This document shows, piece after piece, positions 1 to 64,000 of a stretch of DNA of 64,000 bases. The notes under the pieces are model-generated. The model made no database searches. It was not told the origin of the DNA and worked only from the letters and a program-made list of their open reading frames with translations. The stretch's first letter is position 1; every line of letters starts with the position of its first letter. The stretch is from Hyphomonadaceae bacterium (GTDB taxonomy: Bacteria; Pseudomonadota; Alphaproteobacteria; Caulobacterales; Hyphomonadaceae), in the NCBI GenBank assembly GCA_024742355.1, contig JANSYM010000005.1, positions 248,001-312,000 on the forward strand. The letters are read 5' to 3'. The position numbers and the translations under genes are program-made.

Positions 1-525
1 ACGATTGCACGGTGTGCGCTCGCCGGCGCGGTCGCCTGGCTCATCTTGACGGCATCACCCGGATCGATCTGGCCCCTGATCGCTTATGTCGGAGTCGCCA
101 TGACGGACTTTGTCGATGGTTTCGCGGCGCGGCGGCTGAACGCCGTATCCAGCTTTGGCGCGTTCCTGGACCCTGTCGCGGACAAGTTGCTGGTCGGCGC
201 CTGCCTCGTCGCCCTGACGATTTTGCGCGATTACGGCTTGCTCCTGCTCATCCCTACCGCGGCCATCGTCACGCGCGACGTGATCGCGACCGGCCTGCGG
301 CTCGTGCCGGGCATTTCCATGCCCGTGTCGCAACTGGCCAAGTGGAAGACCGGGATCGAGATGGTGGCGATTGCAGGACTGTTGCTCGCCTTGGCGCTTG
401 GCAGTGCCATCCTGTGGAATATGGGCCTCATCCTCATCTGGCTCGCCGCGACGCTCGCGGTTTACACGCTCGGGCTCTATATTGGCACGCTCATCCCCAA
501 CCAAAACGACCGCGCTAACACGTAG
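1..525 (+). CDS. pgsA: Phosphatidylglycerophosphate synthase, 5'-truncated by window edge
   Basis: This is the 3' part of CDP-diacylglycerol--glycerol-3-phosphate 3-phosphatidyltransferase, an inner-membrane enzyme on the path to phosphatidylglycerol and cardiolipin. The frame is open from base 1, so the N-terminus lies outside the window; the TTG at 46 used by the ORF track is not a real start. The CDP-alcohol phosphotransferase signature is intact: DFVDGFAAR then GAFLDPVAD carries the metal-binding aspartates. Hydrophobic segments follow, as expected for this multi-pass family. A phosphatidylcholine or phosphatidylserine synthase of the same superfamily is less likely because the order and length after the motif fit PgsA. 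Confidence 0.85.
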   Translation, partial: TIARCALAGAVAWLILTASPGSIWPLIAYVGVAMTDFVDGFAARRLNAVSSFGAFLDPVADKLLVGACLVALTILRDYGLLLLIPTAAIVTRDVIATGLRLVPGISMPVSQLAKWKTGIEMVAIAGLLLALALGSAILWNMGLILIWLAATLAVYTLGLYIGTLIPNQNDRANT

Positions 526-730
526 CGCGGCCGTCTCGTTCCGGTCCAGCGCGCCATTTAAGGGGGAGGAATAACCGCGCTGGTTGCCTGCTTAGCACAC
601 CGGGAAAGGGGACACCCGGCATGGACTCCTAAGTGGCATAGAAGGCTTTAACGCCCGTTTAATATTCCCGCCTAAATTGTGCCGCCAGTCGATCCTTATT
701 CGCGCCCAGTTTGCGGCGCACATCGGGTGG

Positions 731-829
731 ATGAAACAAATCTGCCATCGATACGGACTGCAATTGCTGCTCGGAGCGGCGATCGTCTTCATGACGATGC
801 CGGCCCTGTTTGCCTTTGCTGACAGTTAG
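731..829 (+). CDS. Possible 32-aa single-span peptide in an otherwise empty 305-bp gap
   Basis: Between pgsA and the Nudix gene (526-830) the only candidate is this short frame, too short for the ORF track. It starts with MKQICHRYG and continues with a hydrophobic stretch (LLLGAAIVFM...) ending AFADS, so it resembles a tiny membrane or signal-peptide-like product. Only a weak GGGTGG-like sequence precedes the ATG. The minus-strand 66-aa ORF in the same gap has no convincing features. I cannot assign a function and it may be a chance frame. Confidence 0.25.
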   Translation: MKQICHRYGLQLLLGAAIVFMTMPALFAFADS

Positions 830-830
830 G

Positions 831-1385
831 TCACCACATCAGAGATGGCGCTTCGCCGCTGAACACTTCGCGCAGGCGCCGATGCGTTCCCGGTGTTGCG
901 TCCGTCGGCGGCGCGGCCGGATCGCACCAGATAATCTCTGAAATCTCACGGCCGATCGGATCACCGCACGCGGTCCAGTCCGCGCTTGCGATGCGGTAAA
1001 GCACAACATGATCATTGCGAAACACGTGGTGGTTGGAGAAGACGCCAATCAATTCCGGCGCGCCCGTGACCTTGACCCCCCCTTCTTCCTCGAGCTCACG
1101 GCGCAAGGAAAAATCCGTCGTCTCGCCCCGCTCGACACCGCCGCCCGGCAGGAACAGACCCTTTGTATAGGTATGGCGCACGAGCAGGACCTCGCCGTGC
1201 TCATTCTCGACCAGGCCGCGTACGCCCAGCGTCATGGGCCGCGACAGGCGAAACCAGGTCCGGAACAGTTGCGATCTCAGGTCAAACAAGATGCGACACC
1301 ACGTTTTCAGTTTCAGGGCTCGCCAAATCGATAAAGACAGTCTAACAGGACGCAAGTTTAATTGAGGGCTGTTGCCATGATCCAC
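831..1385 (-). CDS. Nudix hydrolase
   Basis: Cytosolic Nudix-family pyrophosphohydrolase acting on nucleoside diphosphates linked to another moiety. The Nudix box is complete at residues 82-104 (GGVERGE ... RRELEEEGGV), matching GX5EX7REUXEEXGU. The substrate cannot be read from sequence. The listed start is a GTG at 1385; an internal ATG at 1235 (MTLGVRG...) would give a 135-aa protein containing the whole Nudix domain. The basic N-terminal region (WFRLSRP) looks like part of the family, so the true start probably lies at or between these two. It is divergent from the small frame at 1377, whose start overlaps it by a few bases. Confidence 0.8.
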   Translation of the reverse strand: MDHGNSPQLNLRPVRLSLSIWRALKLKTWCRILFDLRSQLFRTWFRLSRPMTLGVRGLVENEHGEVLLVRHTYTKGLFLPGGGVERGETTDFSLRRELEEEGGVKVTGAPELIGVFSNHHVFRNDHVVLYRIASADWTACGDPIGREISEIIWCDPAAPPTDATPGTHRRLREVFSGEAPSLMW

Positions 1386-1463
1386 GCATCTATCTGGGCC
1401 ATCCTGGCCACTGTGGCTGTATTTGGAATTCTCAATCTGATCGATTTCCGTCGCATCGATTAA
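1377..1463 (+). CDS. Predicted 28-aa membrane peptide
   Basis: A short frame missed by the ORF track: an ATG preceded by GAGGG at 8-nt spacing encodes a peptide that begins MIHASIWAIL, has one hydrophobic span and ends LIDFRRID with positive charge. That layout is typical of small inner-membrane proteins with a basic cytoplasmic end. It lies 33 bp upstream of the reductase gene, so it may be co-transcribed with it. The role is unknown. Support comes only from the ribosome binding site and composition. Confidence 0.4.
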   Translation: MIHASIWAILATVAVFGILNLIDFRRID

Positions 1464-1496
1464 GCGGAGTATCCTCGCCGACCCAGGAGGATTTCA

Positions 1497-2267
1497 GTGT
1501 CAAATCGTGTATCCGAAGGACCGAAACGCGCGCTTGTAACCGGCGCGGGCGCACGTCTGGGCAAAGCCATGGCCGAAGCGCTTGGTGAAGATGGCTGGTC
1601 GGTTGCCGTGCACTATCGCGGCTCAAAGGCCGGCGCTGAAGCAACGGCGGAGACCATTCGCGCCGCAGGTGGCCAGGCCGAACTGGTTCAGGCCGACCTG
1701 TCTGACGAAGAACAGACCGCAACACTGGAACGGGCGGCGCACGAAGCGCTAGGCGGGCCGCTGACTTTGCTGGTCAATTCCGCCTCGACTTTCGAAGACG
1801 ATTCCGCGCTCGAGCATTCGCGCAAGAATTGGGATTTTCATATGGGCCCCAATTTGCGAGCACCGGTCCTGCTGGCCCAGCATTTCGCGCGCGCGCTGCC
1901 GCAGGATGAGGCCGGGCTGATCGTCAACATGATCGATATGCGGGTGCTGAAGCTCAACCCGCTCTTCTTCACCTATACCCTATCCAAGTCAGCTCTATGG
2001 TCAGCGACACGCACCATGGCGCAGGCCTTTGCGCCGAATATCCGCGTCAATGGCATCGGCCCGGGCCCAACCCTGGAAAATGTCCATCAGAAGCCGGGCG
2101 AATTTGCCGCCGAGGCCCAGGCGACGCTGACACAACAGGGCTCAAACCCCTGCGAAATCGTCAAGACGCTGCGCTACCTGATCGAGGCCGACAGTATTAC
2201 CGGGCAACTGATCGCCAGCGATGGCGGCCAACACCTGATGTGGCAAACGCCGGACGTGACGCTCTAG
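1497..2267 (+). CDS. SDR-family pteridine-reductase-like oxidoreductase (FolM/PTR1 type)
   Basis: NAD(P)H-dependent short-chain dehydrogenase of 256 aa. The nucleotide motif TGAGARLG is at residues 15-22 and an NSAS version of the NNAG motif at 94-97. The usual catalytic Ser is replaced by Asp147, with Tyr160 and Lys164 after it; this Asp-(13)-Tyr-(4)-Lys layout is the one known for pteridine reductase PTR1 and FolM, so reduction of dihydropterins (monapterin or folate) is the likely activity. The C-terminal DGGQHL...QTPDV also suits FolM-like proteins. The start is a GTG with a perfect AGGAGG six bases upstream. Three bases separate it from the aldolase gene, so the two are coupled. Confidence 0.8.
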   Translation: MSNRVSEGPKRALVTGAGARLGKAMAEALGEDGWSVAVHYRGSKAGAEATAETIRAAGGQAELVQADLSDEEQTATLERAAHEALGGPLTLLVNSASTFEDDSALEHSRKNWDFHMGPNLRAPVLLAQHFARALPQDEAGLIVNMIDMRVLKLNPLFFTYTLSKSALWSATRTMAQAFAPNIRVNGIGPGPTLENVHQKPGEFAAEAQATLTQQGSNPCEIVKTLRYLIEADSITGQLIASDGGQHLMWQTPDVTL

Positions 2268-2270
2268 ATC

Positions 2271-3299
2271 ATGAATTTCTCATCCGACACCGCCGCGCCT
2301 GCGCATCCCAAGGTCATTGAAGCCATCGCGGCGGTCAATCAGGGCCATCAGCCAAGTTATGGCAGCGATGAGGTGACAGCGCGCCTGCGGAATTTGCTGC
2401 GCGAGACTTTCGAAACGGACGATTTCGACTTCTGGATCTGTGCCAGCGGGACGGCATCGAATTCCCTGGCGCTGTCAGTCCTTTGTTCCTCCATCGGCGC
2501 CATTGCCTGCCATGAGGAAGCCCATATTGAGCGCGATGAGCGGGGCGCGCCGGAATTTTTCTCCGGCGGTGCAAAATTGCGGCTTTTGCCAGGGCAGGGG
2601 GGTCAGATCGACGAGCCGGCACTGCGCCAGGCGCTCGACGCCAACAATCCCGGGTTTGTGCATGAAACCCCGCTTGAAGCTCTGTCGCTGACCAATCTTA
2701 CGGAATGCGGCACCGCGTATCCGGTGGCAAGGATCGAACAGTACGTTTCGCTCGCCAAGGCTGAAGGCCTGAACGTGCATCTGGATGGCGCCCGACTGGC
2801 CAATGCCCTGATCTCAACCGGCGCCAGTCCGGCGGAAATGAGCTGGAAAGCCGGTGTCGATGTACTCACGCTCGGCCTCACCAAGACCGGCGCGATCGGC
2901 TGTGAGATTATTCTCCTGTTCGGCAAGGCCCGCGCCGCGTTCAGCGCGCTGCAGGCCCGCGCAAAACGATCCGGTCACATGCCCCCTAAAATGCGTTTCC
3001 TGGCGGCCCAGGCTGAGGCCATGCTGACAGACGGTCTGTGGTTGTCGCTGGCCGCAAAAGCCAATCAGTCGGCCGCCGAACTGGCCGACCTGCTTTGCGA
3101 GAAACCGGGAGCCTCTTTGGCTTATCCGACCGAAGGGAATGAAGTGTTCTGCGTCTTGCCGGCCGCCATCGAGGCCTTGGTCAAAAAGGCCGGGGTCAAA
3201 TGTTATCCGTGGCCGGGTGGCTCGTATCGCTTCGTCTGCTCATGGGCGACGCCAGCGAGCGACCTTCAAGCGGTGCGGGACTTATTGGCTGAGGCCTGA
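2271..3299 (+). CDS. Low-specificity L-threonine aldolase-like PLP enzyme
   Basis: Fold-type I PLP enzyme of the beta-eliminating lyase / threonine aldolase family (342 aa), which splits L-threonine or L-allo-threonine into glycine and acetaldehyde and can feed glycine to one-carbon metabolism. Visible motifs are HLDGARL around residue 172, whose Asp contacts the PLP ring nitrogen, and LGLTKTGA with the likely Schiff-base Lys205. An N-terminal SSDTAAPAHP segment matches the family start. It directly follows the FolM-like gene; a shared role in folate or one-carbon chemistry is inference. Its last 18 bases overlap the convergent TetR gene. Confidence 0.8.
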   Translation: MNFSSDTAAPAHPKVIEAIAAVNQGHQPSYGSDEVTARLRNLLRETFETDDFDFWICASGTASNSLALSVLCSSIGAIACHEEAHIERDERGAPEFFSGGAKLRLLPGQGGQIDEPALRQALDANNPGFVHETPLEALSLTNLTECGTAYPVARIEQYVSLAKAEGLNVHLDGARLANALISTGASPAEMSWKAGVDVLTLGLTKTGAIGCEIILLFGKARAAFSALQARAKRSGHMPPKMRFLAAQAEAMLTDGLWLSLAAKANQSAAELADLLCEKPGASLAYPTEGNEVFCVLPAAIEALVKKAGVKCYPWPGGSYRFVCSWATPASDLQAVRDLLAEA

Positions 3300-3899
3300 G
3301 GCCAGCCAGGTCTGCATCAGTGTCATGAACCCATTCGTATCAATCGGGGAAGCGTCTTTGCCGCCCAACAATTGCTGGTGCAGGGTCATGACCAGGATGG
3401 GCGAGAGCATCATGAAAGCTGATGCCTTGCGTTCTGCAGCGGTTTCGGGCCGCCCCGGCGTCGCATCCATTTTCTCCGAAACCGCCTCGAGCGCCGGATC
3501 GAGCAGAAACTCGAGATAGGCTTGTCCGACGGTCTCGTCCGCCATGCCTTCGATCAATCCGAACGCGTGCGCGCGGGCGAACCCGCCATGGGTCAGGCCC
3601 GCTTCGGTGACGCGGAAATATTCTTTGACGGCTGTGGCGGTGTCTTCGGCGCCAGTCTTAATCACCCTCCAGAGCGGCAATGCGCGGGCGTGGATATGTT
3701 CCAGAATAGCAATGACGACACCTTGCCGGTCGCGGAAATAATGCCGGAGGGTTGGCTCCGACGCGCCTGCAGCGAGAGCGAACTGGCGCAACGACGGGCG
3801 GCGCAGGTCATCCTGCAAAGCGAATTCCGTCAACGTCTCCAGCAGGGCCGTGCGCTTTGCCTCAAAATTGTGATTTCGAACGCCTGCTGGTCGCGGCAT
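3282..3899 (-). CDS. TetR/AcrR-family transcriptional regulator
   Basis: Predicted TetR repressor of 205 aa. The N-terminal helix-turn-helix covers roughly residues 20-62 and contains the family sequence SLRQFALAAGASEPTLRHYF followed by DRQGVV. The C-terminal part is the variable ligand-binding and dimer domain, so the inducer cannot be named. It is convergent with the aldolase gene, overlapping its stop by 18 bp, and is transcribed away from the 90-bp gap next to COQ9. No obvious operator repeat stands out upstream. Confidence 0.85.
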   Translation of the reverse strand: MPRPAGVRNHNFEAKRTALLETLTEFALQDDLRRPSLRQFALAAGASEPTLRHYFRDRQGVVIAILEHIHARALPLWRVIKTGAEDTATAVKEYFRVTEAGLTHGGFARAHAFGLIEGMADETVGQAYLEFLLDPALEAVSEKMDATPGRPETAAERKASAFMMLSPILVMTLHQQLLGGKDASPIDTNGFMTLMQTWLASGLSQ

Positions 3900-3990
3900 C
3901 GGCCTCCCCGCCTCTTGTGTTTTTTGGGCCGACCTTTGTAGACGTTGAATTCAACGGAACGCAACTGCAATGTGTGCGATGCACCGTTGG

Positions 3991-4626
3991 CTACAGGTTG
4001 CGCGGTTTGCGGCGCGCTCGCACCTGTTCAGCAAAGTCGAGGGCCGGACGCAGGATCTTGCCGCCCGTTTGCCCGACTTTCATGGCGCGCTGCAATTTCC
4101 GATCAATATAGCGGGCCAGGGCCTCGCGATCATCAGAATCAAGCCAGCGCAGGACGATCGAAGGGATGACCGCGCTGAGCAGGGCTCTTTTGGTCTGTCG
4201 ATTATAGTCGGTCGCGGTGTCGCCCGCCGCCTCCCAGATCGTGTCGGCGATCGCCCAGACCCGCTTGATGGCGCCGCCCGTGCCCCAGGGGGTGAGGCCG
4301 CGCCCGGCAGCTTTGCGCACAGCGCCCTTATGCGGCTCCAGCGCGTCCAGCCAGGCCAGCAAGCCCGCGGCCACACGCTCATGCGTGCGCAAGGCGGCAA
4401 GGTCCTGTGTCGCCAGGGATTCCAGCATCAGGTCCGCCGAACGCTCAAAAAAATGGTCGATGAGATCCGTCACACCCCCCGGCGCCGCGAGGGCGCGTTC
4501 GCCGGGGGTCAGGCTTGCTGCGGTCGCTGCACGCCGCATCGCGCCTGCGGTCCAGCCAACCTTCGACACTTCCGGCAACATGGCATCGAGCCAGCGATCG
4601 CGTAATTTTTCCGATGGGGTGCCCAT
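3991..4626 (-). CDS. COQ9-family protein, divergent from rpsU
   Basis: COQ9 homologue (211 aa). Mitochondrial COQ9 is a lipid-binding, TetR-like-fold protein that helps COQ7 hydroxylate demethoxy-ubiquinone; the alphaproteobacterial form is known as the rpsU-divergently-transcribed family, and rpsU is indeed its divergent neighbour here. I place the start at the ATG at 4626 (MGTPSEKLRD), which has GGAG six bases upstream, rather than the longer ORF at 4707 that would run into the rpsU promoter region. The WTAGAMRRAA and LDSDDREALARYIDR segments look like conserved family sequence. A role in ubiquinone synthesis is inferred from family. Confidence 0.85.
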   Translation of the reverse strand: MGTPSEKLRDRWLDAMLPEVSKVGWTAGAMRRAATAASLTPGERALAAPGGVTDLIDHFFERSADLMLESLATQDLAALRTHERVAAGLLAWLDALEPHKGAVRKAAGRGLTPWGTGGAIKRVWAIADTIWEAAGDTATDYNRQTKRALLSAVIPSIVLRWLDSDDREALARYIDRKLQRAMKVGQTGGKILRPALDFAEQVRARRKPRNL

Positions 4627-4652
4627 ATCTGACTCCGGGGATAGGCAAGGCG

Positions 4653-4661
4653 TTATCCACA
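4653..4661 (+). promoter_or_regulatory. Perfect DnaA box in the COQ9/rpsU divergent promoter
   Basis: TTATCCACA, the exact consensus DnaA box, lies in the 118-bp intergenic region between COQ9 and rpsU. About half such a match is expected by chance in 64 kb, so DnaA control of rpsU/COQ9 is only a suggestion. Confidence 0.35.
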
Positions 4662-4744
4662 TGTTATAGGCGCGGCTTGTTTCGGCCCCTATAGGCCACA
4701 ACCGCACACTTGCAGGCCCGTCCTGCCCCGATTTTTATGGAGAG

Positions 4745-4960
4745 TTGACCATTATTCAGATTACCGTTCGCGACAATAATGTCGAGCAAGCCTTGCGCGC
4801 ACTGAAGAAGAAGATGCAGCGTGAAGGCCTGTTCCGTGAAATGAAATCCCGCACCTATTTCGAGAAGCCATCTGAAAAGAAGGCTCGCCAGAAGGCCGAA
4901 GCTGTGCGCCGCGCTCGCAAACTTGCTCGGAAGCGCGCCCAGCGTGAGGGCCTCGTCTAG
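4745..4960 (+). CDS. rpsU: 30S ribosomal protein S21
   Basis: Small basic ribosomal protein of the 30S platform, involved in initiation. The core [20 protein letters not shown] and the [20 protein letters not shown] tail are typical of alphaproteobacterial S21. No ATG or GTG exists in frame. The listed start is TTG (71 aa), but the GGAG that would serve it ends only 2 bases upstream. An ATT at 4751 lies 8 bases from the same GGAG and gives an N-terminus (M)IQITVRD that matches usual S21 length better. An upstream ATG at 4737 is out of frame and stops after three codons. The gene ends in a strong terminator. Confidence 0.93.
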
Positions 4961-4983
4961 ACGACGGGTTTGAACGAAAAAAG

Positions 4984-5020
4984 AAACCCCCGTGCCGAAA
5001 GGCGCGGGGGTTTTGCTTTT
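4984..5020 (+). terminator. Rho-independent terminator of rpsU
   Basis: A 10-bp stem CCCCCGTGCC/GGCGCGGGGG with one G-U pair and a GAAA tetraloop is followed by TTTTGCTTTT. It begins about 23 bp after the rpsU stop. Confidence 0.92.
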
Positions 5021-5039
5021 CTGGGGTATTATCCGAGGG

Positions 5040-6282
5040 TTACAGACACTCCTGCAGCTTGCGCCGCAGGATCTTGCCGATTGGATTCTTCGGCAGCTCT
5101 TCGATGAAATGCACCTGACGGGGCACTTTGTAGCCGGTCAGGTGGTCGCGGCAGTGGCCGAGAATGTCAGCCTGGCTGAGTTCGGCCTCGCCGCGGACGA
5201 CAAAGGCGTGCAGCTCCTCACTGCCCTCTTCGGTACGGATCCCGGCGCTCGGCGACGTGATCATGCAAGGCCGCGGCGCCAGAGATCGTGATCTTGAGGC
5301 TGCGGCCATGCTCGAGGAACCAGTCTTCGTCGAGCAGTTTTTCGAACAGCGTATTCACGCCCGGGAAATAGTCTGGCTTAAACCGCTTGAACGCCGCCTT
5401 CATATTGGTCAGCGGACGCGGATTGGGGATCAGGACCAGATGGCCGCCATTCGTAATCGCGATCACTGAGGCGAGCATTCCGAACACATGATAGACGGGC
5501 AGGGCGAGCAGCATGGTCTGTTGCGGCGTGTCGAGCAGCTCCGGCGACGCAATCGCGAACTGGGCGATATTGCTCATCAGCCCCTGTTCGGTCAGGCGCA
5601 CGCCCTTGGACACGCCAGTCGTGCCGCCGGAATATTGGTAGATCGTGTCACGCGCTGGCTCGAGCGTGTCGACATAGCGAACGCGATGCGGCGGATCCTG
5701 CGTCAGGATTTCAGTCAGACGTGTGTGTGCGCCTTCGAATGGGCGGTCCAGCTTCTTCACCTTTTGCAGCATGAAATTGAGGAAGCTGCGGGTCATCGGG
5801 CTGAAAAAGTCGGTGACCGAGATCGAAATCACCTGATCGACCTGCGTGCCCTCGATCGCATCTTCCATCATTTCCGAGAAGATCGTCGAGCCGATGAGGC
5901 AGCGGGCGCCGCTATCCTTGAGCTGACGCCGCGTTTCCGCCGCTGTGTAGAGCGGGTTCACATTGGTGATGGTGAGACCGGCCAGATAGACGCCCAGCAG
6001 GCTGACAATATAGGACGTGCAATTCGGCGACTGGATGGCGACGACATCGCCCTGATCATAGCCGAGATCTTCACGCAGGTATCTCGCCAGTTTCTGGGCC
6101 GATTGGATTGCCGTCTTGAAATCAGTGGTTTGCGACTGTCCGTTTGGCAGCGCAGTGGTCAGGAAAGGGGCATCGCCATAGAGGCGTTCGGCTTCGAATA
6201 TCTTGTCGTGCAACCGGCCCGCGTCAAGCGCGACAGAAGACTCCTGGGGGCGAACGAAATGCGAAACAGATGAAACGGCCAT
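5040..6282 (-). pseudogene. fadD: Long-chain acyl-CoA ligase with internal deletion and frameshift
   Basis: Remnant of an AMP-forming long-chain fatty-acid--CoA ligase. The 5' part (354-aa ORF) has the intact P-loop YSGGTTGVSKG and continues normally to ISGAAALHDHVAE. At about 5240-5250 the reading frame changes; the other frame then supplies a normal C-terminus, GIRTEEGSEELHAFVV through LTGYKVPRQ to PKNPIGKILRRK with the catalytic lysine. About 140 residues are missing relative to FadD as I recall it, including the FGxTE adenylate motif, the TGD motif and the hinge. Both halves still look well conserved, so the loss is recent or is an assembly collapse. Confidence 0.85.
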
Positions 6283-6376
6283 GATGCTTTCCAGATTGGG
6301 AAGCTCAGAGCCTAGCGAAGCAAGCTTTGAATCTCGTTACAGTTGATTTTCGAATTTGTCGTTTGTCTGGAAACGA

Positions 6377-6928
6377 TTAGGCAAGACTCAGCGCCTGATT
6401 GGCGTCTTTGACGCGGAGATATTCTTCCAACAGACCTCGGGCAGCAAGCGATAGCGGTTTCGCAACATGTGGTTCGCCGAGCTCTCTCAGCATGTCAGCG
6501 CCCGTCACCTTGTTGCGACCGGCATGCGTGACCCGCGTAAGGTAAACAGAATTCAGGACTTCCGCGCCGGTCTCATCATACCAGGTGTGCTCGATCTCGA
6601 CATATTGATCGTCCCAGCCAACCACGCGTGTGTGGATTTCCAGCTCACCACCCGGAATGATTGGCTGTTGACGGGTCTGGACGGAACTGATCACGATCGG
6701 AATCCAACCATTGCGACGAACCACCGCAGACATGCGGGTTCCAATAAAGAAGTTGATAAGGGAAATATCGATAAAAGACGGGATCCTGGAGGAGAATAAC
6801 TGCCCGCTGCTGGTGCGATCCCAGAACTTTGGAGTGAAGCGGTGACGCGTCCCGTCCCAGACATTTGCATCGCGCGGACCAAGATAGGTCCGGAACACGG
6901 TTAACAAAAGGCTAAAGAATAGATCCAT
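6377..6928 (-). CDS. Thioesterase-like hotdog-fold protein (THEM6-like)
   Basis: A 183-aa protein that resembles the acyl-CoA thioesterase superfamily in the sub-group related to eukaryotic THEM6: an N-terminal hydrophobic segment (FFSLLLTVFR), then a hotdog-like core with GTRMSAVVRRNGWIPIV and a beta-rich QQPIIPGGELEIHTRVVGWD stretch. I start it at the ATG at 6928; the ORF track uses a TTG six bases earlier. It is divergent from the flavoprotein gene and downstream of the broken acyl-CoA ligase, which hints at a lipid-related role, but no substrate can be named. Confidence 0.65.
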   Translation of the reverse strand: MDLFFSLLLTVFRTYLGPRDANVWDGTRHRFTPKFWDRTSSGQLFSSRIPSFIDISLINFFIGTRMSAVVRRNGWIPIVISSVQTRQQPIIPGGELEIHTRVVGWDDQYVEIEHTWYDETGAEVLNSVYLTRVTHAGRNKVTGADMLRELGEPHVAKPLSLAARGLLEEYLRVKDANQALSLA

Positions 6929-7017
6929 ACTCAACTCGAACTATAAGCACCGGGCCCGGGGGGACTCAAGGTTAATTTTATATAGCAACGAGTATGTTAA
7001 TTTTTATACTGCGATAA

Positions 7018-8286
7018 ATGACCACTCCCCTCTCCTCCGAAAAAGCGAACCATGCGCGCTACGTCATTCTAGGGGCCGGACCCGCTGGGCTGACCATGGC
7101 GAAGATGCTCGCTGATCGCGGGATCGAGGAGGTCATCCTGCTCGAGGCGAGCGATAAGGTGGGCGGCAAGTGCCTGTCGTCTGAAATCGGCGACCACATT
7201 GTAGAGTTCGGCACCTGCTATGCCATCTGGTCTCACAAATACATTCTCAAGCAGATGAAGAAGCTCGGCATTAAACGCAATTTCCTGCGGGCCCAGCGTA
7301 TCGATGACCGCGAGCTGATGGACTATATTCGCGATGGCAGCGGACCGTTCTTCTTGTGGCAGGTGTTCAAGTATTTGCGCTTACGGGGCCGCCTGATGTC
7401 CCGCGCCGAATCCAATGATCCGGAGGTCAATGCGACGCTGGCGCAGCCCGCCAGCGACTGGCTGCGGGCCAACAATCTCGGCAAGATTGAAAACATGATG
7501 CACCGCGTGGTGACATCGATCGGCTATGGCTATCTCAACCGCCTACCATTGATTCACGCTTTTCGCTGGGTCGATTTCAACATGATGGTCACTGGTTTGT
7601 TGAAGTTCACCGTGATGCCGGATGGCGGCTGGCAGCATTTCTGGAACCGTTTTGCCGAAGGCCTCGACATACGTCTGAAACAGGGGGCGACGCGCATTCA
7701 CCGCGACAGCGCAGGCGTGCGCGTGGTGACAGCGGACGGCGCGGAATTCAGCGGTGACCAGCTTATCAACACCATCCCGATGGATGCGTTCTGCAAACTG
7801 ACAGACCCATCTGACGCCGAAACACGCATTGCCGAGTCCATCGATTGGGGCGGATACACGACGTCGCTGCTTTCTGTCGCCAACTGGCCGCACGACGTGC
7901 CCGTAAACGCCTGGAGCGATACCTGCGCCACCGATGCCAATGACGGGCAGATCCTGTTCTCGCGCTTTGAGTGCGATGACGAAGACAAACGTCAATTGTT
8001 CACGGTCGGACAGCTATCGTCCGCTTATGGTCTCGACGAATTGACGGAACTGGCTCTGTTCAGCGCTCAGGAGCGCGGCGCGGCGGACCCGCGACTGGTT
8101 CAGCAAATCGTCTGGTCCTACATGCCGACTTACAAAGCAGATGCGGTGCGCGATGGACTGATTGCCGCGATGGCCGAGATGCAGGGCGAGAATCGCACCT
8201 TCCATTCCGGCGCCAGTTTTTCACATGAAGCGGTGTCGACGATTTCGAGCTTTAACGCACAGCTGCTTGCAAAGGTAGCACCTTGA
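7018..8286 (+). CDS. FAD-dependent oxidoreductase, amine-oxidase-like
   Basis: Flavoprotein of 422 aa with an N-terminal Rossmann FAD-binding motif: ILGAGPAGLTMAKMLADRG (GxGxxG at residues 19-24) ending in the acidic ribose-binding residue of LLEASDKVGGKC. The GG-containing segment and overall length fit the NAD(P)-binding/protoporphyrinogen-oxidase-like or amine oxidase group. The substrate is unknown. No clear Shine-Dalgarno precedes the ATG; the 90-bp divergent gap is AT-rich. The last 35 bases overlap the convergent kinase-like gene. Confidence 0.75.
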   Translation: MTTPLSSEKANHARYVILGAGPAGLTMAKMLADRGIEEVILLEASDKVGGKCLSSEIGDHIVEFGTCYAIWSHKYILKQMKKLGIKRNFLRAQRIDDRELMDYIRDGSGPFFLWQVFKYLRLRGRLMSRAESNDPEVNATLAQPASDWLRANNLGKIENMMHRVVTSIGYGYLNRLPLIHAFRWVDFNMMVTGLLKFTVMPDGGWQHFWNRFAEGLDIRLKQGATRIHRDSAGVRVVTADGAEFSGDQLINTIPMDAFCKLTDPSDAETRIAESIDWGGYTTSLLSVANWPHDVPVNAWSDTCATDANDGQILFSRFECDDEDKRQLFTVGQLSSAYGLDELTELALFSAQERGAADPRLVQQIVWSYMPTYKADAVRDGLIAAMAEMQGENRTFHSGASFSHEAVSTISSFNAQLLAKVAP

Positions 8287-9937
8287 GGTCCTGACCTGTG
8301 CTGTAGACATGATCGCCCGGGATGATCGCCACCAGGTTCACCGACTTATCGCCGCTGAGATTTTCCTGATACTGACCGCCCAGATTGGCGATGTGAGTCT
8401 CTGACATGTAGGACGCATACTCATCGAGCGTCACTTCCGAACCATCCGAAGTTTCGATCGTCTCCGTTACCGGCTCTTTTTCCAGCGTCGTTGTGGCCGC
8501 ATAGGCGCCGCGAACGATGAAACAGATCGAGCTCGACCCGTCTGTCATGGCGCGCACATAAAGCGACAGACGCCCGGTATTGCCAACCGTGCGGTGAGCC
8601 TTCAAGCACATCTGGCCAAGCGCACGGGTCAGCGACCCACTCGCCGAAGACTTCACCAGAAGGTCTTCCGGGATCGCCTTCACCAGGGAAGCAATCATCG
8701 TTTCGGAGAGATCCGACTGCGCCATCTGTGCGAATTCCTCGGCAAAGATTTCGCGTAGGCGCACAGCTTCGGCTTCCACCAGGTGTGCATTATCGTCCAG
8801 CGAATGACGGGTCATGGAGGACATCAGGCCTTCCAGATCCTTCGACGCGTTCATGATCAGATTTGCCAGGTTGCCCAGTTCGTCATCGTCAAACTTGATG
8901 CGCGAGTCTGGCTGCAACAGGCGTGCATATTTCCGGATCGTCTTGATCGGGTAGATCACTTCGCGGGAAATCGATTCAAAGAAGGCCGACTTGGTTTGCA
9001 GTGCCTGTTCGGCCTGCTGTCGTGATTCGAGGATGGTCTGCTGACTTTCGACCAGGGAGCTGACATTCTCGATCAGCTCAATCCGGTCGCCAGCAACGCC
9101 ATTATAGTCGGTCTTGCGGTAATACTGACCGTCAAAGAAATAGAAGCCTTCGCGGGTGCGGCCACCATGGTTGAGCGCTTCGCGGTTCTTTTCCATGTTG
9201 GCATTGCAGAACACGACCTCGCCCGAACTGTCCTGAATTTCGAGCCCGATGCCGAGCGTCTTAACCGCTGATTCCAGGCGGCCTTTAGAGAGCTGAAGGC
9301 CGAGCCGAACGCGCAGCATCTCGACCGTCTCATTGTATTTCAGGTGCGCCATATAGACCATGGTAACACCCAGCGTGCCGCCCATCGCCGCGGTAATGAT
9401 CGCGGCGGCGCCATCAATGAAGGACAGCGAGAAAATCGTCACGGGCAGCGCCCCGGCCAGGAACCGCGCCGACATGGCAGAGTTCGACCCGAGACAGGCT
9501 GCCGCCGCAGCGCACATGCCGGTCGACAGTGCTGCCAGCGTGATGTTCGCCGCCGGGTCGGGCCCGGCAAAGATGATACAGCTCAGCGCCCACCACGCGC
9601 CGAACAGGAAATTGTTGCGTGCGCCCTTCCTCAGGAAGCCGCCAGACAGCTTGGCATCCTTCGGCACATTGTCCATCGCCTTGGCGCCGACATATTGGAA
9701 GTATGAGAAATAGGCGATCGGCGCCCACCACATCAGCGCCAGCCACCACTGCGTAAATTGCGCAAAGATCAGGGTGACAACGGTGCCGTTAATGGCGGTG
9801 ATCAGCGAGAGCGGCTTCATCACCGCGGCCAACTGGTCGAACAGTTCGCGCAAAACCAGCTGGCGCAGCTCGCCCTCAGGGAGGTCGGTCTTGCCGTGCA
9901 CAATGCTGTTGAACATGGTTTTGGTGGTTATGCGCAT
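8252..9937 (-). CDS. Membrane sensor protein with degenerate histidine-kinase module
   Basis: A 561-aa inner-membrane protein. About six hydrophobic spans fill residues 40-200. A PAS-like segment (LGIGLEIQDSSGEVVFCNA) follows, then a coiled linker and a module that keeps the outline of a sensor kinase but not its chemistry. The phosphoacceptor motif reads SREVIYP with Arg325 where SHELRTP has histidine. The N-box position reads RALGQMCLKAHRTVG without the Mg-binding Asn, and no DTGxG box is visible. The end (HIANLGGQYQENLSGDKS) still recalls the kinase C-terminus. It is probably a signalling pseudokinase or scaffold. The 234 bp upstream hold no gene that I can see. Confidence 0.6.
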   Translation of the reverse strand: MRITTKTMFNSIVHGKTDLPEGELRQLVLRELFDQLAAVMKPLSLITAINGTVVTLIFAQFTQWWLALMWWAPIAYFSYFQYVGAKAMDNVPKDAKLSGGFLRKGARNNFLFGAWWALSCIIFAGPDPAANITLAALSTGMCAAAAACLGSNSAMSARFLAGALPVTIFSLSFIDGAAAIITAAMGGTLGVTMVYMAHLKYNETVEMLRVRLGLQLSKGRLESAVKTLGIGLEIQDSSGEVVFCNANMEKNREALNHGGRTREGFYFFDGQYYRKTDYNGVAGDRIELIENVSSLVESQQTILESRQQAEQALQTKSAFFESISREVIYPIKTIRKYARLLQPDSRIKFDDDELGNLANLIMNASKDLEGLMSSMTRHSLDDNAHLVEAEAVRLREIFAEEFAQMAQSDLSETMIASLVKAIPEDLLVKSSASGSLTRALGQMCLKAHRTVGNTGRLSLYVRAMTDGSSSICFIVRGAYAATTTLEKEPVTETIETSDGSEVTLDEYASYMSETHIANLGGQYQENLSGDKSVNLVAIIPGDHVYSTGQDLKVLPLQAAVR

Positions 9938-10171
9938 GCTCGCACATAATCATACATGTCTTGAAAAACTGGTCGCTGCGATCGTTAATCTGCGTTCATG
10001 ATTTTTAGAAACCATCAATCAAGCTTGCGACTTGGTTAATGCGAAAGCGTCAGTTTCAAGTTCGCTGAGACAGTGTGAAAATTTTTTACGAAATGGTTCA
10101 CTATTGATGAGACGATTGACGCTGGAAATCACTCATGCTCAACGTAAAGAAAAACAGATGGGAAGAAATCC

Positions 10172-10645
10172 GTGATAGAAGCAAATGATCAAGTATACAC
10201 GATGATGAAAACATTCTTCGAGGAGAATGTTCCATACGCCAAACATAGCGGAATCGAATTACTTGAAATCGCCGACGGCCGGGGCACGGCGCAACTTCCG
10301 GACTGGAAGGAAACGCAAAACCATATGGGCTCGCAGCATGCTGGCGCGCTGTTCACGCTGGCCGAAGCCGCCTCTGGCGCCGCCATGGTTTCTCTTTTTG
10401 CCGACAAGGTCCTGATGGTGCGCGCCGCGATCACCACAGCGACCATCCATTATGCCAAGGCGGCGCGCGGTGTCGTCGTTGCAACGGGTCTGCTGCGCCG
10501 CAGCGGCGCAGAAATACTCGAAGAGTTCAATCGCGAAGGCCGCGTCAAATTTGAAGTCGATGTCTCGATGACCGATTCCAAGGATCGCGAGATCGGGACG
10601 ATGGAAGTGATCTGGTCGATCCAGCTCAATCAGCCACGCGCCTAG
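10172..10645 (+). CDS. PaaI-like thioesterase (DUF4442 type)
   Basis: A 157-aa hotdog-fold protein of the PaaI/DUF4442 type, expected to hydrolyse acyl-CoA or related thioesters in the cytosol. The hotdog helix region carries NHMGSQHAGALFTLAEAASG, with a typical N/H/G arrangement, followed by beta strands (ITTATIHYAKAARG, VKFEVDVSMTD). The start is a GTG with GGAAG upstream; a later ATG (MMKTFFEE) would only trim ten residues. It stands alone, with a 98-bp gap to the RutE-like gene. The natural substrate is unknown. Confidence 0.78.
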   Translation: MIEANDQVYTMMKTFFEENVPYAKHSGIELLEIADGRGTAQLPDWKETQNHMGSQHAGALFTLAEAASGAAMVSLFADKVLMVRAAITTATIHYAKAARGVVVATGLLRRSGAEILEEFNREGRVKFEVDVSMTDSKDREIGTMEVIWSIQLNQPRA

Positions 10646-10701
10646 AGTCGAAGCGCCCGTCACAGCGCAGCCTGCGCGATGGCATTCCCCTTGTCTTTGA
10701 T

Positions 10702-10736
10702 CCAGCCTATGTAGACCTTCACTGTGCATAGGCTGG
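10702..10736 (+). promoter_or_regulatory. Perfect 10-bp inverted repeat covering the ribosome binding site
   Basis: CCAGCCTATG and CATAGGCTGG, spaced by 15 bases, lie just ahead of the RutE-like gene. The right arm runs into the GGAG used by the start at 10745. It could be a repressor operator or an mRNA hairpin that hides the ribosome binding site. Confidence 0.6.
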
Positions 10737-10744
10737 AGCAAGAC

Positions 10745-11350
10745 ATGACCAAAACCCCCGTGAACGATGCCGCGCTTGACCAGATCTGGCGCCACGGCCG
10801 CTCTTATAATGGCTGGACGGACGAACATGTTCCCGAAACCCTAGTCCGCGCCACCTATGATCTGACCAAGATGGGCATGACCAGCGCCAATTGCTCGCCA
10901 GCGCGGTTCGTCTTCCTGCAATCAAGTGAAGCCAAAGAGCGTCTCAAGCCGCATCTGATGGAAGGCAATGTCGACAAGACCATGGCGGCCCCATGGGTCG
11001 TGATCATTGCGCATGATCTGGAGTTTCATGAGAAAATTCCGGAACTGTTCCCGCACAATCCCGGCGCCAAGGACTGGTTTGCGGACGAGCAGAACCGTCA
11101 CCTCACCGCCTTTCGCAATGGCACGCTGCAAGGCGCTTATCTGATGCTTGCGGCACGCGCCCTCGGCCTCGATTGCGGGCCGATGTCCGGGTTTAACAAT
11201 GCTGGGGTCGACGAGGAGTTCTTCCTCGGCAATGACGCCACCAAGACCTGGCGATCCAACTGGCTATGCAGCATTGGCCATGGTGATGACAGCACCATAT
11301 TCGAGCGCAGCCCGCGCCTCAGCTTCGAAGACGCCTGTCAGATCCTGTAG
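10745..11350 (+). CDS. RutE/HadB-like nitroreductase-family reductase
   Basis: FMN-dependent nitroreductase-fold enzyme of 201 aa, closest in pattern to RutE (malonic semialdehyde reductase of pyrimidine breakdown). Characteristic segments are GRSYNGWTDEHVPE near the start, MTSANCSPARFVFLQS and the late ALGLDCGPMSGFNNAGVD. The other rut genes are absent here, so use in pyrimidine catabolism is not supported and a general aldehyde or quinone reductase role is possible. I use the ATG at 10745 with GGAG six bases upstream rather than the in-frame start at 10724, which lies inside the inverted repeat. Nine bases separate it from tsaB. Confidence 0.78.
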   Translation: MTKTPVNDAALDQIWRHGRSYNGWTDEHVPETLVRATYDLTKMGMTSANCSPARFVFLQSSEAKERLKPHLMEGNVDKTMAAPWVVIIAHDLEFHEKIPELFPHNPGAKDWFADEQNRHLTAFRNGTLQGAYLMLAARALGLDCGPMSGFNNAGVDEEFFLGNDATKTWRSNWLCSIGHGDDSTIFERSPRLSFEDACQIL

Positions 11351-11359
11351 CGAGCTGCG

Positions 11360-12007
11360 ATGATCGTTCTGGGATTTCACACGGCCGGTCCGGCCTGCGA
11401 ACTCGCTCTCATTCGAGATGGCGAGCCGCTGGCCGTGCGGACAGAAGCGATGCAGCGCGGGCAAGATGCGCGCCTGCCCGGTCTCACCCAGGCGCTGCTA
11501 TCAGATGCGGGGGTCGCCCTGGACGCGGTCGACCGGTTCGCCGTGGTCACCGGGCCCGGCAGCTTCACCGGCATTCGCGTCGGCGTCGCGTTCGCGCGCG
11601 GCCTGGCGCTCGCCACTGAAAAACCATGCCTCGGGATCACCACGCTCGAGGCCGCTTTGCCGGCCGGCCAGCAAGGCTCGGCGATCGTTGTGCTGCCCGC
11701 CCAGAAGCGCCCGCCGGATATTACCTATTGGGCTCAGACCTTTCGGTCCGGTACCGCCACGGATGCGGCGACCGAGATGTCGCTCTCTGCCATCGCCGAA
11801 TTGCTCACCAGCCACCCACACATGATCTATGGCGATGCCGACGCCCTGCAAGCAGAGAGTCCCGACCTCACCGTCCACGCCGCGCAGCCCAGCGCGTTGC
11901 GCACAGCCCAGCTCGCCGCCGGATTGAATCCCGAAGAGCGACCAGCGCGGCCGACTTATGCCCGCGCGCCGGACGCTGCGTTGCCGAAAACGTCTGCCCC
12001 GTCATGA
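11360..12007 (+). CDS. tsaB: tRNA threonylcarbamoyladenosine biosynthesis protein TsaB
   Basis: TsaB (215 aa) is the ASKHA-fold partner that dimerises with TsaD and helps install t6A37 on ANN-decoding tRNAs in the cytosol. The family signature VVTGPGSFTGIRVG is at residues 63-75 and the N-terminus MIVLGFHTAGPACELAL is the usual degenerate ATPase start. The stop overlaps the rimI start in an ATGA, a common tsaB-rimI coupling in proteobacteria. Confidence 0.93.
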   Translation: MIVLGFHTAGPACELALIRDGEPLAVRTEAMQRGQDARLPGLTQALLSDAGVALDAVDRFAVVTGPGSFTGIRVGVAFARGLALATEKPCLGITTLEAALPAGQQGSAIVVLPAQKRPPDITYWAQTFRSGTATDAATEMSLSAIAELLTSHPHMIYGDADALQAESPDLTVHAAQPSALRTAQLAAGLNPEERPARPTYARAPDAALPKTSAPS

Positions 12008-12492
12008 CGGAGTCGTCGCCTCGTGAAGAATTGATCTCGCTGGCGCTGGCTGATGCCGCCCGAATGGCCGCACTACACGAGACTGCCTTCCCATCCGGTC
12101 AGGCCTGGGATGCGCGGCAGTTTGAAAATCTCCTGAACCAGGAATCCGTCTCTGCGCGCGCCCTAAGCCGCGGCAATGACATCTTGTCATTTGTGCTCCT
12201 GCAAATCGCCGTGGATGAAGCTGAGATCCTGACATTGGCCACTGCGCTCTCCGCACGCCGCCGAGGGTGCGCCGCGCGTCTGCTGCTCGGCCTCGAACCT
12301 CAACTGGTTGAAAGCGGCGTCACCAGATGGCTGCTCGACGTGGCTGAAGACAATGCAGGGGCGCTGAAATTCTACCAAGACAACGGGTTCGGGATCGACG
12401 GGCGCCGCCGAGATTACTATCAACGGCTTGAAGGACAGCGTGTTGACGCCATCTTGATGTCGAAGCCAATGGCTAGACAGGTCGCAACGTAA
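12004..12492 (+). CDS. rimI: Ribosomal-protein-alanine N-acetyltransferase, GNAT family
   Basis: GNAT acetyltransferase of 162 aa; RimI acetylates the N-terminal alanine of ribosomal protein S18. The acetyl-CoA loop region (RRRGCAARLLLGLEP) and the C-terminal DNAGALKFYQDNGF are visible. The ORF track begins far upstream inside tsaB; the true start is the ATG at 12004, which overlaps the tsaB TGA. The gene order tsaB-rimI-fur supports the name; a more general protein acetyltransferase is the alternative. Confidence 0.85.
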   Translation: MTESSPREELISLALADAARMAALHETAFPSGQAWDARQFENLLNQESVSARALSRGNDILSFVLLQIAVDEAEILTLATALSARRRGCAARLLLGLEPQLVESGVTRWLLDVAEDNAGALKFYQDNGFGIDGRRRDYYQRLEGQRVDAILMSKPMARQVAT

Positions 12493-12509
12493 GGGGCTAC
12501 AGGACCGTC

Positions 12510-12926
12510 ATGGATCGTTTGGAAAAACTCTGCGCCGAAAAAGGCCTTCGCATGACCGAGCAACGCAAGGTCATTGCACGCATCCTGTCCCTTGCGGACG
12601 ATCATCCAGATGCGGAAGAGCTGCACCGCCGGGCCAATGCGGTCGACAAGAATATTTCGCTCGCCACCGTCTATCGCACCGTCAAACTGTTCGAGGAATA
12701 TGGCATCATTGAAAGCCATGATTTCGGCGATGGCCGCGCGCGATATGAAGAGGTCCCGGACGAACATCATGATCACCTGATCGACGTGAAATCCGGCAAA
12801 GTGATCGAGTTCCACAATGAGGAAATCGAGCGCCTGCAGGAAGAGATTGCCCGCAAGCATGGCTATCGCCTGGTCGATCATCGCCTCGAACTCTACGCGG
12901 TTCCGCTCAAGGAAGGCGACGACTAG
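12510..12926 (+). CDS. fur: Fur-family metal-responsive repressor (Fur/Mur)
   Basis: A 138-aa Fur-family regulator: an N-terminal winged helix (LRMTEQRKVIARIL, ISLATVYRTVKLFEE) and a C-terminal metal-binding dimer domain with HHDH at residues 86-89. After HHDHLI the sequence is DVKSGKVIEF, so the CxxC structural zinc site of E. coli Fur is missing, as is usual in alphaproteobacterial Fur and Mur proteins. It may therefore sense iron or manganese; sequence alone does not decide. It follows rimI by 17 bp. Confidence 0.9.
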   Translation: MDRLEKLCAEKGLRMTEQRKVIARILSLADDHPDAEELHRRANAVDKNISLATVYRTVKLFEEYGIIESHDFGDGRARYEEVPDEHHDHLIDVKSGKVIEFHNEEIERLQEEIARKHGYRLVDHRLELYAVPLKEGDD

Positions 12927-12931
12927 GTCGC

Positions 12932-13618
12932 GTGGCACGCACGGCCCCCTTTCTGATTGCCATGTCCGGTGGGTCCGGGTCAGGAAAATCCACTGTCGCT
13001 GAGGCGCTGGTTGAAACGTGTCGGTCGGCCGGGGTCGTGATCTTTCACGAGGACGGCTATTACTGGCCAATGGCGCATTACGGGCCCGCTGAAACCGAAG
13101 AGCAGCGCCAGGCGATCATCGCCAAAGTGAATTATGATGACCCGGTCTCAAAAGAGACCAGCCTGATGGCGCGACAGCTCGCCGATCTGAAAGCCGGCGT
13201 CACCATCGAGCAACCGATCTATGATTACGACCTGCATGATCGCAAGACCGAAACACTGACCATCGCACCAGCCCCCGTGATCATCCTAGAAGGCATTCAC
13301 GCGCTGTCTGTTCCTGAATTGCGGCCACTCATTGACCTGTCGATTTACGTTGATACGCCGGATGATCTGCGTCTGGCGCGACGGATGCGGCGTGATGTGG
13401 TTGAGCGCGGCCGCAGCATTGAAAGCGTCCTGGCCCAGTATCTCGGAACAGTGCGCGCGGCGCATTACCGCCATACCTTCCCGGCCAAGTTCGAGGCCGA
13501 TCTGGTCATCGCCGACGAAGGCCTGCCCGCCTATGGGCAGGTGCGACCCTCGGACGAGGCCATCAACCGCATGATCTCGCCAATCATGTCGCGCTTGCAG
13601 GCCGAGGGTGTGCTTTAA
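12932..13618 (+). CDS. Uridine-kinase-like P-loop kinase
   Basis: A 228-aa nucleoside/phosphoribulokinase-fold enzyme. The Walker A motif GGSGSGKST is at residues 13-21, the NYDDPVS segment corresponds to the NFDHP substrate motif of uridine kinase, and IILEGIHAL plus the basic RLARRMRRDVVERGRS lid complete the family pattern. It probably phosphorylates uridine/cytidine for pyrimidine salvage. The start is GTG, only 5 bp after the fur stop, so the two are likely co-transcribed. Confidence 0.82.
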   Translation: MARTAPFLIAMSGGSGSGKSTVAEALVETCRSAGVVIFHEDGYYWPMAHYGPAETEEQRQAIIAKVNYDDPVSKETSLMARQLADLKAGVTIEQPIYDYDLHDRKTETLTIAPAPVIILEGIHALSVPELRPLIDLSIYVDTPDDLRLARRMRRDVVERGRSIESVLAQYLGTVRAAHYRHTFPAKFEADLVIADEGLPAYGQVRPSDEAINRMISPIMSRLQAEGVL

Positions 13619-13644
13619 TCCAATTGCCGCTAACATGTTGTGAC

Positions 13645-14556
13645 ATGCTGCGTGGTTTGATTCTTTTTCTTGCTCTGGCACTGGCGGTGCCAACCGCATG
13701 GTCGTGCGACATGCGCTCAAGCACGCGCTCGGCAACCGTGGCAGATTTCGTCCTCGACGGAGAATCCTGCCTTGAGGCACCGCCTCAGGATTTCCAGTTT
13801 GACCGCATCGCTGAGCAACAATTTGTCGATGCCGTCAACGCAGCCCGCGCCGATCATGGACTGGACCCCCTTTCCATCCGTTATGGTTTGCGGCCAGCAG
13901 CGCGGTTCCACAGTCTCGACATGGGCCTGAATGACTATTTCGGGCATGAATCGCCGAACGGACGCTCGCATGCGGCGCGCATTGCCGCGTTCGATCGGCG
14001 CCTTCTCGCGGAAGGGACAGCCGAAAACCTCGCCCAATTCGGGCCTTCAGTCTGCGTCGATCATCGAGATCGGGAAGTGTCCTGCTCACGCGTGCGTGGC
14101 TTCAAGCCACCGCAACGCGCCGACGTCGTCCGCAATCTCCATCAGCGCCTGATGGACAGCGAGGGGCATCGTCGCAACATCCTTGATCCGGACATGACAC
14201 ATATCTCGGTCGGCGTGGCGCGAACGGAAACCGGGTTCTATGTCACGCAACTCTTTGCCGATGTTCTGGGCGATTTGTCCGAGCCGGCACCGCTGACCGC
14301 GCGCGTGGCACAGGCGCTGGAGCTGTCGGCCGATGCACCCGGCTGGCAAGTCGCCAATCTGGCTTTATCTGACGCGGACGACATGATCGACCTCGAGATG
14401 GGGCAGATCCCCGCCGGCCTTTTCGGCGACAGAGGGCTGAGCGTGCGCGCCGAGATCACGCAGGAATTTGTCGAAGGCCCCATAACGCGAACCTTGGTGA
14501 CCTGGATCTATCCGTCTGGACCAACTATCGAGATTCTGCCCGCTACAGGAAGCTAG
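13645..14556 (+). CDS. Exported CAP/SCP-domain protein
   Basis: A 303-aa protein with a signal peptide ([20 protein letters not shown]) and a CAP (cysteine-rich secretory/antigen 5/PR-1) domain at about residues 45-215. Family motifs are [28 protein letters not shown] and [13 protein letters not shown]. The C-terminal third has no recognised domain. It should act in the periplasm or outside; bacterial CAP proteins have no settled biochemical role. I prefer the ATG at 13645 to the upstream TTG of the ORF track. Its last 14 bases overlap the convergent nitroreductase gene. Confidence 0.82.
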
Positions 14557-15226
14557 CAATCTCGCCGAGCGGCTTCTTCACCAGGGCGTGGTTCGGCACC
14601 ATGGCGTCGGCTGCCGGATATCCGGCAACCAGGATCAGGAAAGGTTTTTCGGTCTCCGGGCGCCCGCACATGCCGTTCAGGAATTTCATCGGGTTGGGCG
14701 TGTGCACCAGTGTCGCGAGCCCCGCATTGTGACAGGCTGAGATGAGCATGCCTGTCGCGATGCCCACACTCTCGTGAATGTAGTAATTCTTCTTGTCATC
14801 ACCCTCGCGAACACCACCGCGCCGCTGCGCGAAGATGCAGATCAGCCAGGGGGCGATTTCCATATAGGGTTTGTCCGCATCCGTGCCGATCGGGGCGAGG
14901 GCATCGATCCATTCCTGCGCGGCGCGGCCGGAATAGAATTCGCGCTCTTCCGCCTCCGCCGCGGCCCGGATCTCCTTTTTCTTCGCGTCAGATCCGACAC
15001 AGGCAAAATACCAGGGTTGATGATTGGCCCCGCTCGGCGCGGTTCCGGCCGCGAGGACGCATTGCTCGATAATCGCCTGCGGGACCGCTTTCGGCGAGAA
15101 GGAGCGCACCGACCGCCGAGATTGCATCTGCTCATGAAACGCTAAAGCGCGGGCTTGCATTTCAGCTTCCGGATAATGCGGAAAGTCCGGGCTCAGAGGG
15201 ACATGCGTGTCAGGAGAAGTTTTCAT
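14543..15226 (-). CDS. Nitroreductase-family protein, iodotyrosine-deiodinase-like
   Basis: FMN-dependent nitroreductase-fold protein of 227 aa. [14 protein letters not shown] and [12 protein letters not shown] are the FMN-contacting motifs, and the [17 protein letters not shown] stretch points to the IYD-like branch. That branch reductively dehalogenates or reduces aromatic substrates; the real substrate here is unknown. Its start overlaps the stop of the upstream flavodoxin-fold reductase (15223-15226), so the two flavin enzymes form an operon. Confidence 0.8.
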
Positions 15227-15810
15227 TTTCGCGCCGCCTCGGCTCCAATCTTTTCAGCCTTTGCAAGCCATTTTCCGATTTTCTTTTCGTCGGCTGTCTT
15301 GGCCGCCGCGAAGTGAGAGTAATTCGTCACCTTCACACCGGTAAAGCCGAGCACCTGTTTTGTGATCCGGTGCTTGTGCGGGTTGCCGTACATCCACTTG
15401 ATGAAGAAGCCGGGCGTGTCAGCATTGACGAAGACATCTGCCGTGCGACCCTCGAGCAGCTTGTCCCACCAGGGATCATCATCGTGGTAAGCAAATGTGA
15501 GCCCGGGCAGGAATGTGCGATCGATCACGGCCTGCATCTTGGCCGGCATGCCGCCCCACCAGAGCGGGTGGAACCAGGTCAGATGATCCGCCCATTTGGT
15601 GTTCTCGAGATACTCGACCAGGCAGGGCTCATGCTCTTTGCGCTGCTTGTAGCCATGCGTCAGATCGAGATCGAACGCCATGTCATGCAGGTTCATCCGC
15701 CGAATTTCTGCTCCGCCCGCTTCGGCACCGCGCTGATAGGCATCAGCAAGACCGTGACTAAGCGAGGTGTCGTTCGGGTGCCCGACCCAGACGAAGATCT
15801 TCCTGGCCAA
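15223..15810 (-). CDS. NAD(P)H:quinone-oxidoreductase-like flavodoxin-fold protein
   Basis: A 195-aa flavodoxin-like-fold oxidoreductase of the NQO1/KefF/MdaB group, expected to bind FAD or FMN and reduce quinones with NAD(P)H. The N-terminal [19 protein letters not shown] is the phosphate-binding loop, and [23 protein letters not shown] is the family's flavin segment. It is 3 bp downstream of fabI on the same strand and coupled to the nitroreductase, so all three may share a transcript. Confidence 0.82.
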
Positions 15811-15813
15811 GGC

Positions 15814-16629
15814 CTACTCCTCCGGCAGCTCCGGTACACCGACAGCGTGGAATCCTGCATCGACATGCAGCACTTCGCCAGCAATCGAATGTCCGAGCGA
15901 TGAGAGCAGGTAAAGCGCGCATCCGGCGACGCCTTCCATGCGGGTGTCTTCTTTCAGCAGCGACCAGTCCTTGCCGGTGCCCATCAGGGATTTGCCGCCG
16001 CGAATGCCGGCAAGTGACAGGGTCCGCATCGCGCCAGCAGAGATCGCGTTCACACGAATGCCCTGCGTGCCGAGATCGCGCGCGGCATAGCGGGTCGACG
16101 CTTCCAGCGCTGCCTTGGCCACGCCCATGACATTATAGCTCGGCACGGTGCGCTCTGCGCCGAGATAGGTCATGCAGATAATCGCGCCGCCATCCGGCAT
16201 GATTTCCGACGCCCGGCGCGACGAATCGATAAAGCTGTAGACGGAGATATCCATGGCCCGGCGGAAGCCCTCACGCGAGGTGTTGGCGACCATTGAGCCC
16301 ATCAGCTCGTCCTTGCCAGCAAAGGCGATGGAGTGAACCAGGAAGTCGATCTTGCCCCATTTTTCCTTCACCGCGGCGAACGCCTTGTCCATGCTTTCAT
16401 CGTCGGTGACGTCGGCTTCGAGCATGAAATCCATGCCAATACTCTCGACCAGAGGCCGGACGCGGCGCTCCAGGCTTTCGCCCTGATAGGTGAAACAGAT
16501 TTCAGCGCCCTGAGCCGCCAATTGCTGCGCGATGCCCCAGGCAATGGAATTCTTGTTGGCGACGCCCATGATGATGCCGCGCTTGCCTGCCATCAGGTTT
16601 CCGGTCGGCATCTCTCCGTAATCGGCCAT
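15814..16629 (-). CDS. fabI: Enoyl-[acyl-carrier-protein] reductase (NADH)
   Basis: FabI (271 aa) carries out the last reduction of each fatty-acid elongation cycle. The nucleotide loop GIIMGVANKNSIAWGIA at residues 18-34 has the divergent FabI glycine pattern, and the active site is Tyr155 with Tyr165-x6-Lys172 (SYNVMGVAK). Fatty-acid synthesis genes fabI and fabA are close in this window (2.1 kb apart) but separated by two exported-protein genes; no fabB lies between. FabI is the target of triclosan-type inhibitors. Confidence 0.95.
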   Translation of the reverse strand: MADYGEMPTGNLMAGKRGIIMGVANKNSIAWGIAQQLAAQGAEICFTYQGESLERRVRPLVESIGMDFMLEADVTDDESMDKAFAAVKEKWGKIDFLVHSIAFAGKDELMGSMVANTSREGFRRAMDISVYSFIDSSRRASEIMPDGGAIICMTYLGAERTVPSYNVMGVAKAALEASTRYAARDLGTQGIRVNAISAGAMRTLSLAGIRGGKSLMGTGKDWSLLKEDTRMEGVAGCALYLLSSLGHSIAGEVLHVDAGFHAVGVPELPEE

Positions 16630-16760
16630 GTGTCGGCTCCTTGCTGATCTAGTCGTTGAGGAGAGGGCTATTCGGGCGCGCCTGCCGCGTCAAGCAACGG
16701 GCTGAAAGCATGCGCAAAACAAGGCTCTAGCCGAAGCGAAAAACTTGGCCTAGGAAAAGG

Positions 16761-16776
16761 TTAACGGACATTAACC
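16761..16776 (+). promoter_or_regulatory. TTAA-N6-TTAACC element upstream of exported-protein gene
   Basis: Two TTAA half-sites with a 6-bp spacer lie 17 bp upstream of the ATG at 16793. A CtrA box needs a 7-bp spacer, so this is only CtrA-like. Confidence 0.25.
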
Positions 16777-16792
16777 GTGACGGGCGCTTAGA

Positions 16793-17287
16793 ATGAGGGC
16801 TGTAAAGCAAGGACTGCTATGGGCGCTGGTCACAGCGACCGGTGCCGCCGCTGAGGCGAGCACCGTGCATAAGGTGCGTTTCGCGCAACCAGCGCAAATC
16901 CTGGTCTGGGAAGACGGCAACCTGATCGCGCGCGGTGAAGAGGTTTTGCTCGCCGGTGAAGGCACGCCGACAATGGACCAAATCCCGGGCGATGGACGTC
17001 TCGTTCCAATCGAACATGGCTGGCAGGGTCAAAGGGTAATCTCTGTCGCCAGCAACACGGCATTCTCTGTGAAAGCACACCCACTCGGTCCAACGGACGA
17101 AATCGCGGTGCGCCTGCTCGGGGCGCAGGAAAATGCGCAAGTGCGCGGAGGTGAAACCGCAGACGCCCTATTCCGGCAGTCCGCCAAAACAGCGATTCGC
17201 CCAGGTGCACCCGCAAGCCAGGCGATTGAACTGGAAATCTCCTGGACCGGCGATCACGCGCCGGATGTTTACCTGATCGCGGATTAA
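16793..17287 (+). CDS. Exported protein of unknown function
   Basis: A 164-aa protein I do not recognise. It begins with a signal-peptide-like segment (MRAVKQGLLWALVTATGAAAEA) and the mature part is predicted beta-rich, with many small residues and no cysteine. It ends ELEISWTGDHAPDVYLIAD, similar in style to the end of the neighbour at 17355 ([12 protein letters not shown]), so both may be surface or fibre-type subunits. The pair lies between fabI and fabA on the opposite strand. Confidence 0.6.
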   Translation: MRAVKQGLLWALVTATGAAAEASTVHKVRFAQPAQILVWEDGNLIARGEEVLLAGEGTPTMDQIPGDGRLVPIEHGWQGQRVISVASNTAFSVKAHPLGPTDEIAVRLLGAQENAQVRGGETADALFRQSAKTAIRPGAPASQAIELEISWTGDHAPDVYLIAD

Positions 17288-17315
17288 CCACCCCGGTGCC
17301 TCAGACCATTACGGC

Positions 17316-17330
17316 TTAAGCGGTTCTTAG
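17316..17330 (+). promoter_or_regulatory. CtrA-like box ahead of exported-protein gene
   Basis: TTAA-GCGGTTC-TTAG fits the CtrA consensus TTAA-N7-TTAA with one mismatch. It lies 25 bp upstream of the TTG start at 17355. Confidence 0.3.
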
Positions 17331-17354
17331 CGAACGCGTTTTAACCCTGTTGGC

Positions 17355-18209
17355 TTGGAACGGGCTTTTCGAAATCTGCTCCCCGCAATCGGGACGAGCG
17401 CGGCGCTATTGCTGACGCCGCTGACAGCTCAGGCCGAGCTGGTTGATCGCCCACATTTCAATGTCAAAGGCATGGTTATTGTCTGGGGCGCTGACGGCGC
17501 CAGCAACGCGCCGGTTGTTTCGGACTTCGTGCTCGATACCGGGTCCGGCGGATCTGCGGCAACGTCCGGTGATGTCGATCTCATCTCATCGGACGCCCAT
17601 ACCGTTGTTACAGGAACATTGGTGCCGACGCAGAATGGTGTGGCCAGCGCCACCGGCGGAATGCCCTTCCTGCTCACCAATACCAGTCGCGGCACCTTCT
17701 CAACCGATACCAATGGCGACGGCATTGTCAGCGGCGCTGATTCCTTCACCTCGTTCGGCCTGCAGAACATCACCGATGCGCGCGTCGATGCGGTGCGGCA
17801 GAATTCGAGCTTCTATGTCGCATCAAATGTCCCATTCGCGATCGACGCGCAGGCCTTCACGCCAAGCACGTTCACCGAGTTTATCCTGCTCCTGATCACG
17901 CGCGTGCAGCTATCCGCAACGCTGAACGGCGATGATGGCCTCGCCTTCGGGTCGAGCGCGCAGTTGCCCCATTCAGGTGGACCGAATTCCGGTTTCTCAC
18001 CTGTCTTGCGACTTTGGGACCTGCGAAATCCGCGCAACATGTTCACCGGGAATCAGCGCACGGCGCAGTCCCCCGGCACGATTGCCGACCAATCGGTTCG
18101 CTTTGACGCGGAATATTCGATCTCAGCCGCAAATCTGAACGGTTATGATCTGTCCCTCGGCACCTTCGATTTTCAGGTCGAAGTCGTCTATACGGTCTAC
18201 GTCCCTTAG
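17355..18209 (+). CDS. Exported beta-rich protein with one EF-hand-like loop
   Basis: A 284-aa protein of unknown family. The start must be the TTG at 17355 because a stop precedes it in frame. An N-terminal segment ([25 protein letters not shown]) is a good signal peptide. The body is rich in Ser, Thr, Gly and Asn and includes [12 protein letters not shown], a calcium-loop or dockerin-like sequence around residue 120. The C-terminus is beta-strand-like. It follows the other exported gene by 67 bp and its last four bases overlap the convergent fabA end. A secreted or surface structural role is inference. Confidence 0.65.
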
Positions 18210-18745
18210 GATTTCAGGCCGAGCTTATCGACCAGGCCTACGCGCATGTCCTTGGCGGTGTAGATCTTTTCGCCGTCAGCATAGACGCGGCCATCCGCGA
18301 TGCCGAGAATGAGGCGTCCGCGACGCACGCGCTTCATGTCGATCTCATAGCGAACGAGTTTGGTGTCCGGGGTAATCTCACCGGTAAAGCGGACATCGCC
18401 AACGCCGAGCGCCCGGCCTTTGCCATAGGATCCGCTCCAGCCCAGCCAATAGCCAACCGCCTGCCACATCGCGTCGAGGCCAAGACAGCCTGGCATCACC
18501 GGATCACCCGGGAAATGGCATTCAAAAAACCAGAGGTCAGGGTGGATATCAAATTCGCCGACGACATGGCCTTTGCCAAACTCGCCGCCATCTTCGGAAA
18601 TCTCGGTGATCCGATCCATCATCAGCATTGGCGGGATGGGCAGCTGGGCATTGCCGGGGCCAAACAATTCGCCTGCGCCGGACTTCAGCAAATCTTCCTT
18701 GCTGTAAGACGACTGCGGGGTGTGAAATTCGTGCGGTCCCTTCAT
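18206..18745 (-). CDS. fabA: 3-hydroxydecanoyl-ACP dehydratase/isomerase
   Basis: FabA (179 aa) dehydrates 3-hydroxydecanoyl-ACP and isomerises the product, opening the anaerobic route to unsaturated fatty acids. The active-site segment [20 protein letters not shown] contains His77 and Asp91, which line up with the His70/Asp84 pair of E. coli FabA. FabB, its usual partner, is not next to it in this window. Convergent with the exported-protein gene. Confidence 0.95.
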
Positions 18746-18842
18746 GGGTCTGACCTCGCTGTTGGATGCTGCGCCGGATCAGCGCGACTAAGGTGACGGG
18801 CCTGTTAACCGCTCGGCGGCAAGGCGGCAAGGCTTGAAGACC

Positions 18843-19364
18843 TTAAAGCGTCCCGGTAGCGACCTCAGTGCCCCAGAGGACAGACTTGGTGACCCAGCCG
18901 CGTTCGCGTCCGATTTCGACCTCGCACCAGCCTTTCTCGCAGTCACCGAGTTCGGCGATGACACCTGACTTCAGGCGCGCTTTTGACGGTGCGTCCTCTG
19001 ATGGACGGCGCTTTAATTCGACTTCACGTGTGATCAGGGCCGTGCGCGTGGCAGACAACATCCGGGCCTGCATCCAGACCTCATCGCCGTCCGGATCGCG
19101 GACCCGGCGCCAGCCATGGGTTTCGCGCACGACCAGCATAGGCAGGCCTTCGCGCTCGTATCGCCACAGGATGGGATGATCGAGATTGGGGCCCTGGCGG
19201 CCATGGACGGCGGAGTAACGCAGAGATTCAAATCGCGGCAAAGGCTTGCCGGAGAACCGGCTGATCTTTAACGTTTGCGTTTCCTGGCGGGCTTCCACAG
19301 CAAGCGTGCCAAGCCCGCCCAGAAGGGCGAAACAAAGCAGAAGGCGTGGAAATAGCGCTGTCAT
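18843..19364 (-). CDS. Exported protein with two SH3-like domains
   Basis: A 173-aa protein with a signal peptide (MTALFPRLLLCFALLGGLGTLAVEA) and two bacterial SH3-type segments: one around LRYSAVHGRQGPNLDHPILWRY and one around VELKRRPSEDAPSKARLKSGV ending GWVTKSVLWG. Such proteins occur in the alphaproteobacterial periplasm and are thought to bind peptidoglycan peptides. I use the ATG at 19364; the longer ORF would run to the divergent dehydrogenase start and adds a non-conserved 32 residues. Confidence 0.78.
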   Translation of the reverse strand: MTALFPRLLLCFALLGGLGTLAVEARQETQTLKISRFSGKPLPRFESLRYSAVHGRQGPNLDHPILWRYEREGLPMLVVRETHGWRRVRDPDGDEVWMQARMLSATRTALITREVELKRRPSEDAPSKARLKSGVIAELGDCEKGWCEVEIGRERGWVTKSVLWGTEVATGTL

Positions 19365-19460
19365 ATATGCTTTTTTACCTATCGAGATGAATCGTCGGTA
19401 AAACAGCGCATTGGCGATCTGCAATTGCTCTGCTAAGCGCGGGTCAGAAAGCGAGGACAA

Positions 19461-20447
19461 ATGTCAGATAAGCGCCTGAAGGTTATTGTGACCCGCCGCC
19501 TGCCCGATGCGGTGGAACTGCGCCTGAAGGAACTTTTTGACACCGAGCTCAATCAATCCGACGAAGCGTTTAGCGCCGATCAGCTGGTCGATGCCGTAAA
19601 ACGCGCGGACGTTCTGGTATCAACCGTCACCGATCAGGTCGATGGCCGGGTCCTGGCCCAGGCGGGTGAGCAATTGCGCATGATCGCACAATTCGGCGCC
19701 GGCGTGGACAATATCGACGTTCAATCGGCGATCCAGCGCGGCATTACGGTGACCAACACGCCGGGCGTTCTGACAGATGACACCGCCGACGTCACGATGG
19801 CCCTGATCCTCGCCGTGCCGCGACGCCTGCATGAAGGCATCGAGCTGATGGATGCTGGCAAGTTTGATGGCTGGGCGCCGACCTGGATGATGGGGCGCCG
19901 CCTCTCCGGCAAGCGACTTGGGATCATTGGCATGGGCCGGATTGGTCAGGCGGTAGCCCGCCGCGCCAAGGCATTCGGGCTGCAAATCCATTATCACAAT
20001 CGCAAAAAGGTCTCGCGGCCGATTGAAGAAGAGCTCGACGCGACTTTCTGGGACAGTCTCGATCAAATGCTGGCGCGCATGGATATTGTTTCTGTGAACT
20101 GCCCGCATACGCCGGCGACATTCCACCTGCTCAATTCCCGCCGGCTCGATCTGATGAAACCGGACGCCTTTATCGTCAACACGGCCCGCGGCGAAGTGAT
20201 TGACGAAGCCGCGCTCGCGCGCGCCATCAAGGGTGGCAAGCTTGCCGGTGCCGGTCTCGACGTGTTCGAGCGCGAACCCGCCGTCAATCCGGACCTGGTC
20301 GGCCTGCCCAATGTCATCCTGCTGCCGCACATGGGGTCAGCCACGGTCGAGGGCCGCAATGAGATGGGCGAGAAGGTCATCATCAATATCAAGACCTTCG
20401 CCGACGGGCACCGCCCCCCGGATCGCGTCATTCCTGCGATTTTGTAG
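19461..20447 (+). CDS. D-isomer-specific 2-hydroxyacid dehydrogenase (glyoxylate/hydroxypyruvate reductase-like)
   Basis: NAD(P)-dependent D-2-hydroxyacid dehydrogenase of 328 aa. The Rossmann motif GMGRIG is at residues 157-162, and the catalytic trio is Arg243 (NTARGEVID), Glu272 (FEREP) and His290 (LLPHMGSAT). Preference for glyoxylate/hydroxypyruvate is a guess from similarity to the alphaproteobacterial D-glycerate dehydrogenases. It is divergent from the SH3-protein gene. Confidence 0.88.
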   Translation: MSDKRLKVIVTRRLPDAVELRLKELFDTELNQSDEAFSADQLVDAVKRADVLVSTVTDQVDGRVLAQAGEQLRMIAQFGAGVDNIDVQSAIQRGITVTNTPGVLTDDTADVTMALILAVPRRLHEGIELMDAGKFDGWAPTWMMGRRLSGKRLGIIGMGRIGQAVARRAKAFGLQIHYHNRKKVSRPIEEELDATFWDSLDQMLARMDIVSVNCPHTPATFHLLNSRRLDLMKPDAFIVNTARGEVIDEAALARAIKGGKLAGAGLDVFEREPAVNPDLVGLPNVILLPHMGSATVEGRNEMGEKVIINIKTFADGHRPPDRVIPAIL

Positions 20448-20490
20448 AGATCAGGTTTTGGCGCGACCGCCCTGAGCTCGGTTCATGTGA

Positions 20491-20553
20491 GCGCCGAAGG
20501 CGCGATACGGAACCTGCTTCGCACGGCTGGCGCGAAGCGCCTCACGGCCGTGC
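20491..20553. repeat. Pair of compact stem-loops between convergent genes
   Basis: GCGCC-GAA-GGCGC at 20491-20503 is followed by a nested structure at 20521-20553: outer stem GCACGGC/GCCGTGC enclosing GGCGC-GAA-GCGCC. There is no T-tract, so this looks more like a REP-type or processing element than a standard terminator. Confidence 0.5.
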
Positions 20554-20559
20554 CAACCT

Positions 20560-20802
20560 TTAGTGCACGCTTACAGCCTGCAGCTTGTACGCTTCCGCAG
20601 CAGCTTCAGCAGCTTCGCGGCCTTCAATGATGGCGAGCTTCTGGCCTTCACCATTGGTGACAACCACAAGGTTCTCAACATCGTCGATGGAACGCAGCGC
20701 CTCTGGCGGCAATTCCGCAAGTTCGCGCTCATTAATGTCGCGAAAATAGACAAATCTGCTGAAATCAGGTGTCTCAGCGGACAGGTTCGTCATGTCAGTC
20801 AT
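20560..20802 (-). CDS. DUF1150-family protein
   Basis: An 80-aa cytosolic protein of the DUF1150 family, found almost only in Alphaproteobacteria and of unknown function. The pattern FSRFVYFRDINERELAELP followed by LVVVTNGEGQKLAIIEGREAA is typical. In other genomes it often lies beside a small heat-shock protein gene, which is not the case here. Upstream, 20803-20977 holds no gene I can support. Confidence 0.82.
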   Translation of the reverse strand: MTDMTNLSAETPDFSRFVYFRDINERELAELPPEALRSIDDVENLVVVTNGEGQKLAIIEGREAAEAAAEAYKLQAVSVH

Positions 20803-20977
20803 GGTCTACTCCTTCCGTTACAGACAGGACCAGAACACCCGCACCTCATGGAGCCCCATCTTGGCAGCCCCGCCGATAGAGGTTTGGTGTCACGGTGAAT
20901 CTAGGTTTCGACCTTGTCACCTTCAAGGCGACCATATTCACATTCAGTTGTTAAGAAATCTGAACGCTCGGGCGGAT

Positions 20978-21343
20978 TCAGGCCGTGCGCTCCAGTTCCT
21001 GGAAGAATCCGATGACTTTGACGATCTTGCCGGAATCGTTGACTTCCGTGACATCAAATCCCGCCATAAGAAGCTTATCATCCATCTGAATTGCCCAGTG
21101 ATAGCGGCAGAAATTGTTCTGCATATCGACAGTGCTGGCACGCGAGTAGACCGCGCCCGGGATCTGGCTTTGCACAAGCGCGGCCATTTTCAGGAATGCG
21201 TCGCGGCCAATAATGTTGTGATTGGGGTCAACGAAATGGACATTGTGTTCCATCGCCACATCGACAAGCGCGCGTTGTTCGGCAGCGTCACTGGTATTCC
21301 AGACCGCCATCATCTTCTCGAGATTGTCCATATATGCCGCCAT
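20978..21343 (-). CDS. SnoaL/NTF2-like small protein
   Basis: A 121-aa protein with the pattern of the NTF2-like superfamily (SnoaL-like): an N-terminal helix pair (MDNLEKMMAVWNTSDAAEQRALVD), HFVDPNHNIIGRDAFLKMA and a final beta sheet (MAGFDVTEVNDSGKIVKVIGFFQE). Members are isomerases, dehydratases or simple ligand-binding proteins, so no reaction can be named. It is divergent from a TetR gene and a TetR-type operator sits in the 81-bp gap, making it the probable target of that repressor. Confidence 0.75.
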   Translation of the reverse strand: MAAYMDNLEKMMAVWNTSDAAEQRALVDVAMEHNVHFVDPNHNIIGRDAFLKMAALVQSQIPGAVYSRASTVDMQNNFCRYHWAIQMDDKLLMAGFDVTEVNDSGKIVKVIGFFQELERTA

Positions 21344-21371
21344 GCCTGGTCTCCTTGCATAAAATAACTAT

Positions 21372-21388
21372 AAACCGACCGCCGGTTT
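21372..21388. promoter_or_regulatory. TetR-type operator between divergent genes
   Basis: AAACCG-N5-CGGTTT, a 6-bp inverted repeat, lies between the NTF2-like gene and the TetR gene at 21425, the usual place for a self-regulating TetR operator. Confidence 0.6.
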
Positions 21389-21424
21389 GTTTACAAGAAG
21401 ATGGCAGCGCTGTAAAGGAACCGC

Positions 21425-22003
21425 ATGGCGACCCAGCAGCAGCGATCCGACGAAACACGGCTGAAATTGCTGAACGCGTTTCGGATGTCTTTCCTCGAGC
21501 GCGGATATGCGGCGACGACCGTGAAACATGTGCTGGACCAGACCGGCTTGTCGAAGGGCGCGCTCTACCATCATTTTCGCAGCAAGGAAGAAATCATCGA
21601 AGCCTTGTTCGAGCATGAATCGCGCAGCACGATTGAGCGGGTCATGGCACGCGTCGACCCTGCAAGCTCGCCGCTGGACCGGCTGCGCGCCGCGTGCCTC
21701 GACTGGACCCGCGAAGTGCGGGCACCGGACATTTCGAAGATCATTTTCGAGATCGGTCCGGGTGCACTCGGCGCCCGCAAGGCAAAAGAGATCGAGGATC
21801 GCAACAGTCTCTTTCGGATTGAAGCCTTGCTGTCAGAAGCCATAGCGGCAGGCGAGTTGCGCGCATCCGATCCAAAACTGATCGCCGCCTTCCTGAATGC
21901 CCTGGTCGCGGAAGCCGGGCTCTATGATTTGCGAACGGGTCGGGATTCAGTACCGACGTTGGCCGCGTCGATCGATGCATTGTTTGCGGGCATGCGACCA
22001 TAG
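21425..22003 (+). CDS. TetR/AcrR-family transcriptional regulator
   Basis: TetR repressor of 192 aa with a textbook DNA-binding domain: LLNAFRMSFLERGYAATTVKHVLDQ, then TGLSKGALYHHFRSKEEII. The effector domain has no recognisable ligand. It probably represses itself and the divergent NTF2-like gene through the AAACCG/CGGTTT repeat in the intergenic region. The stop is 13 bp from the convergent GIY-YIG gene. Confidence 0.9.
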   Translation: MATQQQRSDETRLKLLNAFRMSFLERGYAATTVKHVLDQTGLSKGALYHHFRSKEEIIEALFEHESRSTIERVMARVDPASSPLDRLRAACLDWTREVRAPDISKIIFEIGPGALGARKAKEIEDRNSLFRIEALLSEAIAAGELRASDPKLIAAFLNALVAEAGLYDLRTGRDSVPTLAASIDALFAGMRP

Positions 22004-22016
22004 GGTGGAGGTCCGA

Positions 22017-22259
22017 CTAATCCAGGCGTTTCTTTGAGAACGCTCGTCCGGAATGCGATTTCAGGTACCGCTCGAAGTCCAATGCCTTCTGTTTGTCGCG
22101 ATAGGCGCAATACCAGACAATGTTCCACGGTTTGTATTTCGCGGTGTGTTTCGATTTTCCGGAATTGTGGTCTCTCAACCTGCGCCGCAAATCAGATGTG
22201 AAGCCGACATATTCATGTTCCGGTGCAGCGAGGCTTCTCAGAATGTACACGTACCACAT
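22017..22259 (-). CDS. GIY-YIG nuclease-superfamily protein (UPF0213-like)
   Basis: An 80-aa single-domain GIY-YIG protein: WYVYILRS and YVGFTSDLRRRLRDHN carry the two signature strands and the first catalytic arginine, and KALDFERYLKSHSG carries the metal-binding Glu. Small UPF0213/YhbQ-type members are candidate DNA endonucleases of uncertain role. The GGAG ribosome binding site sits in the loop of a 7-bp hairpin directly before the ATG. The gene lies on the same strand as tRNA-Ala, 123 bp downstream of it. Confidence 0.85.
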   Translation of the reverse strand: MWYVYILRSLAAPEHEYVGFTSDLRRRLRDHNSGKSKHTAKYKPWNIVWYCAYRDKQKALDFERYLKSHSGRAFSKKRLD

Positions 22260-22280
22260 AAGACGGCTCCAGCCCGTCTT
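22260..22280 (-). promoter_or_regulatory. Hairpin presenting the GIY-YIG ribosome binding site
   Basis: Read on the minus strand, AAGACGG-GCTGGAG-CCGTCTT is a perfect 7-bp stem whose loop contains GGAG, and the ATG follows at once. Confidence 0.55.
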
Positions 22281-22356
22281 CGCTTCCAGCTACGCCGGGC
22301 ACGCTTCGATTTGGTCGTCCCTGTAAGTACTCCGGTGCAGCGCCCTCAAGGCTGCG

Positions 22357-22382
22357 CCACGCGTAGCCCAAAGGGCGAAGCG

Positions 22383-22385
<3 letters not shown>
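22357..22385 (-). repeat. Stem-loop in the tRNA-Ala 3' trailer
   Basis: On the minus strand CCACGC and GCGTGG form a 6-bp stem with an inner CCC-TTT-GGG. The first three bases are the tRNA's own CCA, so the structure is fused to the tRNA 3' end. No T-tract follows. Confidence 0.6.
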
Positions 22386-22458
<73 letters not shown>

Positions 22459-22506
22459 ATCTGTGGGAAAGGCGGGAATAGAATCTCCCGCCCGAGCAAT
22501 CAAGCC

Positions 22507-23037
22507 CTATTTATCATCGCCTTCGGGTTCAATGTCGTCGGCATCAGGTTCGCCGAGTTGATTGCCATCATCGAGATCGATGTCCCCGCCTAGATCGAAC
22601 TCTTCGTCGAGATCGATATCGTCGCTATCATCTTCATCATCGTCGGAATCAACGCCGTCTTCGCTGAAGCCCGCAGGCATCTTGCCAGGGGCCTCGTCAT
22701 CATCGTCTCCGCCGCCAGACATGTCGAGGACAACTTCATCCTCGTCACCGCCAAGTTCCTTGGCTTCGTCTTCCGGAGCAGCCTCTTCCTCATCATCTGT
22801 AGAGGTTGCTGCAGCTTTCGCGGCCTCTTCTTCTTCCAGCTCTTCGTCTTCGTCCTCCGGCACAGCTTCTTTCGCTGCCGCAGTGCGGACCTTGGTCTTG
22901 GTTGCCTGGACGGTTTCGTCTGCCGGGTCGAAAGCGTGTCCGCATTTCGGACACGTCGCCGGACGTTTGTTCAGATCGTAGAATTTTGCTTCGCAGCTCG
23001 GGCAAACCTGTTTGGTACCCAGTTCCGGATCAGCCAT
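22507..23037 (-). CDS. FYDLN-acid protein (TIGR02300 family)
   Basis: A 176-aa alphaproteobacterial protein. The N-terminus has a zinc-ribbon-like pair of CxxC motifs (CPSCEAKFYDLNKRPATCPKCG) containing the FYDLN signature; the remainder is a very acidic, low-complexity tail of Asp and Glu runs. The function is unknown. Its place between tRNA-Ala and aroA is the conserved context for the family. It is divergent from aroA. Confidence 0.9.
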   Translation of the reverse strand: MADPELGTKQVCPSCEAKFYDLNKRPATCPKCGHAFDPADETVQATKTKVRTAAAKEAVPEDEDEELEEEEAAKAAATSTDDEEEAAPEDEAKELGGDEDEVVLDMSGGGDDDDEAPGKMPAGFSEDGVDSDDDEDDSDDIDLDEEFDLGGDIDLDDGNQLGEPDADDIEPEGDDK

Positions 23038-23144
23038 GTTTTTTATCCATCGGTGTGAAATTCGTTGCCCGCGCGCTTGCCAGAAACGCTCCCGCCTGTC
23101 AAAGCGCTTTTCGCGAGGTACTGTAACTCAAGGACCCACAAAAC

Positions 23145-24464
23145 ATGATGTGGACTTCCCATCCGGTGAACAAGATCACCGGAACCCTGCGTGCACCTGG
23201 CGACAAGTCGTGCTCGCACCGCGCGCTTATTCTCGGTGGCCTGGCCACCGGCACTTCTGAAATTTCCGGCCTGCTCGAAGGCGAAGACGTGTTGAACACT
23301 GGCCGCGTCATGGCCGCCCTCGGCGCAGATGTTGAGCGCGTCGGCACCGGCGCCTGGCGTGTCACCGGCGTTGGCTCAGCCGGACTGCACTCTCCGTCTG
23401 TCGATCTCGATTTCGGCAATTCCGGCACCGGCTCGCGGCTGATGCTGGGCGTTGTTGCCGGCTATCCCATTGAAGCGCGCTTCATCGGCGATGCCAGCCT
23501 GTCAGGCCGACCCATGGGCCGCGTGCTCGATCCGCTTGAGCAGATGGGCGCAACTTACAAAGCGAGCAAAGGCAAGACCTTGCCGCTGACGCTGACCGGA
23601 AAGGCCGACCTGGCCGGGATATCATATCAGCCCCCGCACGCATCGGCACAGGTGAAATCATGCCTGTTGCTCGCCGGACTGAATGCGAACGGGGTCACAG
23701 AGGTGGGCGAAAAGCGGATCACCCGCGATCATTCGGAGCGCATGCTGCGCGGCTTCGGCGCCGAAGTGAGCAGCCGCCGAGAAGGCGCGGGAAATGTGGT
23801 CTCGATCCGAGGGGGTCAGACGCTCATCGCCCAGGAGACAATCGTTCCAGGTGATCCGAGCTCTGGCGCCTTCCTCGCTGCTGCAGCGATGATATCCGAC
23901 CAAGGCGGCGTCGTCATCGAAGGCCTGATGTCGAACGAAACCCGCGATGGGTTCTATCGCGCGGCAAGCCTGATGGGCGCGCATGTCGGCGCTGAGGATG
24001 TCGGCGATGCCGCGGGTGAACGTCTGATCGACATGAGCTTCGAAAGCGCCGACCTGAAAGGCACCGAGATTCCGGTCGACCTGGTGCCCAGCATGATTGA
24101 CGAGTTTCCAATCCTCGCCGTGCTCGCCGCGCACGCCTCAGGCGTTACCGTGGTCAAGGGCGCTGAAGAGCTCCGCGTCAAGGAAAGCGATCGCATCAAG
24201 GCGGTCGTGAACATGCTGCGCGTCAATGGTGTTGAGGTTGAAGAAACCCAGGACGGCTTCATCGTTCAGGGCTGCGCCGGCGCGATTCCCGGCGGCGGGC
24301 TGGTCGAAACGCATCACGATCACCGCATTGCCATGAGCGCCCTGGTTATGGGAACCGCGAGTCAGAAGCCGATCAGCATCGACGATGCCAGCATGATCGC
24401 GACGAGCTATCCGGACTTCATGGCCCATATGGCAGAGCTGGGGGCGGACCTGAGGTCCGCATAA
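23145..24464 (+). CDS. aroA: 3-phosphoshikimate 1-carboxyvinyltransferase (EPSP synthase)
   Basis: EPSP synthase (439 aa), the sixth shikimate-pathway step, joining shikimate 3-phosphate and PEP. Signature segments are LRAPGDKSCSHRALILGG near the N-terminus, DFGNSGTGSRLMLG around residue 90 and ELRVKESDRI in the C-terminal half. The APGDKSxSHR and GNSGTGSRL forms recall class II (Agrobacterium CP4-like) enzymes. Two adjacent ATGs occur at the start. In related bacteria cmk follows directly; here an S9 peptidase gene intervenes. Confidence 0.96.
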   Translation: MMWTSHPVNKITGTLRAPGDKSCSHRALILGGLATGTSEISGLLEGEDVLNTGRVMAALGADVERVGTGAWRVTGVGSAGLHSPSVDLDFGNSGTGSRLMLGVVAGYPIEARFIGDASLSGRPMGRVLDPLEQMGATYKASKGKTLPLTLTGKADLAGISYQPPHASAQVKSCLLLAGLNANGVTEVGEKRITRDHSERMLRGFGAEVSSRREGAGNVVSIRGGQTLIAQETIVPGDPSSGAFLAAAAMISDQGGVVIEGLMSNETRDGFYRAASLMGAHVGAEDVGDAAGERLIDMSFESADLKGTEIPVDLVPSMIDEFPILAVLAAHASGVTVVKGAEELRVKESDRIKAVVNMLRVNGVEVEETQDGFIVQGCAGAIPGGGLVETHHDHRIAMSALVMGTASQKPISIDDASMIATSYPDFMAHMAELGADLRSA

Positions 24465-24511
24465 GCCAACCATTTATTAACTATAACGCTTGCAATCCCA
24501 ACTAATTGCGT

Positions 24512-24528
24512 ATATCGAAATTCGATAT
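24512..24528. promoter_or_regulatory. 17-bp palindrome upstream of the S9 peptidase
   Basis: ATATCGAA-A-TTCGATAT is a perfect 8-bp inverted repeat about a single base, ending 21 bp before the peptidase start. The compact symmetry suggests a dimeric repressor site. Confidence 0.55.
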
Positions 24529-24549
24529 GCAGAAAAGGGACAAATAACC

Positions 24550-26658
24550 ATGCGATTGACATTGATTGCGGGCGCCAGCGTGCTGGCGCTCGGCGCTTGC
24601 GCGACGCTCACGACCGAGACTAATACAGTCGAAACAGACATTGCGGTAACCGAAGCGGTCGAGGCCGTCGAGACGGTGACCGAGGCAATTGCGGCAGACC
24701 CGACGCCGATTATTGAGCGCGCCGCAATTTTCGGAAATCCGGAGCGCACACAGGGCCGTATCAGCCCAGACGGCGCTTATATCAGCTGGATCGCCCCGGT
24801 CGACGGCGTCATGAATGTATGGGTCGCGCCAGCGGATGATCCGGCGGCGGCGAAGGCGGTAACCAATGACACCTATCGCGGCATTCGTGGCCATTCCTGG
24901 GCACCGAATTCGAGCTTCATCTACTATACGCAAGATGATGGCGGGAACGAGAATTTTCACGTCTATTCGTCAAATGTTGAGACCGGCGAGGTCAAAGACC
25001 TCACCCCCGTCGCTGATGGCGTCCGCGCGACCATTCAAGGTGTTTCATCCGATAAGCCGGATCATATTCTGATCGGCTTGAATGAGCGCGATCCGCAGAT
25101 TTTCGATCTGTATATGGTCAACGCCTCGACCGGAGAGCGCGAACTCGTCAAAGAAAACCCGGGATATGCCGGCTGGATCATCGATAATACGCTCACCCCT
25201 CGTTTCGGCTTGGTGCAGACCGCAGGTGGCGGCATGGACATTGTCGATATGGAGGGCGGGGTCCTGATGTCGATCCCGGCAGAAGATTTCCTGACCACCA
25301 ACACGTTCGGCTTCAACGGAGCCAATACCCACATGTATGCGGTCGACAGCCGCGGCCGCGACACCGCCGCACTGGTCAAGATCAGTGCCGAGGATGGCAG
25401 CGTCGAAGTTCTGGCGGAGAATGACAAAGCCGATATCAGCAATGTCCTGATCCATCCGGAAACCTATGAGTTGCTGGCCTATGCCACTGACTATCTGCGC
25501 AGCGAATGGACGCCACTGAATGAAGAAACGGCGGCAGACCTGGATTACCTGAAGACAAAGCTGAGCGGCGATTTGCAGATCCTCGCCTCTACAGATGACC
25601 TGTCCAAAGCGATCGTCTATTCCGATTCCGCCGAAGCCCCCGGCGTCTATTATGTCTTTGATCGTGAATCTAACGCACTGACCAAGATGTTCGCGACGCG
25701 CCCAGAGCTGGCGGATGCAGACCTTCAGGCCATGCACCCGGTCGAGATTCAATCGCGCGACGGCCTTACCCTAGTGTCCTATCTGACCCTGCCACCCGGC
25801 TCTGATGCCGATGGCGACGGTCGACCGGAGTCACCTATCCCGATGGTTCTGGCCGTACATGGTGGACCGTGGGCCCGTGACAATTACGGCTATAATGGCT
25901 GGCACCAATGGATGGCCAATCGCGGCTATGCAGTGCTGTCAGTGAATTATCGCGGCTCAACGGGCTTCGGCAAGAATTTCGTCAATGCCGCGGTCAAAGA
26001 ATTCTCGGGCAAGATGCATGATGATCTCATCGATAGCGTCGACTGGGCGATTGCTGAAGGCATCGCTCAAGCAGACAAGGTTGCCATTGCGGGTGGATCT
26101 TATGGTGGATATGCGACGCTGATCGGTGTCACATTCACACCGGACACGTTTGCCTGTGGCGTCGATATTGTCGGACCATCCAGCCTGGTCACCCTAGTCG
26201 AGAGTTTCCCGGAATACTGGAAACCATTCCTGGAAGGCACCTGGTTCAAATATGTCGGCGATCCGGCGAATGAGGAAGATCGGGCGGATATGCTGGCCCG
26301 CTCGGCAATTTCAAAAGTGGACAATATCTCCGTTCCACTCCTTATCGGACAAGGCGAAAACGATCCGCGCGTGACCAAGCTGGAATCCGATCAGCTGGTG
26401 GAGGTGATGGCGGAAAAAGGCCTGCCCGTCACTTATGTGAATTTCCCGGATGAAGGACACGGTTTTGCGCGGCCTGAAAATCGCCTGGCATTCTACTCCG
26501 TAATGGAAGGTTTCCTGTCGGAGTGCCTCGGCGGACAAGCGCAGCCAATTGGCAATGCCTTTGATGGCTCAACCGTGCAAGTCCTACATGGCGCTGACTA
26601 TGTCGCTGGCGTCGCCGATGCCGTCGCCGCAATGCCGACGGAAGAGGTGGCCGAATAA
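24550..26658 (+). CDS. S9-family prolyl-oligopeptidase-type peptidase, lipoprotein
   Basis: A 702-aa serine peptidase of the prolyl oligopeptidase / acylaminoacyl-peptidase group. The ATG at 24550 gives a lipoprotein signal (LIAGASVLALGAC) with the lipobox Cys, so it should be anchored in the envelope. An Asp/Glu/Val/Thr-rich linker follows, then WD-like propeller repeats (SPDGAYISWIAP, SWAPNSSFIYYTQDD) and an alpha/beta-hydrolase catalytic domain. There GGSYGGYA holds the nucleophile, GENDPRV the Asp and DEGHGF the His. It probably degrades peptides in the periplasm. It interrupts the common aroA-cmk order. Confidence 0.92.
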   Translation: MRLTLIAGASVLALGACATLTTETNTVETDIAVTEAVEAVETVTEAIAADPTPIIERAAIFGNPERTQGRISPDGAYISWIAPVDGVMNVWVAPADDPAAAKAVTNDTYRGIRGHSWAPNSSFIYYTQDDGGNENFHVYSSNVETGEVKDLTPVADGVRATIQGVSSDKPDHILIGLNERDPQIFDLYMVNASTGERELVKENPGYAGWIIDNTLTPRFGLVQTAGGGMDIVDMEGGVLMSIPAEDFLTTNTFGFNGANTHMYAVDSRGRDTAALVKISAEDGSVEVLAENDKADISNVLIHPETYELLAYATDYLRSEWTPLNEETAADLDYLKTKLSGDLQILASTDDLSKAIVYSDSAEAPGVYYVFDRESNALTKMFATRPELADADLQAMHPVEIQSRDGLTLVSYLTLPPGSDADGDGRPESPIPMVLAVHGGPWARDNYGYNGWHQWMANRGYAVLSVNYRGSTGFGKNFVNAAVKEFSGKMHDDLIDSVDWAIAEGIAQADKVAIAGGSYGGYATLIGVTFTPDTFACGVDIVGPSSLVTLVESFPEYWKPFLEGTWFKYVGDPANEEDRADMLARSAISKVDNISVPLLIGQGENDPRVTKLESDQLVEVMAEKGLPVTYVNFPDEGHGFARPENRLAFYSVMEGFLSECLGGQAQPIGNAFDGSTVQVLHGADYVAGVADAVAAMPTEEVAE

Positions 26659-26682
26659 GGCCACGAATCCAACACTATGATG

Positions 26683-26714
26683 ACCGCCGCTCGATCGCTC
26701 GGGCGGCGGTTTTC
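26683..26714 (+). terminator. Rho-independent terminator after the S9 peptidase
   Basis: CCGCCGC and GCGGCGG form a 7-bp stem around a 12-base loop, followed by TTTTCG. It separates the peptidase from cmk, 56 bp downstream. Confidence 0.8.
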
Positions 26715-26769
26715 GTGACCCACAGATGCACCGTTGACTTCCGCAGCCTGATCCCGCATCGCAGCGGAC

Positions 26770-27402
26770 ATGATTATCGCAATTGATGGCACGCTCGCCT
26801 CCGGCAAAGGCACAATCGCGCGTCGATTGGCGCGCTGGTACGGGTTGGCGCATATGGACACGGGCCGGCTCTACCGCGCGACCGGCGTTGCCGCGCTGAA
26901 CAAGGGAGTCGATTTCGACAACCCCGACGCACTGGCGGATGTCGCGCTTCGACTTGATCTCAATGATTATGATGAGGACCAATTGCGCACAGCGGAAGCC
27001 GGGCAAGCGGCCTCAAAAGTTGCGGCAATTCCCACCGTCCGCGCCGCCTTGCTTGAGCTGCAGCGCGCATTCGCACACCAGGCCAAAGGGGCTATTCTGG
27101 ATGGCCGCGACATCGGCACTGTCGTGTGCCCCGATGCTGATGTGAAACTCTGGATCGACGCCTCGGTCGAGGTCCGTGCGACCCGGCGCTGGAAAGAGTT
27201 GACCGAGAAAGGCGAGACGCTCTTGCTGGACGAGATGATCGCGCAGCTGAAAGAACGCGATGAACGCGACCGCAATCGCGCGGATGCACCGATGGTTGCA
27301 GCCGCAGATTCAGTCTTGATCGATACAACTCACCTGACTATAGACGCGGCTGTGGATAAAGCACGGGCAGCGGTCGAGGCCGTTATTGCCCAAAAACCTT
27401 GA
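26770..27402 (+). CDS. cmk: Cytidylate kinase
   Basis: CMP/dCMP kinase (210 aa). The P-loop is IAIDGTLASGKGTIARRLA at the N-terminus, followed by MDTGRLYRATG (substrate-binding region) and LDGRDIGTVVCPDADVKLWIDAS, which are diagnostic for Cmk. The position immediately before rpsA is conserved across proteobacteria. A perfect DnaA-box sequence occurs inside the gene at 27351-27359 but is probably coincidental. Confidence 0.96.
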   Translation: MIIAIDGTLASGKGTIARRLARWYGLAHMDTGRLYRATGVAALNKGVDFDNPDALADVALRLDLNDYDEDQLRTAEAGQAASKVAAIPTVRAALLELQRAFAHQAKGAILDGRDIGTVVCPDADVKLWIDASVEVRATRRWKELTEKGETLLLDEMIAQLKERDERDRNRADAPMVAAADSVLIDTTHLTIDAAVDKARAAVEAVIAQKP

Positions 27403-27531
27403 GAGCTCTGAGCCGTAAGGCCCAAATCTAAAAGCCCTCAACAGCTTATCCCTGACATCGCAGCAACGTCTGACCGGAGGCATTGGGCATCTGGCAGTGA
27501 ACCCCGTACTGGCTGCGTTATTGGAGACCCC

Positions 27532-29358
27532 ATGACTGACTCTATGACCCCCTCGACTGAGGATTTTGCCTCTATGTTCGAGGAAAGCGCTGGCGCTTCC
27601 ACCCTGCAAGAGGGCAAGGTTGTTCCAGCCACCGTCATTTCTAATAATGGCGATTTTCTCGTGCTCGACGTTGGCCTGAAAACCGAAGGCCGTGTCGCAG
27701 CCAAAGAATTCCTGCTTGAAGAAAAGCAACCAGAAGCCGGCGATATTGTTGAGGTTTACCTCGACCGGATCGAAAACCTTATGGGCGAAGCGGTTCTGTC
27801 CCGCGACAAAGCCCGCCGTGAGGAAAGCTGGATTCGCCTGGAAGACAATTACAACAAGGAAGAGCCTGTCAAAGGCGCCATTGTTGGCCGTGTCAAAGGC
27901 GGTTTCACCGTCGATCTTGGCGGCGTAAATGCCTTCCTGCCTGGCTCACAAGTCGATATCCGCCCTGTGCGCGACGTTGGCCCACTGATGAACGAAGTTC
28001 AGCCTTTCGCAATTCTCAAAATGGACCGCGCCCGTGGCAACGTTGTTGTCTCACGCCGTGCCATCCTTGAAGAGAGCCGTGCCGAACAGCGTGCCGAGAT
28101 CGTTGGCGATATGAACGAAGGCGATACGCGTGAAGGCGTCGTCAAGAACATCACCGATTACGGTGCGTTCGTTGACCTTGGCGGCATTGATGGCCTCCTG
28201 CACGTCACTGACATGAGCTGGAAGCGCGTCAATCACCCAAGCCAGGTCGTCAATGTTGGCGACACGGTCAAGGTTCAGATCATCAAGATCAACCCGGAAA
28301 CCCAGCGCATCAGCCTTGGCATGAAGCAACTCGAAAGCGATCCATGGGACGATATCGAGAGCAAGTACACCATTGGCACCCGCATGAACGGCCAAGTCAC
28401 CAACATCACCGATTATGGTGCGTTTGTTGAGCTGGAAGATGGCGTTGAAGGCCTGATCCACGTCTCTGAAATGAGCTGGACCAAGAAGAACGGTCATCCT
28501 GGCAAAATCGTCTCGACGTCTCAGGAAGTCCTCGTTGAGGTGCTTGATGTCGATAGCGAGAAGCGCCGGATTTCACTCGGTCTCAAGCAGACTCAGGACA
28601 ATCCATGGTCGGCCTTCATGGCTGAGCATCCGGTCGGCACCGACATTGAAGGTGAAGTCCGCGGGATTACCGAGTTCGGTCTGTTCGTTGGCCTTGGCCC
28701 AGACCTCGACGGGATGGTCCACATCAACGACATCTCCTGGGAACAGTCTGGCGAAGAAGCCATCCAGGGCTTCCAGAAAGGTGACACCGTCACCGCACGT
28801 GTCCTCGACGTTGATACTGAGAAAGAGCGTATCTCGCTCGGCATCAAGCAGGTCGGCGGCGATCCAATTGCCGACAATAGCAGCGTCAAGCGCGGTGCCA
28901 TCGTCACCTGTACGGTGACCGAAGTTGCCTCTGGCGGCATCGAGGTCCAGTTCGGCGATCCCGCCGTCAAAGCCTTCGTCCGTCGCTCTGACCTGTCTCG
29001 CGATCGTAGCGAACAACGCCCTGAGCGTTTCGCGGTTGGCGACAAGGTCGACGCGAAGGTCACCCAGGTCGACCGCTCGTCTCGTCGTATCTCTGTGTCG
29101 ATCAAGGCGCTGGAGATTTCCGAAGAGCAAGAGGCTGTCGCGCAATATGGTTCTGCCGATAGCGGCGCATCACTCGGTGATATCCTGGGTGCGGCCCTCG
29201 CCACCGGTGACGCTCCCGAAGCTGCGGCTGAAGCGCCAGTAGAAGAGGAAGTGAAAGCCGAGGCAGAAGCTGAGGAGAAGCCTAAGAAAAAGAAGGCTGC
29301 CCCGAAGAAGAAAGCCGCGCCTAAGAAGAAAAAAGCAGAGGAAGGCGATGACGCCTAA
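27532..29358 (+). CDS. rpsA: 30S ribosomal protein S1
   Basis: Ribosomal protein S1 (608 aa), the mRNA-unfolding protein of the 30S subunit. Six S1 OB-fold repeats can be followed: the strong ones read GVVKNITDYGAFVDLGGIDGLLHVTDMSW and, further on, related DYGAFVELEDGVEGLIHVSEMSW and EFGLFVGLGPDLDGMVHINDISW. The C-terminal 35-40 residues form a Lys/Ala/Pro tail (AAPKKKAAPKKKK), making it longer than the roughly 560 aa usual in the group. The start has GGAG five bases upstream, after a 129-bp leader. Confidence 0.97.
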   Translation: MTDSMTPSTEDFASMFEESAGASTLQEGKVVPATVISNNGDFLVLDVGLKTEGRVAAKEFLLEEKQPEAGDIVEVYLDRIENLMGEAVLSRDKARREESWIRLEDNYNKEEPVKGAIVGRVKGGFTVDLGGVNAFLPGSQVDIRPVRDVGPLMNEVQPFAILKMDRARGNVVVSRRAILEESRAEQRAEIVGDMNEGDTREGVVKNITDYGAFVDLGGIDGLLHVTDMSWKRVNHPSQVVNVGDTVKVQIIKINPETQRISLGMKQLESDPWDDIESKYTIGTRMNGQVTNITDYGAFVELEDGVEGLIHVSEMSWTKKNGHPGKIVSTSQEVLVEVLDVDSEKRRISLGLKQTQDNPWSAFMAEHPVGTDIEGEVRGITEFGLFVGLGPDLDGMVHINDISWEQSGEEAIQGFQKGDTVTARVLDVDTEKERISLGIKQVGGDPIADNSSVKRGAIVTCTVTEVASGGIEVQFGDPAVKAFVRRSDLSRDRSEQRPERFAVGDKVDAKVTQVDRSSRRISVSIKALEISEEQEAVAQYGSADSGASLGDILGAALATGDAPEAAAEAPVEEEVKAEAEAEEKPKKKKAAPKKKAAPKKKKAEEGDDA

Positions 29359-29405
29359 GTCTGACCACGTCCCAATCTAACAAGTTAGTAATGGACAAGT
29401 ATTTT

Positions 29406-29437
29406 GCGCCGGAGGCCTAGTCTCCGGCGCATTTTTC
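29406..29437 (+). terminator. Rho-independent terminator after rpsA
   Basis: A perfect 9-bp stem GCGCCGGAG/CTCCGGCGC with a 7-base loop is followed by ATTTTTCG, 17 bp before ihfB. Confidence 0.93.
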
Positions 29438-29453
29438 GTTTAGGTTCAAAGAC

Positions 29454-29753
29454 ATGCTGAGATCCGAATTGATTGCGAAGCTGGCGGATGAAAATCCAGA
29501 GTTGCGCCCCGAAGACCTCGAAAAAGTTGTTGGTGTGATCCTTGATGAGATCGCCGACGCCCTGGCCCGCGGCGATCGGGTTGAGCTGCGCGGATTTGGC
29601 GCCTTCTCGGTGCGCCATCGCAAAGCCCGCAAAGGCCGTAATCCGCGTACAGGCGAGTCCGTACAAGTGGATGCCAAATCGGTCCCATTCTTCCGCCCGG
29701 GCAAGGAATTGCGCGCGCGGGTCAATGATGGCGTCGACCCAGAATCCCGATAA
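29454..29753 (+). CDS. ihfB: Integration host factor subunit beta
   Basis: HU/IHF-family DNA-bending protein of 99 aa: [17 protein letters not shown] is the IhfB N-terminus and [27 protein letters not shown] contains the DNA-binding beta arm with its intercalating proline. With IhfA it bends DNA at promoters, recombination sites and often origins. It follows rpsA as in most proteobacteria, but the terminator between them suggests separate control or read-through. Confidence 0.95.
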
Positions 29754-29773
29754 CCTATTGTAATTCTTAATGT

Positions 29774-29793
29774 TTCAGGGAATTGACCCTGAA
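29774..29793. repeat. Stem-loop between ihfB and mscL
   Basis: TTCAGGG-AATTGA-CCCTGAA is a perfect 7-bp inverted repeat 20 bp after the ihfB stop, without a T-tract. It may be a weak terminator or an operator. Confidence 0.45.
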
Positions 29794-29809
29794 CCAGAAT
29801 TCCAACATT

Positions 29810-29843
29810 CTATGATATGACCTTTCGGGGGTCTGGTTCATAG
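29810..29843 (+). promoter_or_regulatory. Nested hairpin in the mscL 5' leader
   Basis: CTATGA/TCATAG encloses GACC/GGTC. The structure ends one base before the AAGGGG ribosome binding site of mscL, so folding could modulate translation. Confidence 0.4.
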
Positions 29844-29855
29844 AAGGGGTTTATT

Positions 29856-30272
29856 ATGTTCAACGAATTCAAAGAGTTTGCCATGAAAGGCAATCTCGTC
29901 GACATGGCGGTCGGTTTCGTCATGGGCGGCGCTTTTGCCACCGTGGTCACGGCTTTCATTCAAGGCGTGTTCCTGCCAGCGCTCAGCCCGGTCCTCGGCG
30001 GGCTTGATTTTGGTAGCTGGGAATATGTGATGGCTCCTGCCGTTCTCGGCGAGGATGGTGCGGTCGTCACTGAGGCCGTCAGTATCAAGATTGGCGAATT
30101 TGTCGCTGCCGTGATTTCATTCCTGATCGTCGCTTTTGTCATGTTCATGATCATCAAGGGCATGAACAATATGATGAAAAAGGAAGAGGAAGCCCCGGCC
30201 GAACCACCAGCGCCGCCACGCCAGGAAGTGTTGCTCGAAGAAATTCGCAATCTCCTCGCGAAACAGTCGTAA
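29856..30272 (+). CDS. mscL: Large-conductance mechanosensitive channel
   Basis: MscL (138 aa) forms a homopentameric inner-membrane pore that opens under hypo-osmotic shock. The N-terminal amphipathic segment FNEFKEFAMKGNLVDMAVGFVMGGAF and first membrane span, and the second span (AAVISFLIVAFVMFMIIKGMN), are clear. The cytoplasmic end has the charged helix EVLLEEIRNLLAKQ. AAGGGG lies seven bases before the ATG. Confidence 0.97.
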   Translation: MFNEFKEFAMKGNLVDMAVGFVMGGAFATVVTAFIQGVFLPALSPVLGGLDFGSWEYVMAPAVLGEDGAVVTEAVSIKIGEFVAAVISFLIVAFVMFMIIKGMNNMMKKEEEAPAEPPAPPRQEVLLEEIRNLLAKQS

Positions 30273-30327
30273 TTCATTAATAATGACGATGTATACACGC
30301 TCACAAGTAGAGTGTGTTGAGTGTTCA

Positions 30328-30353
30328 GGGGCGGCTTCCGGCTGCCCCTTTTC
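30328..30353. terminator. Terminator between mscL and the Smr gene
   Basis: GGGGCGGC-TTCCG-GCTGCCCC (8 bp, one G-U) is followed by TTTTC on the plus strand. It serves mscL and may also stop transcripts of the convergent Smr gene. Confidence 0.85.
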
Positions 30354-30360
30354 ATTTGCC

Positions 30361-30843
30361 CTAACGGCGCCTCAGGAAAACATACCAGGCACCCGTCCCG
30401 CCATGTTTGGCATGGGCCGGCGCGAAGCCACTGATCAGGGCCCGGGCCTCTGGTAATTCCAACCAGTGCAGGAAGCTCTGCCGGAGGACTCCTTCGCCGC
30501 GTTTTCCCTTGCCCGTAATCACGATAACGCATTGCGAGCCCCTGGCCTGTTCCTGCCGAAGAAAGCGCGGCAGGATCTGAAACGCGCTCTCTCTGGTATG
30601 GCCATGAAGATCGAAGCTCGCAGAAATGGCCTGCTTACCCCGCCGCACCGCCTTTTCGTTCTGCCGGTTTTGCGGAGCGGGCAGGGGTCGGTTTCGAAGT
30701 TTGACTGGCGGTAAGACACCCGGCTCATCACGCGCGCGCGGGGTTCCAGCGGGTGTGCCGCGTCGTCCGGTCAGCGGTTTGACGGTGCGCGTCGCCGCCG
30801 ACCAGGCGCGTTTTTCTTTATCTGTCAGGTCGCGCCCACTCAT
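30361..30843 (-). CDS. Smr-domain protein
   Basis: A 160-aa protein with a basic, probably disordered N-terminus and a C-terminal Smr (small MutS-related) domain: FDLHGHTRESAF and VIVITGKGKRGEGVLRQSF are its two hallmark motifs. Stand-alone Smr proteins are nicking nucleases on DNA or RNA, and in E. coli SmrB rescues collided ribosomes. The gene lies 10 bp downstream of mltA on the same strand, matching the mltA-Smr pairing seen in many alphaproteobacteria. Confidence 0.9.
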   Translation of the reverse strand: MSGRDLTDKEKRAWSAATRTVKPLTGRRGTPAGTPRARDEPGVLPPVKLRNRPLPAPQNRQNEKAVRRGKQAISASFDLHGHTRESAFQILPRFLRQEQARGSQCVIVITGKGKRGEGVLRQSFLHWLELPEARALISGFAPAHAKHGGTGAWYVFLRRR

Positions 30844-30853
30844 GCCCAGCCTT

Positions 30854-32086
30854 CTAGGGCGTCAGCACCACAGGTCCAGTACTTGTTGCCTGCGCGGCGC
30901 TGTTCAGCCGGATACGTTCGGCAACGGCCCGCGGCAGCAGGACCCACATGCGGCCGGGTGCATTGACCGTGTCCGCGCGCGCGCCAGCATCCAAGCCCGT
31001 ACCGAAGTAAAGATCCCCGCGCACCGCGCCCTTGATCGCCCCGCCTGTATCCTGGGAGACGACGAGGCCCGACCAACTGCCCCCAAGCCCCGGCGCGGTG
31101 GTTTGTACGAACAGCGGTACGCCGCCGGCATGGAAGTCGAGATCGACCGCCATGGATCCGAGCGGTGTCAGCGGCACGCCGAACGAGCCTTTGGGTCCAA
31201 GTCGCGGATCACCCTCCGGCTCAATGTCAAAGAACACAAAGCGCGGATTCGAATTCATCGCCTGGCGGGCGCGCTCTGGCGTGGTGCGATCCATCCAGGC
31301 ACGAATGCCCTGCATACTGGCTTCGCCCCGGGTGATCCAGCCGCGCTCGAGCAACCAGTTCGCGGTCGACCGAAACGGTTGACCATTATTCGCCGCATAG
31401 ACGGCGCGCAGGGTTCGCCCGTCTGGCAGCATCAGACGGCCTGAGCCCTGAATTTGCAAAAAGAACACATCGGCGGGATGCGCATAGGCCAGGGGTCGTA
31501 CCCCAAGACGTGTAATCTCCGCCCGGATCGGATATTCCCGCCGCGATCCGTCGGGAAGAGTCTGATAGACCTTGCCCGACGAGGTAATCAGATCATGCGG
31601 GCGCCCCGGAACCGGTTCTGTAAAAGGCGGTTCGGGAGACAGGCGCGCCTCATAAGTCGGTTCGAAATAGCCGGTGAATCGCGAGGCCCCATCCGGCGCA
31701 GCAATCTCTACCGGTGTGAACAAGGCTTGCATCACCGCCCGCGCACTTTGCGCATCGCCAATGACATCCAGCGCCGCACAGGCGGGCGCCCAGTCATCAT
31801 GACGGCCGGCCCAGGGCGCTCGCGTCGAGACCAGGCTTTGCGGCGACCGCCGCGCGAACACCTCGCAGCTGCGCACCATGGCCGACAGGCCAGGGGCAAG
31901 ATCGGCGCTTTGCCAGCCGGGCAAGCTGTCATAGGCGACCGGTCGCGGCAGCGTCTCCCACAGGCTCGGATCAACGGGCTGAGACGGTGGGACCTGTACC
32001 GGCTGCGGAGGGACGCGGCGCGGTGCACTGGACACACATCCCGACAGGACCAGCAAGGCGCCGCAAAGAAGGCCGATGATTCGCAT
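30854..32086 (-). CDS. mltA: Membrane-bound lytic murein transglycosylase A
   Basis: MltA (410 aa) cleaves glycan strands of peptidoglycan with formation of 1,6-anhydro-muramic ends. The signal MRIIGLLCGALLVLSGC has a lipobox, so it is a lipoprotein. Family segments are FTGYFEPTYEARLS, LAYAHPADVFFLQIQGSGRL and the 3D domain VSQDTGGAIKGAVRGDLYFG with its catalytic Asp. It probably shares a transcript with the Tim44-like gene upstream (60-bp gap) and Smr downstream. Confidence 0.94.
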   Translation of the reverse strand: MRIIGLLCGALLVLSGCVSSAPRRVPPQPVQVPPSQPVDPSLWETLPRPVAYDSLPGWQSADLAPGLSAMVRSCEVFARRSPQSLVSTRAPWAGRHDDWAPACAALDVIGDAQSARAVMQALFTPVEIAAPDGASRFTGYFEPTYEARLSPEPPFTEPVPGRPHDLITSSGKVYQTLPDGSRREYPIRAEITRLGVRPLAYAHPADVFFLQIQGSGRLMLPDGRTLRAVYAANNGQPFRSTANWLLERGWITRGEASMQGIRAWMDRTTPERARQAMNSNPRFVFFDIEPEGDPRLGPKGSFGVPLTPLGSMAVDLDFHAGGVPLFVQTTAPGLGGSWSGLVVSQDTGGAIKGAVRGDLYFGTGLDAGARADTVNAPGRMWVLLPRAVAERIRLNSAAQATSTGPVVLTP

Positions 32087-32146
32087 GCCGCGGAGTCTAG
32101 GCGCGAATGTCCTGGTGGCTCAAGTTACGAAATGGGATTGGCGCCG

Positions 32147-32761
32147 CTAGTCGGCCGTATCGACATCGTCGAGCAACCAGTTTGGATCGGATGACTGGGT
32201 CTGGCGCATGAACGTCCACAGCTCGCTGGCCTTGGTCGTCGTCTCGCCATCACCGAGCTCGGATTCATAATGCACGGTGACGCGGGCCATGCCGCTGGAA
32301 TCCAGCGACGCGTCAGAAATTTCGGCTCTGCGAATGCGCAGCAATTGAAGCCCTTCGGCGCCGCTGGCTTCGCGCTCGGTGATTGCCGCGTCCCAGGCCT
32401 CATAGACATCCGTATCCAGAAGCGGCTTCAGGGCAGCGCGATCGCCGCGGCCAAATGCAGCGACGATCATCTCATACGCGCCGCGGGCGCCGCGCATGAA
32501 ACTGACCGGCTCGAAAGATGGATCCGCACCATAGATGGCTTCCATACCGTCCGCCGCCGGACCCGTGAAGTTTGGCCGCATCTGAACCACATCGCCGCCC
32601 GTTGGCGCCTGTTCTGTCGGCACCGGGCGCGGGCCTGGTGTGGGTGTCCGGTTTCGTCCTTCCGGCGGACCATCATCCTGGCCGAGTGTCACGAACAGCC
32701 GCCAACCGATAAACAGGGCAATCCCCGCCAGGAGCAGAAATTCGATCATGGATGAAGACAT
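32147..32761 (-). CDS. Tim44-like domain membrane protein (TimA)
   Basis: A 204-aa protein with one N-terminal membrane span (SMIEFLLLAGIALFIGWRLF), a Pro-rich linker and a C-terminal Tim44-like domain (FMRGARGAYEMIVAAFGRGDRAALKPLL onward). The family relates to the mitochondrial import motor subunit Tim44; the bacterial form (TimA) has no fixed role. It is divergent from secB, the order generally seen in Alphaproteobacteria. Confidence 0.87.
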   Translation of the reverse strand: MSSSMIEFLLLAGIALFIGWRLFVTLGQDDGPPEGRNRTPTPGPRPVPTEQAPTGGDVVQMRPNFTGPAADGMEAIYGADPSFEPVSFMRGARGAYEMIVAAFGRGDRAALKPLLDTDVYEAWDAAITEREASGAEGLQLLRIRRAEISDASLDSSGMARVTVHYESELGDGETTTKASELWTFMRQTQSSDPNWLLDDVDTAD

Positions 32762-32885
32762 GTGTGATTCTTTCTTTTGTCTTGCTCAGTGTCATATAGG
32801 CGCTTTCGCCGAAGTGCCACCCACCGTTGCGCCACTTTCTGGCACATGTTACGCGCGTGTCATCTTAGCCTTAGAGTGAATTTCA

Positions 32886-33401
32886 ATGACCGACACCCCC
32901 GATATGGCAACTCAGCCGCAAGACAATGCCCAACCGCAAGGGCCCGCTATTCGCGTCCTCAGCCAGTATATCAAGGACCTGTCCTTCGAAAACCCGGGCG
33001 CCACGGTACAGGATCAGCCAAATATCGAGCTTGGTATCGATGTCGGCGCTGCCCCGCGCCAGGGCCAGGAAGGTGTATTCGAAGTCACATTGAAGCTGAA
33101 AGCCCGTGCCGGCACCGAGACGACCGCGCTGTTCCTGATCGAAATGGATTATTCGGGCCTGTTCCATCTCCAGGGTTTCGCGCAAGCCGACATGGAACCC
33201 ATCCTGCTGATCGAATGCCCGCGCATCCTGTTCCCGTTCGCGCGTCGCATCATTGCGGATATTTCAGCCGAAGGCGGTTTCCCACCGCTACGGATTGACC
33301 CTGTCGATTTCGGGGCGCTTTACAATTCTCAGAAACAGCGGGCGGCCCAGGCTGCTGCGCAACAGCAAGCCGCGCCGGAGTCGACCGAACCTCAGGCGTA
33401 G
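32886..33401 (+). CDS. secB: Protein-export chaperone SecB
   Basis: SecB (171 aa) holds preproteins unfolded and passes them to SecA. Conserved segments are IRVLSQYIKDLSFENPGA near the N-terminus, YSGLFHLQG in the middle and LLIECPRILFPFARRIIADIS followed by GGFPPLRIDPVDFGALY. The C-terminus is Gln/Ala-rich. Its last 10 bases overlap the convergent dnaQ gene. Confidence 0.96.
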   Translation: MTDTPDMATQPQDNAQPQGPAIRVLSQYIKDLSFENPGATVQDQPNIELGIDVGAAPRQGQEGVFEVTLKLKARAGTETTALFLIEMDYSGLFHLQGFAQADMEPILLIECPRILFPFARRIIADISAEGGFPPLRIDPVDFGALYNSQKQRAAQAAAQQQAAPESTEPQA

Positions 33402-34090
33402 CGTTTCCAGATCGCATCCTCGCCGAGCGTTTCGACGAACTCGGCGTGGGTGGTCTGATCCGTTTCGGAAATCTCCTGATCCAGCGGGGCAGGGCGTTGC
33501 ACCGCCGGAGCGCGTTCACCGCTCGTAGTGCCGGCCTGTTCGCCAAAATCAAACTTGTGGGCGCGGCCGCCAAGCAATTCCAGATAGACCTCGGCGAGTA
33601 ACTGGCTGTCGAGCAAGGCGCCGTGAAAGGTTCGCGCGTCGGCATTGACGTCAAAGCGCTTGCACAAGGCATCCAGACTGGCTGGTGCGCCCGGATATTT
33701 CTTGCGCGCGATCGCAACTGTGTCGACCCAACGCTCTTCCGGAATAATCGCCTTTCCGCAGCGCTGCAGCTCCATATTCAGGAAGCCCCGGTCGAACTTG
33801 GCATTGTGGGCGACCAGCGTCGCATCGCCGATAAATTCCAGAAACGCGTCAACGATCGATGGGTCTTCGAAGCCCGGCTTGTCGACCAGATCGTCATCGG
33901 TGATCCCGGTTATCCGGATCGTTGCTTCCGAAACCGGGCGGCCAGGATTGATATAGGTCTGGAAGGTTTTGCCGCTGGGCACATGATTGATCAGCTCGAC
34001 CGCGCCGAGTTCAATGATGCGATCATCCTTGTCCCATTCAAGGCCAGTGGTTTCTGTATCGAAGGCGATCTCGCGAATAGCGTCAGGCAT
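33392..34090 (-). CDS. dnaQ: DNA polymerase III epsilon subunit (proofreading exonuclease)
   Basis: DnaQ (232 aa) is the 3'-5' exonuclease of the replicative polymerase. The DEDDh motifs are present: FDTETTGLEWD (ExoI), LVAHNAKFDRGFL (ExoII) and FHGALLDSQLLAEVY (ExoIII). The C-terminal tail should bind the alpha subunit. It is the distal gene of the leftward run ppsR-maf-aroE-coaE-dnaQ and its start overlaps the coaE stop by 8 bp. Its transcription runs with the leftward fork. Confidence 0.95.
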   Translation of the reverse strand: MPDAIREIAFDTETTGLEWDKDDRIIELGAVELINHVPSGKTFQTYINPGRPVSEATIRITGITDDDLVDKPGFEDPSIVDAFLEFIGDATLVAHNAKFDRGFLNMELQRCGKAIIPEERWVDTVAIARKKYPGAPASLDALCKRFDVNADARTFHGALLDSQLLAEVYLELLGGRAHKFDFGEQAGTTSGERAPAVQRPAPLDQEISETDQTTHAEFVETLGEDAIWKRYA

Positions 34091-34688
34091 CAGCTTGGTC
34101 CAGGCCGTTTAGAAGGTCTATTATGGCTTGAACGTGTGCGCGGGTGAAGTCAAAGCCAAAAGCCGTGCTGATGACAAAGTCTGCCCGCGCGCGCTTGTCC
34201 GCGTCGGACATTTGTTTGGCTCGGATCTGTTCGAACTGCTCAACCGACATTTCGCCCCGCGCCAGAACGCGCGCCTCCTGAAGATCGGCGGGCGCGGTGA
34301 CCACGGCAACATAGTCGCATCGCTGATCGCCACCCGTTTCAAACAGGAGCGGAATGTCGAGGACGGCGATTTTTGAATCGCTTTCAAGGGCTTGCTGGCG
34401 AAAGTTCAACTGGCTCCGCCCGACCAGGGGGTGCACAATCCGCTCCAGATCCTTCATCGCGTCCGGATCATCCACGACTTTCGCCCGCAAAGCGGCACGG
34501 TCGACGGCGCCATCCTTGAGAATATCGCCGAATCTTTCGGACAGGGGTCCGACAGCGGCCCCGCCTTTTTCGTACAGCGCGTGCACGGCTGCATCAGCAT
34601 CATAGACCGGGAGTCCGGCGGCGGCGAACATGGCGGCCGTTGCCGTCTTACCCATCCCGATCGATCCGGTGAGTCCTAGAATGATCAT
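34083..34688 (-). CDS. coaE: Dephospho-CoA kinase
   Basis: CoaE (201 aa) catalyses the last step of coenzyme A synthesis. The P-loop LTGSIGMGKTATA follows the start, then YDADAAVHALY and the IPLLFETGGDQRCDYVAVVTAP region. I start it at the ATG at 34688, which overlaps the aroE TGA in an ATGA; the ORF track runs nine codons further upstream. Confidence 0.94.
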   Translation of the reverse strand: MIILGLTGSIGMGKTATAAMFAAAGLPVYDADAAVHALYEKGGAAVGPLSERFGDILKDGAVDRAALRAKVVDDPDAMKDLERIVHPLVGRSQLNFRQQALESDSKIAVLDIPLLFETGGDQRCDYVAVVTAPADLQEARVLARGEMSVEQFEQIRAKQMSDADKRARADFVISTAFGFDFTRAHVQAIIDLLNGLDQADA

Positions 34689-35497
34689 GACACAGCCTCC
34701 AATGCGGCGCGGCATCTTCGCAAGCCTGACTCGAGATCCGGCATTTCATCAAACCAGATTTTGAAACTATATGCCGCCTGCGCCACAAGCATGGTTAAAC
34801 CATCAATCGCGTTCCAACCCTGATCAGCCGCGTGCTTGATCTGCGGCGCGGCGATCTTGCCGTAGGACAAGTCGAAGAAGGTCCGTCCTTCTCCACCTGG
34901 TAAGGAGAGGATGTCGCCCCGGTGTCCCATACTCGTCGTGTTGACGACGATCGTTGCAGATTCGATATATTCTTTATACTGACTTATTGGTGCCACTTCA
35001 GCTAAATCAGGTGCCAATTCCTCGCAGAGATCCCGCGCTTTTTGCAGGGTTCGATTCAGGATAGAAAGCGATGCTCCGTACTCTGATAATGCGTGAATAA
35101 CGGCTCGGGCCGAACCTCCCGCGCCGAGGATAACCACCCTGTCTGCTACCGGGTCGATCGCGCCGAGCGCCTCCAGGAATCCAGGCGCATCTGTATTGTC
35201 GGCATACCAGGCGCCATCGCCCCTAAATGTCAGTGTGTTCGCGGCGCCGATTGTCTGCGCGGCGTCGCTGCTTTCCCGGGCGGCCCGTAGAGCCGCCTGC
35301 TTATGTGGCAGGGTTACATTGACGCCAAGACATTCACGTTTTTCAAGTATTTTCAAAGCATTGCCGAATGCGCCGTCTGGAACATGCATCGCTTCATAAG
35401 TCGCGTTGAACCCCATATCGCGCAGCCATCCATTGTGAATGAGTGGTGACAGGGAATGCGCGATGGGGTCGCCGATTACGCCGAGCAGTTTGGTCAT
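34685..35497 (-). CDS. aroE: Shikimate dehydrogenase
   Basis: NADP-dependent shikimate dehydrogenase (270 aa). The N-terminal GVIGDPIAHSLSPLIHN binds shikimate, VNVTLPHK contains the catalytic lysine, and VILGAGGSARAVIHAL is the NADP loop. NRTLQKA and DGLTMLVAQAA are the usual late motifs. The ATG at 35497 overlaps the maf stop; the longer ORF on the track is not credible because it runs back through maf. A second aromatic-pathway gene, aroA, lies 10 kb away. Confidence 0.95.
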   Translation of the reverse strand: MTKLLGVIGDPIAHSLSPLIHNGWLRDMGFNATYEAMHVPDGAFGNALKILEKRECLGVNVTLPHKQAALRAARESSDAAQTIGAANTLTFRGDGAWYADNTDAPGFLEALGAIDPVADRVVILGAGGSARAVIHALSEYGASLSILNRTLQKARDLCEELAPDLAEVAPISQYKEYIESATIVVNTTSMGHRGDILSLPGGEGRTFFDLSYGKIAAPQIKHAADQGWNAIDGLTMLVAQAAYSFKIWFDEMPDLESGLRRCRAALEAVS

Positions 35498-36087
35498 GCC
35501 GTCAACACCTCGCGCACGCGCAAATAATCGAGCAGAGGCAACAGCGGGAGGCCGAGAATGGAAAAATAATCGCCCTCGATTTGAGAGAATAATTGTGCCC
35601 CGCGACTTTCCAATTGATAGGCGCCAACAGTCGTCAGCAACGCCTCTCCGCACTCTTGTATGTAACCATCTATGAAAGTATCACTCAGTGTACGGATTGT
35701 AAGTTTGGGGCGCGCCAGGAAGCGCCAAACAGGCTCGCCATTTTCCGCCACGACAATCGCGGTTTCCAGGTAGTGGGATTTGCCTGATAGCTTTCGCAAA
35801 TGGTTTCTCGCCCTGTCGAGATCGGCGGGCTTGTCGAAGGCTTCATCCCCCAGATTGAGCATCTGGTCTCCGCCAATCACCAGACCTGGTGTCGAGCGCG
35901 ATACTTTCACAGCCTTCATTTCGGCCAGCTGCATAGCCTGGTCTCGTACGCTCAATCCTTCAGCGCGCATGGCGATTTTCGCCGCATCCTCGTCGACATT
36001 GGGTTTGATTGAAACGGCATCCACGCCGGCACCAGCAAGAAGGGCGCGGCGGCTGGCGCTGCCAGAAGCCAGAATAATGTCCAGCAT
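35494..36087 (-). CDS. Maf-family nucleotide pyrophosphatase
   Basis: Maf protein (197 aa), a house-cleaning nucleoside-triphosphate pyrophosphatase. IILASGSASRRALLAGAG is the N-terminal motif, VIGGDQMLNLGDEAFDKP carries the catalytic Asp region and GAYQLESRGAQLFSQIEGDYFSILGLPLLPLL the C-terminal signature. Whether it prefers dTTP/UTP or 7-methyl-GTP is not settled by eye; the QMLNLGD variant resembles the alphaproteobacterial form next to aroE. Start and stop overlap both neighbours. Confidence 0.92.
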   Translation of the reverse strand: MLDIILASGSASRRALLAGAGVDAVSIKPNVDEDAAKIAMRAEGLSVRDQAMQLAEMKAVKVSRSTPGLVIGGDQMLNLGDEAFDKPADLDRARNHLRKLSGKSHYLETAIVVAENGEPVWRFLARPKLTIRTLSDTFIDGYIQECGEALLTTVGAYQLESRGAQLFSQIEGDYFSILGLPLLPLLDYLRVREVLTA

Positions 36088-36911
36088 CAGATGAAGCCCC
36101 GTCTTTCATTAAGCTTGTTGAGAATGGCCGCGGCGGTTTCCTCGACGCTGCGCCGCGAGACGTCGATGACCGGCCATTTATTGCGTTGGAACAGGCGACT
36201 GGCTTCGGTCACTTCGGCGCGCACCGCTTCCTCATCGACATAATTGGTTTTCGTTTGCTCATTCAGCGACATCAAACGCTGGCCGCGAATCTGGAGCAGG
36301 CGCTCCACTCCGATTTTCAGGCCGACCACCATTGGATGCTTTAATTCCTCAACGAGGGACGGGAGCGGAATGCCGGGCACGAGCGGAATGTTGCCCGCTT
36401 TCACGCCGCGATTGGCAAGATAGACACAAGTCGGCGTCTTCGACGTTCGACTGACTCCAAGCAGGACAACATCGGCATCGACCAGGCCGGTAACATTCTG
36501 GCCGTCATCATGATTAAGCGCAAAGTCGATCGCCGAGATGCGTTTGAAATAATCCTCGTTCAGCGCGTGCTGGCTGGCAATTTTCTCGCTCGCCGCGATG
36601 CCGAGATGGCGCGAGAGCATATGGATTGAGGGGTCCAGGACCGGAAGGGTCTGAATGCCGCGCTGGCGGCAGAACTGTTCCAGCTTGCGCCGCAGATTCT
36701 CGTCTGAAACCGTGTACCAGACGACGCCCGGGGCAGCTTCAATCTCGGCCATCACCCGATCGAGCTGACGTTCGGACCGGACCAGGTAATAATTGTGCTC
36801 CAGCGGAATGGTGCGGTCGAACTGCGCGGCCGCAGCGCGCATGACCGCGTTCAACGTCTCGCCCGTGGAATCCGAGACAAGGTGTACATTGAAATAGATA
36901 GAAAGCCGCAT
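36087..36911 (-). CDS. Pyruvate, water/phosphate dikinase regulatory protein (kinase-pyrophosphorylase)
   Basis: DUF299/PpsR-family bifunctional enzyme (274 aa) that phosphorylates PEP synthase or pyruvate phosphate dikinase with ADP and removes the phosphate by phosphorolysis. The P-loop-like VSRTSKTPTCVYLANRG and VPGIPLPSLV segments are characteristic, and the N-terminus FNVHLVSDSTGETLNAVMRAA is typical. Its gene flanks the origin, in the position of the gene that borders Cori in Caulobacter. It heads the leftward operon and overlaps maf by one base. Confidence 0.92.
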   Translation of the reverse strand: MRLSIYFNVHLVSDSTGETLNAVMRAAAAQFDRTIPLEHNYYLVRSERQLDRVMAEIEAAPGVVWYTVSDENLRRKLEQFCRQRGIQTLPVLDPSIHMLSRHLGIAASEKIASQHALNEDYFKRISAIDFALNHDDGQNVTGLVDADVVLLGVSRTSKTPTCVYLANRGVKAGNIPLVPGIPLPSLVEELKHPMVVGLKIGVERLLQIRGQRLMSLNEQTKTNYVDEEAVRAEVTEASRLFQRNKWPVIDVSRRSVEETAAAILNKLNERRGFI

Positions 36912-36969
36912 GACCGCCCTGATTTAATTCACATGTCCTGTGCCGGAAGGGATGGAATTCGACAAGCCC

Positions 36970-36989
36970 TGTGGATGAATTGTGGATAA
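36970..36989. promoter_or_regulatory. Tandem DnaA boxes in the origin
   Basis: TGTGGATGA (one mismatch) and TGTGGATAA (perfect) lie in the same orientation, 11 bp apart or about one helical turn, which suits co-operative DnaA binding. A further TGTGGATAC is at 37157-37165. Confidence 0.8.
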
Positions 36990-37003
36990 GCCGATTGTGC
37001 CCC

Positions 37004-37043
37004 GAATCCGACTCTGAATCGCACAAGTGACCGAATCTGACTC
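37004..37043. promoter_or_regulatory. Cluster of five GANTC (CcrM) sites
   Basis: GANTC occurs at 37004, 37010, 37016, 37033 and 37039, in a 6/6/17/6 spacing. Additional sites are at 37203 and 37268. GANTC is the CcrM methylation site of Alphaproteobacteria and marks replication state. Confidence 0.85.
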
Positions 37044-37086
37044 ATCCGGTTTCCGACCTGTTCCAGACATCTGTTACGCGCCATGG

Positions 37087-37132
37087 TTAACCAATTATTT
37101 ACAATTTTTTCAGACCGTTAACAAAGTGTTAA
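37087..37132. promoter_or_regulatory. CtrA binding sites in the origin
   Basis: A perfect TTAA-CAAAGTG-TTAA lies at 37118-37132 and a near match TTAA-CCAATTA-TTTA at 37087-37101, 31 bp apart, in the AT-rich core. CtrA is the cell-cycle regulator that blocks initiation at Cori in Caulobacter. Confidence 0.8.
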
Positions 37133-37261
37133 CCTTGCACCGATCTGGGGACAAGCTGTGGATACAGCAGGGACAAATGACCTCACCTGATGTTTTCCAC
37201 GAGACTCCGGTCTTAATAATGATAAGTCGTTTCGAGTTTGGTTTTGGGTTTGAAAATTCTA

Positions 37262-38305
37262 ATGGCTGAGTCGCGTTCATCACGTTTTCTGAAAGTGCTT
37301 TCTGGCACCCCCACGTCTCCCGTACCCATCTGGATGATGCGACAAGCCGGACGGCATTTGCCTGAATATCTCGAGCTGAGATCGCGGGCGAAAGACTTTC
37401 TCGATTTTTGCTATTCTCCGTCCATGGCAGCCGAAGCCACACTGCAACCCATTCGCCGATACGATATGGATGCGGCGATCCTGTTTGCCGATATTCTCCT
37501 CATTCTCGATGCCATTGGTCTAGATGTACGGTTCGAGAAAGGTGTGGGACCGATCGTCGAAACTGTGAAAGATGAAAGCGATCTCCGGCGCGTTCCTATG
37601 GAAAAGGCGGTTCAGAGATTGTCGCCCGTTTATGAAACAGTAGATCGGGTTCGCTCAAAACTAGATCCAGACAAAGGACTGATCGGATTTTGCGGGGCGC
37701 CCTGGACTGTAGCGCTCTATGCGATTGAAGGGCGCGGCGGAACGGACAAAAGTACAGCCCGCGGATGGGGGTACTCAAATCCGGATCTTCTAAACAAGCT
37801 GCTCGATCTGATCATTGAGGCGAGTGCGCAATATCTGGCGGAACAGGTGAAGGCCGGCGCAGATGCATTGATGATCTTCGAATCCTGGGCAGAGGGTTTG
37901 CCATCGGACCTGTTCCAAACTCTGGTAATCGACCCGAATGCGCGGCTGGTTCAGCGGCTTCGAGATATGGGTATTTCTGTGCCGATTATCGGATTTCCAC
38001 GCGGCGCCGCGACCATGTTGAAATCGTACACATCACAGGTGGCGGTGAATGGCGTGGGTCTCGATACGGCGATTGATCCTGGGCATATTGCTGGCGCGGT
38101 GCCGCAAAATATGGCGGTGCAAGGTCATCTCGATCCTCTTTTATTGATCGCTGGCGGCGATGCGATGGATGCGCGGGTTCGAGAATTACTCGCTGCATAT
38201 TCGGGCCGGCCACACATTTTCAATCTCGGCCATGGTGTCCGGCCGGAAACGCCGATTGCACATGTTGAGCGCGTCGTTGAACTCGTCCGGGAAGGGGCGC
38301 AATAG
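37262..38305 (+). CDS. hemE: Uroporphyrinogen decarboxylase
   Basis: HemE (347 aa) removes four carboxyls from uroporphyrinogen III to give coproporphyrinogen III in heme synthesis. PIWMMRQAGRHLPEYLELR is the N-terminal signature with active-site residues, and IGFCGAPWTVALYAIEGRGG is the second. I start it at the ATG at 37262 (MAESRSSRF); the ORF track adds eight residues from an upstream GTG/TTG. It borders the origin, so promoter activity there could affect initiation, as reported for Caulobacter hemE. Confidence 0.95.
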   Translation: MAESRSSRFLKVLSGTPTSPVPIWMMRQAGRHLPEYLELRSRAKDFLDFCYSPSMAAEATLQPIRRYDMDAAILFADILLILDAIGLDVRFEKGVGPIVETVKDESDLRRVPMEKAVQRLSPVYETVDRVRSKLDPDKGLIGFCGAPWTVALYAIEGRGGTDKSTARGWGYSNPDLLNKLLDLIIEASAQYLAEQVKAGADALMIFESWAEGLPSDLFQTLVIDPNARLVQRLRDMGISVPIIGFPRGAATMLKSYTSQVAVNGVGLDTAIDPGHIAGAVPQNMAVQGHLDPLLLIAGGDAMDARVRELLAAYSGRPHIFNLGHGVRPETPIAHVERVVELVREGAQ

Positions 38306-38737
38306 ATGACGCTCTATCTGTGGATCAAGGCGGCGCACATCATTTTTGTCATCGCGCTGATGGCAGGGCTTCTGATCTATCCGCGCTATAAATTGCATCA
38401 GCTGGGTTCGAAGCCAGGTGATGAGCTGTTCGAAACGATGAAAGAGGCGTCGAACCGGTTGCGGAAGATCATCCTAAACCCAGCGCTGGTGATTGTCTGG
38501 ATCCTCGGATTGACCATGCTTTATCTGAACCAGGCGCTGCTCAGCCAGGGGTGGATGCACACGAAACTTCTGCTCGTTTTAATTCTTAGCGGTTTGCACG
38601 GATATTTCATTTCCATTGGAAAAAAAATCGATCGTGGTGATGTGGCGCCAACACCTCGCACATTGAAGATGCTCAATGAGGTGCCATTCCTGATCATGAT
38701 CGGTGTTGTGATCCTCGCAGTTGGTAAACCTTTCTAA
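38306..38737 (+). CDS. hemJ: Protoporphyrinogen IX oxidase, HemJ type
   Basis: A 143-aa membrane protein with four hydrophobic segments. LWIKAAHIIFVIALMAGLLIYPR carries the conserved His and Arg of HemJ, and LLVLILSGLHGYFI the second conserved His. HemJ oxidises protoporphyrinogen IX in many Alphaproteobacteria that lack HemG and HemY. It starts immediately after the hemE stop, so the two heme steps are translationally linked. Confidence 0.92.
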   Translation: MTLYLWIKAAHIIFVIALMAGLLIYPRYKLHQLGSKPGDELFETMKEASNRLRKIILNPALVIVWILGLTMLYLNQALLSQGWMHTKLLLVLILSGLHGYFISIGKKIDRGDVAPTPRTLKMLNEVPFLIMIGVVILAVGKPF

Positions 38738-38756
38738 GGCTTCACAGTCAGACCTC

Positions 38757-38785
38757 TTGACCAAAAGGCCGCTTAGGCGCATATG
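38757..38785 (+). promoter_or_regulatory. Candidate sigma-70 promoter for rho
   Basis: TTGACC and CATATG are separated by 17 bp in the gap between hemJ and rho. The -10 match is imperfect. Confidence 0.35.
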
Positions 38786-38863
38786 CGGGACAAGTCGCCG
38801 TCCGGCGCGCGGGCACTTTTCGCCCATATTTCCCCATTTTCAAAATCTGGAAACCGGCACCCT

Positions 38864-40159
38864 ATGCCTGATACTGCACCCGAAATCGATCTTCCGACCG
38901 AAGTTTACCTGCGCGAACTGAAAGCAAAATCCCCAACCGAGCTGCTCGCTTATGCCGAGATGCTGGAAGTGGAAAATGCATCGTCGCTGCGGACGCAGGA
39001 TATGCTGTACGCCATCCTGAAAGAACTTGCCGAGCAGGAAGTTCAGATTGTCGGCCGCGGCGTGGTCGAAGTTTTGCCAGACGGTTTCGGCTTCCTGCGC
39101 TCGCCGGAATCGAATTATCTCGCCGGGCCGGACGATATCTATGTCAGCCCAAAAGTCTTGAAAAAGGCTGGACTCAAGACCGGAGACACGGTGGAGGGTC
39201 CAATTGCTGAACCTGGCGAGAATGAACGATACTTTGCGCTCACTGGTGTCAGCTCAATCAATTTTGAGGACCCAGAGAAAGCGCGTCAGAAAGTCCATTT
39301 TGACAACTTAACCCCGCTTTATCCGGAAGAACGCCTCCTTATGGAAGGCCAGGACCCAACGAAAAAGGACCGTTCCGGCCGGGTCATCGACATTGTTTCG
39401 CCGATCGGCAAAGGTCAGCGCGCCCTGATCGTGGCGCCGCCGCGGACTGGTAAGACCGTCCTGCTTCAGAATATCGCCGCTGCGATCGAAGAAAATCATC
39501 CGGAATGTTACCTCCTGGTCCTTCTCATCGACGAGCGTCCGGAAGAGGTGACCGACATGAAACGGTCGGTCAAAGGCGAGGTAATTTCGTCCACGTTTGA
39601 TGAACCGGCATCCCGCCACGTTGCGGTCGCCGATATGGTCATCGAAAAGGCCAAGCGCCTGGTCGAGCATGGCCGCGATGTCGTCATCCTGCTCGACTCG
39701 ATTACCCGTCTCGGTCGGGCGTACAATACAACCGTCCCAAGCTCCGGTAAGGTTCTGACAGGTGGTGTTGATGCCAATGCGTTGCAGCGCCCGAAACGTT
39801 TCTTCGGCGCCGCACGGAATGTCGAAGACGGCGGATCGCTGACCATTGTTGCCACAGCGCTGATCGATACCGGATCGCGTATGGACGAGGTCATCTTCGA
39901 GGAATTCAAAGGCACCGGTAACTCGGAAATCGTCCTCGATCGCAAAGTCGCCGACAAGCGCACTTTCCCAGCCATCGACATCATGAAGTCTGGCACACGG
40001 AAAGAAGAGCTGATCACCGACAAGGCGCAGCTTCAGAAAATCTATGTCCTGCGCCGCATCCTCAATCCGATGGGTACCTCGGACGCCATCGACTTCCTGC
40101 TCGACAAGCTGAAGCAGACGAAGACGAATGACGAATTCTTCGAGGCTATGAAAAACTAA
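38864..40159 (+). CDS. rho: Transcription termination factor Rho
   Basis: Hexameric RNA helicase (431 aa) that terminates transcription. An N-terminal helical domain ([20 protein letters not shown]) is followed by the RNA-binding cold-shock-like fold ([30 protein letters not shown]), Walker A ([14 protein letters not shown]), Walker B ([16 protein letters not shown]) and the R-loop ending [10 protein letters not shown] place the start at the ATG at 38864 (MPDTAPEID), not the ORF-track start 27 codons earlier, because the extra segment is unlike other Rho N-termini. Confidence 0.96.
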
Positions 40160-40161
40160 GG

Positions 40162-41484
40162 ATGGCGATGCGCCGGGACACAATATGTGCTCTGGCAAGC
40201 GGCCATCCGCCCGCGGCCATTTCCGTGATCCGGGTTTCCGGCCCGGAGACCACAAGCATCATCGCTGAGCGTTTATCAGTGTCGCAATTGAAGCCGCGAC
40301 ATGCGACGCTGGTCGAGTTGAGATCTGAATCCGGTGATCAAATTGATTCCGGCCTCGCGGTCTTCATGCTTGGCCCTGCGAGCTATACCGGCGAAGACAC
40401 GCTGGAAATCTCGCTCCACGGCGGACGGATGATCACCGAACTGGCGCTGCAATCGATCATGTCCGCGGGCGCGCGCCTGGCCGAGCCTGGAGAGTTCACC
40501 CGCCGCGCATTCGAGGCCGGAAAGCTCGATCTCACGCGCGCCGAAGCGGTTGCGGACCTGATTGATGCTGAAAGCGAGGCCCAACTCGACCAGGCTTTGA
40601 AGCAAATGGATGGCGCGCTTGAAACGCTTTATTCCGGTTGGCGCGAAGACCTGACAGAAACGCTGGCGCTCCTCGAGGCGAGTATCGATTTTCCCGATGA
40701 GGAAGATGCGCCCGAACGAGTCGACGCCCCGGTTCGGCAAAAGCTCGAGAATTTGAAGTCGGCCCTGCAACAGGCGCTCGCCGACGGCAATGTGACCGAA
40801 CGTATTCGCGACGGATTCCGAATTGCCATTCTCGGCAAACCGAATGCCGGGAAGTCCACACTTCTCAATCAACTCGCCAAGCGCGAAGCGGCGATTGTCA
40901 CCGACATACCGGGTACGACCCGTGATGTGGTCGAAGTCCGACTGACCATGGGCGGATATCTGGTGTGGGTTTCGGACACAGCCGGACTTCGCGAAACGCA
41001 CGATGTGGTCGAAGCCGAAGGCGTGCGCCGGGCCTTGAAAGCGGGTGATGAAGCCGACCTTCGGATCTGGCTTCATGATGCCCGCGAACCGTTTCGGTCA
41101 GACCGGGTGCGACCGGGCGATCTCGTGGTTTCCAACAAGTCGGACCTGGTCGACCCAAAAAGTGTTTCACGTGAAACATTGGCGATTTCTGCGAAGGCCG
41201 GAGACGGCATTGATGAGGTCGAGGCGGAAATTGTGGCCCGGATTTCGAGCCTGACAAAGAATGTCACCGCGCCCATCATCACGCGGGCCCGGCATCGCCA
41301 GGGAATTGAGAGGGCTCTGGCGCATCTCGAAACCGCATCTCAAAATCTGGACAATGGCATCGGCGCCGAACTTGTTTCGGAAGATGTGCGCCTCGCCAGC
41401 CGTGACCTCGGAACTTTGACCGGCCATGTCGATCCAGAGTCTGTTCTCGGCGCTGTGTTTTCTTCCTTCTGCATCGGTAAATAG
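40162..41484 (+). CDS. mnmE: tRNA uridine-5-carboxymethylaminomethyl modification GTPase MnmE
   Basis: MnmE (440 aa) works with MnmG to modify the wobble uridine U34 of certain tRNAs. The N-terminal formyl-THF-binding domain starts TICALASGHPPAAISVIRVSG; the G domain inserted in the helical domain has GKPNAGKST, DIPGTTRD, DTAGLR and SNKSD. The C-terminus is the obligatory FCIGK. The first perfect parS lies within the G domain (SVSRET). A second ATG two codons downstream is an alternative start. It begins 2 bp after rho. Confidence 0.97.
   Translation: MAMRRDTICALASGHPPAAISVIRVSGPETTSIIAERLSVSQLKPRHATLVELRSESGDQIDSGLAVFMLGPASYTGEDTLEISLHGGRMITELALQSIMSAGARLAEPGEFTRRAFEAGKLDLTRAEAVADLIDAESEAQLDQALKQMDGALETLYSGWREDLTETLALLEASIDFPDEEDAPERVDAPVRQKLENLKSALQQALADGNVTERIRDGFRIAILGKPNAGKSTLLNQLAKREAAIVTDIPGTTRDVVEVRLTMGGYLVWVSDTAGLRETHDVVEAEGVRRALKAGDEADLRIWLHDAREPFRSDRVRPGDLVVSNKSDLVDPKSVSRETLAISAKAGDGIDEVEAEIVARISSLTKNVTAPIITRARHRQGIERALAHLETASQNLDNGIGAELVSEDVRLASRDLGTLTGHVDPESVLGAVFSSFCIGK
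41163..41178. other. parS site 1 (inside mnmE)
   Basis: TGTTTCACGTGAAACA, the perfect 16-bp ParB-binding palindrome, read within the codons for VSRET of MnmE. Confidence 0.95.
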
Positions 41485-41538
41485 TCTGTTTCTGCGGCGC
41501 TGAATATTATATGAGGCCCTCGAGAGAAGGCGCGAGCG

Positions 41539-43419
41539 ATGCAAGCAGATATGAAATTCGATGTCATCGTGGTCGGTGGCGGCCACGCTGGGTGCGAAGC
41601 CGCATCCGCGGCGGCGCGCATGGGCGCGACGACGGCGCTGATCACCCACAAAATCGAAACCATCGGTGAAATGTCTTGCAATCCGGCGATTGGCGGCTTG
41701 GGCAAAGGCCATTTGGTGCGCGAGATTGATGCGTTGGATGGATTGATGGGTCGCGTCTCGGACAAATCCGGCATCCAGTTCCGCATGCTCAATCGCTCAA
41801 AAGGGCCAGCGGTCTGGGGACCGCGCGCGCAGATTGATCGCAAACTCTATCGCAAAGCGATGCAGGCAGAGATCCTTCATCATGAGAATCTCTCCGTCGT
41901 TGAGGATGGTGTTGAGGATCTGAGCGTCTCGGGCGAAAAAGTGTCGGGCGTTATTGGCGAGTCCGGAACGGAATATACTGCATCGGCGGTCGTCATCACG
42001 ACGGGGACATTCCTGAAAGGGATTATCCATCGCGGCGCCGAACGCATTCCGGCCGGGCGCGTCGGAGAAAAACCGGCCATTGGTTTGGCGGAGCGCCTAT
42101 ATGCGCTCGAGCTCCCGATGGGGCGATTGAAAACCGGAACGCCGGCGCGGCTGAACGGTGAGACCATTGATTGGGACCCGCTCGAGAAACAACCCGCCGA
42201 TGACGATCCGATCCCGTTTTCGTATCTGACGGACCGTATCGAGGTGCCGCAGGTTTCATGTGGGATCACCTTCACCAATCCAGAGACGCACGAGATTATC
42301 GCGGAGAATATCGAGCAATCCGCAGTCTATTCCGGTGCCATTGCCGGGCGCGGCCCACGCTATTGTCCGTCGATCGAAGACAAGATCCATCGCTTCGCTG
42401 ACAAAACGCGCCATCAGATTTTCCTGGAACCAGAAGGCCTCGATGATCCGACGGTCTATCCAAATGGGATTTCCACGTCGCTTCCACGCGATGTCCAGGA
42501 TGCTTTCATTCGAAAGATCGAGGGGCTCGAAAATGTCGAGATCCTCGAATACGGCTATGCGATCGAATATGATTATGTCGATCCGCGCGCTCTGGACTCC
42601 GGACTCCAGGTGAAAGCGCTTCCCGGATTGTTCCTCGCCGGACAAATCAATGGCACGACAGGATATGAAGAAGCAGGCGCGCAGGGCCTCGTCGCCGGAT
42701 TGAACGCGGTCCGTTATGGGCGCGGTGATGACAATGCGCTGTTTGATCGGGCCGAGGCGTATATCGGAGTCCTGATCGATGATCTCGTGACGCGCGGTGT
42801 GACGGAACCCTATCGAATGTTTACATCCCGCGCCGAGTATCGGCTGTCACTGCGGTCTGACAATGCCGACCAACGCCTGACACAGCGCGGCATTGATCTC
42901 GGCTTGGTCGGAAAAACCCGCGCCGAAATGTTTCACGTGAAACATGCGGCGCTGAAATCCGGACGGGATTTGATGCAATCGGTTCAGATGACACCCAATG
43001 AGGCGCAAAAGCTCGGATGGAAAGTCAATCAGGATGGCCAGCGCCGGAGCGCCTGGGAATATCTTGCCTATCCAAGCATTGATATGGCGGCGATTGAATC
43101 GGCCTTCCCGGAGATTGCCGCCCTGGATGGGATGGTCAAAACGCAACTCGAAATCGAGGCGATGTATGCCGGCTATATCGAGCGCCAGAAGGATGATGTC
43201 GAAGCCTTGCGCCGCGAAGAGGCTTTGGCGCTTCCGAGTGATCTTGATTATGCCGCGGTCGGCGGCCTGACCAATGAAGTCCGCGCGAAACTGGAATTGA
43301 TCCGGCCGGCGACATTGGGGCAGGCGGGTCGGATTGAAGGGATAACGCCCGGCGCATTAACGGCGCTGCTCGCCTATGTTCGCCGCCGCCCTGAACGAAA
43401 GACGTCCGCCCATGCGTGA
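41539..43419 (+). CDS. mnmG: tRNA uridine-5-carboxymethylaminomethyl modification enzyme MnmG (GidA)
   Basis: MnmG (626 aa) is the FAD- and NADH-using partner of Mnm[23 protein letters not shown] is the FAD loop, [24 protein letters not shown] the first GidA signature and [22 protein letters not shown] the second. A perfect parS is embedded as MFHVKH at about residue 465. The last eight bases overlap rsmG. Confidence 0.97.
42929..42944. other. parS site 2 (inside mnmG)
   Basis: A second perfect TGTTTCACGTGAAACA, here read in a different frame (MFHVKH), 1.77 kb from the first. Confidence 0.95.
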
Positions 43420-44044
43420 CAAAGACGGATTCGGGCCCGAAGACCTGAAAGACCATGTCGATGTTTCACGTGAAACACTCGAGCGGCTTCAGATCATTGT
43501 TGGTGAGCTCGACGCCTGGCGCCGCAAGACCAATCTGATTGGCCCTTCCGAATTCGGCCGGGTCTGGCGTCGACACGTCCTCGATTCTATTCAGCTCCAT
43601 CCGCACGTTCCGACTTCAGGACATACGATTGATCTCGGATCAGGGTCGGGATTTCCGGCCTTGATACTCGCCGCGTGCGCTACGGACCCGGCCGCAAAAT
43701 TCTCCTTAGTGGAGAGTGTTGGAAAGAAGTGCGCCTTTCTGCGCGCGGCGATCGAAGCGGCGAATTTGCCCGCCAAAGTCATCCAGGGCCGGGTCGAAGC
43801 GATTAAGCCCGTCCAAGCCGATTGCATAACGGCGCGGGCCTTCGCGCCATTACCGAAATTAATCAATTATGCCGCCCCCTGGTTTGAGAATGGCGCGTAT
43901 GGCGTGATTCCGAAAGGTCGACGCTGGGAAGAGGAATTGACGGATGCCTTGGAATCTTGGAGATTCGCCTATGAAGCGATTCCCAGCGTGAGCGGGGATG
44001 GGGCTATATTGAAAATCTCGGAGGTTTCACGTGTCGAACGCTAA
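43412..44044 (+). CDS. rsmG: 16S rRNA (guanine527-N7)-methyltransferase
   Basis: RsmG/GidB (210 aa) methylates G527 of 16S rRNA with S-adenosylmethionine. [17 protein letters not shown] is the SAM motif and [16 protein letters not shown] the later conserved segment. The N-terminal [11 protein letters not shown] carries the third parS. I use the ATG at 43412; the ORF-track ATG at 43376 would extend it 12 residues into mnmG. The end overlaps the parA start by 14 bp. Confidence 0.95.
43462..43477. other. parS site 3 (inside rsmG)
   Basis: A third perfect TGTTTCACGTGAAACA, encoding the VSRET segment of RsmG, about 0.53 kb from site 2. Confidence 0.95.
44023..44038. other. Degenerate parS over the parA ribosome binding site and start
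   Basis: GGTTTCACGTGTCGAA keeps the central GTTTCACGTG of parS but loses the right arm. The GTG inside it is the parA start codon and the GGAGG Shine-Dalgarno ends on its left edge. Confidence 0.6.
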
Positions 44045-44843
44045 CACACGCATACTCGCGATCGCCAATCAGAAAGGCGGTGTCGGGAAGACGACGACTT
44101 CGATTAATCTCGGCACGGCGCTCGCCGCCGTCGGTCGAAAAGTCCTGGTCATCGATTTCGATGCGCAGGGAAATGCCTCGACTGGACTCGGAATTACGCG
44201 CCCCGAGCGTCAGCTGACGACTTATGACGTGGTTGTCCACAACGAATTTCTGGGGGACGCGGTCCTCAATACATTGGTACCGCGCCTCGATATTGTCCCT
44301 GGTGACGAGAACCTCGCTGGCGTTGAAACCGAGCTTTCAACCGACCCACACCGGTCTTATCGACTGCGCAATGCATTGCGCAAATATGTCGACGAGGCCG
44401 GCGGCCGGGGTCTGACCGAGTATGACTATATCCTGATCGATTGCCCGCCGTCTTTGTCAGCCCTGACGATCAATGCGATGACGGCAGCCGACTCCCTGCT
44501 GGTGCCGCTGCAATGTGAATTCCTCGCCCTCGAAGGTCTGAGCCAACTTCTGAAAACTGTGGAACTGGTACGCTCGGGCCTCAATCCGGATCTGGATATT
44601 CAGGGCGTGGTCCTGACTATGTATGATCGCCGTAACAATCTGTCGGACCAGGTCGCTGATGAGGTCCGCTCGGTTCTGGGCGCGAAAGTCTATAATACGG
44701 TCATTCCACGCAATGTGCGTTTGTCCGAAGCGCCGAGTTTCGGCAAGCCGGCTTTGCTTTATGATTATCGGTGCCCGGGTAGTGAAGCCTATATTCGTCT
44801 TGCATCGGAAATGTTGAAGCGCGAACGCGCGTTGCGAGCCTAA
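44031..44843 (+). CDS. parA: Chromosome-partitioning ATPase ParA
   Basis: ParA (270 aa) is the deviant Walker ATPase that drives ParB-parS segregation on the nucleoid. ILAIANQKGGVGKTTTSINLG is the deviant Walker A, VIDFDAQGNASTGLG the A' region and YILIDCPPSLSALTINA Walker B. The start is a GTG with GGAGG six bases upstream, embedded in a parS-like sequence. Three bases separate it from parB. Confidence 0.97.
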   Translation: MSNANTRILAIANQKGGVGKTTTSINLGTALAAVGRKVLVIDFDAQGNASTGLGITRPERQLTTYDVVVHNEFLGDAVLNTLVPRLDIVPGDENLAGVETELSTDPHRSYRLRNALRKYVDEAGGRGLTEYDYILIDCPPSLSALTINAMTAADSLLVPLQCEFLALEGLSQLLKTVELVRSGLNPDLDIQGVVLTMYDRRNNLSDQVADEVRSVLGAKVYNTVIPRNVRLSEAPSFGKPALLYDYRCPGSEAYIRLASEMLKRERALRA

Positions 44844-44846
44844 TCA

Positions 44847-45767
44847 ATGTCGCCAGCCAAACAAAGCCGTCTTGGGAAGGGACTCTCTGCGCTGATTGGA
44901 GAGGTCGAGGGTGTCGGTCTTGCCGCGCCAGATGAGACCAACGAGTCTGGTTTCACCGGATCGAGTGGCACGCCGGTCGATGAGTACAAATTAGCGGACA
45001 TTCGTCCGAACCCGGCCCAGCCGCGACGCACTTTTTCCGAACAAGAGCTCGACGAACTCGCAAATTCGATCAAACAACGCGGCGTCTTGCAGGCAATCAT
45101 CCTTCGCCCCGATCCGGACGCGCCAAATCAGTATCAGATTGTCGCCGGCGAACGCCGTTGGCGCGCCGCGCAACGCGCGGGCCTGACAACCATTCCAGCC
45201 GTCGTTCGCGATATGGACGAGCTTCAATTGCTGGAAGTCGGGATTATCGAGAACGTTCAGCGCGAAGACCTCAACCCGATTGAAGAAGCCGAAGCCTATG
45301 GCGCACTGATCAAGCGCTTTGGCCGGACCCAGGAGAACCTGGCTGAGAGTGTCGGCAAGTCGCGCGCGCATATCGCGAATACGCTGCGCCTACTCAATCT
45401 CGGAGAATCGGCGCGCGAGCATTTGCGCCAGGGCCGGATTTCGGCCGGGCATGCCCGCGCTGCACTCGGCGCATCGGACCCCGATCCGGTCGTCGATATG
45501 GCGGTCGCAAAGTCCATGTCGGTGCGCGAGGTCGAGGCGCTGGTGAAACGCCTCAAGGATGGCAATTCGCTCGATGCGGTGGCCAGCAAAGTCAATCAGA
45601 TGGACAAGGACGTCGACACCGAGGCGCTGGAAAGCGACCTTGCCCGTGTTCTGGGTCTGAAAGTCGACATTCGACAGGGCGCCAAAGGCGGCGAATTGCG
45701 CATCAAGTATGGCGATCTCGAACAATTGGACGAATTGTGTCGCCGGCTGACAGCTAAGCGCGGATAA
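44847..45767 (+). CDS. parB: Chromosome-partitioning protein ParB
   Basis: ParB (306 aa) is a CTP-dependent clamp that loads at parS and slides along DNA. The N-terminal RLGKGLSALIGE binds ParA; IVAGERRWRAAQRAGL holds the CTP/arginine patch; IIENVQREDLNPIEEAEAY and the HTH (LAESVGKSRAHIANTLRLLNL, GRISAGHARAALG) follow, then a C-terminal dimer domain. The substrate parS sites lie in the three genes just upstream. Confidence 0.97.
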   Translation: MSPAKQSRLGKGLSALIGEVEGVGLAAPDETNESGFTGSSGTPVDEYKLADIRPNPAQPRRTFSEQELDELANSIKQRGVLQAIILRPDPDAPNQYQIVAGERRWRAAQRAGLTTIPAVVRDMDELQLLEVGIIENVQREDLNPIEEAEAYGALIKRFGRTQENLAESVGKSRAHIANTLRLLNLGESAREHLRQGRISAGHARAALGASDPDPVVDMAVAKSMSVREVEALVKRLKDGNSLDAVASKVNQMDKDVDTEALESDLARVLGLKVDIRQGAKGGELRIKYGDLEQLDELCRRLTAKRG

Positions 45768-45924
45768 GTTCCTGTAAATATTGAAATATTCGGACACTTG
45801 CGGTTGCAGGCCCGTCGACTGCGTAAGCGCTCGCGGGTCCTTGTCGTCGAGTGACGTATTCCCGTTTGCGAGAAAATGCCTAGTCTAAGCCTCACCGTTG
45901 AGCCTCAGACTTGGACGATCGATC

Positions 45925-47253
45925 ATGGCAGACACGCATTATCAGGGCCCGAACACGCTTGAGCGCCCAGTACTTTCCTATCGGGAGCCCTCTTTACCGA
46001 GCTATCTGAAGCGCGGCGATCCGGTTCCGCCAGCGAGCGAACTTGACCTCGAAACGATCGATCTCGCCGATGTTGAGGTGTGGCGCCAAAACAAGATGTG
46101 GGACCGATTCGAGCGTCTGCGAAAAGAAGACCCGGTCCATTATACGCCCGACAGTTTCTTCGGACCGTATTGGTCGATCACGCGCCATCGCGACATTGTC
46201 GCCGTCGATTCCGATCACAAGCGGTTCTCTTCTGACTCGTCCCAGGGCGGAATCACGCTCAGCAATATGACCGAGAGTCTGGTTGGGCGGAGCTTCATCA
46301 CTGCCGATGAGCCCGAACATTCGGCGCAGAGAAAAACCGCGCAACCGGCCGTCGCGCCGACCGCGCTGAAAACCTATGAGCCTCTGATCCGTCGGCGTAC
46401 CCAGGCCGTCCTCGACAGTTTGCCGGTCGGCGAACCGTTCGATTGGGTCGACAATGTCTCGATCGAGCTGACTGCGATGATGCTCGCCACCCTGTTCAAC
46501 TATCCACAAGAGCGTCGCCGGGAACTCACGCGTTGGTCCGACGTCACCACCAATCCGAGCGACCCGGACATTTGTCCTGGCGGGATGGAACAATGGCGGG
46601 CGGAACTCACACAATGTGCGCAAGTGTTCTGGGAAATCTACCAGGGCCGCAAGAATGCCGAACCGGCCGGCGACCTGATGAGCCTGCTCGCCCATGGCGA
46701 TGCGACCCGCGATATGGACCCGCGCGAATTGCTCGGCAATGTCATCCTGTTGATTGTCGGCGGCAACGACACGACCCGCAATTCCATGTCAGGCGGTGTT
46801 TATGCGCTCAACAAGTTTCCGGGAGAGTATGAAAAACTCAAAGCCGATCACAGCCTGATCCCGAACATGGTGTCCGAGTTTATTCGCTGGCAGACGCCGC
46901 TTGCCTATATGCGCCGCACCGCGCTCGAAGATGTCGAGATGCATGGCAAACTGATCCGCAAGGGTGACAAGGTGGCGATGTGGTATGTCTCGGGCAATCG
47001 CGACGAAACATTCTGGGATGAAGACCCGAACAAGCTGATCATCGACCGCAAACAGGCGCGAAACCATGTCTCGTTCGGCTTCGGAATCCATCGCTGCGTC
47101 GGAAATCGCCTGGCTGAGTTGCAATTACGGATTCTGTGGGAGGAAATCCTCGCCAGATTCGAGCATGTGGAAGTGTTAGATGAACCCAGCCGTGTCTCGA
47201 GCAGCTTTGTGAAGGGCTATTCCTGGCTGCCTGTGGTGTGTCATCCAAAATAG
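45925..47253 (+). CDS. Cytochrome P450, CYP153-type alkane hydroxylase
   Basis: A soluble bacterial P450 (442 aa). The I-helix reads LIVGGNDTTRNSMSGG and the K-helix region EFIRWQTPLAYMRRTA; both are characteristic of CYP153 terminal alkane/fatty-acid hydroxylases. The haem loop FGFGIHRCVGNRLAE carries the Cys ligand. CYP153 enzymes need a ferredoxin and ferredoxin reductase, which are not next to it. Start at the ATG at 45925, nine codons inside the ORF. It follows parB after a 157-bp gap with no other gene. Confidence 0.88.
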   Translation: MADTHYQGPNTLERPVLSYREPSLPSYLKRGDPVPPASELDLETIDLADVEVWRQNKMWDRFERLRKEDPVHYTPDSFFGPYWSITRHRDIVAVDSDHKRFSSDSSQGGITLSNMTESLVGRSFITADEPEHSAQRKTAQPAVAPTALKTYEPLIRRRTQAVLDSLPVGEPFDWVDNVSIELTAMMLATLFNYPQERRRELTRWSDVTTNPSDPDICPGGMEQWRAELTQCAQVFWEIYQGRKNAEPAGDLMSLLAHGDATRDMDPRELLGNVILLIVGGNDTTRNSMSGGVYALNKFPGEYEKLKADHSLIPNMVSEFIRWQTPLAYMRRTALEDVEMHGKLIRKGDKVAMWYVSGNRDETFWDEDPNKLIIDRKQARNHVSFGFGIHRCVGNRLAELQLRILWEEILARFEHVEVLDEPSRVSSSFVKGYSWLPVVCHPK

Positions 47254-47301
47254 TCGGCGGAAACAAGTCGCTTCGACTGACACGACCTCTGGCAAGTCCC
47301 G

Positions 47302-48531
47302 CTAAAACGGAAGTGCACTGCAATTGCCGTCGGGGGCGTCGTCCGCGAATGCCCTGGCGACAAACGGCTTGGATTTCGACTGTGAGTGATTCAATACCGT
47401 GAGGTGATCAAACCCCTTGAAAAAATGGGCTTCGATTGATGACCCGGCGGCGCAAGCGGCTTTGACGAATCCTGCCTGCATGCGCGGCGGCGTGTCCCGG
47501 TCGTCCGACCCGACACCGACAAAGACGGGCACCGGCAAATGCAGCGATGGAAATTGCATCCGCTCAAATGCCTGCCGGAGAGGTTCGGTCGGCGGGGTTG
47601 TGAATGCCTTGTTATAAGTGAGTCCGGCTTCGGTGATTTTCGTGCGCATATCGCGGTTGCAGATCTCGGTCACGCCGCGGGCGAGCGGCAGCGCCTGTTC
47701 GGAGACATAATCTTCAACTCTGAACTCCGGATCGATTTGCTCGATTAGAGTCAGCGCCAGGAAATTGTAGCCCAGCATCGGATCGACCTGGTCATTGGGC
47801 CGCGCGGCTTGTACCGCGAGCAAGGCATCCGGCGTGAAAAACGGGACGCCGGTTGCGACGACAGCGCGAATGTCGAGCTCCGGAGCATAGTCAGGCGCAT
47901 AACCAGCCGTGGCGATGGCCGCGCCTGCGCCTTGCGATTGCCCGGCCAGAACGACGCGATCCGAGACCGGGAATCCGGCCGATTGCACCGCGCGGATGAC
48001 ATCCAGATTGCTGAACGCCGCCGGACGGGTGGCGAGATAAGGATGTGTCCCCTGCGTTCCGAGACCCTGGTAATCAGAAGCGACAATCGCGTACCCCTCA
48101 CTGAGCCATTCGGACAAATGCTCCTGATGGAATGGAACATAACCGGTCCAGGTTGGCGCGCATTTGTCAGCTATTCCCACGGTGCCATGCGACCAGAGCA
48201 GCAAGGGCCAACCGCCTTCCGGTGGATCGCCGGCCGGTAGAAACAAGGCGCCCGACACAACAATCGAACCGCCGTCCGCGAGCCCGTCACTGGACGAATA
48301 AAGCAGGCGAATAGAGTCTGCCGCATTCGGCACTGTCTGTTTCGGGCTCAGTGTTTCTTGCCGCAGTAAAGTCCCGGGCGCGGGTACCTCATCGGAAAAA
48401 TCATAGAACGCCGAAACACCGCCATCGCCAAGCGTGTATCGCGGATCGAGCTCGGTGTCGTTTTGCGCCGGGCTGACCGCGCATGCGGCGAGAACGAAGA
48501 GGCCAAGCAAGGCCGGAATTTGCTTTTTCAT
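47302..48531 (-). CDS. Secretory-lipase-type alpha/beta hydrolase, lipoprotein
   Basis: A 409-aa envelope esterase/lipase. The start at 48531 gives a lipoprotein signal (KKQIPALLGLFVLAAC). The alpha/beta-hydrolase nucleophile elbow is GQSQGAG, with WSHGTVG as oxyanion region, DDRDTPP near the acid residue and FKGFDHLTVL near the His. The layout matches the fungal-type secretory lipase (LIP) family also present in bacteria. It is convergent with the CYP153 gene; a joint role in hydrocarbon or lipid use is only a guess. Confidence 0.8.
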   Translation of the reverse strand: MKKQIPALLGLFVLAACAVSPAQNDTELDPRYTLGDGGVSAFYDFSDEVPAPGTLLRQETLSPKQTVPNAADSIRLLYSSSDGLADGGSIVVSGALFLPAGDPPEGGWPLLLWSHGTVGIADKCAPTWTGYVPFHQEHLSEWLSEGYAIVASDYQGLGTQGTHPYLATRPAAFSNLDVIRAVQSAGFPVSDRVVLAGQSQGAGAAIATAGYAPDYAPELDIRAVVATGVPFFTPDALLAVQAARPNDQVDPMLGYNFLALTLIEQIDPEFRVEDYVSEQALPLARGVTEICNRDMRTKITEAGLTYNKAFTTPPTEPLRQAFERMQFPSLHLPVPVFVGVGSDDRDTPPRMQAGFVKAACAAGSSIEAHFFKGFDHLTVLNHSQSKSKPFVARAFADDAPDGNCSALPF

Positions 48532-48660
48532 TGCGGTCACGCTCCCGGAAAAGTCTAGGCAGACATATCGACGTTACCTGTCCTTGGTGTCGTCAATCGA
48601 TTTCTCGAAGCCAAACGCGATCGAGCGGCGACCCGAGGAATGTATTTTGCCGGAAAAAGT

Positions 48661-48734
48661 TGGAGCGGGTACACGGAATCGAACCGAGCTACACAGCTTG
48701 GAAGGCTGGTGCATTACCACTATGCTATACCCGC
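48661..48734 (-). tRNA. tRNA-Gly (anticodon TCC)
   Basis: The minus strand gives a 74-nt cloverleaf with encoded CCA: acceptor GCGGGTA/TACCCGC, anticodon stem CCAGC/GCTGT around CTTCCAA, and GGTTCGATTCC in the T arm. It decodes GGA/GGG. Confidence 0.96.
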
Positions 48735-48783
48735 TCACGGGTGCGATGGCCTTAAGATGGGCCTGTCTCAGGAATTGTGCAAG

Positions 48784-48868
48784 TGGTGGAGGGGACTGGA
48801 TTCGAACCAGTGTACGCAAAGCGGCCAGATTTACAGTCTGGTGGATTTAACCACTCTCCCACCCCTCC
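48784..48868 (-). tRNA. tRNA-Tyr (anticodon GTA)
   Basis: An 85-nt class II tRNA with encoded CCA: acceptor GGAGGGG/CCCCTCC, anticodon stem CCAGA/TCTGG around CTGTAAA, a long variable arm and GGTTCGAATCC in the T arm. It is transcribed ahead of tRNA-Gly on the same strand, 49 bp apart, so the two probably share a transcript. Confidence 0.97.
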
Positions 48869-48963
48869 GAAGGGTCTTGCACAACGCCATTTGACGTCGC
48901 TGTTTCCGACCGTCAGAAGGGGGGCTGACACCCACCGCCTTTCAACCGGAAACCGGCCTTATA

Positions 48964-49734
48964 ATGAGCAAGCCCCGCCCACGCAACCGTCCTAATTCAC
49001 ACAAGCGAAAAATGTCTGGCCGCACGCATGGCAGCGGCGAAAACTGGGTCTGGGGCGCGCATGCCGTCACCGCGGCTCTGGCCAATCCGAAACGCAAATT
49101 GAAACGCCTGGTCGGGACCCGGAACGGGCTCAGCCGGCTCGGTGAGAAAGCTTCGCGCGGAGAGGATCTGGCGCCCGCCGCGATCGATGCCTTGCTGCCG
49201 CGCGATGCTGTGCACCAGGGTCTGGCGGCGCAGTTCGAGCCGCTGGTTCCCGTACAAATAGACGACATAATCGAGGCCGGACTCCAGCGCGTCGCCGTGC
49301 TTGATCAGGTTAGCGATCCGCACAATCTCGGCGCGATTTTCCGCTCCGCGGCGGCGTTCGGGTTTGGCGCCCTCATCCTGCAAACCCGCAACGCCCCAGC
49401 AATCACGGGTATCGTGGCCAAATCCGCTGTCGGTGCCATAGAAACCGTACAGGAGTGCAGGGTGGTTAATATTTCTCGCGCACTCGAGACACTGGCCGAG
49501 GCAGGGTATCACACGGTCGGGCTGGCGGGGGCTGCTCAGGCGTCGATCGAGGCCGCGGTCAGCGGCGCGGAAAAGCTCGCCATTGTGCTCGGTGCCGAAG
49601 GGCCGGGTCTGCGCCCGGGCGTTGCCAAGGCGTGCGCCGAACTCGCCCGCATTCCGATCGCGCCCGAGATGGAAAGCCTGAATGTGTCGAACGCCGCGGC
49701 GATTGCTTTCTATGCGGCATCGCGCGGCGGATAA
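48964..49734 (+). CDS. rlmB: TrmH-family 23S rRNA (guanosine-2'-O-)-methyltransferase
   Basis: SpoU-class 2'-O-methyltransferase of 256 aa with the knotted SAM domain. The three motifs are LDQVSDPHNLGAIFRSAAAFG, IVLGAEGPGLRP and MESLNVSNAAAIAFY. An N-terminal substrate-binding domain (WVWGAHAVTAALANPKR) marks it as RlmB-type, methylating G2251 of 23S rRNA. It is divergent from tRNA-Tyr. Confidence 0.9.
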   Translation: MSKPRPRNRPNSHKRKMSGRTHGSGENWVWGAHAVTAALANPKRKLKRLVGTRNGLSRLGEKASRGEDLAPAAIDALLPRDAVHQGLAAQFEPLVPVQIDDIIEAGLQRVAVLDQVSDPHNLGAIFRSAAAFGFGALILQTRNAPAITGIVAKSAVGAIETVQECRVVNISRALETLAEAGYHTVGLAGAAQASIEAAVSGAEKLAIVLGAEGPGLRPGVAKACAELARIPIAPEMESLNVSNAAAIAFYAASRGG

Positions 49735-49798
49735 GGAATTCCCCGGATTGTCGGTGACGTGTGGATCGGCTCTGGCTTAGCGAAACACAGGAGCGGTT

Positions 49799-49927
49799 AT
49801 GGGCAATCTCATATTCGATCCTCTGGCCATCGCGGCATTGGCGGGCTTCGGGATCCTCATTCTCATCTCAGTCGGAATCTTCGTCTGGCTGATGCGCAAG
49901 GCAGGCAAAGCCGCTGGCGAGCGCTAG
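49799..49927 (+). CDS. Predicted 42-aa single-span membrane protein
   Basis: This frame is too short for the ORF track but well supported: AGGAG lies six bases before the ATG. The peptide has an N-terminal MGNLIFDPLAI, one long hydrophobic span (LAGFGILILISVGIFVWLM) and a basic tail (RKAGKAAGER), giving an N-out/C-in topology. Its last four bases overlap the end of the convergent ATP-grasp gene. The function is unknown. Confidence 0.6.
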   Translation: MGNLIFDPLAIAALAGFGILILISVGIFVWLMRKAGKAAGER

Positions 49928-50796
49928 GCGGTTAGCGCCTGCACCGCCATGGCCATGAAGAATCCGAGATTCTTGCCTTCGAGCGGGTAGAGGTATGGCT
50001 CGATCAGCTCGAGCTCCATCAGCAGCAATCGACCATCATCACCGCGCAACATGTCGACGCGGGCATAAAGTGGAATCTCGCGTAGAATATCCAGGATCAC
50101 TTTCGCGTCTTCCAGGTCTTCTTCGCTTGGTGTGATGGCGGTTTCGATGCCGCCATAGGTTGATTGAATGCGATAATCCCCGGCTTTGGCCTGCTTGAGC
50201 AGCGCGTGGGAGAAGGAGCCATAGATAAAGACGAAACTGTACTCGCCCTCTTCCTGAATCCTGGACAGGAAGGGCTGCACCATCATTGGGTGCGGCATGT
50301 CCGGGCGTGGATCATTGGGCGACAGCCGAAACTGTCCGTCAGCCCCGGCCCCGACCTGGCGCTTGAAGACGAGATCGTCACTGCCAAGCGTTTCAAACGC
50401 GCGCGCGAAATTTTCGTCATCGACCTTGTCGATCCACAGGGTCGGGATCAGGCGTGCACCCTCTTCGGCGAGTTTTTTCAGATAACCCTTATGACTGTTC
50501 CAGCGCACCAGTTCGGCGGAGTTGAAGAGCCGTGTTTGCTGCTCAATCCTGTCCAGGGTCGCCAGGAATTCCTCGGCGTGGTCCCAATAATCCCAGGTCG
50601 TGCCGATTATCACCGCGCGATAGCTGCCCCAGTCCTGGGTCTTGTCAGCCCAATCGACATCGATCAATTCCATCCCCAGTTTCTCGAACTGCGGGCGCAG
50701 CGCGTCCATCATCCGATCATGCTCAAACGCGTCCGAGCGGCGCAGGGGCGATCCGGGCAGAGTCGCTTTCGAGGCGAGGTAGGCAATCTTGGTCAT
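49924..50796 (-). CDS. ATP-grasp-domain protein (RimK/DcsG-like)
   Basis: A 290-aa enzyme of the ATP-grasp superfamily, which makes acyl-phosphate-activated peptide or ring bonds. IIGTTWDYWDHAEEFL, VFKRQVGAGADGQFRL (nucleotide-binding lysine and loop) and YARVDMLRGDDGRLLLMELELIEPYLYP (metal-binding acidic residues) are visible. The pattern resembles the RimK and cycloserine-ligase (DcsG) groups, but its substrates cannot be named. I prefer the ATG at 50796; the track's start lies 99 bases upstream in the divergent promoter. Confidence 0.8.
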   Translation of the reverse strand: MTKIAYLASKATLPGSPLRRSDAFEHDRMMDALRPQFEKLGMELIDVDWADKTQDWGSYRAVIIGTTWDYWDHAEEFLATLDRIEQQTRLFNSAELVRWNSHKGYLKKLAEEGARLIPTLWIDKVDDENFARAFETLGSDDLVFKRQVGAGADGQFRLSPNDPRPDMPHPMMVQPFLSRIQEEGEYSFVFIYGSFSHALLKQAKAGDYRIQSTYGGIETAITPSEEDLEDAKVILDILREIPLYARVDMLRGDDGRLLLMELELIEPYLYPLEGKNLGFFMAMAVQALTA

Positions 50797-50894
50797 AGCC
50801 CCGCCATAACTGGCCATAATGGTTGCGTCTACCACCTGCATCTGGCACACGCGCCTGAGCGGTTTTTGCGAGCAGTTTCCAGAGGATATCTTCA

Positions 50895-51893
50895 ATGACA
50901 GCAGCGCTTTATGACGTGGTCGGACTTGGCAATGCGATTGTCGATGTGATCTCCAAACAGGATGATGGCTTCCTGGCCAAGTGGGGCATCAATAAAGACG
51001 CGATGAACCTGATCGAGGAAGATCGCGCCGACCTCCTGACCAAGGCCTCTGTCGATGCACTGGAAACCTCCGGTGGCTCCGGCGCCAATACGATTGCCGG
51101 AATTGCGAGTTTTGGCGGCAAGGCCGCGTATATCGGCAAAGTTTCGGACGACCGGCTCGGCAAAGTCTTCAAGGCGGATATGGAACAGGTCGGCGTGCCT
51201 TTCCCGACGGCGCCGCTCACCGAAGGTCCGGCAACCGCGCGCTCGATCATCTTCGTGACGCCGGATGGCAAGCGCAGCATGAACACATTCCTCGGCGCCT
51301 CGGTCGAGTTTTCTCCAAGCGATGTTGACCGCGCCACGGTTGAGGCGGGCGGCATTCTCTATCTGGAGGGCTATTTGTTCGACAAGGAAGCGGCGAAGGC
51401 CGCCTTTGTTCATGCGGCTGAGATCGCGCATGCTGCGGGCCGGAAAGTGTCATTGACCTTGTCAGACAGTTTCTGTGTCGACCGTCACCGGGACAGTTTC
51501 CGCCAGCTAATCCGCACTCAGGTCGACATCCTGTTTGCGAATGAAGAAGAATTGCTCAGCCTGTACGAGACCCGCGATTTCGATGAAGCCGTCGCGAAAC
51601 TGCAGACCGAGACCGGCTTTGCCGCTGTCACGCGGGGCGAAAAAGGCTCTGTCGTGATCGGCGATGGTGATCCAATCGTGGTGCCGGCGGAGCCGATCGA
51701 CCGGGTCGTCGACACGACCGGTGCCGGCGACCAATACGCAGCGGGATTCCTGTTCGGGGTTTCGCGCGGTTTGCCGCTCGCAACCTGCGCGCATCTCGGT
51801 CACATTGCTGCCGCCGAGGTCATCTCACATTACGGCCCACGCCCGGAAGTCTCTCTGGCGGATCTGGCCAAGAGCGCCGGGATCGACGCTTAA
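50895..51893 (+). CDS. PfkB-family carbohydrate/adenosine kinase
   Basis: Ribokinase-like kinase of 332 aa. YDVVGLGNAIVDVI is the N-terminal strand, ETSGGSGANTIAGIASFGG the first PfkB signature and DTTGAGDQYAAGFLFG the second, with the catalytic Asp. The overall pattern fits the adenosine-kinase-like branch common in Alphaproteobacteria. The stop overlaps the convergent isomerase gene by four bases. Confidence 0.87.
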   Translation: MTAALYDVVGLGNAIVDVISKQDDGFLAKWGINKDAMNLIEEDRADLLTKASVDALETSGGSGANTIAGIASFGGKAAYIGKVSDDRLGKVFKADMEQVGVPFPTAPLTEGPATARSIIFVTPDGKRSMNTFLGASVEFSPSDVDRATVEAGGILYLEGYLFDKEAAKAAFVHAAEIAHAAGRKVSLTLSDSFCVDRHRDSFRQLIRTQVDILFANEEELLSLYETRDFDEAVAKLQTETGFAAVTRGEKGSVVIGDGDPIVVPAEPIDRVVDTTGAGDQYAAGFLFGVSRGLPLATCAHLGHIAAAEVISHYGPRPEVSLADLAKSAGIDA

Positions 51894-52492
51894 GCAGTCA
51901 GCGCTTCTTCAGCATAATCGAGCCGATCATGGCCGAAGAACATCTGGTCGCCGACAAAGAAAGTCGGCGCGCCGAAGGCGCCGCGCGCGACAGCTTCTTC
52001 GGTGTTGGCGCGCAGGATGGCCTTGGTTTCCGGGTCGTTTCCGAGTTCCCAGAGCCGGTCGGCGTCGAACCCTTCTGAGCCGAAGGCCTCCTTGAATTCA
52101 GCCTCGTCGCCCGTGTTGACGCCGCCATCCTGGCGACCCCAGACATGTTTGAAGCCAACATTCATCAGTCTGATCTGCTCGTCCTGATCATCCTCGAGGC
52201 GGATCGTCGCGCCGGTGAGCGGGCGTGTATTCATCATCGGGAAATGCTTATTCGAGAAGATCTGAATGCCGTGGCGCTTGCAGCACCGGGCCATGTCCTG
52301 CTGCATATATTTGCCTTTTGCGGGAACCATTCCGGGCGGCTGGTTGCCCGTCGCCTTCATGACGCCACCAAGAAACATCGGTCTGATCTTCAACTCGGCG
52401 CCGGTCCGTTCTATGACACCGGGCACGACGGCCCAGCCCAGAAATGAAGTTGGGCTCATATAATCGAAGAAGAATTCCAGGGTCTTGGCCAT
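51890..52492 (-). CDS. DsbA-fold 2-hydroxychromene-2-carboxylate isomerase-like protein
   Basis: A 200-aa thioredoxin/DsbA-fold protein of the HCCA isomerase (kappa-GST) type, glutathione-dependent in known members. FFFDYMSPTSFLGW replaces the CxxC of DsbA with the Ser-containing site of this group, and RGAFGAPTFFVGDQMFFGHDRLDY is the conserved end. In degraders of naphthalene it isomerises hydroxychromene carboxylate; no aromatic pathway is seen here, so the substrate is open. It is divergent from the HxlR gene and may be under its control. Confidence 0.85.
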   Translation of the reverse strand: MAKTLEFFFDYMSPTSFLGWAVVPGVIERTGAELKIRPMFLGGVMKATGNQPPGMVPAKGKYMQQDMARCCKRHGIQIFSNKHFPMMNTRPLTGATIRLEDDQDEQIRLMNVGFKHVWGRQDGGVNTGDEAEFKEAFGSEGFDADRLWELGNDPETKAILRANTEEAVARGAFGAPTFFVGDQMFFGHDRLDYAEEALTA

Positions 52493-52531
52493 GCGCGCGC
52501 TCCAGCATTTGAGGCCTCAGATTCGGGCCAT

Positions 52532-52554
52532 GTAAGTTCTTATTTGGAACTTAC
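52532..52554. promoter_or_regulatory. HxlR-type operator in divergent promoter
   Basis: GTAAGTTC-N7-GAACTTAC is a perfect 8-bp inverted repeat between the HCCA-isomerase-like gene and the HxlR gene, 25 bp before the latter's start. Confidence 0.7.
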
Positions 52555-52579
52555 TGCAAATCAGGTTAGGCTGGCAAGT

Positions 52580-52918
52580 ATGAAGTGGACAGATCTAGAT
52601 GATAATTGGTGCCCGGTGGCACGCACGCTGTCGCTGGTCGGCGATCGATGGACCTTGTTGATCCTGCGAGATTGCTTTCTCGGCATGTCGCGGTTCGATC
52701 AATTTGCCGATAGTACCGGCGCGACGCGGCACGTTGTGTCCAGCCGTCTCAAGCGACTGGTCGAGGCAGGCATTCTTGAAAAGACGGCTTATTCGGAGCG
52801 CCCGAAGCGATACGAATATGTGTTGACGGAAAAGGGCCAGGAATTCGCGCCGGCCCTGATCGCGTTCAAGGATTGGGGCAAGAAGCATTTGCCGGTGCGT
52901 CGCCCAACGCAAGCCTAA
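52580..52918 (+). CDS. HxlR-family transcriptional regulator
   Basis: Winged-helix regulator of 112 aa. CPVARTLSLVGDRWTLLILRDCFLG is the HxlR signature and GATRHVVSSRLKRLVEAGILEK the recognition region. Members often sense electrophiles or quinones through a cysteine, and one Cys lies in the N-terminal signature. It probably acts at the palindrome between it and the divergent isomerase gene. I use the ATG at 52580, since the ORF-track start overlaps the operator. Confidence 0.9.
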   Translation: MKWTDLDDNWCPVARTLSLVGDRWTLLILRDCFLGMSRFDQFADSTGATRHVVSSRLKRLVEAGILEKTAYSERPKRYEYVLTEKGQEFAPALIAFKDWGKKHLPVRRPTQA

Positions 52919-52924
52919 GCGCCT

Positions 52925-53344
52925 CTAGTCTTCCTCAGGATCCAGATCGCGGGCCACGTCGGCGCGCCGGAACACTTCATTCATATCCGCCGCCTCGTCA
53001 TAGGAAAGGTCGGCAATGAAGTGCAGTTGCGGCGTAAATTTCATGTCGATTTCGCGCCCGAGCCGGCCGCGCAGGAATCCCGACGCGCGGTTGAGCGCTT
53101 CGGCGATGGCGTCCATTTCTTCCTTGCCGGACTTGCCGAGCGCCGAGCAAAAAATATTGGCATGACGCAGATCAGGTGAGGATCGCACTTCGCCAATGGT
53201 GATGGCGACGCCTTGCAGCGCCGGGTCGCGAAACTCCTCGCGCGCGAGGATTTCGACGAGCGCATGGCGCACGAGTTCGCCGGCGCGCAATTGGCGCTGG
53301 GTCGGGGCGTGGGCGCTTAAATTTGATTTTCGGTTTCGGGCCAT
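52925..53344 (-). CDS. rbfA: Ribosome-binding factor A
   Basis: RbfA (139 aa), a late 30S assembly factor needed for 16S processing and cold growth. The KH-like fold is seen in RAGELVRHALVEILAREEF, ITIGEVRSSPDLRHANIFCSALG and PQLHFIADLSYDEAADMNEVF. It belongs to the rimP-nusA-infB-rbfA block but is separated from infB by a YcxB-like gene and a terminator. The truB gene that often follows is absent. Confidence 0.95.
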   Translation of the reverse strand: MARNRKSNLSAHAPTQRQLRAGELVRHALVEILAREEFRDPALQGVAITIGEVRSSPDLRHANIFCSALGKSGKEEMDAIAEALNRASGFLRGRLGREIDMKFTPQLHFIADLSYDEAADMNEVFRRADVARDLDPEED

Positions 53345-53868
53345 GCGCCCTTACTGCCTTGCCCGAGCCGTCTCATAAAGATCTCGCACGCAGTTTTTTC
53401 GCCAAACCAGTCATGTGGCAACATGAGGGGGTCGGTGCCATCGAACAGAATCAGCGTGTAGCTCCGCTTCGAAATGATCGAATTAATGGCTTCCCAATCC
53501 ACCCGCGTCTCGACCAGGTCGCGACGAATGATGAGTTGATCATCTTCGAGCCGCACCTCCGTGTTCTGATTCATCTCGGCGGCGCGGCCATGTTGGTGGC
53601 GATAGGCCCAGCGCATGAAAATCAGATACCAGGCAATCCCTGCCATGGCGGCAACCATCGCCGAAATCATGATCGTCCAATAGGGCGAGAAATTGATGTG
53701 AGACAGCGCGCCTTCAGAGACCAGTGCCATACTCGCACCAATGATCGGGGCTGTAACACCGGCATAGTAAAGCGTTGTCGGACCGACGGTGCCGGTCCGG
53801 ATAGCCTTGGTCATGCGCCGCGCGTCGCGTTTGCTTAGCGAGCCCTGGATTGAATAGGTGCTGCCCAT
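53317..53868 (-). CDS. YcxB-like membrane protein
   Basis: A 183-aa protein with two hydrophobic spans (around residues 35-85) and a C-terminal YcxB-like domain: VRLEDDQLIIRRDLVETRVDWEAINSI followed by a late hydrophobic strand. The family has no known activity. The start at 53868 is preferred because the longer ORF runs back through the infB terminator. Its last 28 bases overlap the rbfA start, so the two are translationally coupled. Its position inside the infB-rbfA order is unusual. Confidence 0.7.
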   Translation of the reverse strand: MGSTYSIQGSLSKRDARRMTKAIRTGTVGPTTLYYAGVTAPIIGASMALVSEGALSHINFSPYWTIMISAMVAAMAGIAWYLIFMRWAYRHQHGRAAEMNQNTEVRLEDDQLIIRRDLVETRVDWEAINSIISKRSYTLILFDGTDPLMLPHDWFGEKTACEIFMRRLGQGSKGAWPETENQI

Positions 53869-53914
53869 CGCTCCAGCGCTAACGCAAAGAGTTTTGAATT
53901 TCGAAAACCTAATC

Positions 53915-53950
53915 GATAAAAATGAAAAGACCGCGCAATTTTGCGCGGTC
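53915..53950 (-). terminator. Rho-independent terminator after infB
   Basis: On the minus strand a perfect 8-bp stem GACCGCGC/GCGCGGTC with an AAAATT loop is followed by TTTTCATTTTT, placed 26 bp after the infB stop. Confidence 0.92.
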
Positions 53951-53975
53951 CTCTCAATCTTGCTTTGTGGTGTGC

Positions 53976-56546
53976 CTATTCCAGCGAGCGGGCAATCATC
54001 TCGATCTCGAAACACTCGATCCGGTCGCCTTCGCGGATGTCTTCATATTTCTCGAACGCCATGCCGCATTCCATGCCATTGGTGACTTCTGGGACTTCAT
54101 CCTTGAAGCGTTTCAAAGTCTTGAGCATGCCTTCATGGATCACGACATCGTCGCGTAGAAGGCGAACACCACAGCCGCGCTTGACCACGCCCTCGGTGAC
54201 CTTACAGCCAGCAACCTTGCCGACCTTGGTGATGTTGAAGACTTCCAGAATGTCTGCATAGCCGATGAAGGTTTCTTTCTTCTCTGGCTCGAGCATCCCG
54301 GAAAGAGAGGCTTTCACATCATCGATCAGCTCATAGATGATCGAATAATAGCGAATCTCGACACCTTCTTTCTCCGCCAGTTCGCGTGCCTGCTTGTTGG
54401 CGCGAACGTTGAAGGCAAAGACCGGCGCACCGGATGATTGGGCGAGCAGGATGTCGCTTTCGGAAATACCGCCGGCGGCGCCATAGACGACATTCGCCCG
54501 GACTTCTTCGGTGGAGAGGTTTTCCAGCGATTGTGTAATCGCTTCGACAGATCCCTGCACATCGCCTTTCAGGACAATTGGCAAATCCTTGGTGTCGGCC
54601 GAACCGTCTTTCAGGCTGGTCATGAACTGTTCCAGAGACGCGCGTTGGGTGGCGACGCCTTGTTTCTGGCGTTTCATGCGCTGGCGATATTCGGTGATTT
54701 CCCGGGCCCGCGCTTCGCTGTCGACAACGTTGAACGCATCGCCAGGTTCCGGCGTGCCATCCAGGCCAAGAATCTCGGCCGGCATTGATGGCACGGCCTC
54801 TTTCATCTGCTGGTTGCGTTCATTGACCAGTGCGCGAACTTTGCCCCACTGCGCGCCGGCAACGACAATGTCGCCCCGCTTCAGGGTTCCGCGCTTGACC
54901 AGAACGGTCGCAACCGGGCCGCGACCCTTGTCGAGTTGCGATTCGACCACGATGCCGTCCGCTGGACGTTTCGGGTTGGCTTTCAGTTCCAGAAGTTCCG
55001 CCTGCAGCGTGATGGCTTCAGTCAGGTCATCAAGGCCGGTTTTCTTCAGCGCCGACACTTCGATCGCCTGAACTTCACCGCCCATGGCTTCCACCTGGAT
55101 ATCGTGCTGCAGCAAGTCGGTGAGAACCCGATTGGCGTCGGCGTCCTGCAGATCGACCTTGTTGACCGCAACGATGATCGGAACTTCCGCCGCCTTGGCG
55201 TGTTTGATCGCCTCGATGGTCTGCGGCATGACGGAATCATTGGCCGCAACGACCAGAATGACGATGTCCGTAACGTTCGCGCCGCGGGCACGCATGGCAG
55301 AGAATGCGGCGTGGCCAGGCGTATCCAGGAAGCTGATCTTGTCGTCAGACTTCAGCTGGACCTGATAGGCCCCGATATGCTGGGTAATGCCGCCGGCTTC
55401 ACCCGCCACGACATCGGTCGATCGCAGCGCGTCGAGCAGCGAGGTCTTGCCGTGGTCGACATGGCCCATAATCGTCACGATAGGCGGACGGCCTTCGAGA
55501 TCCTTCGGATCATCCTCGACGCCTTCCAGGCCGATTTCCACGTCAGCTTCAGACACGCGTTTGACGGTATGACCAAACTCTTCCGCGATCAGCTCCGCTG
55601 TGTCGGCATCGATAATGTCATTGCCGCGCAGCATTTCGCCTTGCTGCATCATGAATTTCACAACGTCGGCGACGCGCTCATTCATCCGGCCGGCAAGATC
55701 CTGCAGCGTGATGGTCTCTGGCAGGGTCACCTCAACAGAGACTTTTTCGCTCGGGTCATTGCCCATGCGGCGTTCACGTTCCCGCTCGCGGGCACGCTTC
55801 ACAGAGGCGAGAGAGCGCTGGCGATCACCATCGTCTCCGAGCGCCGATGCGATGGTGAGTTTTCCGCGGCGCCGTTTGGAGTCGCCACCGCGTCCGCCAC
55901 GTCCGCCGCCCTGATCGCGTCGGCCGCGATCGTCGCGGTCATTGCGTCCGCCCTTGCGTCGCCCGCCGGTTGAGCTGGCAGCGGCTTCAAGGTCGGCCTG
56001 GCTCGGAGCGGCATCTCGTTTCTTGCCGCCGCGGTCTGGACGTGCGGTCTTGGTCTCGGTCTCAGCCTTTTTCTTGGCCTCGGCTTCAGCTTTCTTGCGC
56101 TCAACCTCTTCGGTCTTGCGGCGCGCTTCGGCTTCTTCGCGCTCTTTTTCTTTTTGCTTCTGCGCGTGCTGCTTCTCTTCGAGCGCCTTGGTCCGAGCGT
56201 TTTGCTTTTCCTGCTCAGCCTTGCGCGACTCTTCGGCCTTCTTGCGCTGCAACAGCACTTTCTGGCGCTGGATCAGTTCTTCTTCGGTGATCCCGAGTTT
56301 CGCGGCGGCGGCCGCCAGTTTCGATTGCGGCTTGCCAGACGCAGGCGCCTTCTTGCCGCCTCCGGATGATTTGCCAGCACCAGGCTTGGATTGCGCCCCG
56401 ACCGTGCGGCGCTTTTTGGTTTCGACAACAACCTGTTTCGAACGGCCATGGCTGAAGGTCTGCTTCACGGTCCCGGATCCTGATCCGCGTGAAACAGTAA
56501 GTGGCTTGCGTCCGCCGGTAGTACCTTTGTCTTTCGTATCGCTCAT
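53976..56546 (-). CDS. infB: Translation initiation factor IF-2
   Basis: IF-2 (856 aa) is the GTPase that places fMet-tRNA on the 30S subunit. A long N-terminal arm is Lys/Glu/Ala-rich with predicted coiled coil. The G domain has [34 protein letters not shown] and VAVNKVDL, and the C-terminus is the tRNA-binding beta barrel ending [16 protein letters not shown]. It lies 50 bp downstream of the YlxR-family gene, in the conserved rimP-nusA-ylxR-infB order. Confidence 0.97.
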
Positions 56547-56596
56547 GCGTACCCTGGTGTTTAACCTTTCATTCGAGGCGAAATCGTCCGCCCCTC

Positions 56597-57274
56597 CTAT
56601 AATTCTTTTCGTCTGCCGGAGAACCAGCCTGTCTCAGGCGCATCGCGGAATCCCGTCAGCCGCCGATAGGCGACTGAGAAGGCATCCGCAAGAGAACCGT
56701 ATTCAAGCAGCGCATGTATCACATGCTGCCGCCCAAAGGCTATGCCCAATTCAGCGGACGATAATGCGCCCGCGACGTTGACGTCTTCATATATTGCCTT
56801 GGCAAGAAAATGAACCTTGTTGCGGCCATCTTCTGCACCATCGCTTGCTTCGAGCAGCAAGCCAGGCGCCTGTTTGCGGATATAGTCGCGAACCTGGTCG
56901 AATCCAAGCACCGCGACGCCGCTCTTCTTGGCCATGCCGAGCAGGCCGAGGCAGCGCTGCAACAGTTGGCGTTCGACTTCGCTGGCCAGCCCGTCCATCG
57001 GATGAGACTTGGCTTTGAAAGCCCTCGAGAATACATCCGACTGCAAGCCGGATTCGAGCGTTTCCCGATTTGCTGTGACCCAGGCGCCACGCCCGGGCAG
57101 CTTTCCAAACCCGTCGGGTACAACAATCCCGTCCGGGCTTCGGACAAAGCGGATCAGCGCGTCGGGCGCCAGGCGCTCGCGCGTCACCGCACACTGGCGA
57201 ACAGTTTCGCCAGCGCGCGATTTTTGATGCGCCTCTAGGCGCTTGTCGCTATCATTGAGGCTCTGCGGCTTCAT
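56597..57274 (-). CDS. YlxR-domain RNA-binding protein fused to an L7Ae-like domain
   Basis: A 225-aa protein: the N-terminal half is a YlxR (DUF448) domain ([36 protein letters not shown]), the C-terminal half an L7Ae/L30e-like fold ([20 protein letters not shown]). This two-domain form is usual in Alphaproteobacteria; YlxR has been linked to RNase P and to transcription. I start it at the ATG at 57274, overlapping the nusA stop by 23 bp; the longer track ORF is out-of-frame nusA sequence. Confidence 0.9.
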
Positions 57275-59063
57275 CGCCGCCCTCCATGAGAAGATCCTCG
57301 TCAAGATCGAGGCCTTCCAGTTCTGCCAGGATGTCTTCATCGCTGACATCCAGGGTTTCTTCGACTGCCGCCTCTTCGGTGGTGCCAGATTTTCCAAGCT
57401 CACCGAGCGCCAGCAACGCGCGCTCTTCCTCGGTGAGGTCCTGCGGCTCTTCGCCAGCCGCTTCAGCGGCCATTTCGGCTTCAAGTTGTTCCAGCGCTTC
57501 CGGCTCGACCCAACCTGCAATGACGCGGGCTTTCATGATGAAGAGCTGCGCATCGTCTTTGCGCATTTCGCCTTTCTTCAGGATACCTTCCTGCCAGACC
57601 GGCTTGCCTTCCTTATTGTTCTCGCGCCAACCGGTGAGGTCGTCCGGCACAAGTCCGGCAACATCTTCAACCGTTTTGACCTCGTTCTCGCCGAGTTTCA
57701 CAGCGAAGCCAGGCGACATGCCGTCAAGCTCCATGACCGCGTCCTCAACGCCAAGTTCAAGGCGTTTGGCATCTTGTTCAGCGGCAAGTTTCTCCAGGTA
57801 TTCGCGGGCGCGTTCCTGGATTTCAGCCGCGACTTCTTCGTCAAAGCCTTCGACTTGCATGAACTCTTCAGGCGCGATGTAGGCAATATCCTCAACCTCG
57901 CCGAAGCCTTCAGACGCGAGCAGCTGGGCCAGGGTTTCGTCAGCATCAAGCGCCGCCATGAACAGCTCGGTGCGGCGCTGGAAGTCGATCTGGTAACGCT
58001 CGGAATCGTCGCTCTCGGTAACCAGGTCGATCTGCCAACCTGTCAGTTGCGAGGCGAGCCGTACGTTCTGACCGCGGCGGCCAATGGCCAGCGGGAACTG
58101 GTCATCTGCGACCACGACTTCGACGCGGTGCTCGTCTTCATCGAGCACGACTTTCGAAACCTCTGCCGGCTGCAGTGCGTTCACGATGAAGGTCGCGTCA
58201 TCATAATTCCATGGAATGATGTCGATCTTCTCGCCGGAAAGTTCACCAACAACCGCTTGCACACGCGCCCCGCGCATACCGACACAGGCACCGACCGGAT
58301 CGATCGAGCTGTCATTCGAGATCACACCGATCTTCGCGCGTGAGCCTGCGTCACGGGCACAAGAGCGAATTTCGATCACACCTTCATAGACTTCCGGAAC
58401 CTCGGCCGCGAACAGCTTGATCATGAAGTCAGGATGCGCGCGCGACAGGAAGATCTGCGGACCTTTGATCTCGCGGCTGACTTTATAGAGATACGCCCGG
58501 ACGCGGTCATTCGGCTGGAAATTCTCACGCGGAATGCCGTCATTGCGGCGGATAATGCCTTCGGCGCGGCCCAGGTCGACGATGACGTGGCCATATTCAA
58601 CACGCTTGACGATGCCGTTAATGATCTCGCCTTCGCGGTCTTTGTACTCGTCAAACTGGCGCTGCCGTTCAGCGTCACGCACTTTCTGCATGATCACCTG
58701 TTTCGCGGTTTGCGCCGCGACACGGCCAAAGTCGAATGGCGGAAGCTCTTCCTTGATCTCGTCGCCGAGCTCGAGGCTGGCATCGATTTTCTTGGCATCC
58801 TTCAGCGTGATCTGCTGGGCAGCATCTTCCATTTCCTCTTCGGAAACGACGGTCTGAATGCGCCACAGGCTCTGTTCACCGGTCTCGTGATCGATGATCG
58901 CGCGGATATCATGTTCCTGGCCGTAACGGGACTTCGCGGCCTTTTCGATCGCTTCCTGCATCGCCTCAATGACGATGGCGCGGTCGATGGCTTTTTCTTC
59001 AGCGACCGCTTTTGCGATCTGCATGATTTCCAGCCGGTTTGCGGAAACGCCAACATTAGACAT
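57252..59063 (-). CDS. nusA: Transcription elongation/termination factor NusA
   Basis: NusA (603 aa) binds RNA polymerase and modulates pausing, termination and antitermination. Domain order: N-terminal RNAP-binding domain (NRLEIMQIAKAVAEEKAIDR), S1 (NGIVKRVEYGHVIVDLG), KH1 and KH2 (SRAKIGVISNDSSIDPVGACVG, LAIGRRGQNVRLASQLTGWQIDLV), then helix-hairpin repeats and an acidic C-terminus. The start is the ATG at 59063, four bases from the rimP stop; the longer ORF is an overrun into rimP. Confidence 0.96.
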   Translation of the reverse strand: MSNVGVSANRLEIMQIAKAVAEEKAIDRAIVIEAMQEAIEKAAKSRYGQEHDIRAIIDHETGEQSLWRIQTVVSEEEMEDAAQQITLKDAKKIDASLELGDEIKEELPPFDFGRVAAQTAKQVIMQKVRDAERQRQFDEYKDREGEIINGIVKRVEYGHVIVDLGRAEGIIRRNDGIPRENFQPNDRVRAYLYKVSREIKGPQIFLSRAHPDFMIKLFAAEVPEVYEGVIEIRSCARDAGSRAKIGVISNDSSIDPVGACVGMRGARVQAVVGELSGEKIDIIPWNYDDATFIVNALQPAEVSKVVLDEDEHRVEVVVADDQFPLAIGRRGQNVRLASQLTGWQIDLVTESDDSERYQIDFQRRTELFMAALDADETLAQLLASEGFGEVEDIAYIAPEEFMQVEGFDEEVAAEIQERAREYLEKLAAEQDAKRLELGVEDAVMELDGMSPGFAVKLGENEVKTVEDVAGLVPDDLTGWRENNKEGKPVWQEGILKKGEMRKDDAQLFIMKARVIAGWVEPEALEQLEAEMAAEAAGEEPQDLTEEERALLALGELGKSGTTEEAAVEETLDVSDEDILAELEGLDLDEDLLMEGGDEAAEPQ

Positions 59064-59067
59064 GGCT

Positions 59068-59664
59068 TCAGGCTCCACTCTCTTGATTGTCTTCAATTGT
59101 ATCAGTTTCGGCTTCATCCGTCTCGAAGCCTTCAAAATCTTCATCGCCTGGTTGTGGCGGCAGTGTGCCGTCATCGGTGGCGGCGTCGATCAGTTCATCG
59201 GTCAGCACCAGGCTCGCCTTGGTCATTTCATGTACCTGCGCGACCAGCTCGCTGTCATCATCGAGCAGGATGGCAACGCCGTTCACATCCTCGCGCTGAA
59301 TGATACCCTGAAAGCGACGGCGCCCATCGAGCGGCATGGTCAGCTCGATCTTTGCCAGATGACCCGCCCAGCGCCCGAAATCACCGACGCGGGTGAGCGG
59401 GCGATCAATGCCGGGCGTGGAAACCTCCAGGCGATAGGCTTCGCTGATCGGGTCTTCTGCCTCCAGGGTCGGCGACAGCATGCGTGACAGGGAGGCACAG
59501 TCCTCGACATCGGTTGGCGCGCCGCCCGATTTCTCGATCATGATCTGCAGCAAGGGTCGGTTTCCGCCCATGATACGGATGCGCACAATCTCCAGGCCCA
59601 GCTCGCTGGCAAGCGGCTCGGCCATGGCTAGAATACGCTCTTCCTGTTGGCTGATCGTGATCAA
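59068..59664 (-). CDS. rimP: Ribosome maturation factor RimP
   Basis: RimP (198 aa) assists early 30S assembly. LGLEIVRIRIMGGNRPLLQIMIEKSGG and YRLEVSTPGIDRPLTRVGDF are its conserved segments; the acidic tail is an alphaproteobacterial extension. The frame has no ATG before residue 14, so the start is probably the TTG at 59664 (LITISQQEERILAM), which matches usual RimP length. It heads the nusA-infB operon, after the cold-shock gene's terminator. Confidence 0.92.
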   Translation of the reverse strand: MITISQQEERILAMAEPLASELGLEIVRIRIMGGNRPLLQIMIEKSGGAPTDVEDCASLSRMLSPTLEAEDPISEAYRLEVSTPGIDRPLTRVGDFGRWAGHLAKIELTMPLDGRRRFQGIIQREDVNGVAILLDDDSELVAQVHEMTKASLVLTDELIDAATDDGTLPPQPGDEDFEGFETDEAETDTIEDNQESGA

Positions 59665-59680
59665 GGGGTTGGCTTTCAGA

Positions 59681-59717
59681 CAAAGAAAAGCGGCGGCCCC
59701 GTTCCCGGAACCGCCGC
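59681..59717 (-). terminator. Rho-independent terminator of the cold-shock gene
   Basis: On the minus strand GCGGCGG and CCGCCGC pair around a GC-rich loop and are followed by TTTTCTTTG, between the cold-shock gene and rimP. Confidence 0.85.
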
Positions 59718-59765
59718 CGATATGTTTCGACTTGGCGCCTAGATAGGCGCTAATCGAGGATTTGT

Positions 59766-59975
59766 CTAGATCAGTTTCAGATCGACCGCAGACGTCTTGC
59801 CGCGGCGCTCGTCATTGTAGAGTTCGTACTCGACAGGCTGATCATCCTGGAGGCCTTGCAGGCCTGACTTTTCAACTGCAGAAATGTGTACAAACACATC
59901 CTTGCCGCCTTCGTCCGGGACGATAAATCCAAATCCTTTTGTGGCGTTGAACCACTTCACTTTTCCGGTGGCCAT
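59766..59975 (-). CDS. Cold-shock-domain protein
   Basis: A 69-aa CspA-family nucleic-acid chaperone. [34 protein letters not shown] contains both RNP motifs (KGFGFI and VFVHI). Cold induction cannot be told from sequence; many alphaproteobacterial copies are growth-phase regulated. It has its own terminator, so it is not part of the rimP operon. The 85-bp gap upstream is shared with the small gene at 60061. Confidence 0.95.
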
Positions 59976-60060
59976 TTAATGAGCCCTTTTCCGTTATACC
60001 GTGCCGGTCCTGCACTGTGCAGGCGGTCACGAGCTCGATTACGGGGAGGTAGGGACATTC

Positions 60061-60207
60061 ATGAACCGCCGGTCTGGCGGGGTCTTCTCATTACAGACCG
60101 GCCGTATTCGATTTCGGGAGCAGGCTCACATTCTGCGGGTGCGGTCAAGCAAAACCGGCTTAATCGAGCGCGAATGTCAGTGGCTGGACGAGATTTGCGC
60201 GCTCTAA
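60061..60207 (+). CDS. Predicted 48-aa protein of unknown function
   Basis: A short frame with AGGGA five bases before the ATG, giving a basic peptide: MNRRSGGVFSLQTGRIRFR, then a C-terminus ending CQWLDEICAL with two cysteines. The ORF track extends it upstream to a GTG at 60001, which lacks a ribosome binding site. It would overlap the convergent TonB-domain gene by 48 bp, a long overlap that makes it less certain. No family recognised. Confidence 0.4.
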   Translation: MNRRSGGVFSLQTGRIRFREQAHILRVRSSKTGLIERECQWLDEICAL

Positions 60208-61074
60208 TCGGCAAGAAACACCGACGGCCCTTCGATCATCCGGCTTGAATTTCCACTTTCCGACGACGCGCAGCGATTTTTCATCAAACACCCCTTCCGG
60301 AACGGAGGCGCGGACGCGCGGATTGATCACTTGCCCTTCCGAATCCAGGTCAAGCTCCAGAATGACGGCGCCGAAGCGGCCGCGATTGGCGTAGCCTGCA
60401 GGGTATCTCATTTTCGGCCTCTGGATCATCCTGCCAGCACAGAATGGGAGGCCGCGCTCATCCAGCGACCGGTCGGCGCGGGCATTGCGACTGGCCACAT
60501 CCGCATTGTATCCAGCGAGAATTGCCTGGATTTCGCTCTCGTCCGGATGATCTTCCCGCGCACTGTCGAAATAGGCATCCATGGCCATGCCCCAGGCATC
60601 GGCTTTCCATTCCAGTGTTTTGGCCCAGTCGGGACGTTCGCCGATCTCATCCTCATAAGCGCGGGCGCGACCCTCGACATGCGCCATTTCGATCATCGCC
60701 TCAGGCACCTGGTTGATATTGAATTGAGCGATTGCAGCGAGAAGTCGCGCTTCCAGATACTGTTTTGGAATGATGTCGGCGACGGGCTCGAAGTGTGCCG
60801 TCGCAGCGGTTGCGGATTGATAGAGATCTTCGCTGCTTTCACCGGTCCCGTCATGCAGGAGCAGTGTGACATAAGCGTTGACCGACTCGACGGTGGCATC
60901 GCCGGAATAATCTGACAGCGCGCCCATCAATGCGTCGCGCGTGGTTTTTGAACGGGCCGCCGAAAAAGCGTCATTGGCAGTGACAATGTCTGTGACATCG
61001 AGTTCTTGCGCGTGGCCGTCGAAATCAGACGCGATTGCCAGCACAAACAGACAAAACGCCAACAATATACGCAT
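60160..61074 (-). CDS. Exported protein with TonB C-terminal-like domain
   Basis: A 304-aa protein: a signal peptide (MRILLAFCLFVLAIASDFDGHAQ), a helical middle that may contain TPR-like repeats (residues 30-200), and a C-terminal TonB-type domain (RYPAGYANRGRFGAVILELDLDSEGQVINPRVRASVPEG, then FDEKSLRVVGKWKFKP). There is no N-terminal membrane anchor or Pro-rich spacer, so it is not a classic TonB energiser; it may bind an envelope partner. Start at the ATG at 61074. Confidence 0.75.
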   Translation of the reverse strand: MRILLAFCLFVLAIASDFDGHAQELDVTDIVTANDAFSAARSKTTRDALMGALSDYSGDATVESVNAYVTLLLHDGTGESSEDLYQSATAATAHFEPVADIIPKQYLEARLLAAIAQFNINQVPEAMIEMAHVEGRARAYEDEIGERPDWAKTLEWKADAWGMAMDAYFDSAREDHPDESEIQAILAGYNADVASRNARADRSLDERGLPFCAGRMIQRPKMRYPAGYANRGRFGAVILELDLDSEGQVINPRVRASVPEGVFDEKSLRVVGKWKFKPDDRRAVGVSCRLERANLVQPLTFALD

Positions 61075-61126
61075 CCAAGTCTCCTGCATTGATCACCGAT
61101 ACTATGCGGGTCTTCCGGCGCGTCAA

Positions 61127-61834
61127 TCAGAATTGCTCAGAGAGAATAAAGTCGTAATAAACCGGCTCGATATCGCCCAGCTTTTTCATCTGATAGCGGG
61201 TTTCGATATGGTCCTGCGGGGCCGTGCGCCAGTCATCCGCCAACCGCGCGGTCCACGTGAAGTCGGGGTGGGCGAGGAAGCGTTCGAGCGCTTCGTCTGC
61301 ATAGGACCGCACATCGGTTGCAAAGCGCACGCGTCCGCCGGGTTTCATGATACGGGCGAGGGCGTCGAGAAAATCCGGCTGGATGATGCGTCGTTTCTGA
61401 TGCCGGGCCTTGGGCCAGGGATCAGGAAACAGGATGAAGGCGCGATCGATACTCTTCGCGCTCAGGCCGTCAATCATCTGGCGCGCATCCTCGGGCCAGA
61501 CGCGGACATTGCTCAGCCCCTCGTCTTCAATCTGGCCGAGCAGTTTGGCGATGCCTTCAAAGAAGACCTCGCTGGCCAATATGCCCACATTCGGATGCGC
61601 TGCCGCCTGTCCGCTGACATGTTCACCGCCGCCAAAGCCGATCTCGAGCCAGATTTCGGCGGCGTCTTCGAGCAGTGTTTTGGGGTCGAGCGCGCCGGGC
61701 GCATCTATTGGTACGCTGATTCTCGGCAAAAGCTCGTCCATGAGAATTCGCTGGCGCCGGGAAAGCGGGCGGCCACCGCGGCGGCCAAAGGTTTTGAGCG
61801 GCCCTCCGGCAAAAGGAGATTTTGAGTCGGTCAT
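61127..61834 (-). CDS. trmB: tRNA (guanine46-N7)-methyltransferase
   Basis: TrmB (235 aa) makes m7G46 in the variable loop of tRNAs. LEIGFGGGEHVSGQAA is the SAM-binding motif, and ILFPDPWPKARHQKRRIIQPDFL the TrmB signature. I start it at the ATG at 61834 (MTDSKSPFAGG), although no good ribosome binding site is seen; the track's longer start is a TTG. Confidence 0.94.
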   Translation of the reverse strand: MTDSKSPFAGGPLKTFGRRGGRPLSRRQRILMDELLPRISVPIDAPGALDPKTLLEDAAEIWLEIGFGGGEHVSGQAAAHPNVGILASEVFFEGIAKLLGQIEDEGLSNVRVWPEDARQMIDGLSAKSIDRAFILFPDPWPKARHQKRRIIQPDFLDALARIMKPGGRVRFATDVRSYADEALERFLAHPDFTWTARLADDWRTAPQDHIETRYQMKKLGDIEPVYYDFILSEQF

Positions 61835-62007
61835 CAGGATCGATCCATTGTCAGGCGAAATCGGTTTCAATGCAGCGCGCTCTGCCCGAAAATCGGGGGC
61901 GACTCAATCCGCCAGCGCTGCAATCGCAAAATAGTCTCAGAAAAAGCTTGCACCGCAAAGACGAGAAGCGCACAACCCGCGCCTTGGTTAATACGCGAGC
62001 AGGCAAA

Positions 62008-63246
62008 ATGAGCAGTCCCGAAGCAGCTATGGATGAGGCGCAGCGCCGCGCGCTTCCCATGCCGCAATGGGAATTGGTCGTTATGGTTGCTGCGCTGATG
62101 GCGCTGAACGCGCTGGCCATTGATATCATGTTGCCAGCGCTGAGCGATATTTCGGACCATTACAGCCTCAAGCACGACAATCACCAGCAATGGGTCATCT
62201 TCGCCTATATTGCCGGATTCGGCGCGCCGCAGCTGGTTTTCGGGCCGGTCACCGACCGGTTCGGGCGCAAGGGCCTGCTTCGGATCTGCCTGATCAGCTA
62301 CGCCATTGCGGGCATTGCCTGCATGCTGACGAGTTCGTTCACAACGCTGCTGATTGCGCGTTTTGTCCAGGGCATGTTTGCCAGCGGCATTCGCGTCATC
62401 GCGGTCTCCGTCGTCCGCGACCTGCTGGCGGGACGAGCGATGGCACGCATCATGTCACTGGTCATGACCGTGTTCATGGTCGTGCCCATCCTCGCCCCGA
62501 CCATTGGCGCGGCGGTCATGCTCGTCGCGCCGTGGGAGTGGACCTTTGGCGTTCTTGGTGTGGCGGCCCTGCTCAACCTGGTATGGATTCAGATCCGCCT
62601 GCCGGAGACGCTGGCGCCGGAAAACCGGCAACCGTTCAATCTACGCCAGACGGGCAGCGCCTATTGGCAGGTCGTCTCGACGCGGATCACATTCGGCTAC
62701 ATGTGCGCCAGCGGCGTGATATTCGGCGCCCTGTTCGCCTTCGTCGCGGCGTCGGAACAGATCTTTACCGATGTGTTCGAACAGCATGAAACATTCGTTC
62801 TCTGGTTCGCTGGCGTTGCGGCTTCTCTGGCGGTGGCAAACTTCACCAATTCGCGGATTGTCGAGCGGTATGGCATGCGCCGGATCAGTCACACGGTTTT
62901 GCTCCTGTTTATCGCGCTGGCGCTCGTAAATGTGCTGACGCTGTACACGGTGGGCGAGAAATTGTGGGTGTTCTATCCACTGTTCTGCCTGACCTTTGCC
63001 TGTTTCGGCATGCTCGGCGCTAACTTCACGGCCCTTGCGATGGAGCCGCAAGGCAAGATTGCCGGTACGGCGAGCGCGGCCTACGGATTTGCATCGACCA
63101 CGGTGTCGAGCTTTCTCGGCTTTCTCGTTGCCGGACAATTCAACGGCACGATTGCTCCGTTCATGTGGGGTTTTGTGGCGCTCGGGGTCAGTTCCCTGAC
63201 CATTATTCTGATCACGGAAGGCGGAAAACTGTTCCAGACCCGCTAG
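62008..63246 (+). CDS. MFS drug exporter of the Bcr/CflA type
   Basis: A 412-aa inner-membrane transporter with about 12 hydrophobic spans. IAGFGAPQLVFGPVTDRFGRKGLL contains MFS motif A, and the N-terminal segment LVVMVAALMALNALAIDIMLPALSDIS is the Bcr/CflA pattern, so proton-driven export of small drugs or metabolites is likely. The substrate is unknown. I use the ATG at 62008; the ORF track's 62 extra residues are not membrane-like and overlap the trmB region. Divergent from trmB. Confidence 0.87.
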   Translation: MSSPEAAMDEAQRRALPMPQWELVVMVAALMALNALAIDIMLPALSDISDHYSLKHDNHQQWVIFAYIAGFGAPQLVFGPVTDRFGRKGLLRICLISYAIAGIACMLTSSFTTLLIARFVQGMFASGIRVIAVSVVRDLLAGRAMARIMSLVMTVFMVVPILAPTIGAAVMLVAPWEWTFGVLGVAALLNLVWIQIRLPETLAPENRQPFNLRQTGSAYWQVVSTRITFGYMCASGVIFGALFAFVAASEQIFTDVFEQHETFVLWFAGVAASLAVANFTNSRIVERYGMRRISHTVLLLFIALALVNVLTLYTVGEKLWVFYPLFCLTFACFGMLGANFTALAMEPQGKIAGTASAAYGFASTTVSSFLGFLVAGQFNGTIAPFMWGFVALGVSSLTIILITEGGKLFQTR

Positions 63247-63313
63247 GGTCTTGCGCTTCCGCTGCGACAGCGTCCTTATCTCCGCCCGACCTCAATCGAA
63301 GACAGGAAATCCC

Positions 63314-64000
63314 ATGGCGCTCAAGACCCGTATCACCGAGATGCTCGAAATCGAGAAACCGATCATTCAGGCCGCCATGGGTTGGATTGCCCGCTCGCAA
63401 TTGTCCTCGGCCTTTTCGAATGCCGGCGGCATGGGGATCATCGAGACCAGTTCCGGCGAACTCGACGCGGTGCGGGCCGAAATCCTCAAGATGCGCGACC
63501 TCACTGACAAGCCGTTCGGCGTCAATGTTGCGCAGGCCTTTGTGCGCGATCCCGACATTGTCCAGTTCGTGATCGACCAGGGTATCAAATTCGTCACCAC
63601 CTCGGCCGGTAATCCGAAGAAATATACCAGCCAGCTCAAGGAGGCCGGCCTGATCGTGTTTCATGTCGTGCCGAGCCTGAAGGCCGCGCTTGGCGCCATT
63701 GATGCCGGGGTCGATGGCCTGATTGTCGAAGGCGGCGAGGGCGGCGGCTTCAAGAATCCCAAGGACGTCGCCTCCATGGTGCTGATCCCGCAAGTCTGTG
63801 AGGCGGCCGACGTCCCGGTTGTTGCGGCGGGCGGCATCATGGACGGGGGCAGCATGGCAGCCGCTTTTTCGCTGGGCGCCGAAGGCGTTCTGATGGGTAC
63901 GCGCATTCTGTCGTCTGCCGAGAGCCCGGTGCATGAGAACTGGAAACAAGCCATTGTCGATGCCGATGCCACGGACACCGTCTTCCTCAATCGCGACGGC
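63314..64000 (+). CDS. Nitronate monooxygenase-like flavoprotein, 3'-truncated by window edge
   Basis: The frame opens at the ATG at 63314 (AGGAA six bases upstream) and is still open at base 64000, so the ORF track lacks it. The translated part (229 codons) is a TIM-barrel flavoenzyme of the 2-nitropropane dioxygenase/nitronate monooxygenase family: PIIQAAMGWIARSQLSSAFS, then VEGGEGGGF, VVAAGGIMDGGSMAAAFSLGA and GVLMGTRIL in the FMN phosphate site. It oxidises alkyl nitronates in known members; related FabK-type enoyl reductases share the fold. Confidence 0.87.
   Translation, partial: MALKTRITEMLEIEKPIIQAAMGWIARSQLSSAFSNAGGMGIIETSSGELDAVRAEILKMRDLTDKPFGVNVAQAFVRDPDIVQFVIDQGIKFVTTSAGNPKKYTSQLKEAGLIVFHVVPSLKAALGAIDAGVDGLIVEGGEGGGFKNPKDVASMVLIPQVCEAADVPVVAAGGIMDGGSMAAAFSLGAEGVLMGTRILSSAESPVHENWKQAIVDADATDTVFLNRDG

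Follow-up and report, generated by a model that had tools for sequence, protein, structure and literature searches.

What might five GANTC sites, the targets of the methyltransferase CcrM, be doing within 40 bp of one another beside the DnaA boxes of a chromosome origin? CcrM has been known for decades, and CcrM-type methylation takes place late in the cell cycle. Whether GANTC methylation gates a DnaA-dependent origin is a question that Caulobacter has so far largely been used to decide, but the Caulobacteraceae sampled here are without a GANTC concentration at the origin. The array considered here lies in a stretch of 64,000 nucleotides from a Hyphomonadaceae bacterium (the window, in which positions are counted below). 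A preliminary description of this stretch suggested that the array is a hemimethylation sensor, which is plausible, perhaps with GcrA or a SeqA-like protein as its reader.

A recount on the window found all seven coordinates of that description exact, namely the five array sites at 37004, 37010, 37016, 37033 and 37039 and two further sites at 37203 and 37268. The exact 6-bp steps hold for sites 1-3, and the same step recurs between sites 4 and 5; the tandem DnaA boxes said to adjoin the array are present at 36970 and 36981. The two further sites do not flank hemE as had been supposed, as 37203 lies approximately 55-59 bp upstream of the ATG at 37262 and 37268 falls inside hemE codons 3-4. The array itself consists of two copies of the 13-mer CCGAATCYGACTC, 29 bp apart, with one more GANTC between the copies. 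The features of the region are as follows:

36087..36911, minus strand: gene left of the origin, a 274-aa reading frame in the ORF list, RRP-like, putatively a PEP synthetase regulatory gene (RRP/PpsR-type) by its sequence and place
36912..37261, no strand: putative origin intergenic region of the Caulobacter Cori type, upstream of hemE (GC skew, DnaA boxes, CtrA box, parS nearby)
36970..36978, minus strand: DnaA box TGTGGATGA, first of the tandem pair, aligned in relatives; the sister genus g5 has TGTGANTC there
36981..36989, minus strand: perfect DnaA box TTATCCACA, from the box scan
37002..37014, plus strand: CCGAATCYGACTC copy 1, with GANTC 37004 and 37010; the third base of the site is constant in aligned close relatives keeping the site
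37016..37025, plus strand: GAATCGCACA, in which the third GANTC joins a CACA core (alignment)
37031..37043, plus strand: CCGAATCYGACTC copy 2, with GANTC 37033 and 37039; several g5 genomes have GAATCYGACTC at the same column
37087..37102, plus strand: CtrA-like half site (TTAACCA), with the beginning of an AT-rich candidate unwinding region, aligned in relatives
37118..37132, plus strand: CtrA box TTAACAAAGTGTTAA, TTAA-N7-TTAA, from the pattern search
37158..37166, minus strand: DnaA-box-like TGTGGATAC near hemE, from sequence reading
37203..37207, plus strand: single GANTC upstream of hemE, which most close relatives retain (alignment column 330)
37262..38305, plus strand: presumably hemE (uroporphyrinogen decarboxylase), named by gene order, with GANTC 37268 within codons 3-4; in the ORF list, and recovered in relatives as the hemE-side gene

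Judged from its sequence, the region looks like a Caulobacter-type chromosome origin, with its position beside hemE, its DnaA boxes and a TTAA-N7-TTAA CtrA box. The GC skew switches around 36-38 kb of the window, and three parS-like palindromes TTTCACGTGAAA (41165-41176, 42931-42942 and 43464-43475) are situated 4-6.5 kb from the origin; the first two fall within reading frames that resemble mnmE and mnmG (peptide MFHVKH). The bacterium is a marine Henriciella, and its named relatives by hemE belong to Henriciella and other Hyphomonadaceae.

The array is real, exceptional in its genome, and conserved in position in close relatives. The 64-kb window contains 165 GANTC sites, on average one every 388 bp, which is less than half of the 356 expected from dinucleotide shuffles, which means that GANTC is avoided overall in this stretch. 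The largest number of sites within 40 bp in 100 shuffles of the window was four, and five within 40 bp occurred in 0.025% of trials with 165 sites placed uniformly. Genome-wide clustering was measured by pattern searches, which located the 17-bp triple GANTCNGANTCNGANTC once in the 3.46-Mb genome, at the array, and no second run of five GANTC in 40 bp in the same genome. As to whether similar clusters occur elsewhere in the genome, which would have spoken against a special role, the answer is therefore divided: five sites in 40 bp are confined to the array, but looser triples are not rare and there is one cluster of five in 53 bp (G000:C1:319802-319854), the sole other five-site cluster. Looser triples gave 31 matches genome-wide, three of which are this array, and their uniqueness to the array was rejected (31 genome-wide versus 8 in the reversed control). 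Among Henriciella clade 2, five genomes (G044, G047, G050, G003 and G013) have 1-2 triples versus 10-15 in the reversed control and are thus far poorer in them; the window's genome, unlike those five, has triples above its reversed control (27 versus 8), a strong difference in GANTC avoidance between members of a single genus.

Alignment of the Henriciella loci bears out conservation of the array in close relatives. All five sites are found at unchanged positions in Henriciella clade 1 (L003-L006 and L042), three array sites are left in L034 and L007, and only the first two in L036/L037, and in these close relatives the array block has been kept while the flanks diverged. The linker base between paired sites shows C/T exchange, every retained site has kept its third base (A, C, A, A, C along the array), and non-GANTC bases in the array, such as GCACAAGTGAaCG, are likewise conserved. 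Since N is invariant in Henriciella, an extra sequence constraint must be admitted, and together with the conserved bases between sites it points to sequence-specific recognition beyond methylation, which may act on the array. In Henriciella clade 2, to which the named H. pelagia locus (L038) belongs, 3-7 GANTC sites are scattered without forming an array. Conservation of spacing held up in part: the 6-bp distance is kept where GAATCYGACTC is present, but other genera carry GACTCGACTC, GANTCACA or GAWTCGAATCRTTGACTC, and the 6-bp step was rejected as a conserved feature beyond the GAATCYGACTC pair.

A survey of the 400 bp upstream of hemE at 122 loci of the order, with positions -800 to -400 as the neighbouring stretch, extends the GANTC concentration at the origin to several related genera. 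The mean number of GANTC sites per origin was 12.0 in g10 (one genome), 10.5 in g4, 8.6 in g5, 5.7 in g1 and 5.0 in g6, versus 1.0 to 2.3 in the neighbouring 400 bp of the same groups; control palindromes averaged 0 to 5 at the origins, and shuffles remained well below the GANTC counts. Close pairs of the form GANTC(0-1)GANTC numbered 16 in g1, 19 in g4 and 8 in g5, compared with 0.2-0.4 in shuffles. When 21 stretches of 20 or 64 kb were scanned in 400-bp windows, GANTC density peaked at the origin in 19; in another the origin tied for first place, and in the last a window elsewhere was denser. The density at Hyphomonadaceae origins was approximately 10 to 31 sites per kb versus approximately 1.3 to 3.4 in coding DNA. 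Family f2, taken to be Caulobacteraceae from its place in the order, has 2.05 GANTC sites at the origin versus 2.23 next door, without excess over flanks or shuffles. On the single-gene hemE tree, the poor groups g8, g2, g9 and g3 fall between the GANTC-rich ones (g4/g10, g5 and Henriciella clade 1), and because the latter are not monophyletic on this tree, repeated gain or loss of such origins is suggested. The dense array is missing in Henriciella clade 2, g2, g3 and g8, and it is therefore not essential to the family. Considering that the flanking sequence differs from genus to genus, GANTC is the part that these origins have in common.

The sister genus g5 provides the clearest view of how the sites change. 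Across its seven majority GANTC columns, identity is 0.92 for G, 0.90 for A, 0.60 for N, 0.90 for T and 0.79 for C, with a background of 0.62, and at two columns GANTC is present in 13 of 13 genomes with three or four different bases at N. Selection for the CcrM target itself would give such a pattern. Many g5 sites read GANTCACA or TGTGANTC at alignment positions where relatives carry DnaA boxes; the 13 g5 origins together contain 56 copies of GANTCACA in either orientation, compared with 0.8 in shuffles, and six of the 13 genomes carry a single tandem GANTCACA pair, located at the origin. We regard GANTCACA as a putative hybrid of CcrM site and DnaA box, with a partial match to the latter. 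The overlap of overrepresented origin GANTC with weak DnaA-box-like sequence is clear in g5 and is represented by one aligned site in the window, GAATCGCACA, whose column is DnaA-box-like in related origins (AAATCCACA, GACTCACAGG and TTTCCACAG).

A different array is found in named loci of Devosia, which belongs to another order. It has the form GAATCGAATC-nTT-GACTC-gg(GAGTC) and is flanked by a DnaA-like box, CACAGG, on one side and by a CtrA site on the other. The pattern was detected in 33 of 75 genomes of the genus, mostly once per genome, and 27 of the 30 loci read have origin architecture by sequence, the other three (L244, L248 and L262) being matches elsewhere. Among these 27 origin loci, the CtrA box is situated at exactly +31 bp from the array in 26, and a hemE motif lies approximately 290 bp downstream in most. 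The sequence of the Devosia array, GAWTCGAATCRTTGACTC, is fixed, with variation at the first N only (L074, L054, L053, L077, L051 and L245-L273). This fixed spacing of DnaA box, GANTC and CtrA site represents a small mutable target, and Devosia, Henriciella and two other Hyphomonadaceae genus groups are lineages in which the gating question should be reopened.

The explanation that we favour, with a confidence that stays on the tentative side, is that the array is a CcrM-site module of a DnaA/CtrA origin that would tie DnaA assembly to the methylation state. CcrM would methylate the array sites late in the cell cycle, and after initiation both daughter origins would be hemimethylated until CcrM returns. 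The weak boxes that separate the strong tandem boxes from the CtrA/AT-rich region could then load DnaA differently according to the methylation state, with the result that, until its remethylation, a new origin would have a lower competence or respond more strongly to CtrA. A dedicated reader would be unnecessary, as the state could be sensed directly by DnaA or through its competition with CtrA. This explanation is supported by GANTC as the common part across genera, the free N in g5, the fixed distance between array and CtrA box in Devosia and the unique density in the genome, and also by the GANTC concentration at origins of several genera, the abundance of GANTCACA in g5 origins, the alignment of the third window site with a DnaA-box-like column, the CcrM and GcrA genes of the genome and the ori2 result from A. 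tumefaciens given below; it is weakened by the invariant N in close relatives, the lack of the array in clade 2, g2, g3 and g8, and the partial nature of the DnaA-box match in GANTCACA. Taken together, the comparisons suggest, without amounting to proof, that origin methylation helps to time replication in array-bearing lineages.

The main rival, which we consider rather doubtful, is a sequence-specific protein that binds CCGAATCYGACTC as an 11-13-mer in its two copies 29 bp apart, GANTC and its methylation being incidental or secondary. The fixed N of each retained site, the retention of GCACAAGTGAaCG in close relatives and the near-fixed Devosia sequence would all fit such a protein, whereas across genera both sequence and spacing vary and GANTC alone is shared, N is free in g5, and the same origins have concentrations of single GANTC sites in other places as well. 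Methylation could also be read by a known regulator. In relatives, GcrA acts on GANTC-containing promoters, and the array might be a methylated GcrA/sigma70 control site for transcription of the RRP gene, hemE or an antisense RNA. Both CcrM (match to PDB 6pbd, E 2.6e-160) and GcrA (match to 7ye1) are encoded in the window's genome. An effect of GcrA on repC at A. tumefaciens ori2 has been reported (PMC11514494), and GcrA of Brevundimonas has no strong extended motif; the motif may be species-specific (PMC7987155). Positive evidence for GcrA as the reader was nevertheless not obtained: none of the five array sites fits the extended motif YGAKTCK, which occurs at 7 of 85 GANTC sites in g1 origins and 8 of 112 in g5 and is thus not enriched, these shares being below the approximately one quarter that random GANTC sites would give, and a consensus scan gave no promoter-like hexamers over the array. 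We therefore judge a GcrA control site to be unlikely. The SeqA-like reader of the preliminary description had to be abandoned, as a search of the window's genome for the SeqA family (PF03925) gave no match while the E. coli control was positive.

Two further explanations would dispense with a reader altogether. N6-methyladenine lowers duplex stability, and the methylated adenines might have a mainly physical effect beside the unwinding region, in the form of a weaker duplex or an altered curvature. The location of the array between the DnaA boxes and the AT-rich CtrA region would suit such an effect, but the array is not AT-rich, is separated from the window's AT-rich stretch by approximately 50 bp and has an ordinary single-strand fold (z -0.05), all of which makes a mainly physical role quite improbable. 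The array might instead have arisen neutrally, when a local repeat was duplicated within a short lineage, and have no function of its own, given that CCGAATCYGACTC copy 1 looks like a duplicate of copy 2 (the copy common to g5) and that Henriciella clade 2 lives without the array. The retention of the block while its flanks diverge already strains a neutral origin, and so does the occurrence of independent dense arrays, in Devosia as in other genera, which leaves it the least probable of the explanations.

Several known systems help to place the CcrM-site module that we favour. The Caulobacter crescentus origin, Cori, shares the hemE-side position, DnaA boxes, TTAA-N7-TTAA CtrA boxes, GANTC sites, CcrM and GcrA with the locus described here; in contrast, sampled Caulobacteraceae origins contain approximately 2 GANTC sites per 400 bp, equal to flanks and shuffles, and no tandem array. 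GANTC at the origin has already been reported for Caulobacter and its close relatives (PMC3973325). A ccrM deletion in Caulobacter left DNA content near normal, and its authors concluded that CcrM is not needed for initiation control (PMC3973325); this result weakens our preferred explanation, although it comes from a family whose origins are not enriched over their flanks. E. coli oriC is rich in GATC, some of which overlaps weak DnaA boxes (PMC4285127). GANTC-rich Hyphomonadaceae origins resemble the oriC/Dam/SeqA system in that methylation sites are overrepresented in the origin and lie partly over weak DnaA boxes, and differ from it in using GANTC and CcrM rather than GATC and Dam and in lacking a SeqA homologue in the window's genome. 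In repABC replicons, origins or control regions (A. tumefaciens ori2 and pTi) are GANTC-rich (PMC11514494, PMC6090056), and CcrM overexpression in A. tumefaciens over-initiates GANTC-rich ori2 and not ori1 (PMC11514494). The likeness lies in the concentration of GANTC at the origin, which in repABC includes control promoters and is accompanied by an effect of CcrM dosage on ori2 initiation; however, those origins are RepC-dependent and plasmid-type, whereas the present one would be a DnaA/CtrA chromosomal origin with the array next to DnaA boxes. A literature search of partial coverage found no published description of the Hyphomonadaceae or Devosia arrays. By analogy with oriC, it is possible, though we would call it doubtful, that CcrM-site arrays were built independently into the DnaA/CtrA origins of Henriciella clade 1, g4/g10, g5 and Devosia, producing methylation-gated origins comparable to oriC/Dam without SeqA, through methylatable DnaA-box hybrids such as GANTCACA or through another reader.

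A second GANTC cluster, GAATCtaaGATTCaGATTC, is present in g4 origins (e.g., L114, L126 and L137) approximately 60-75 bp upstream of hemE, where it could possibly mark a CcrM-dependent hemE promoter, and families f3 and f5 likewise include genomes with GANTC pairs close to the hemE start.
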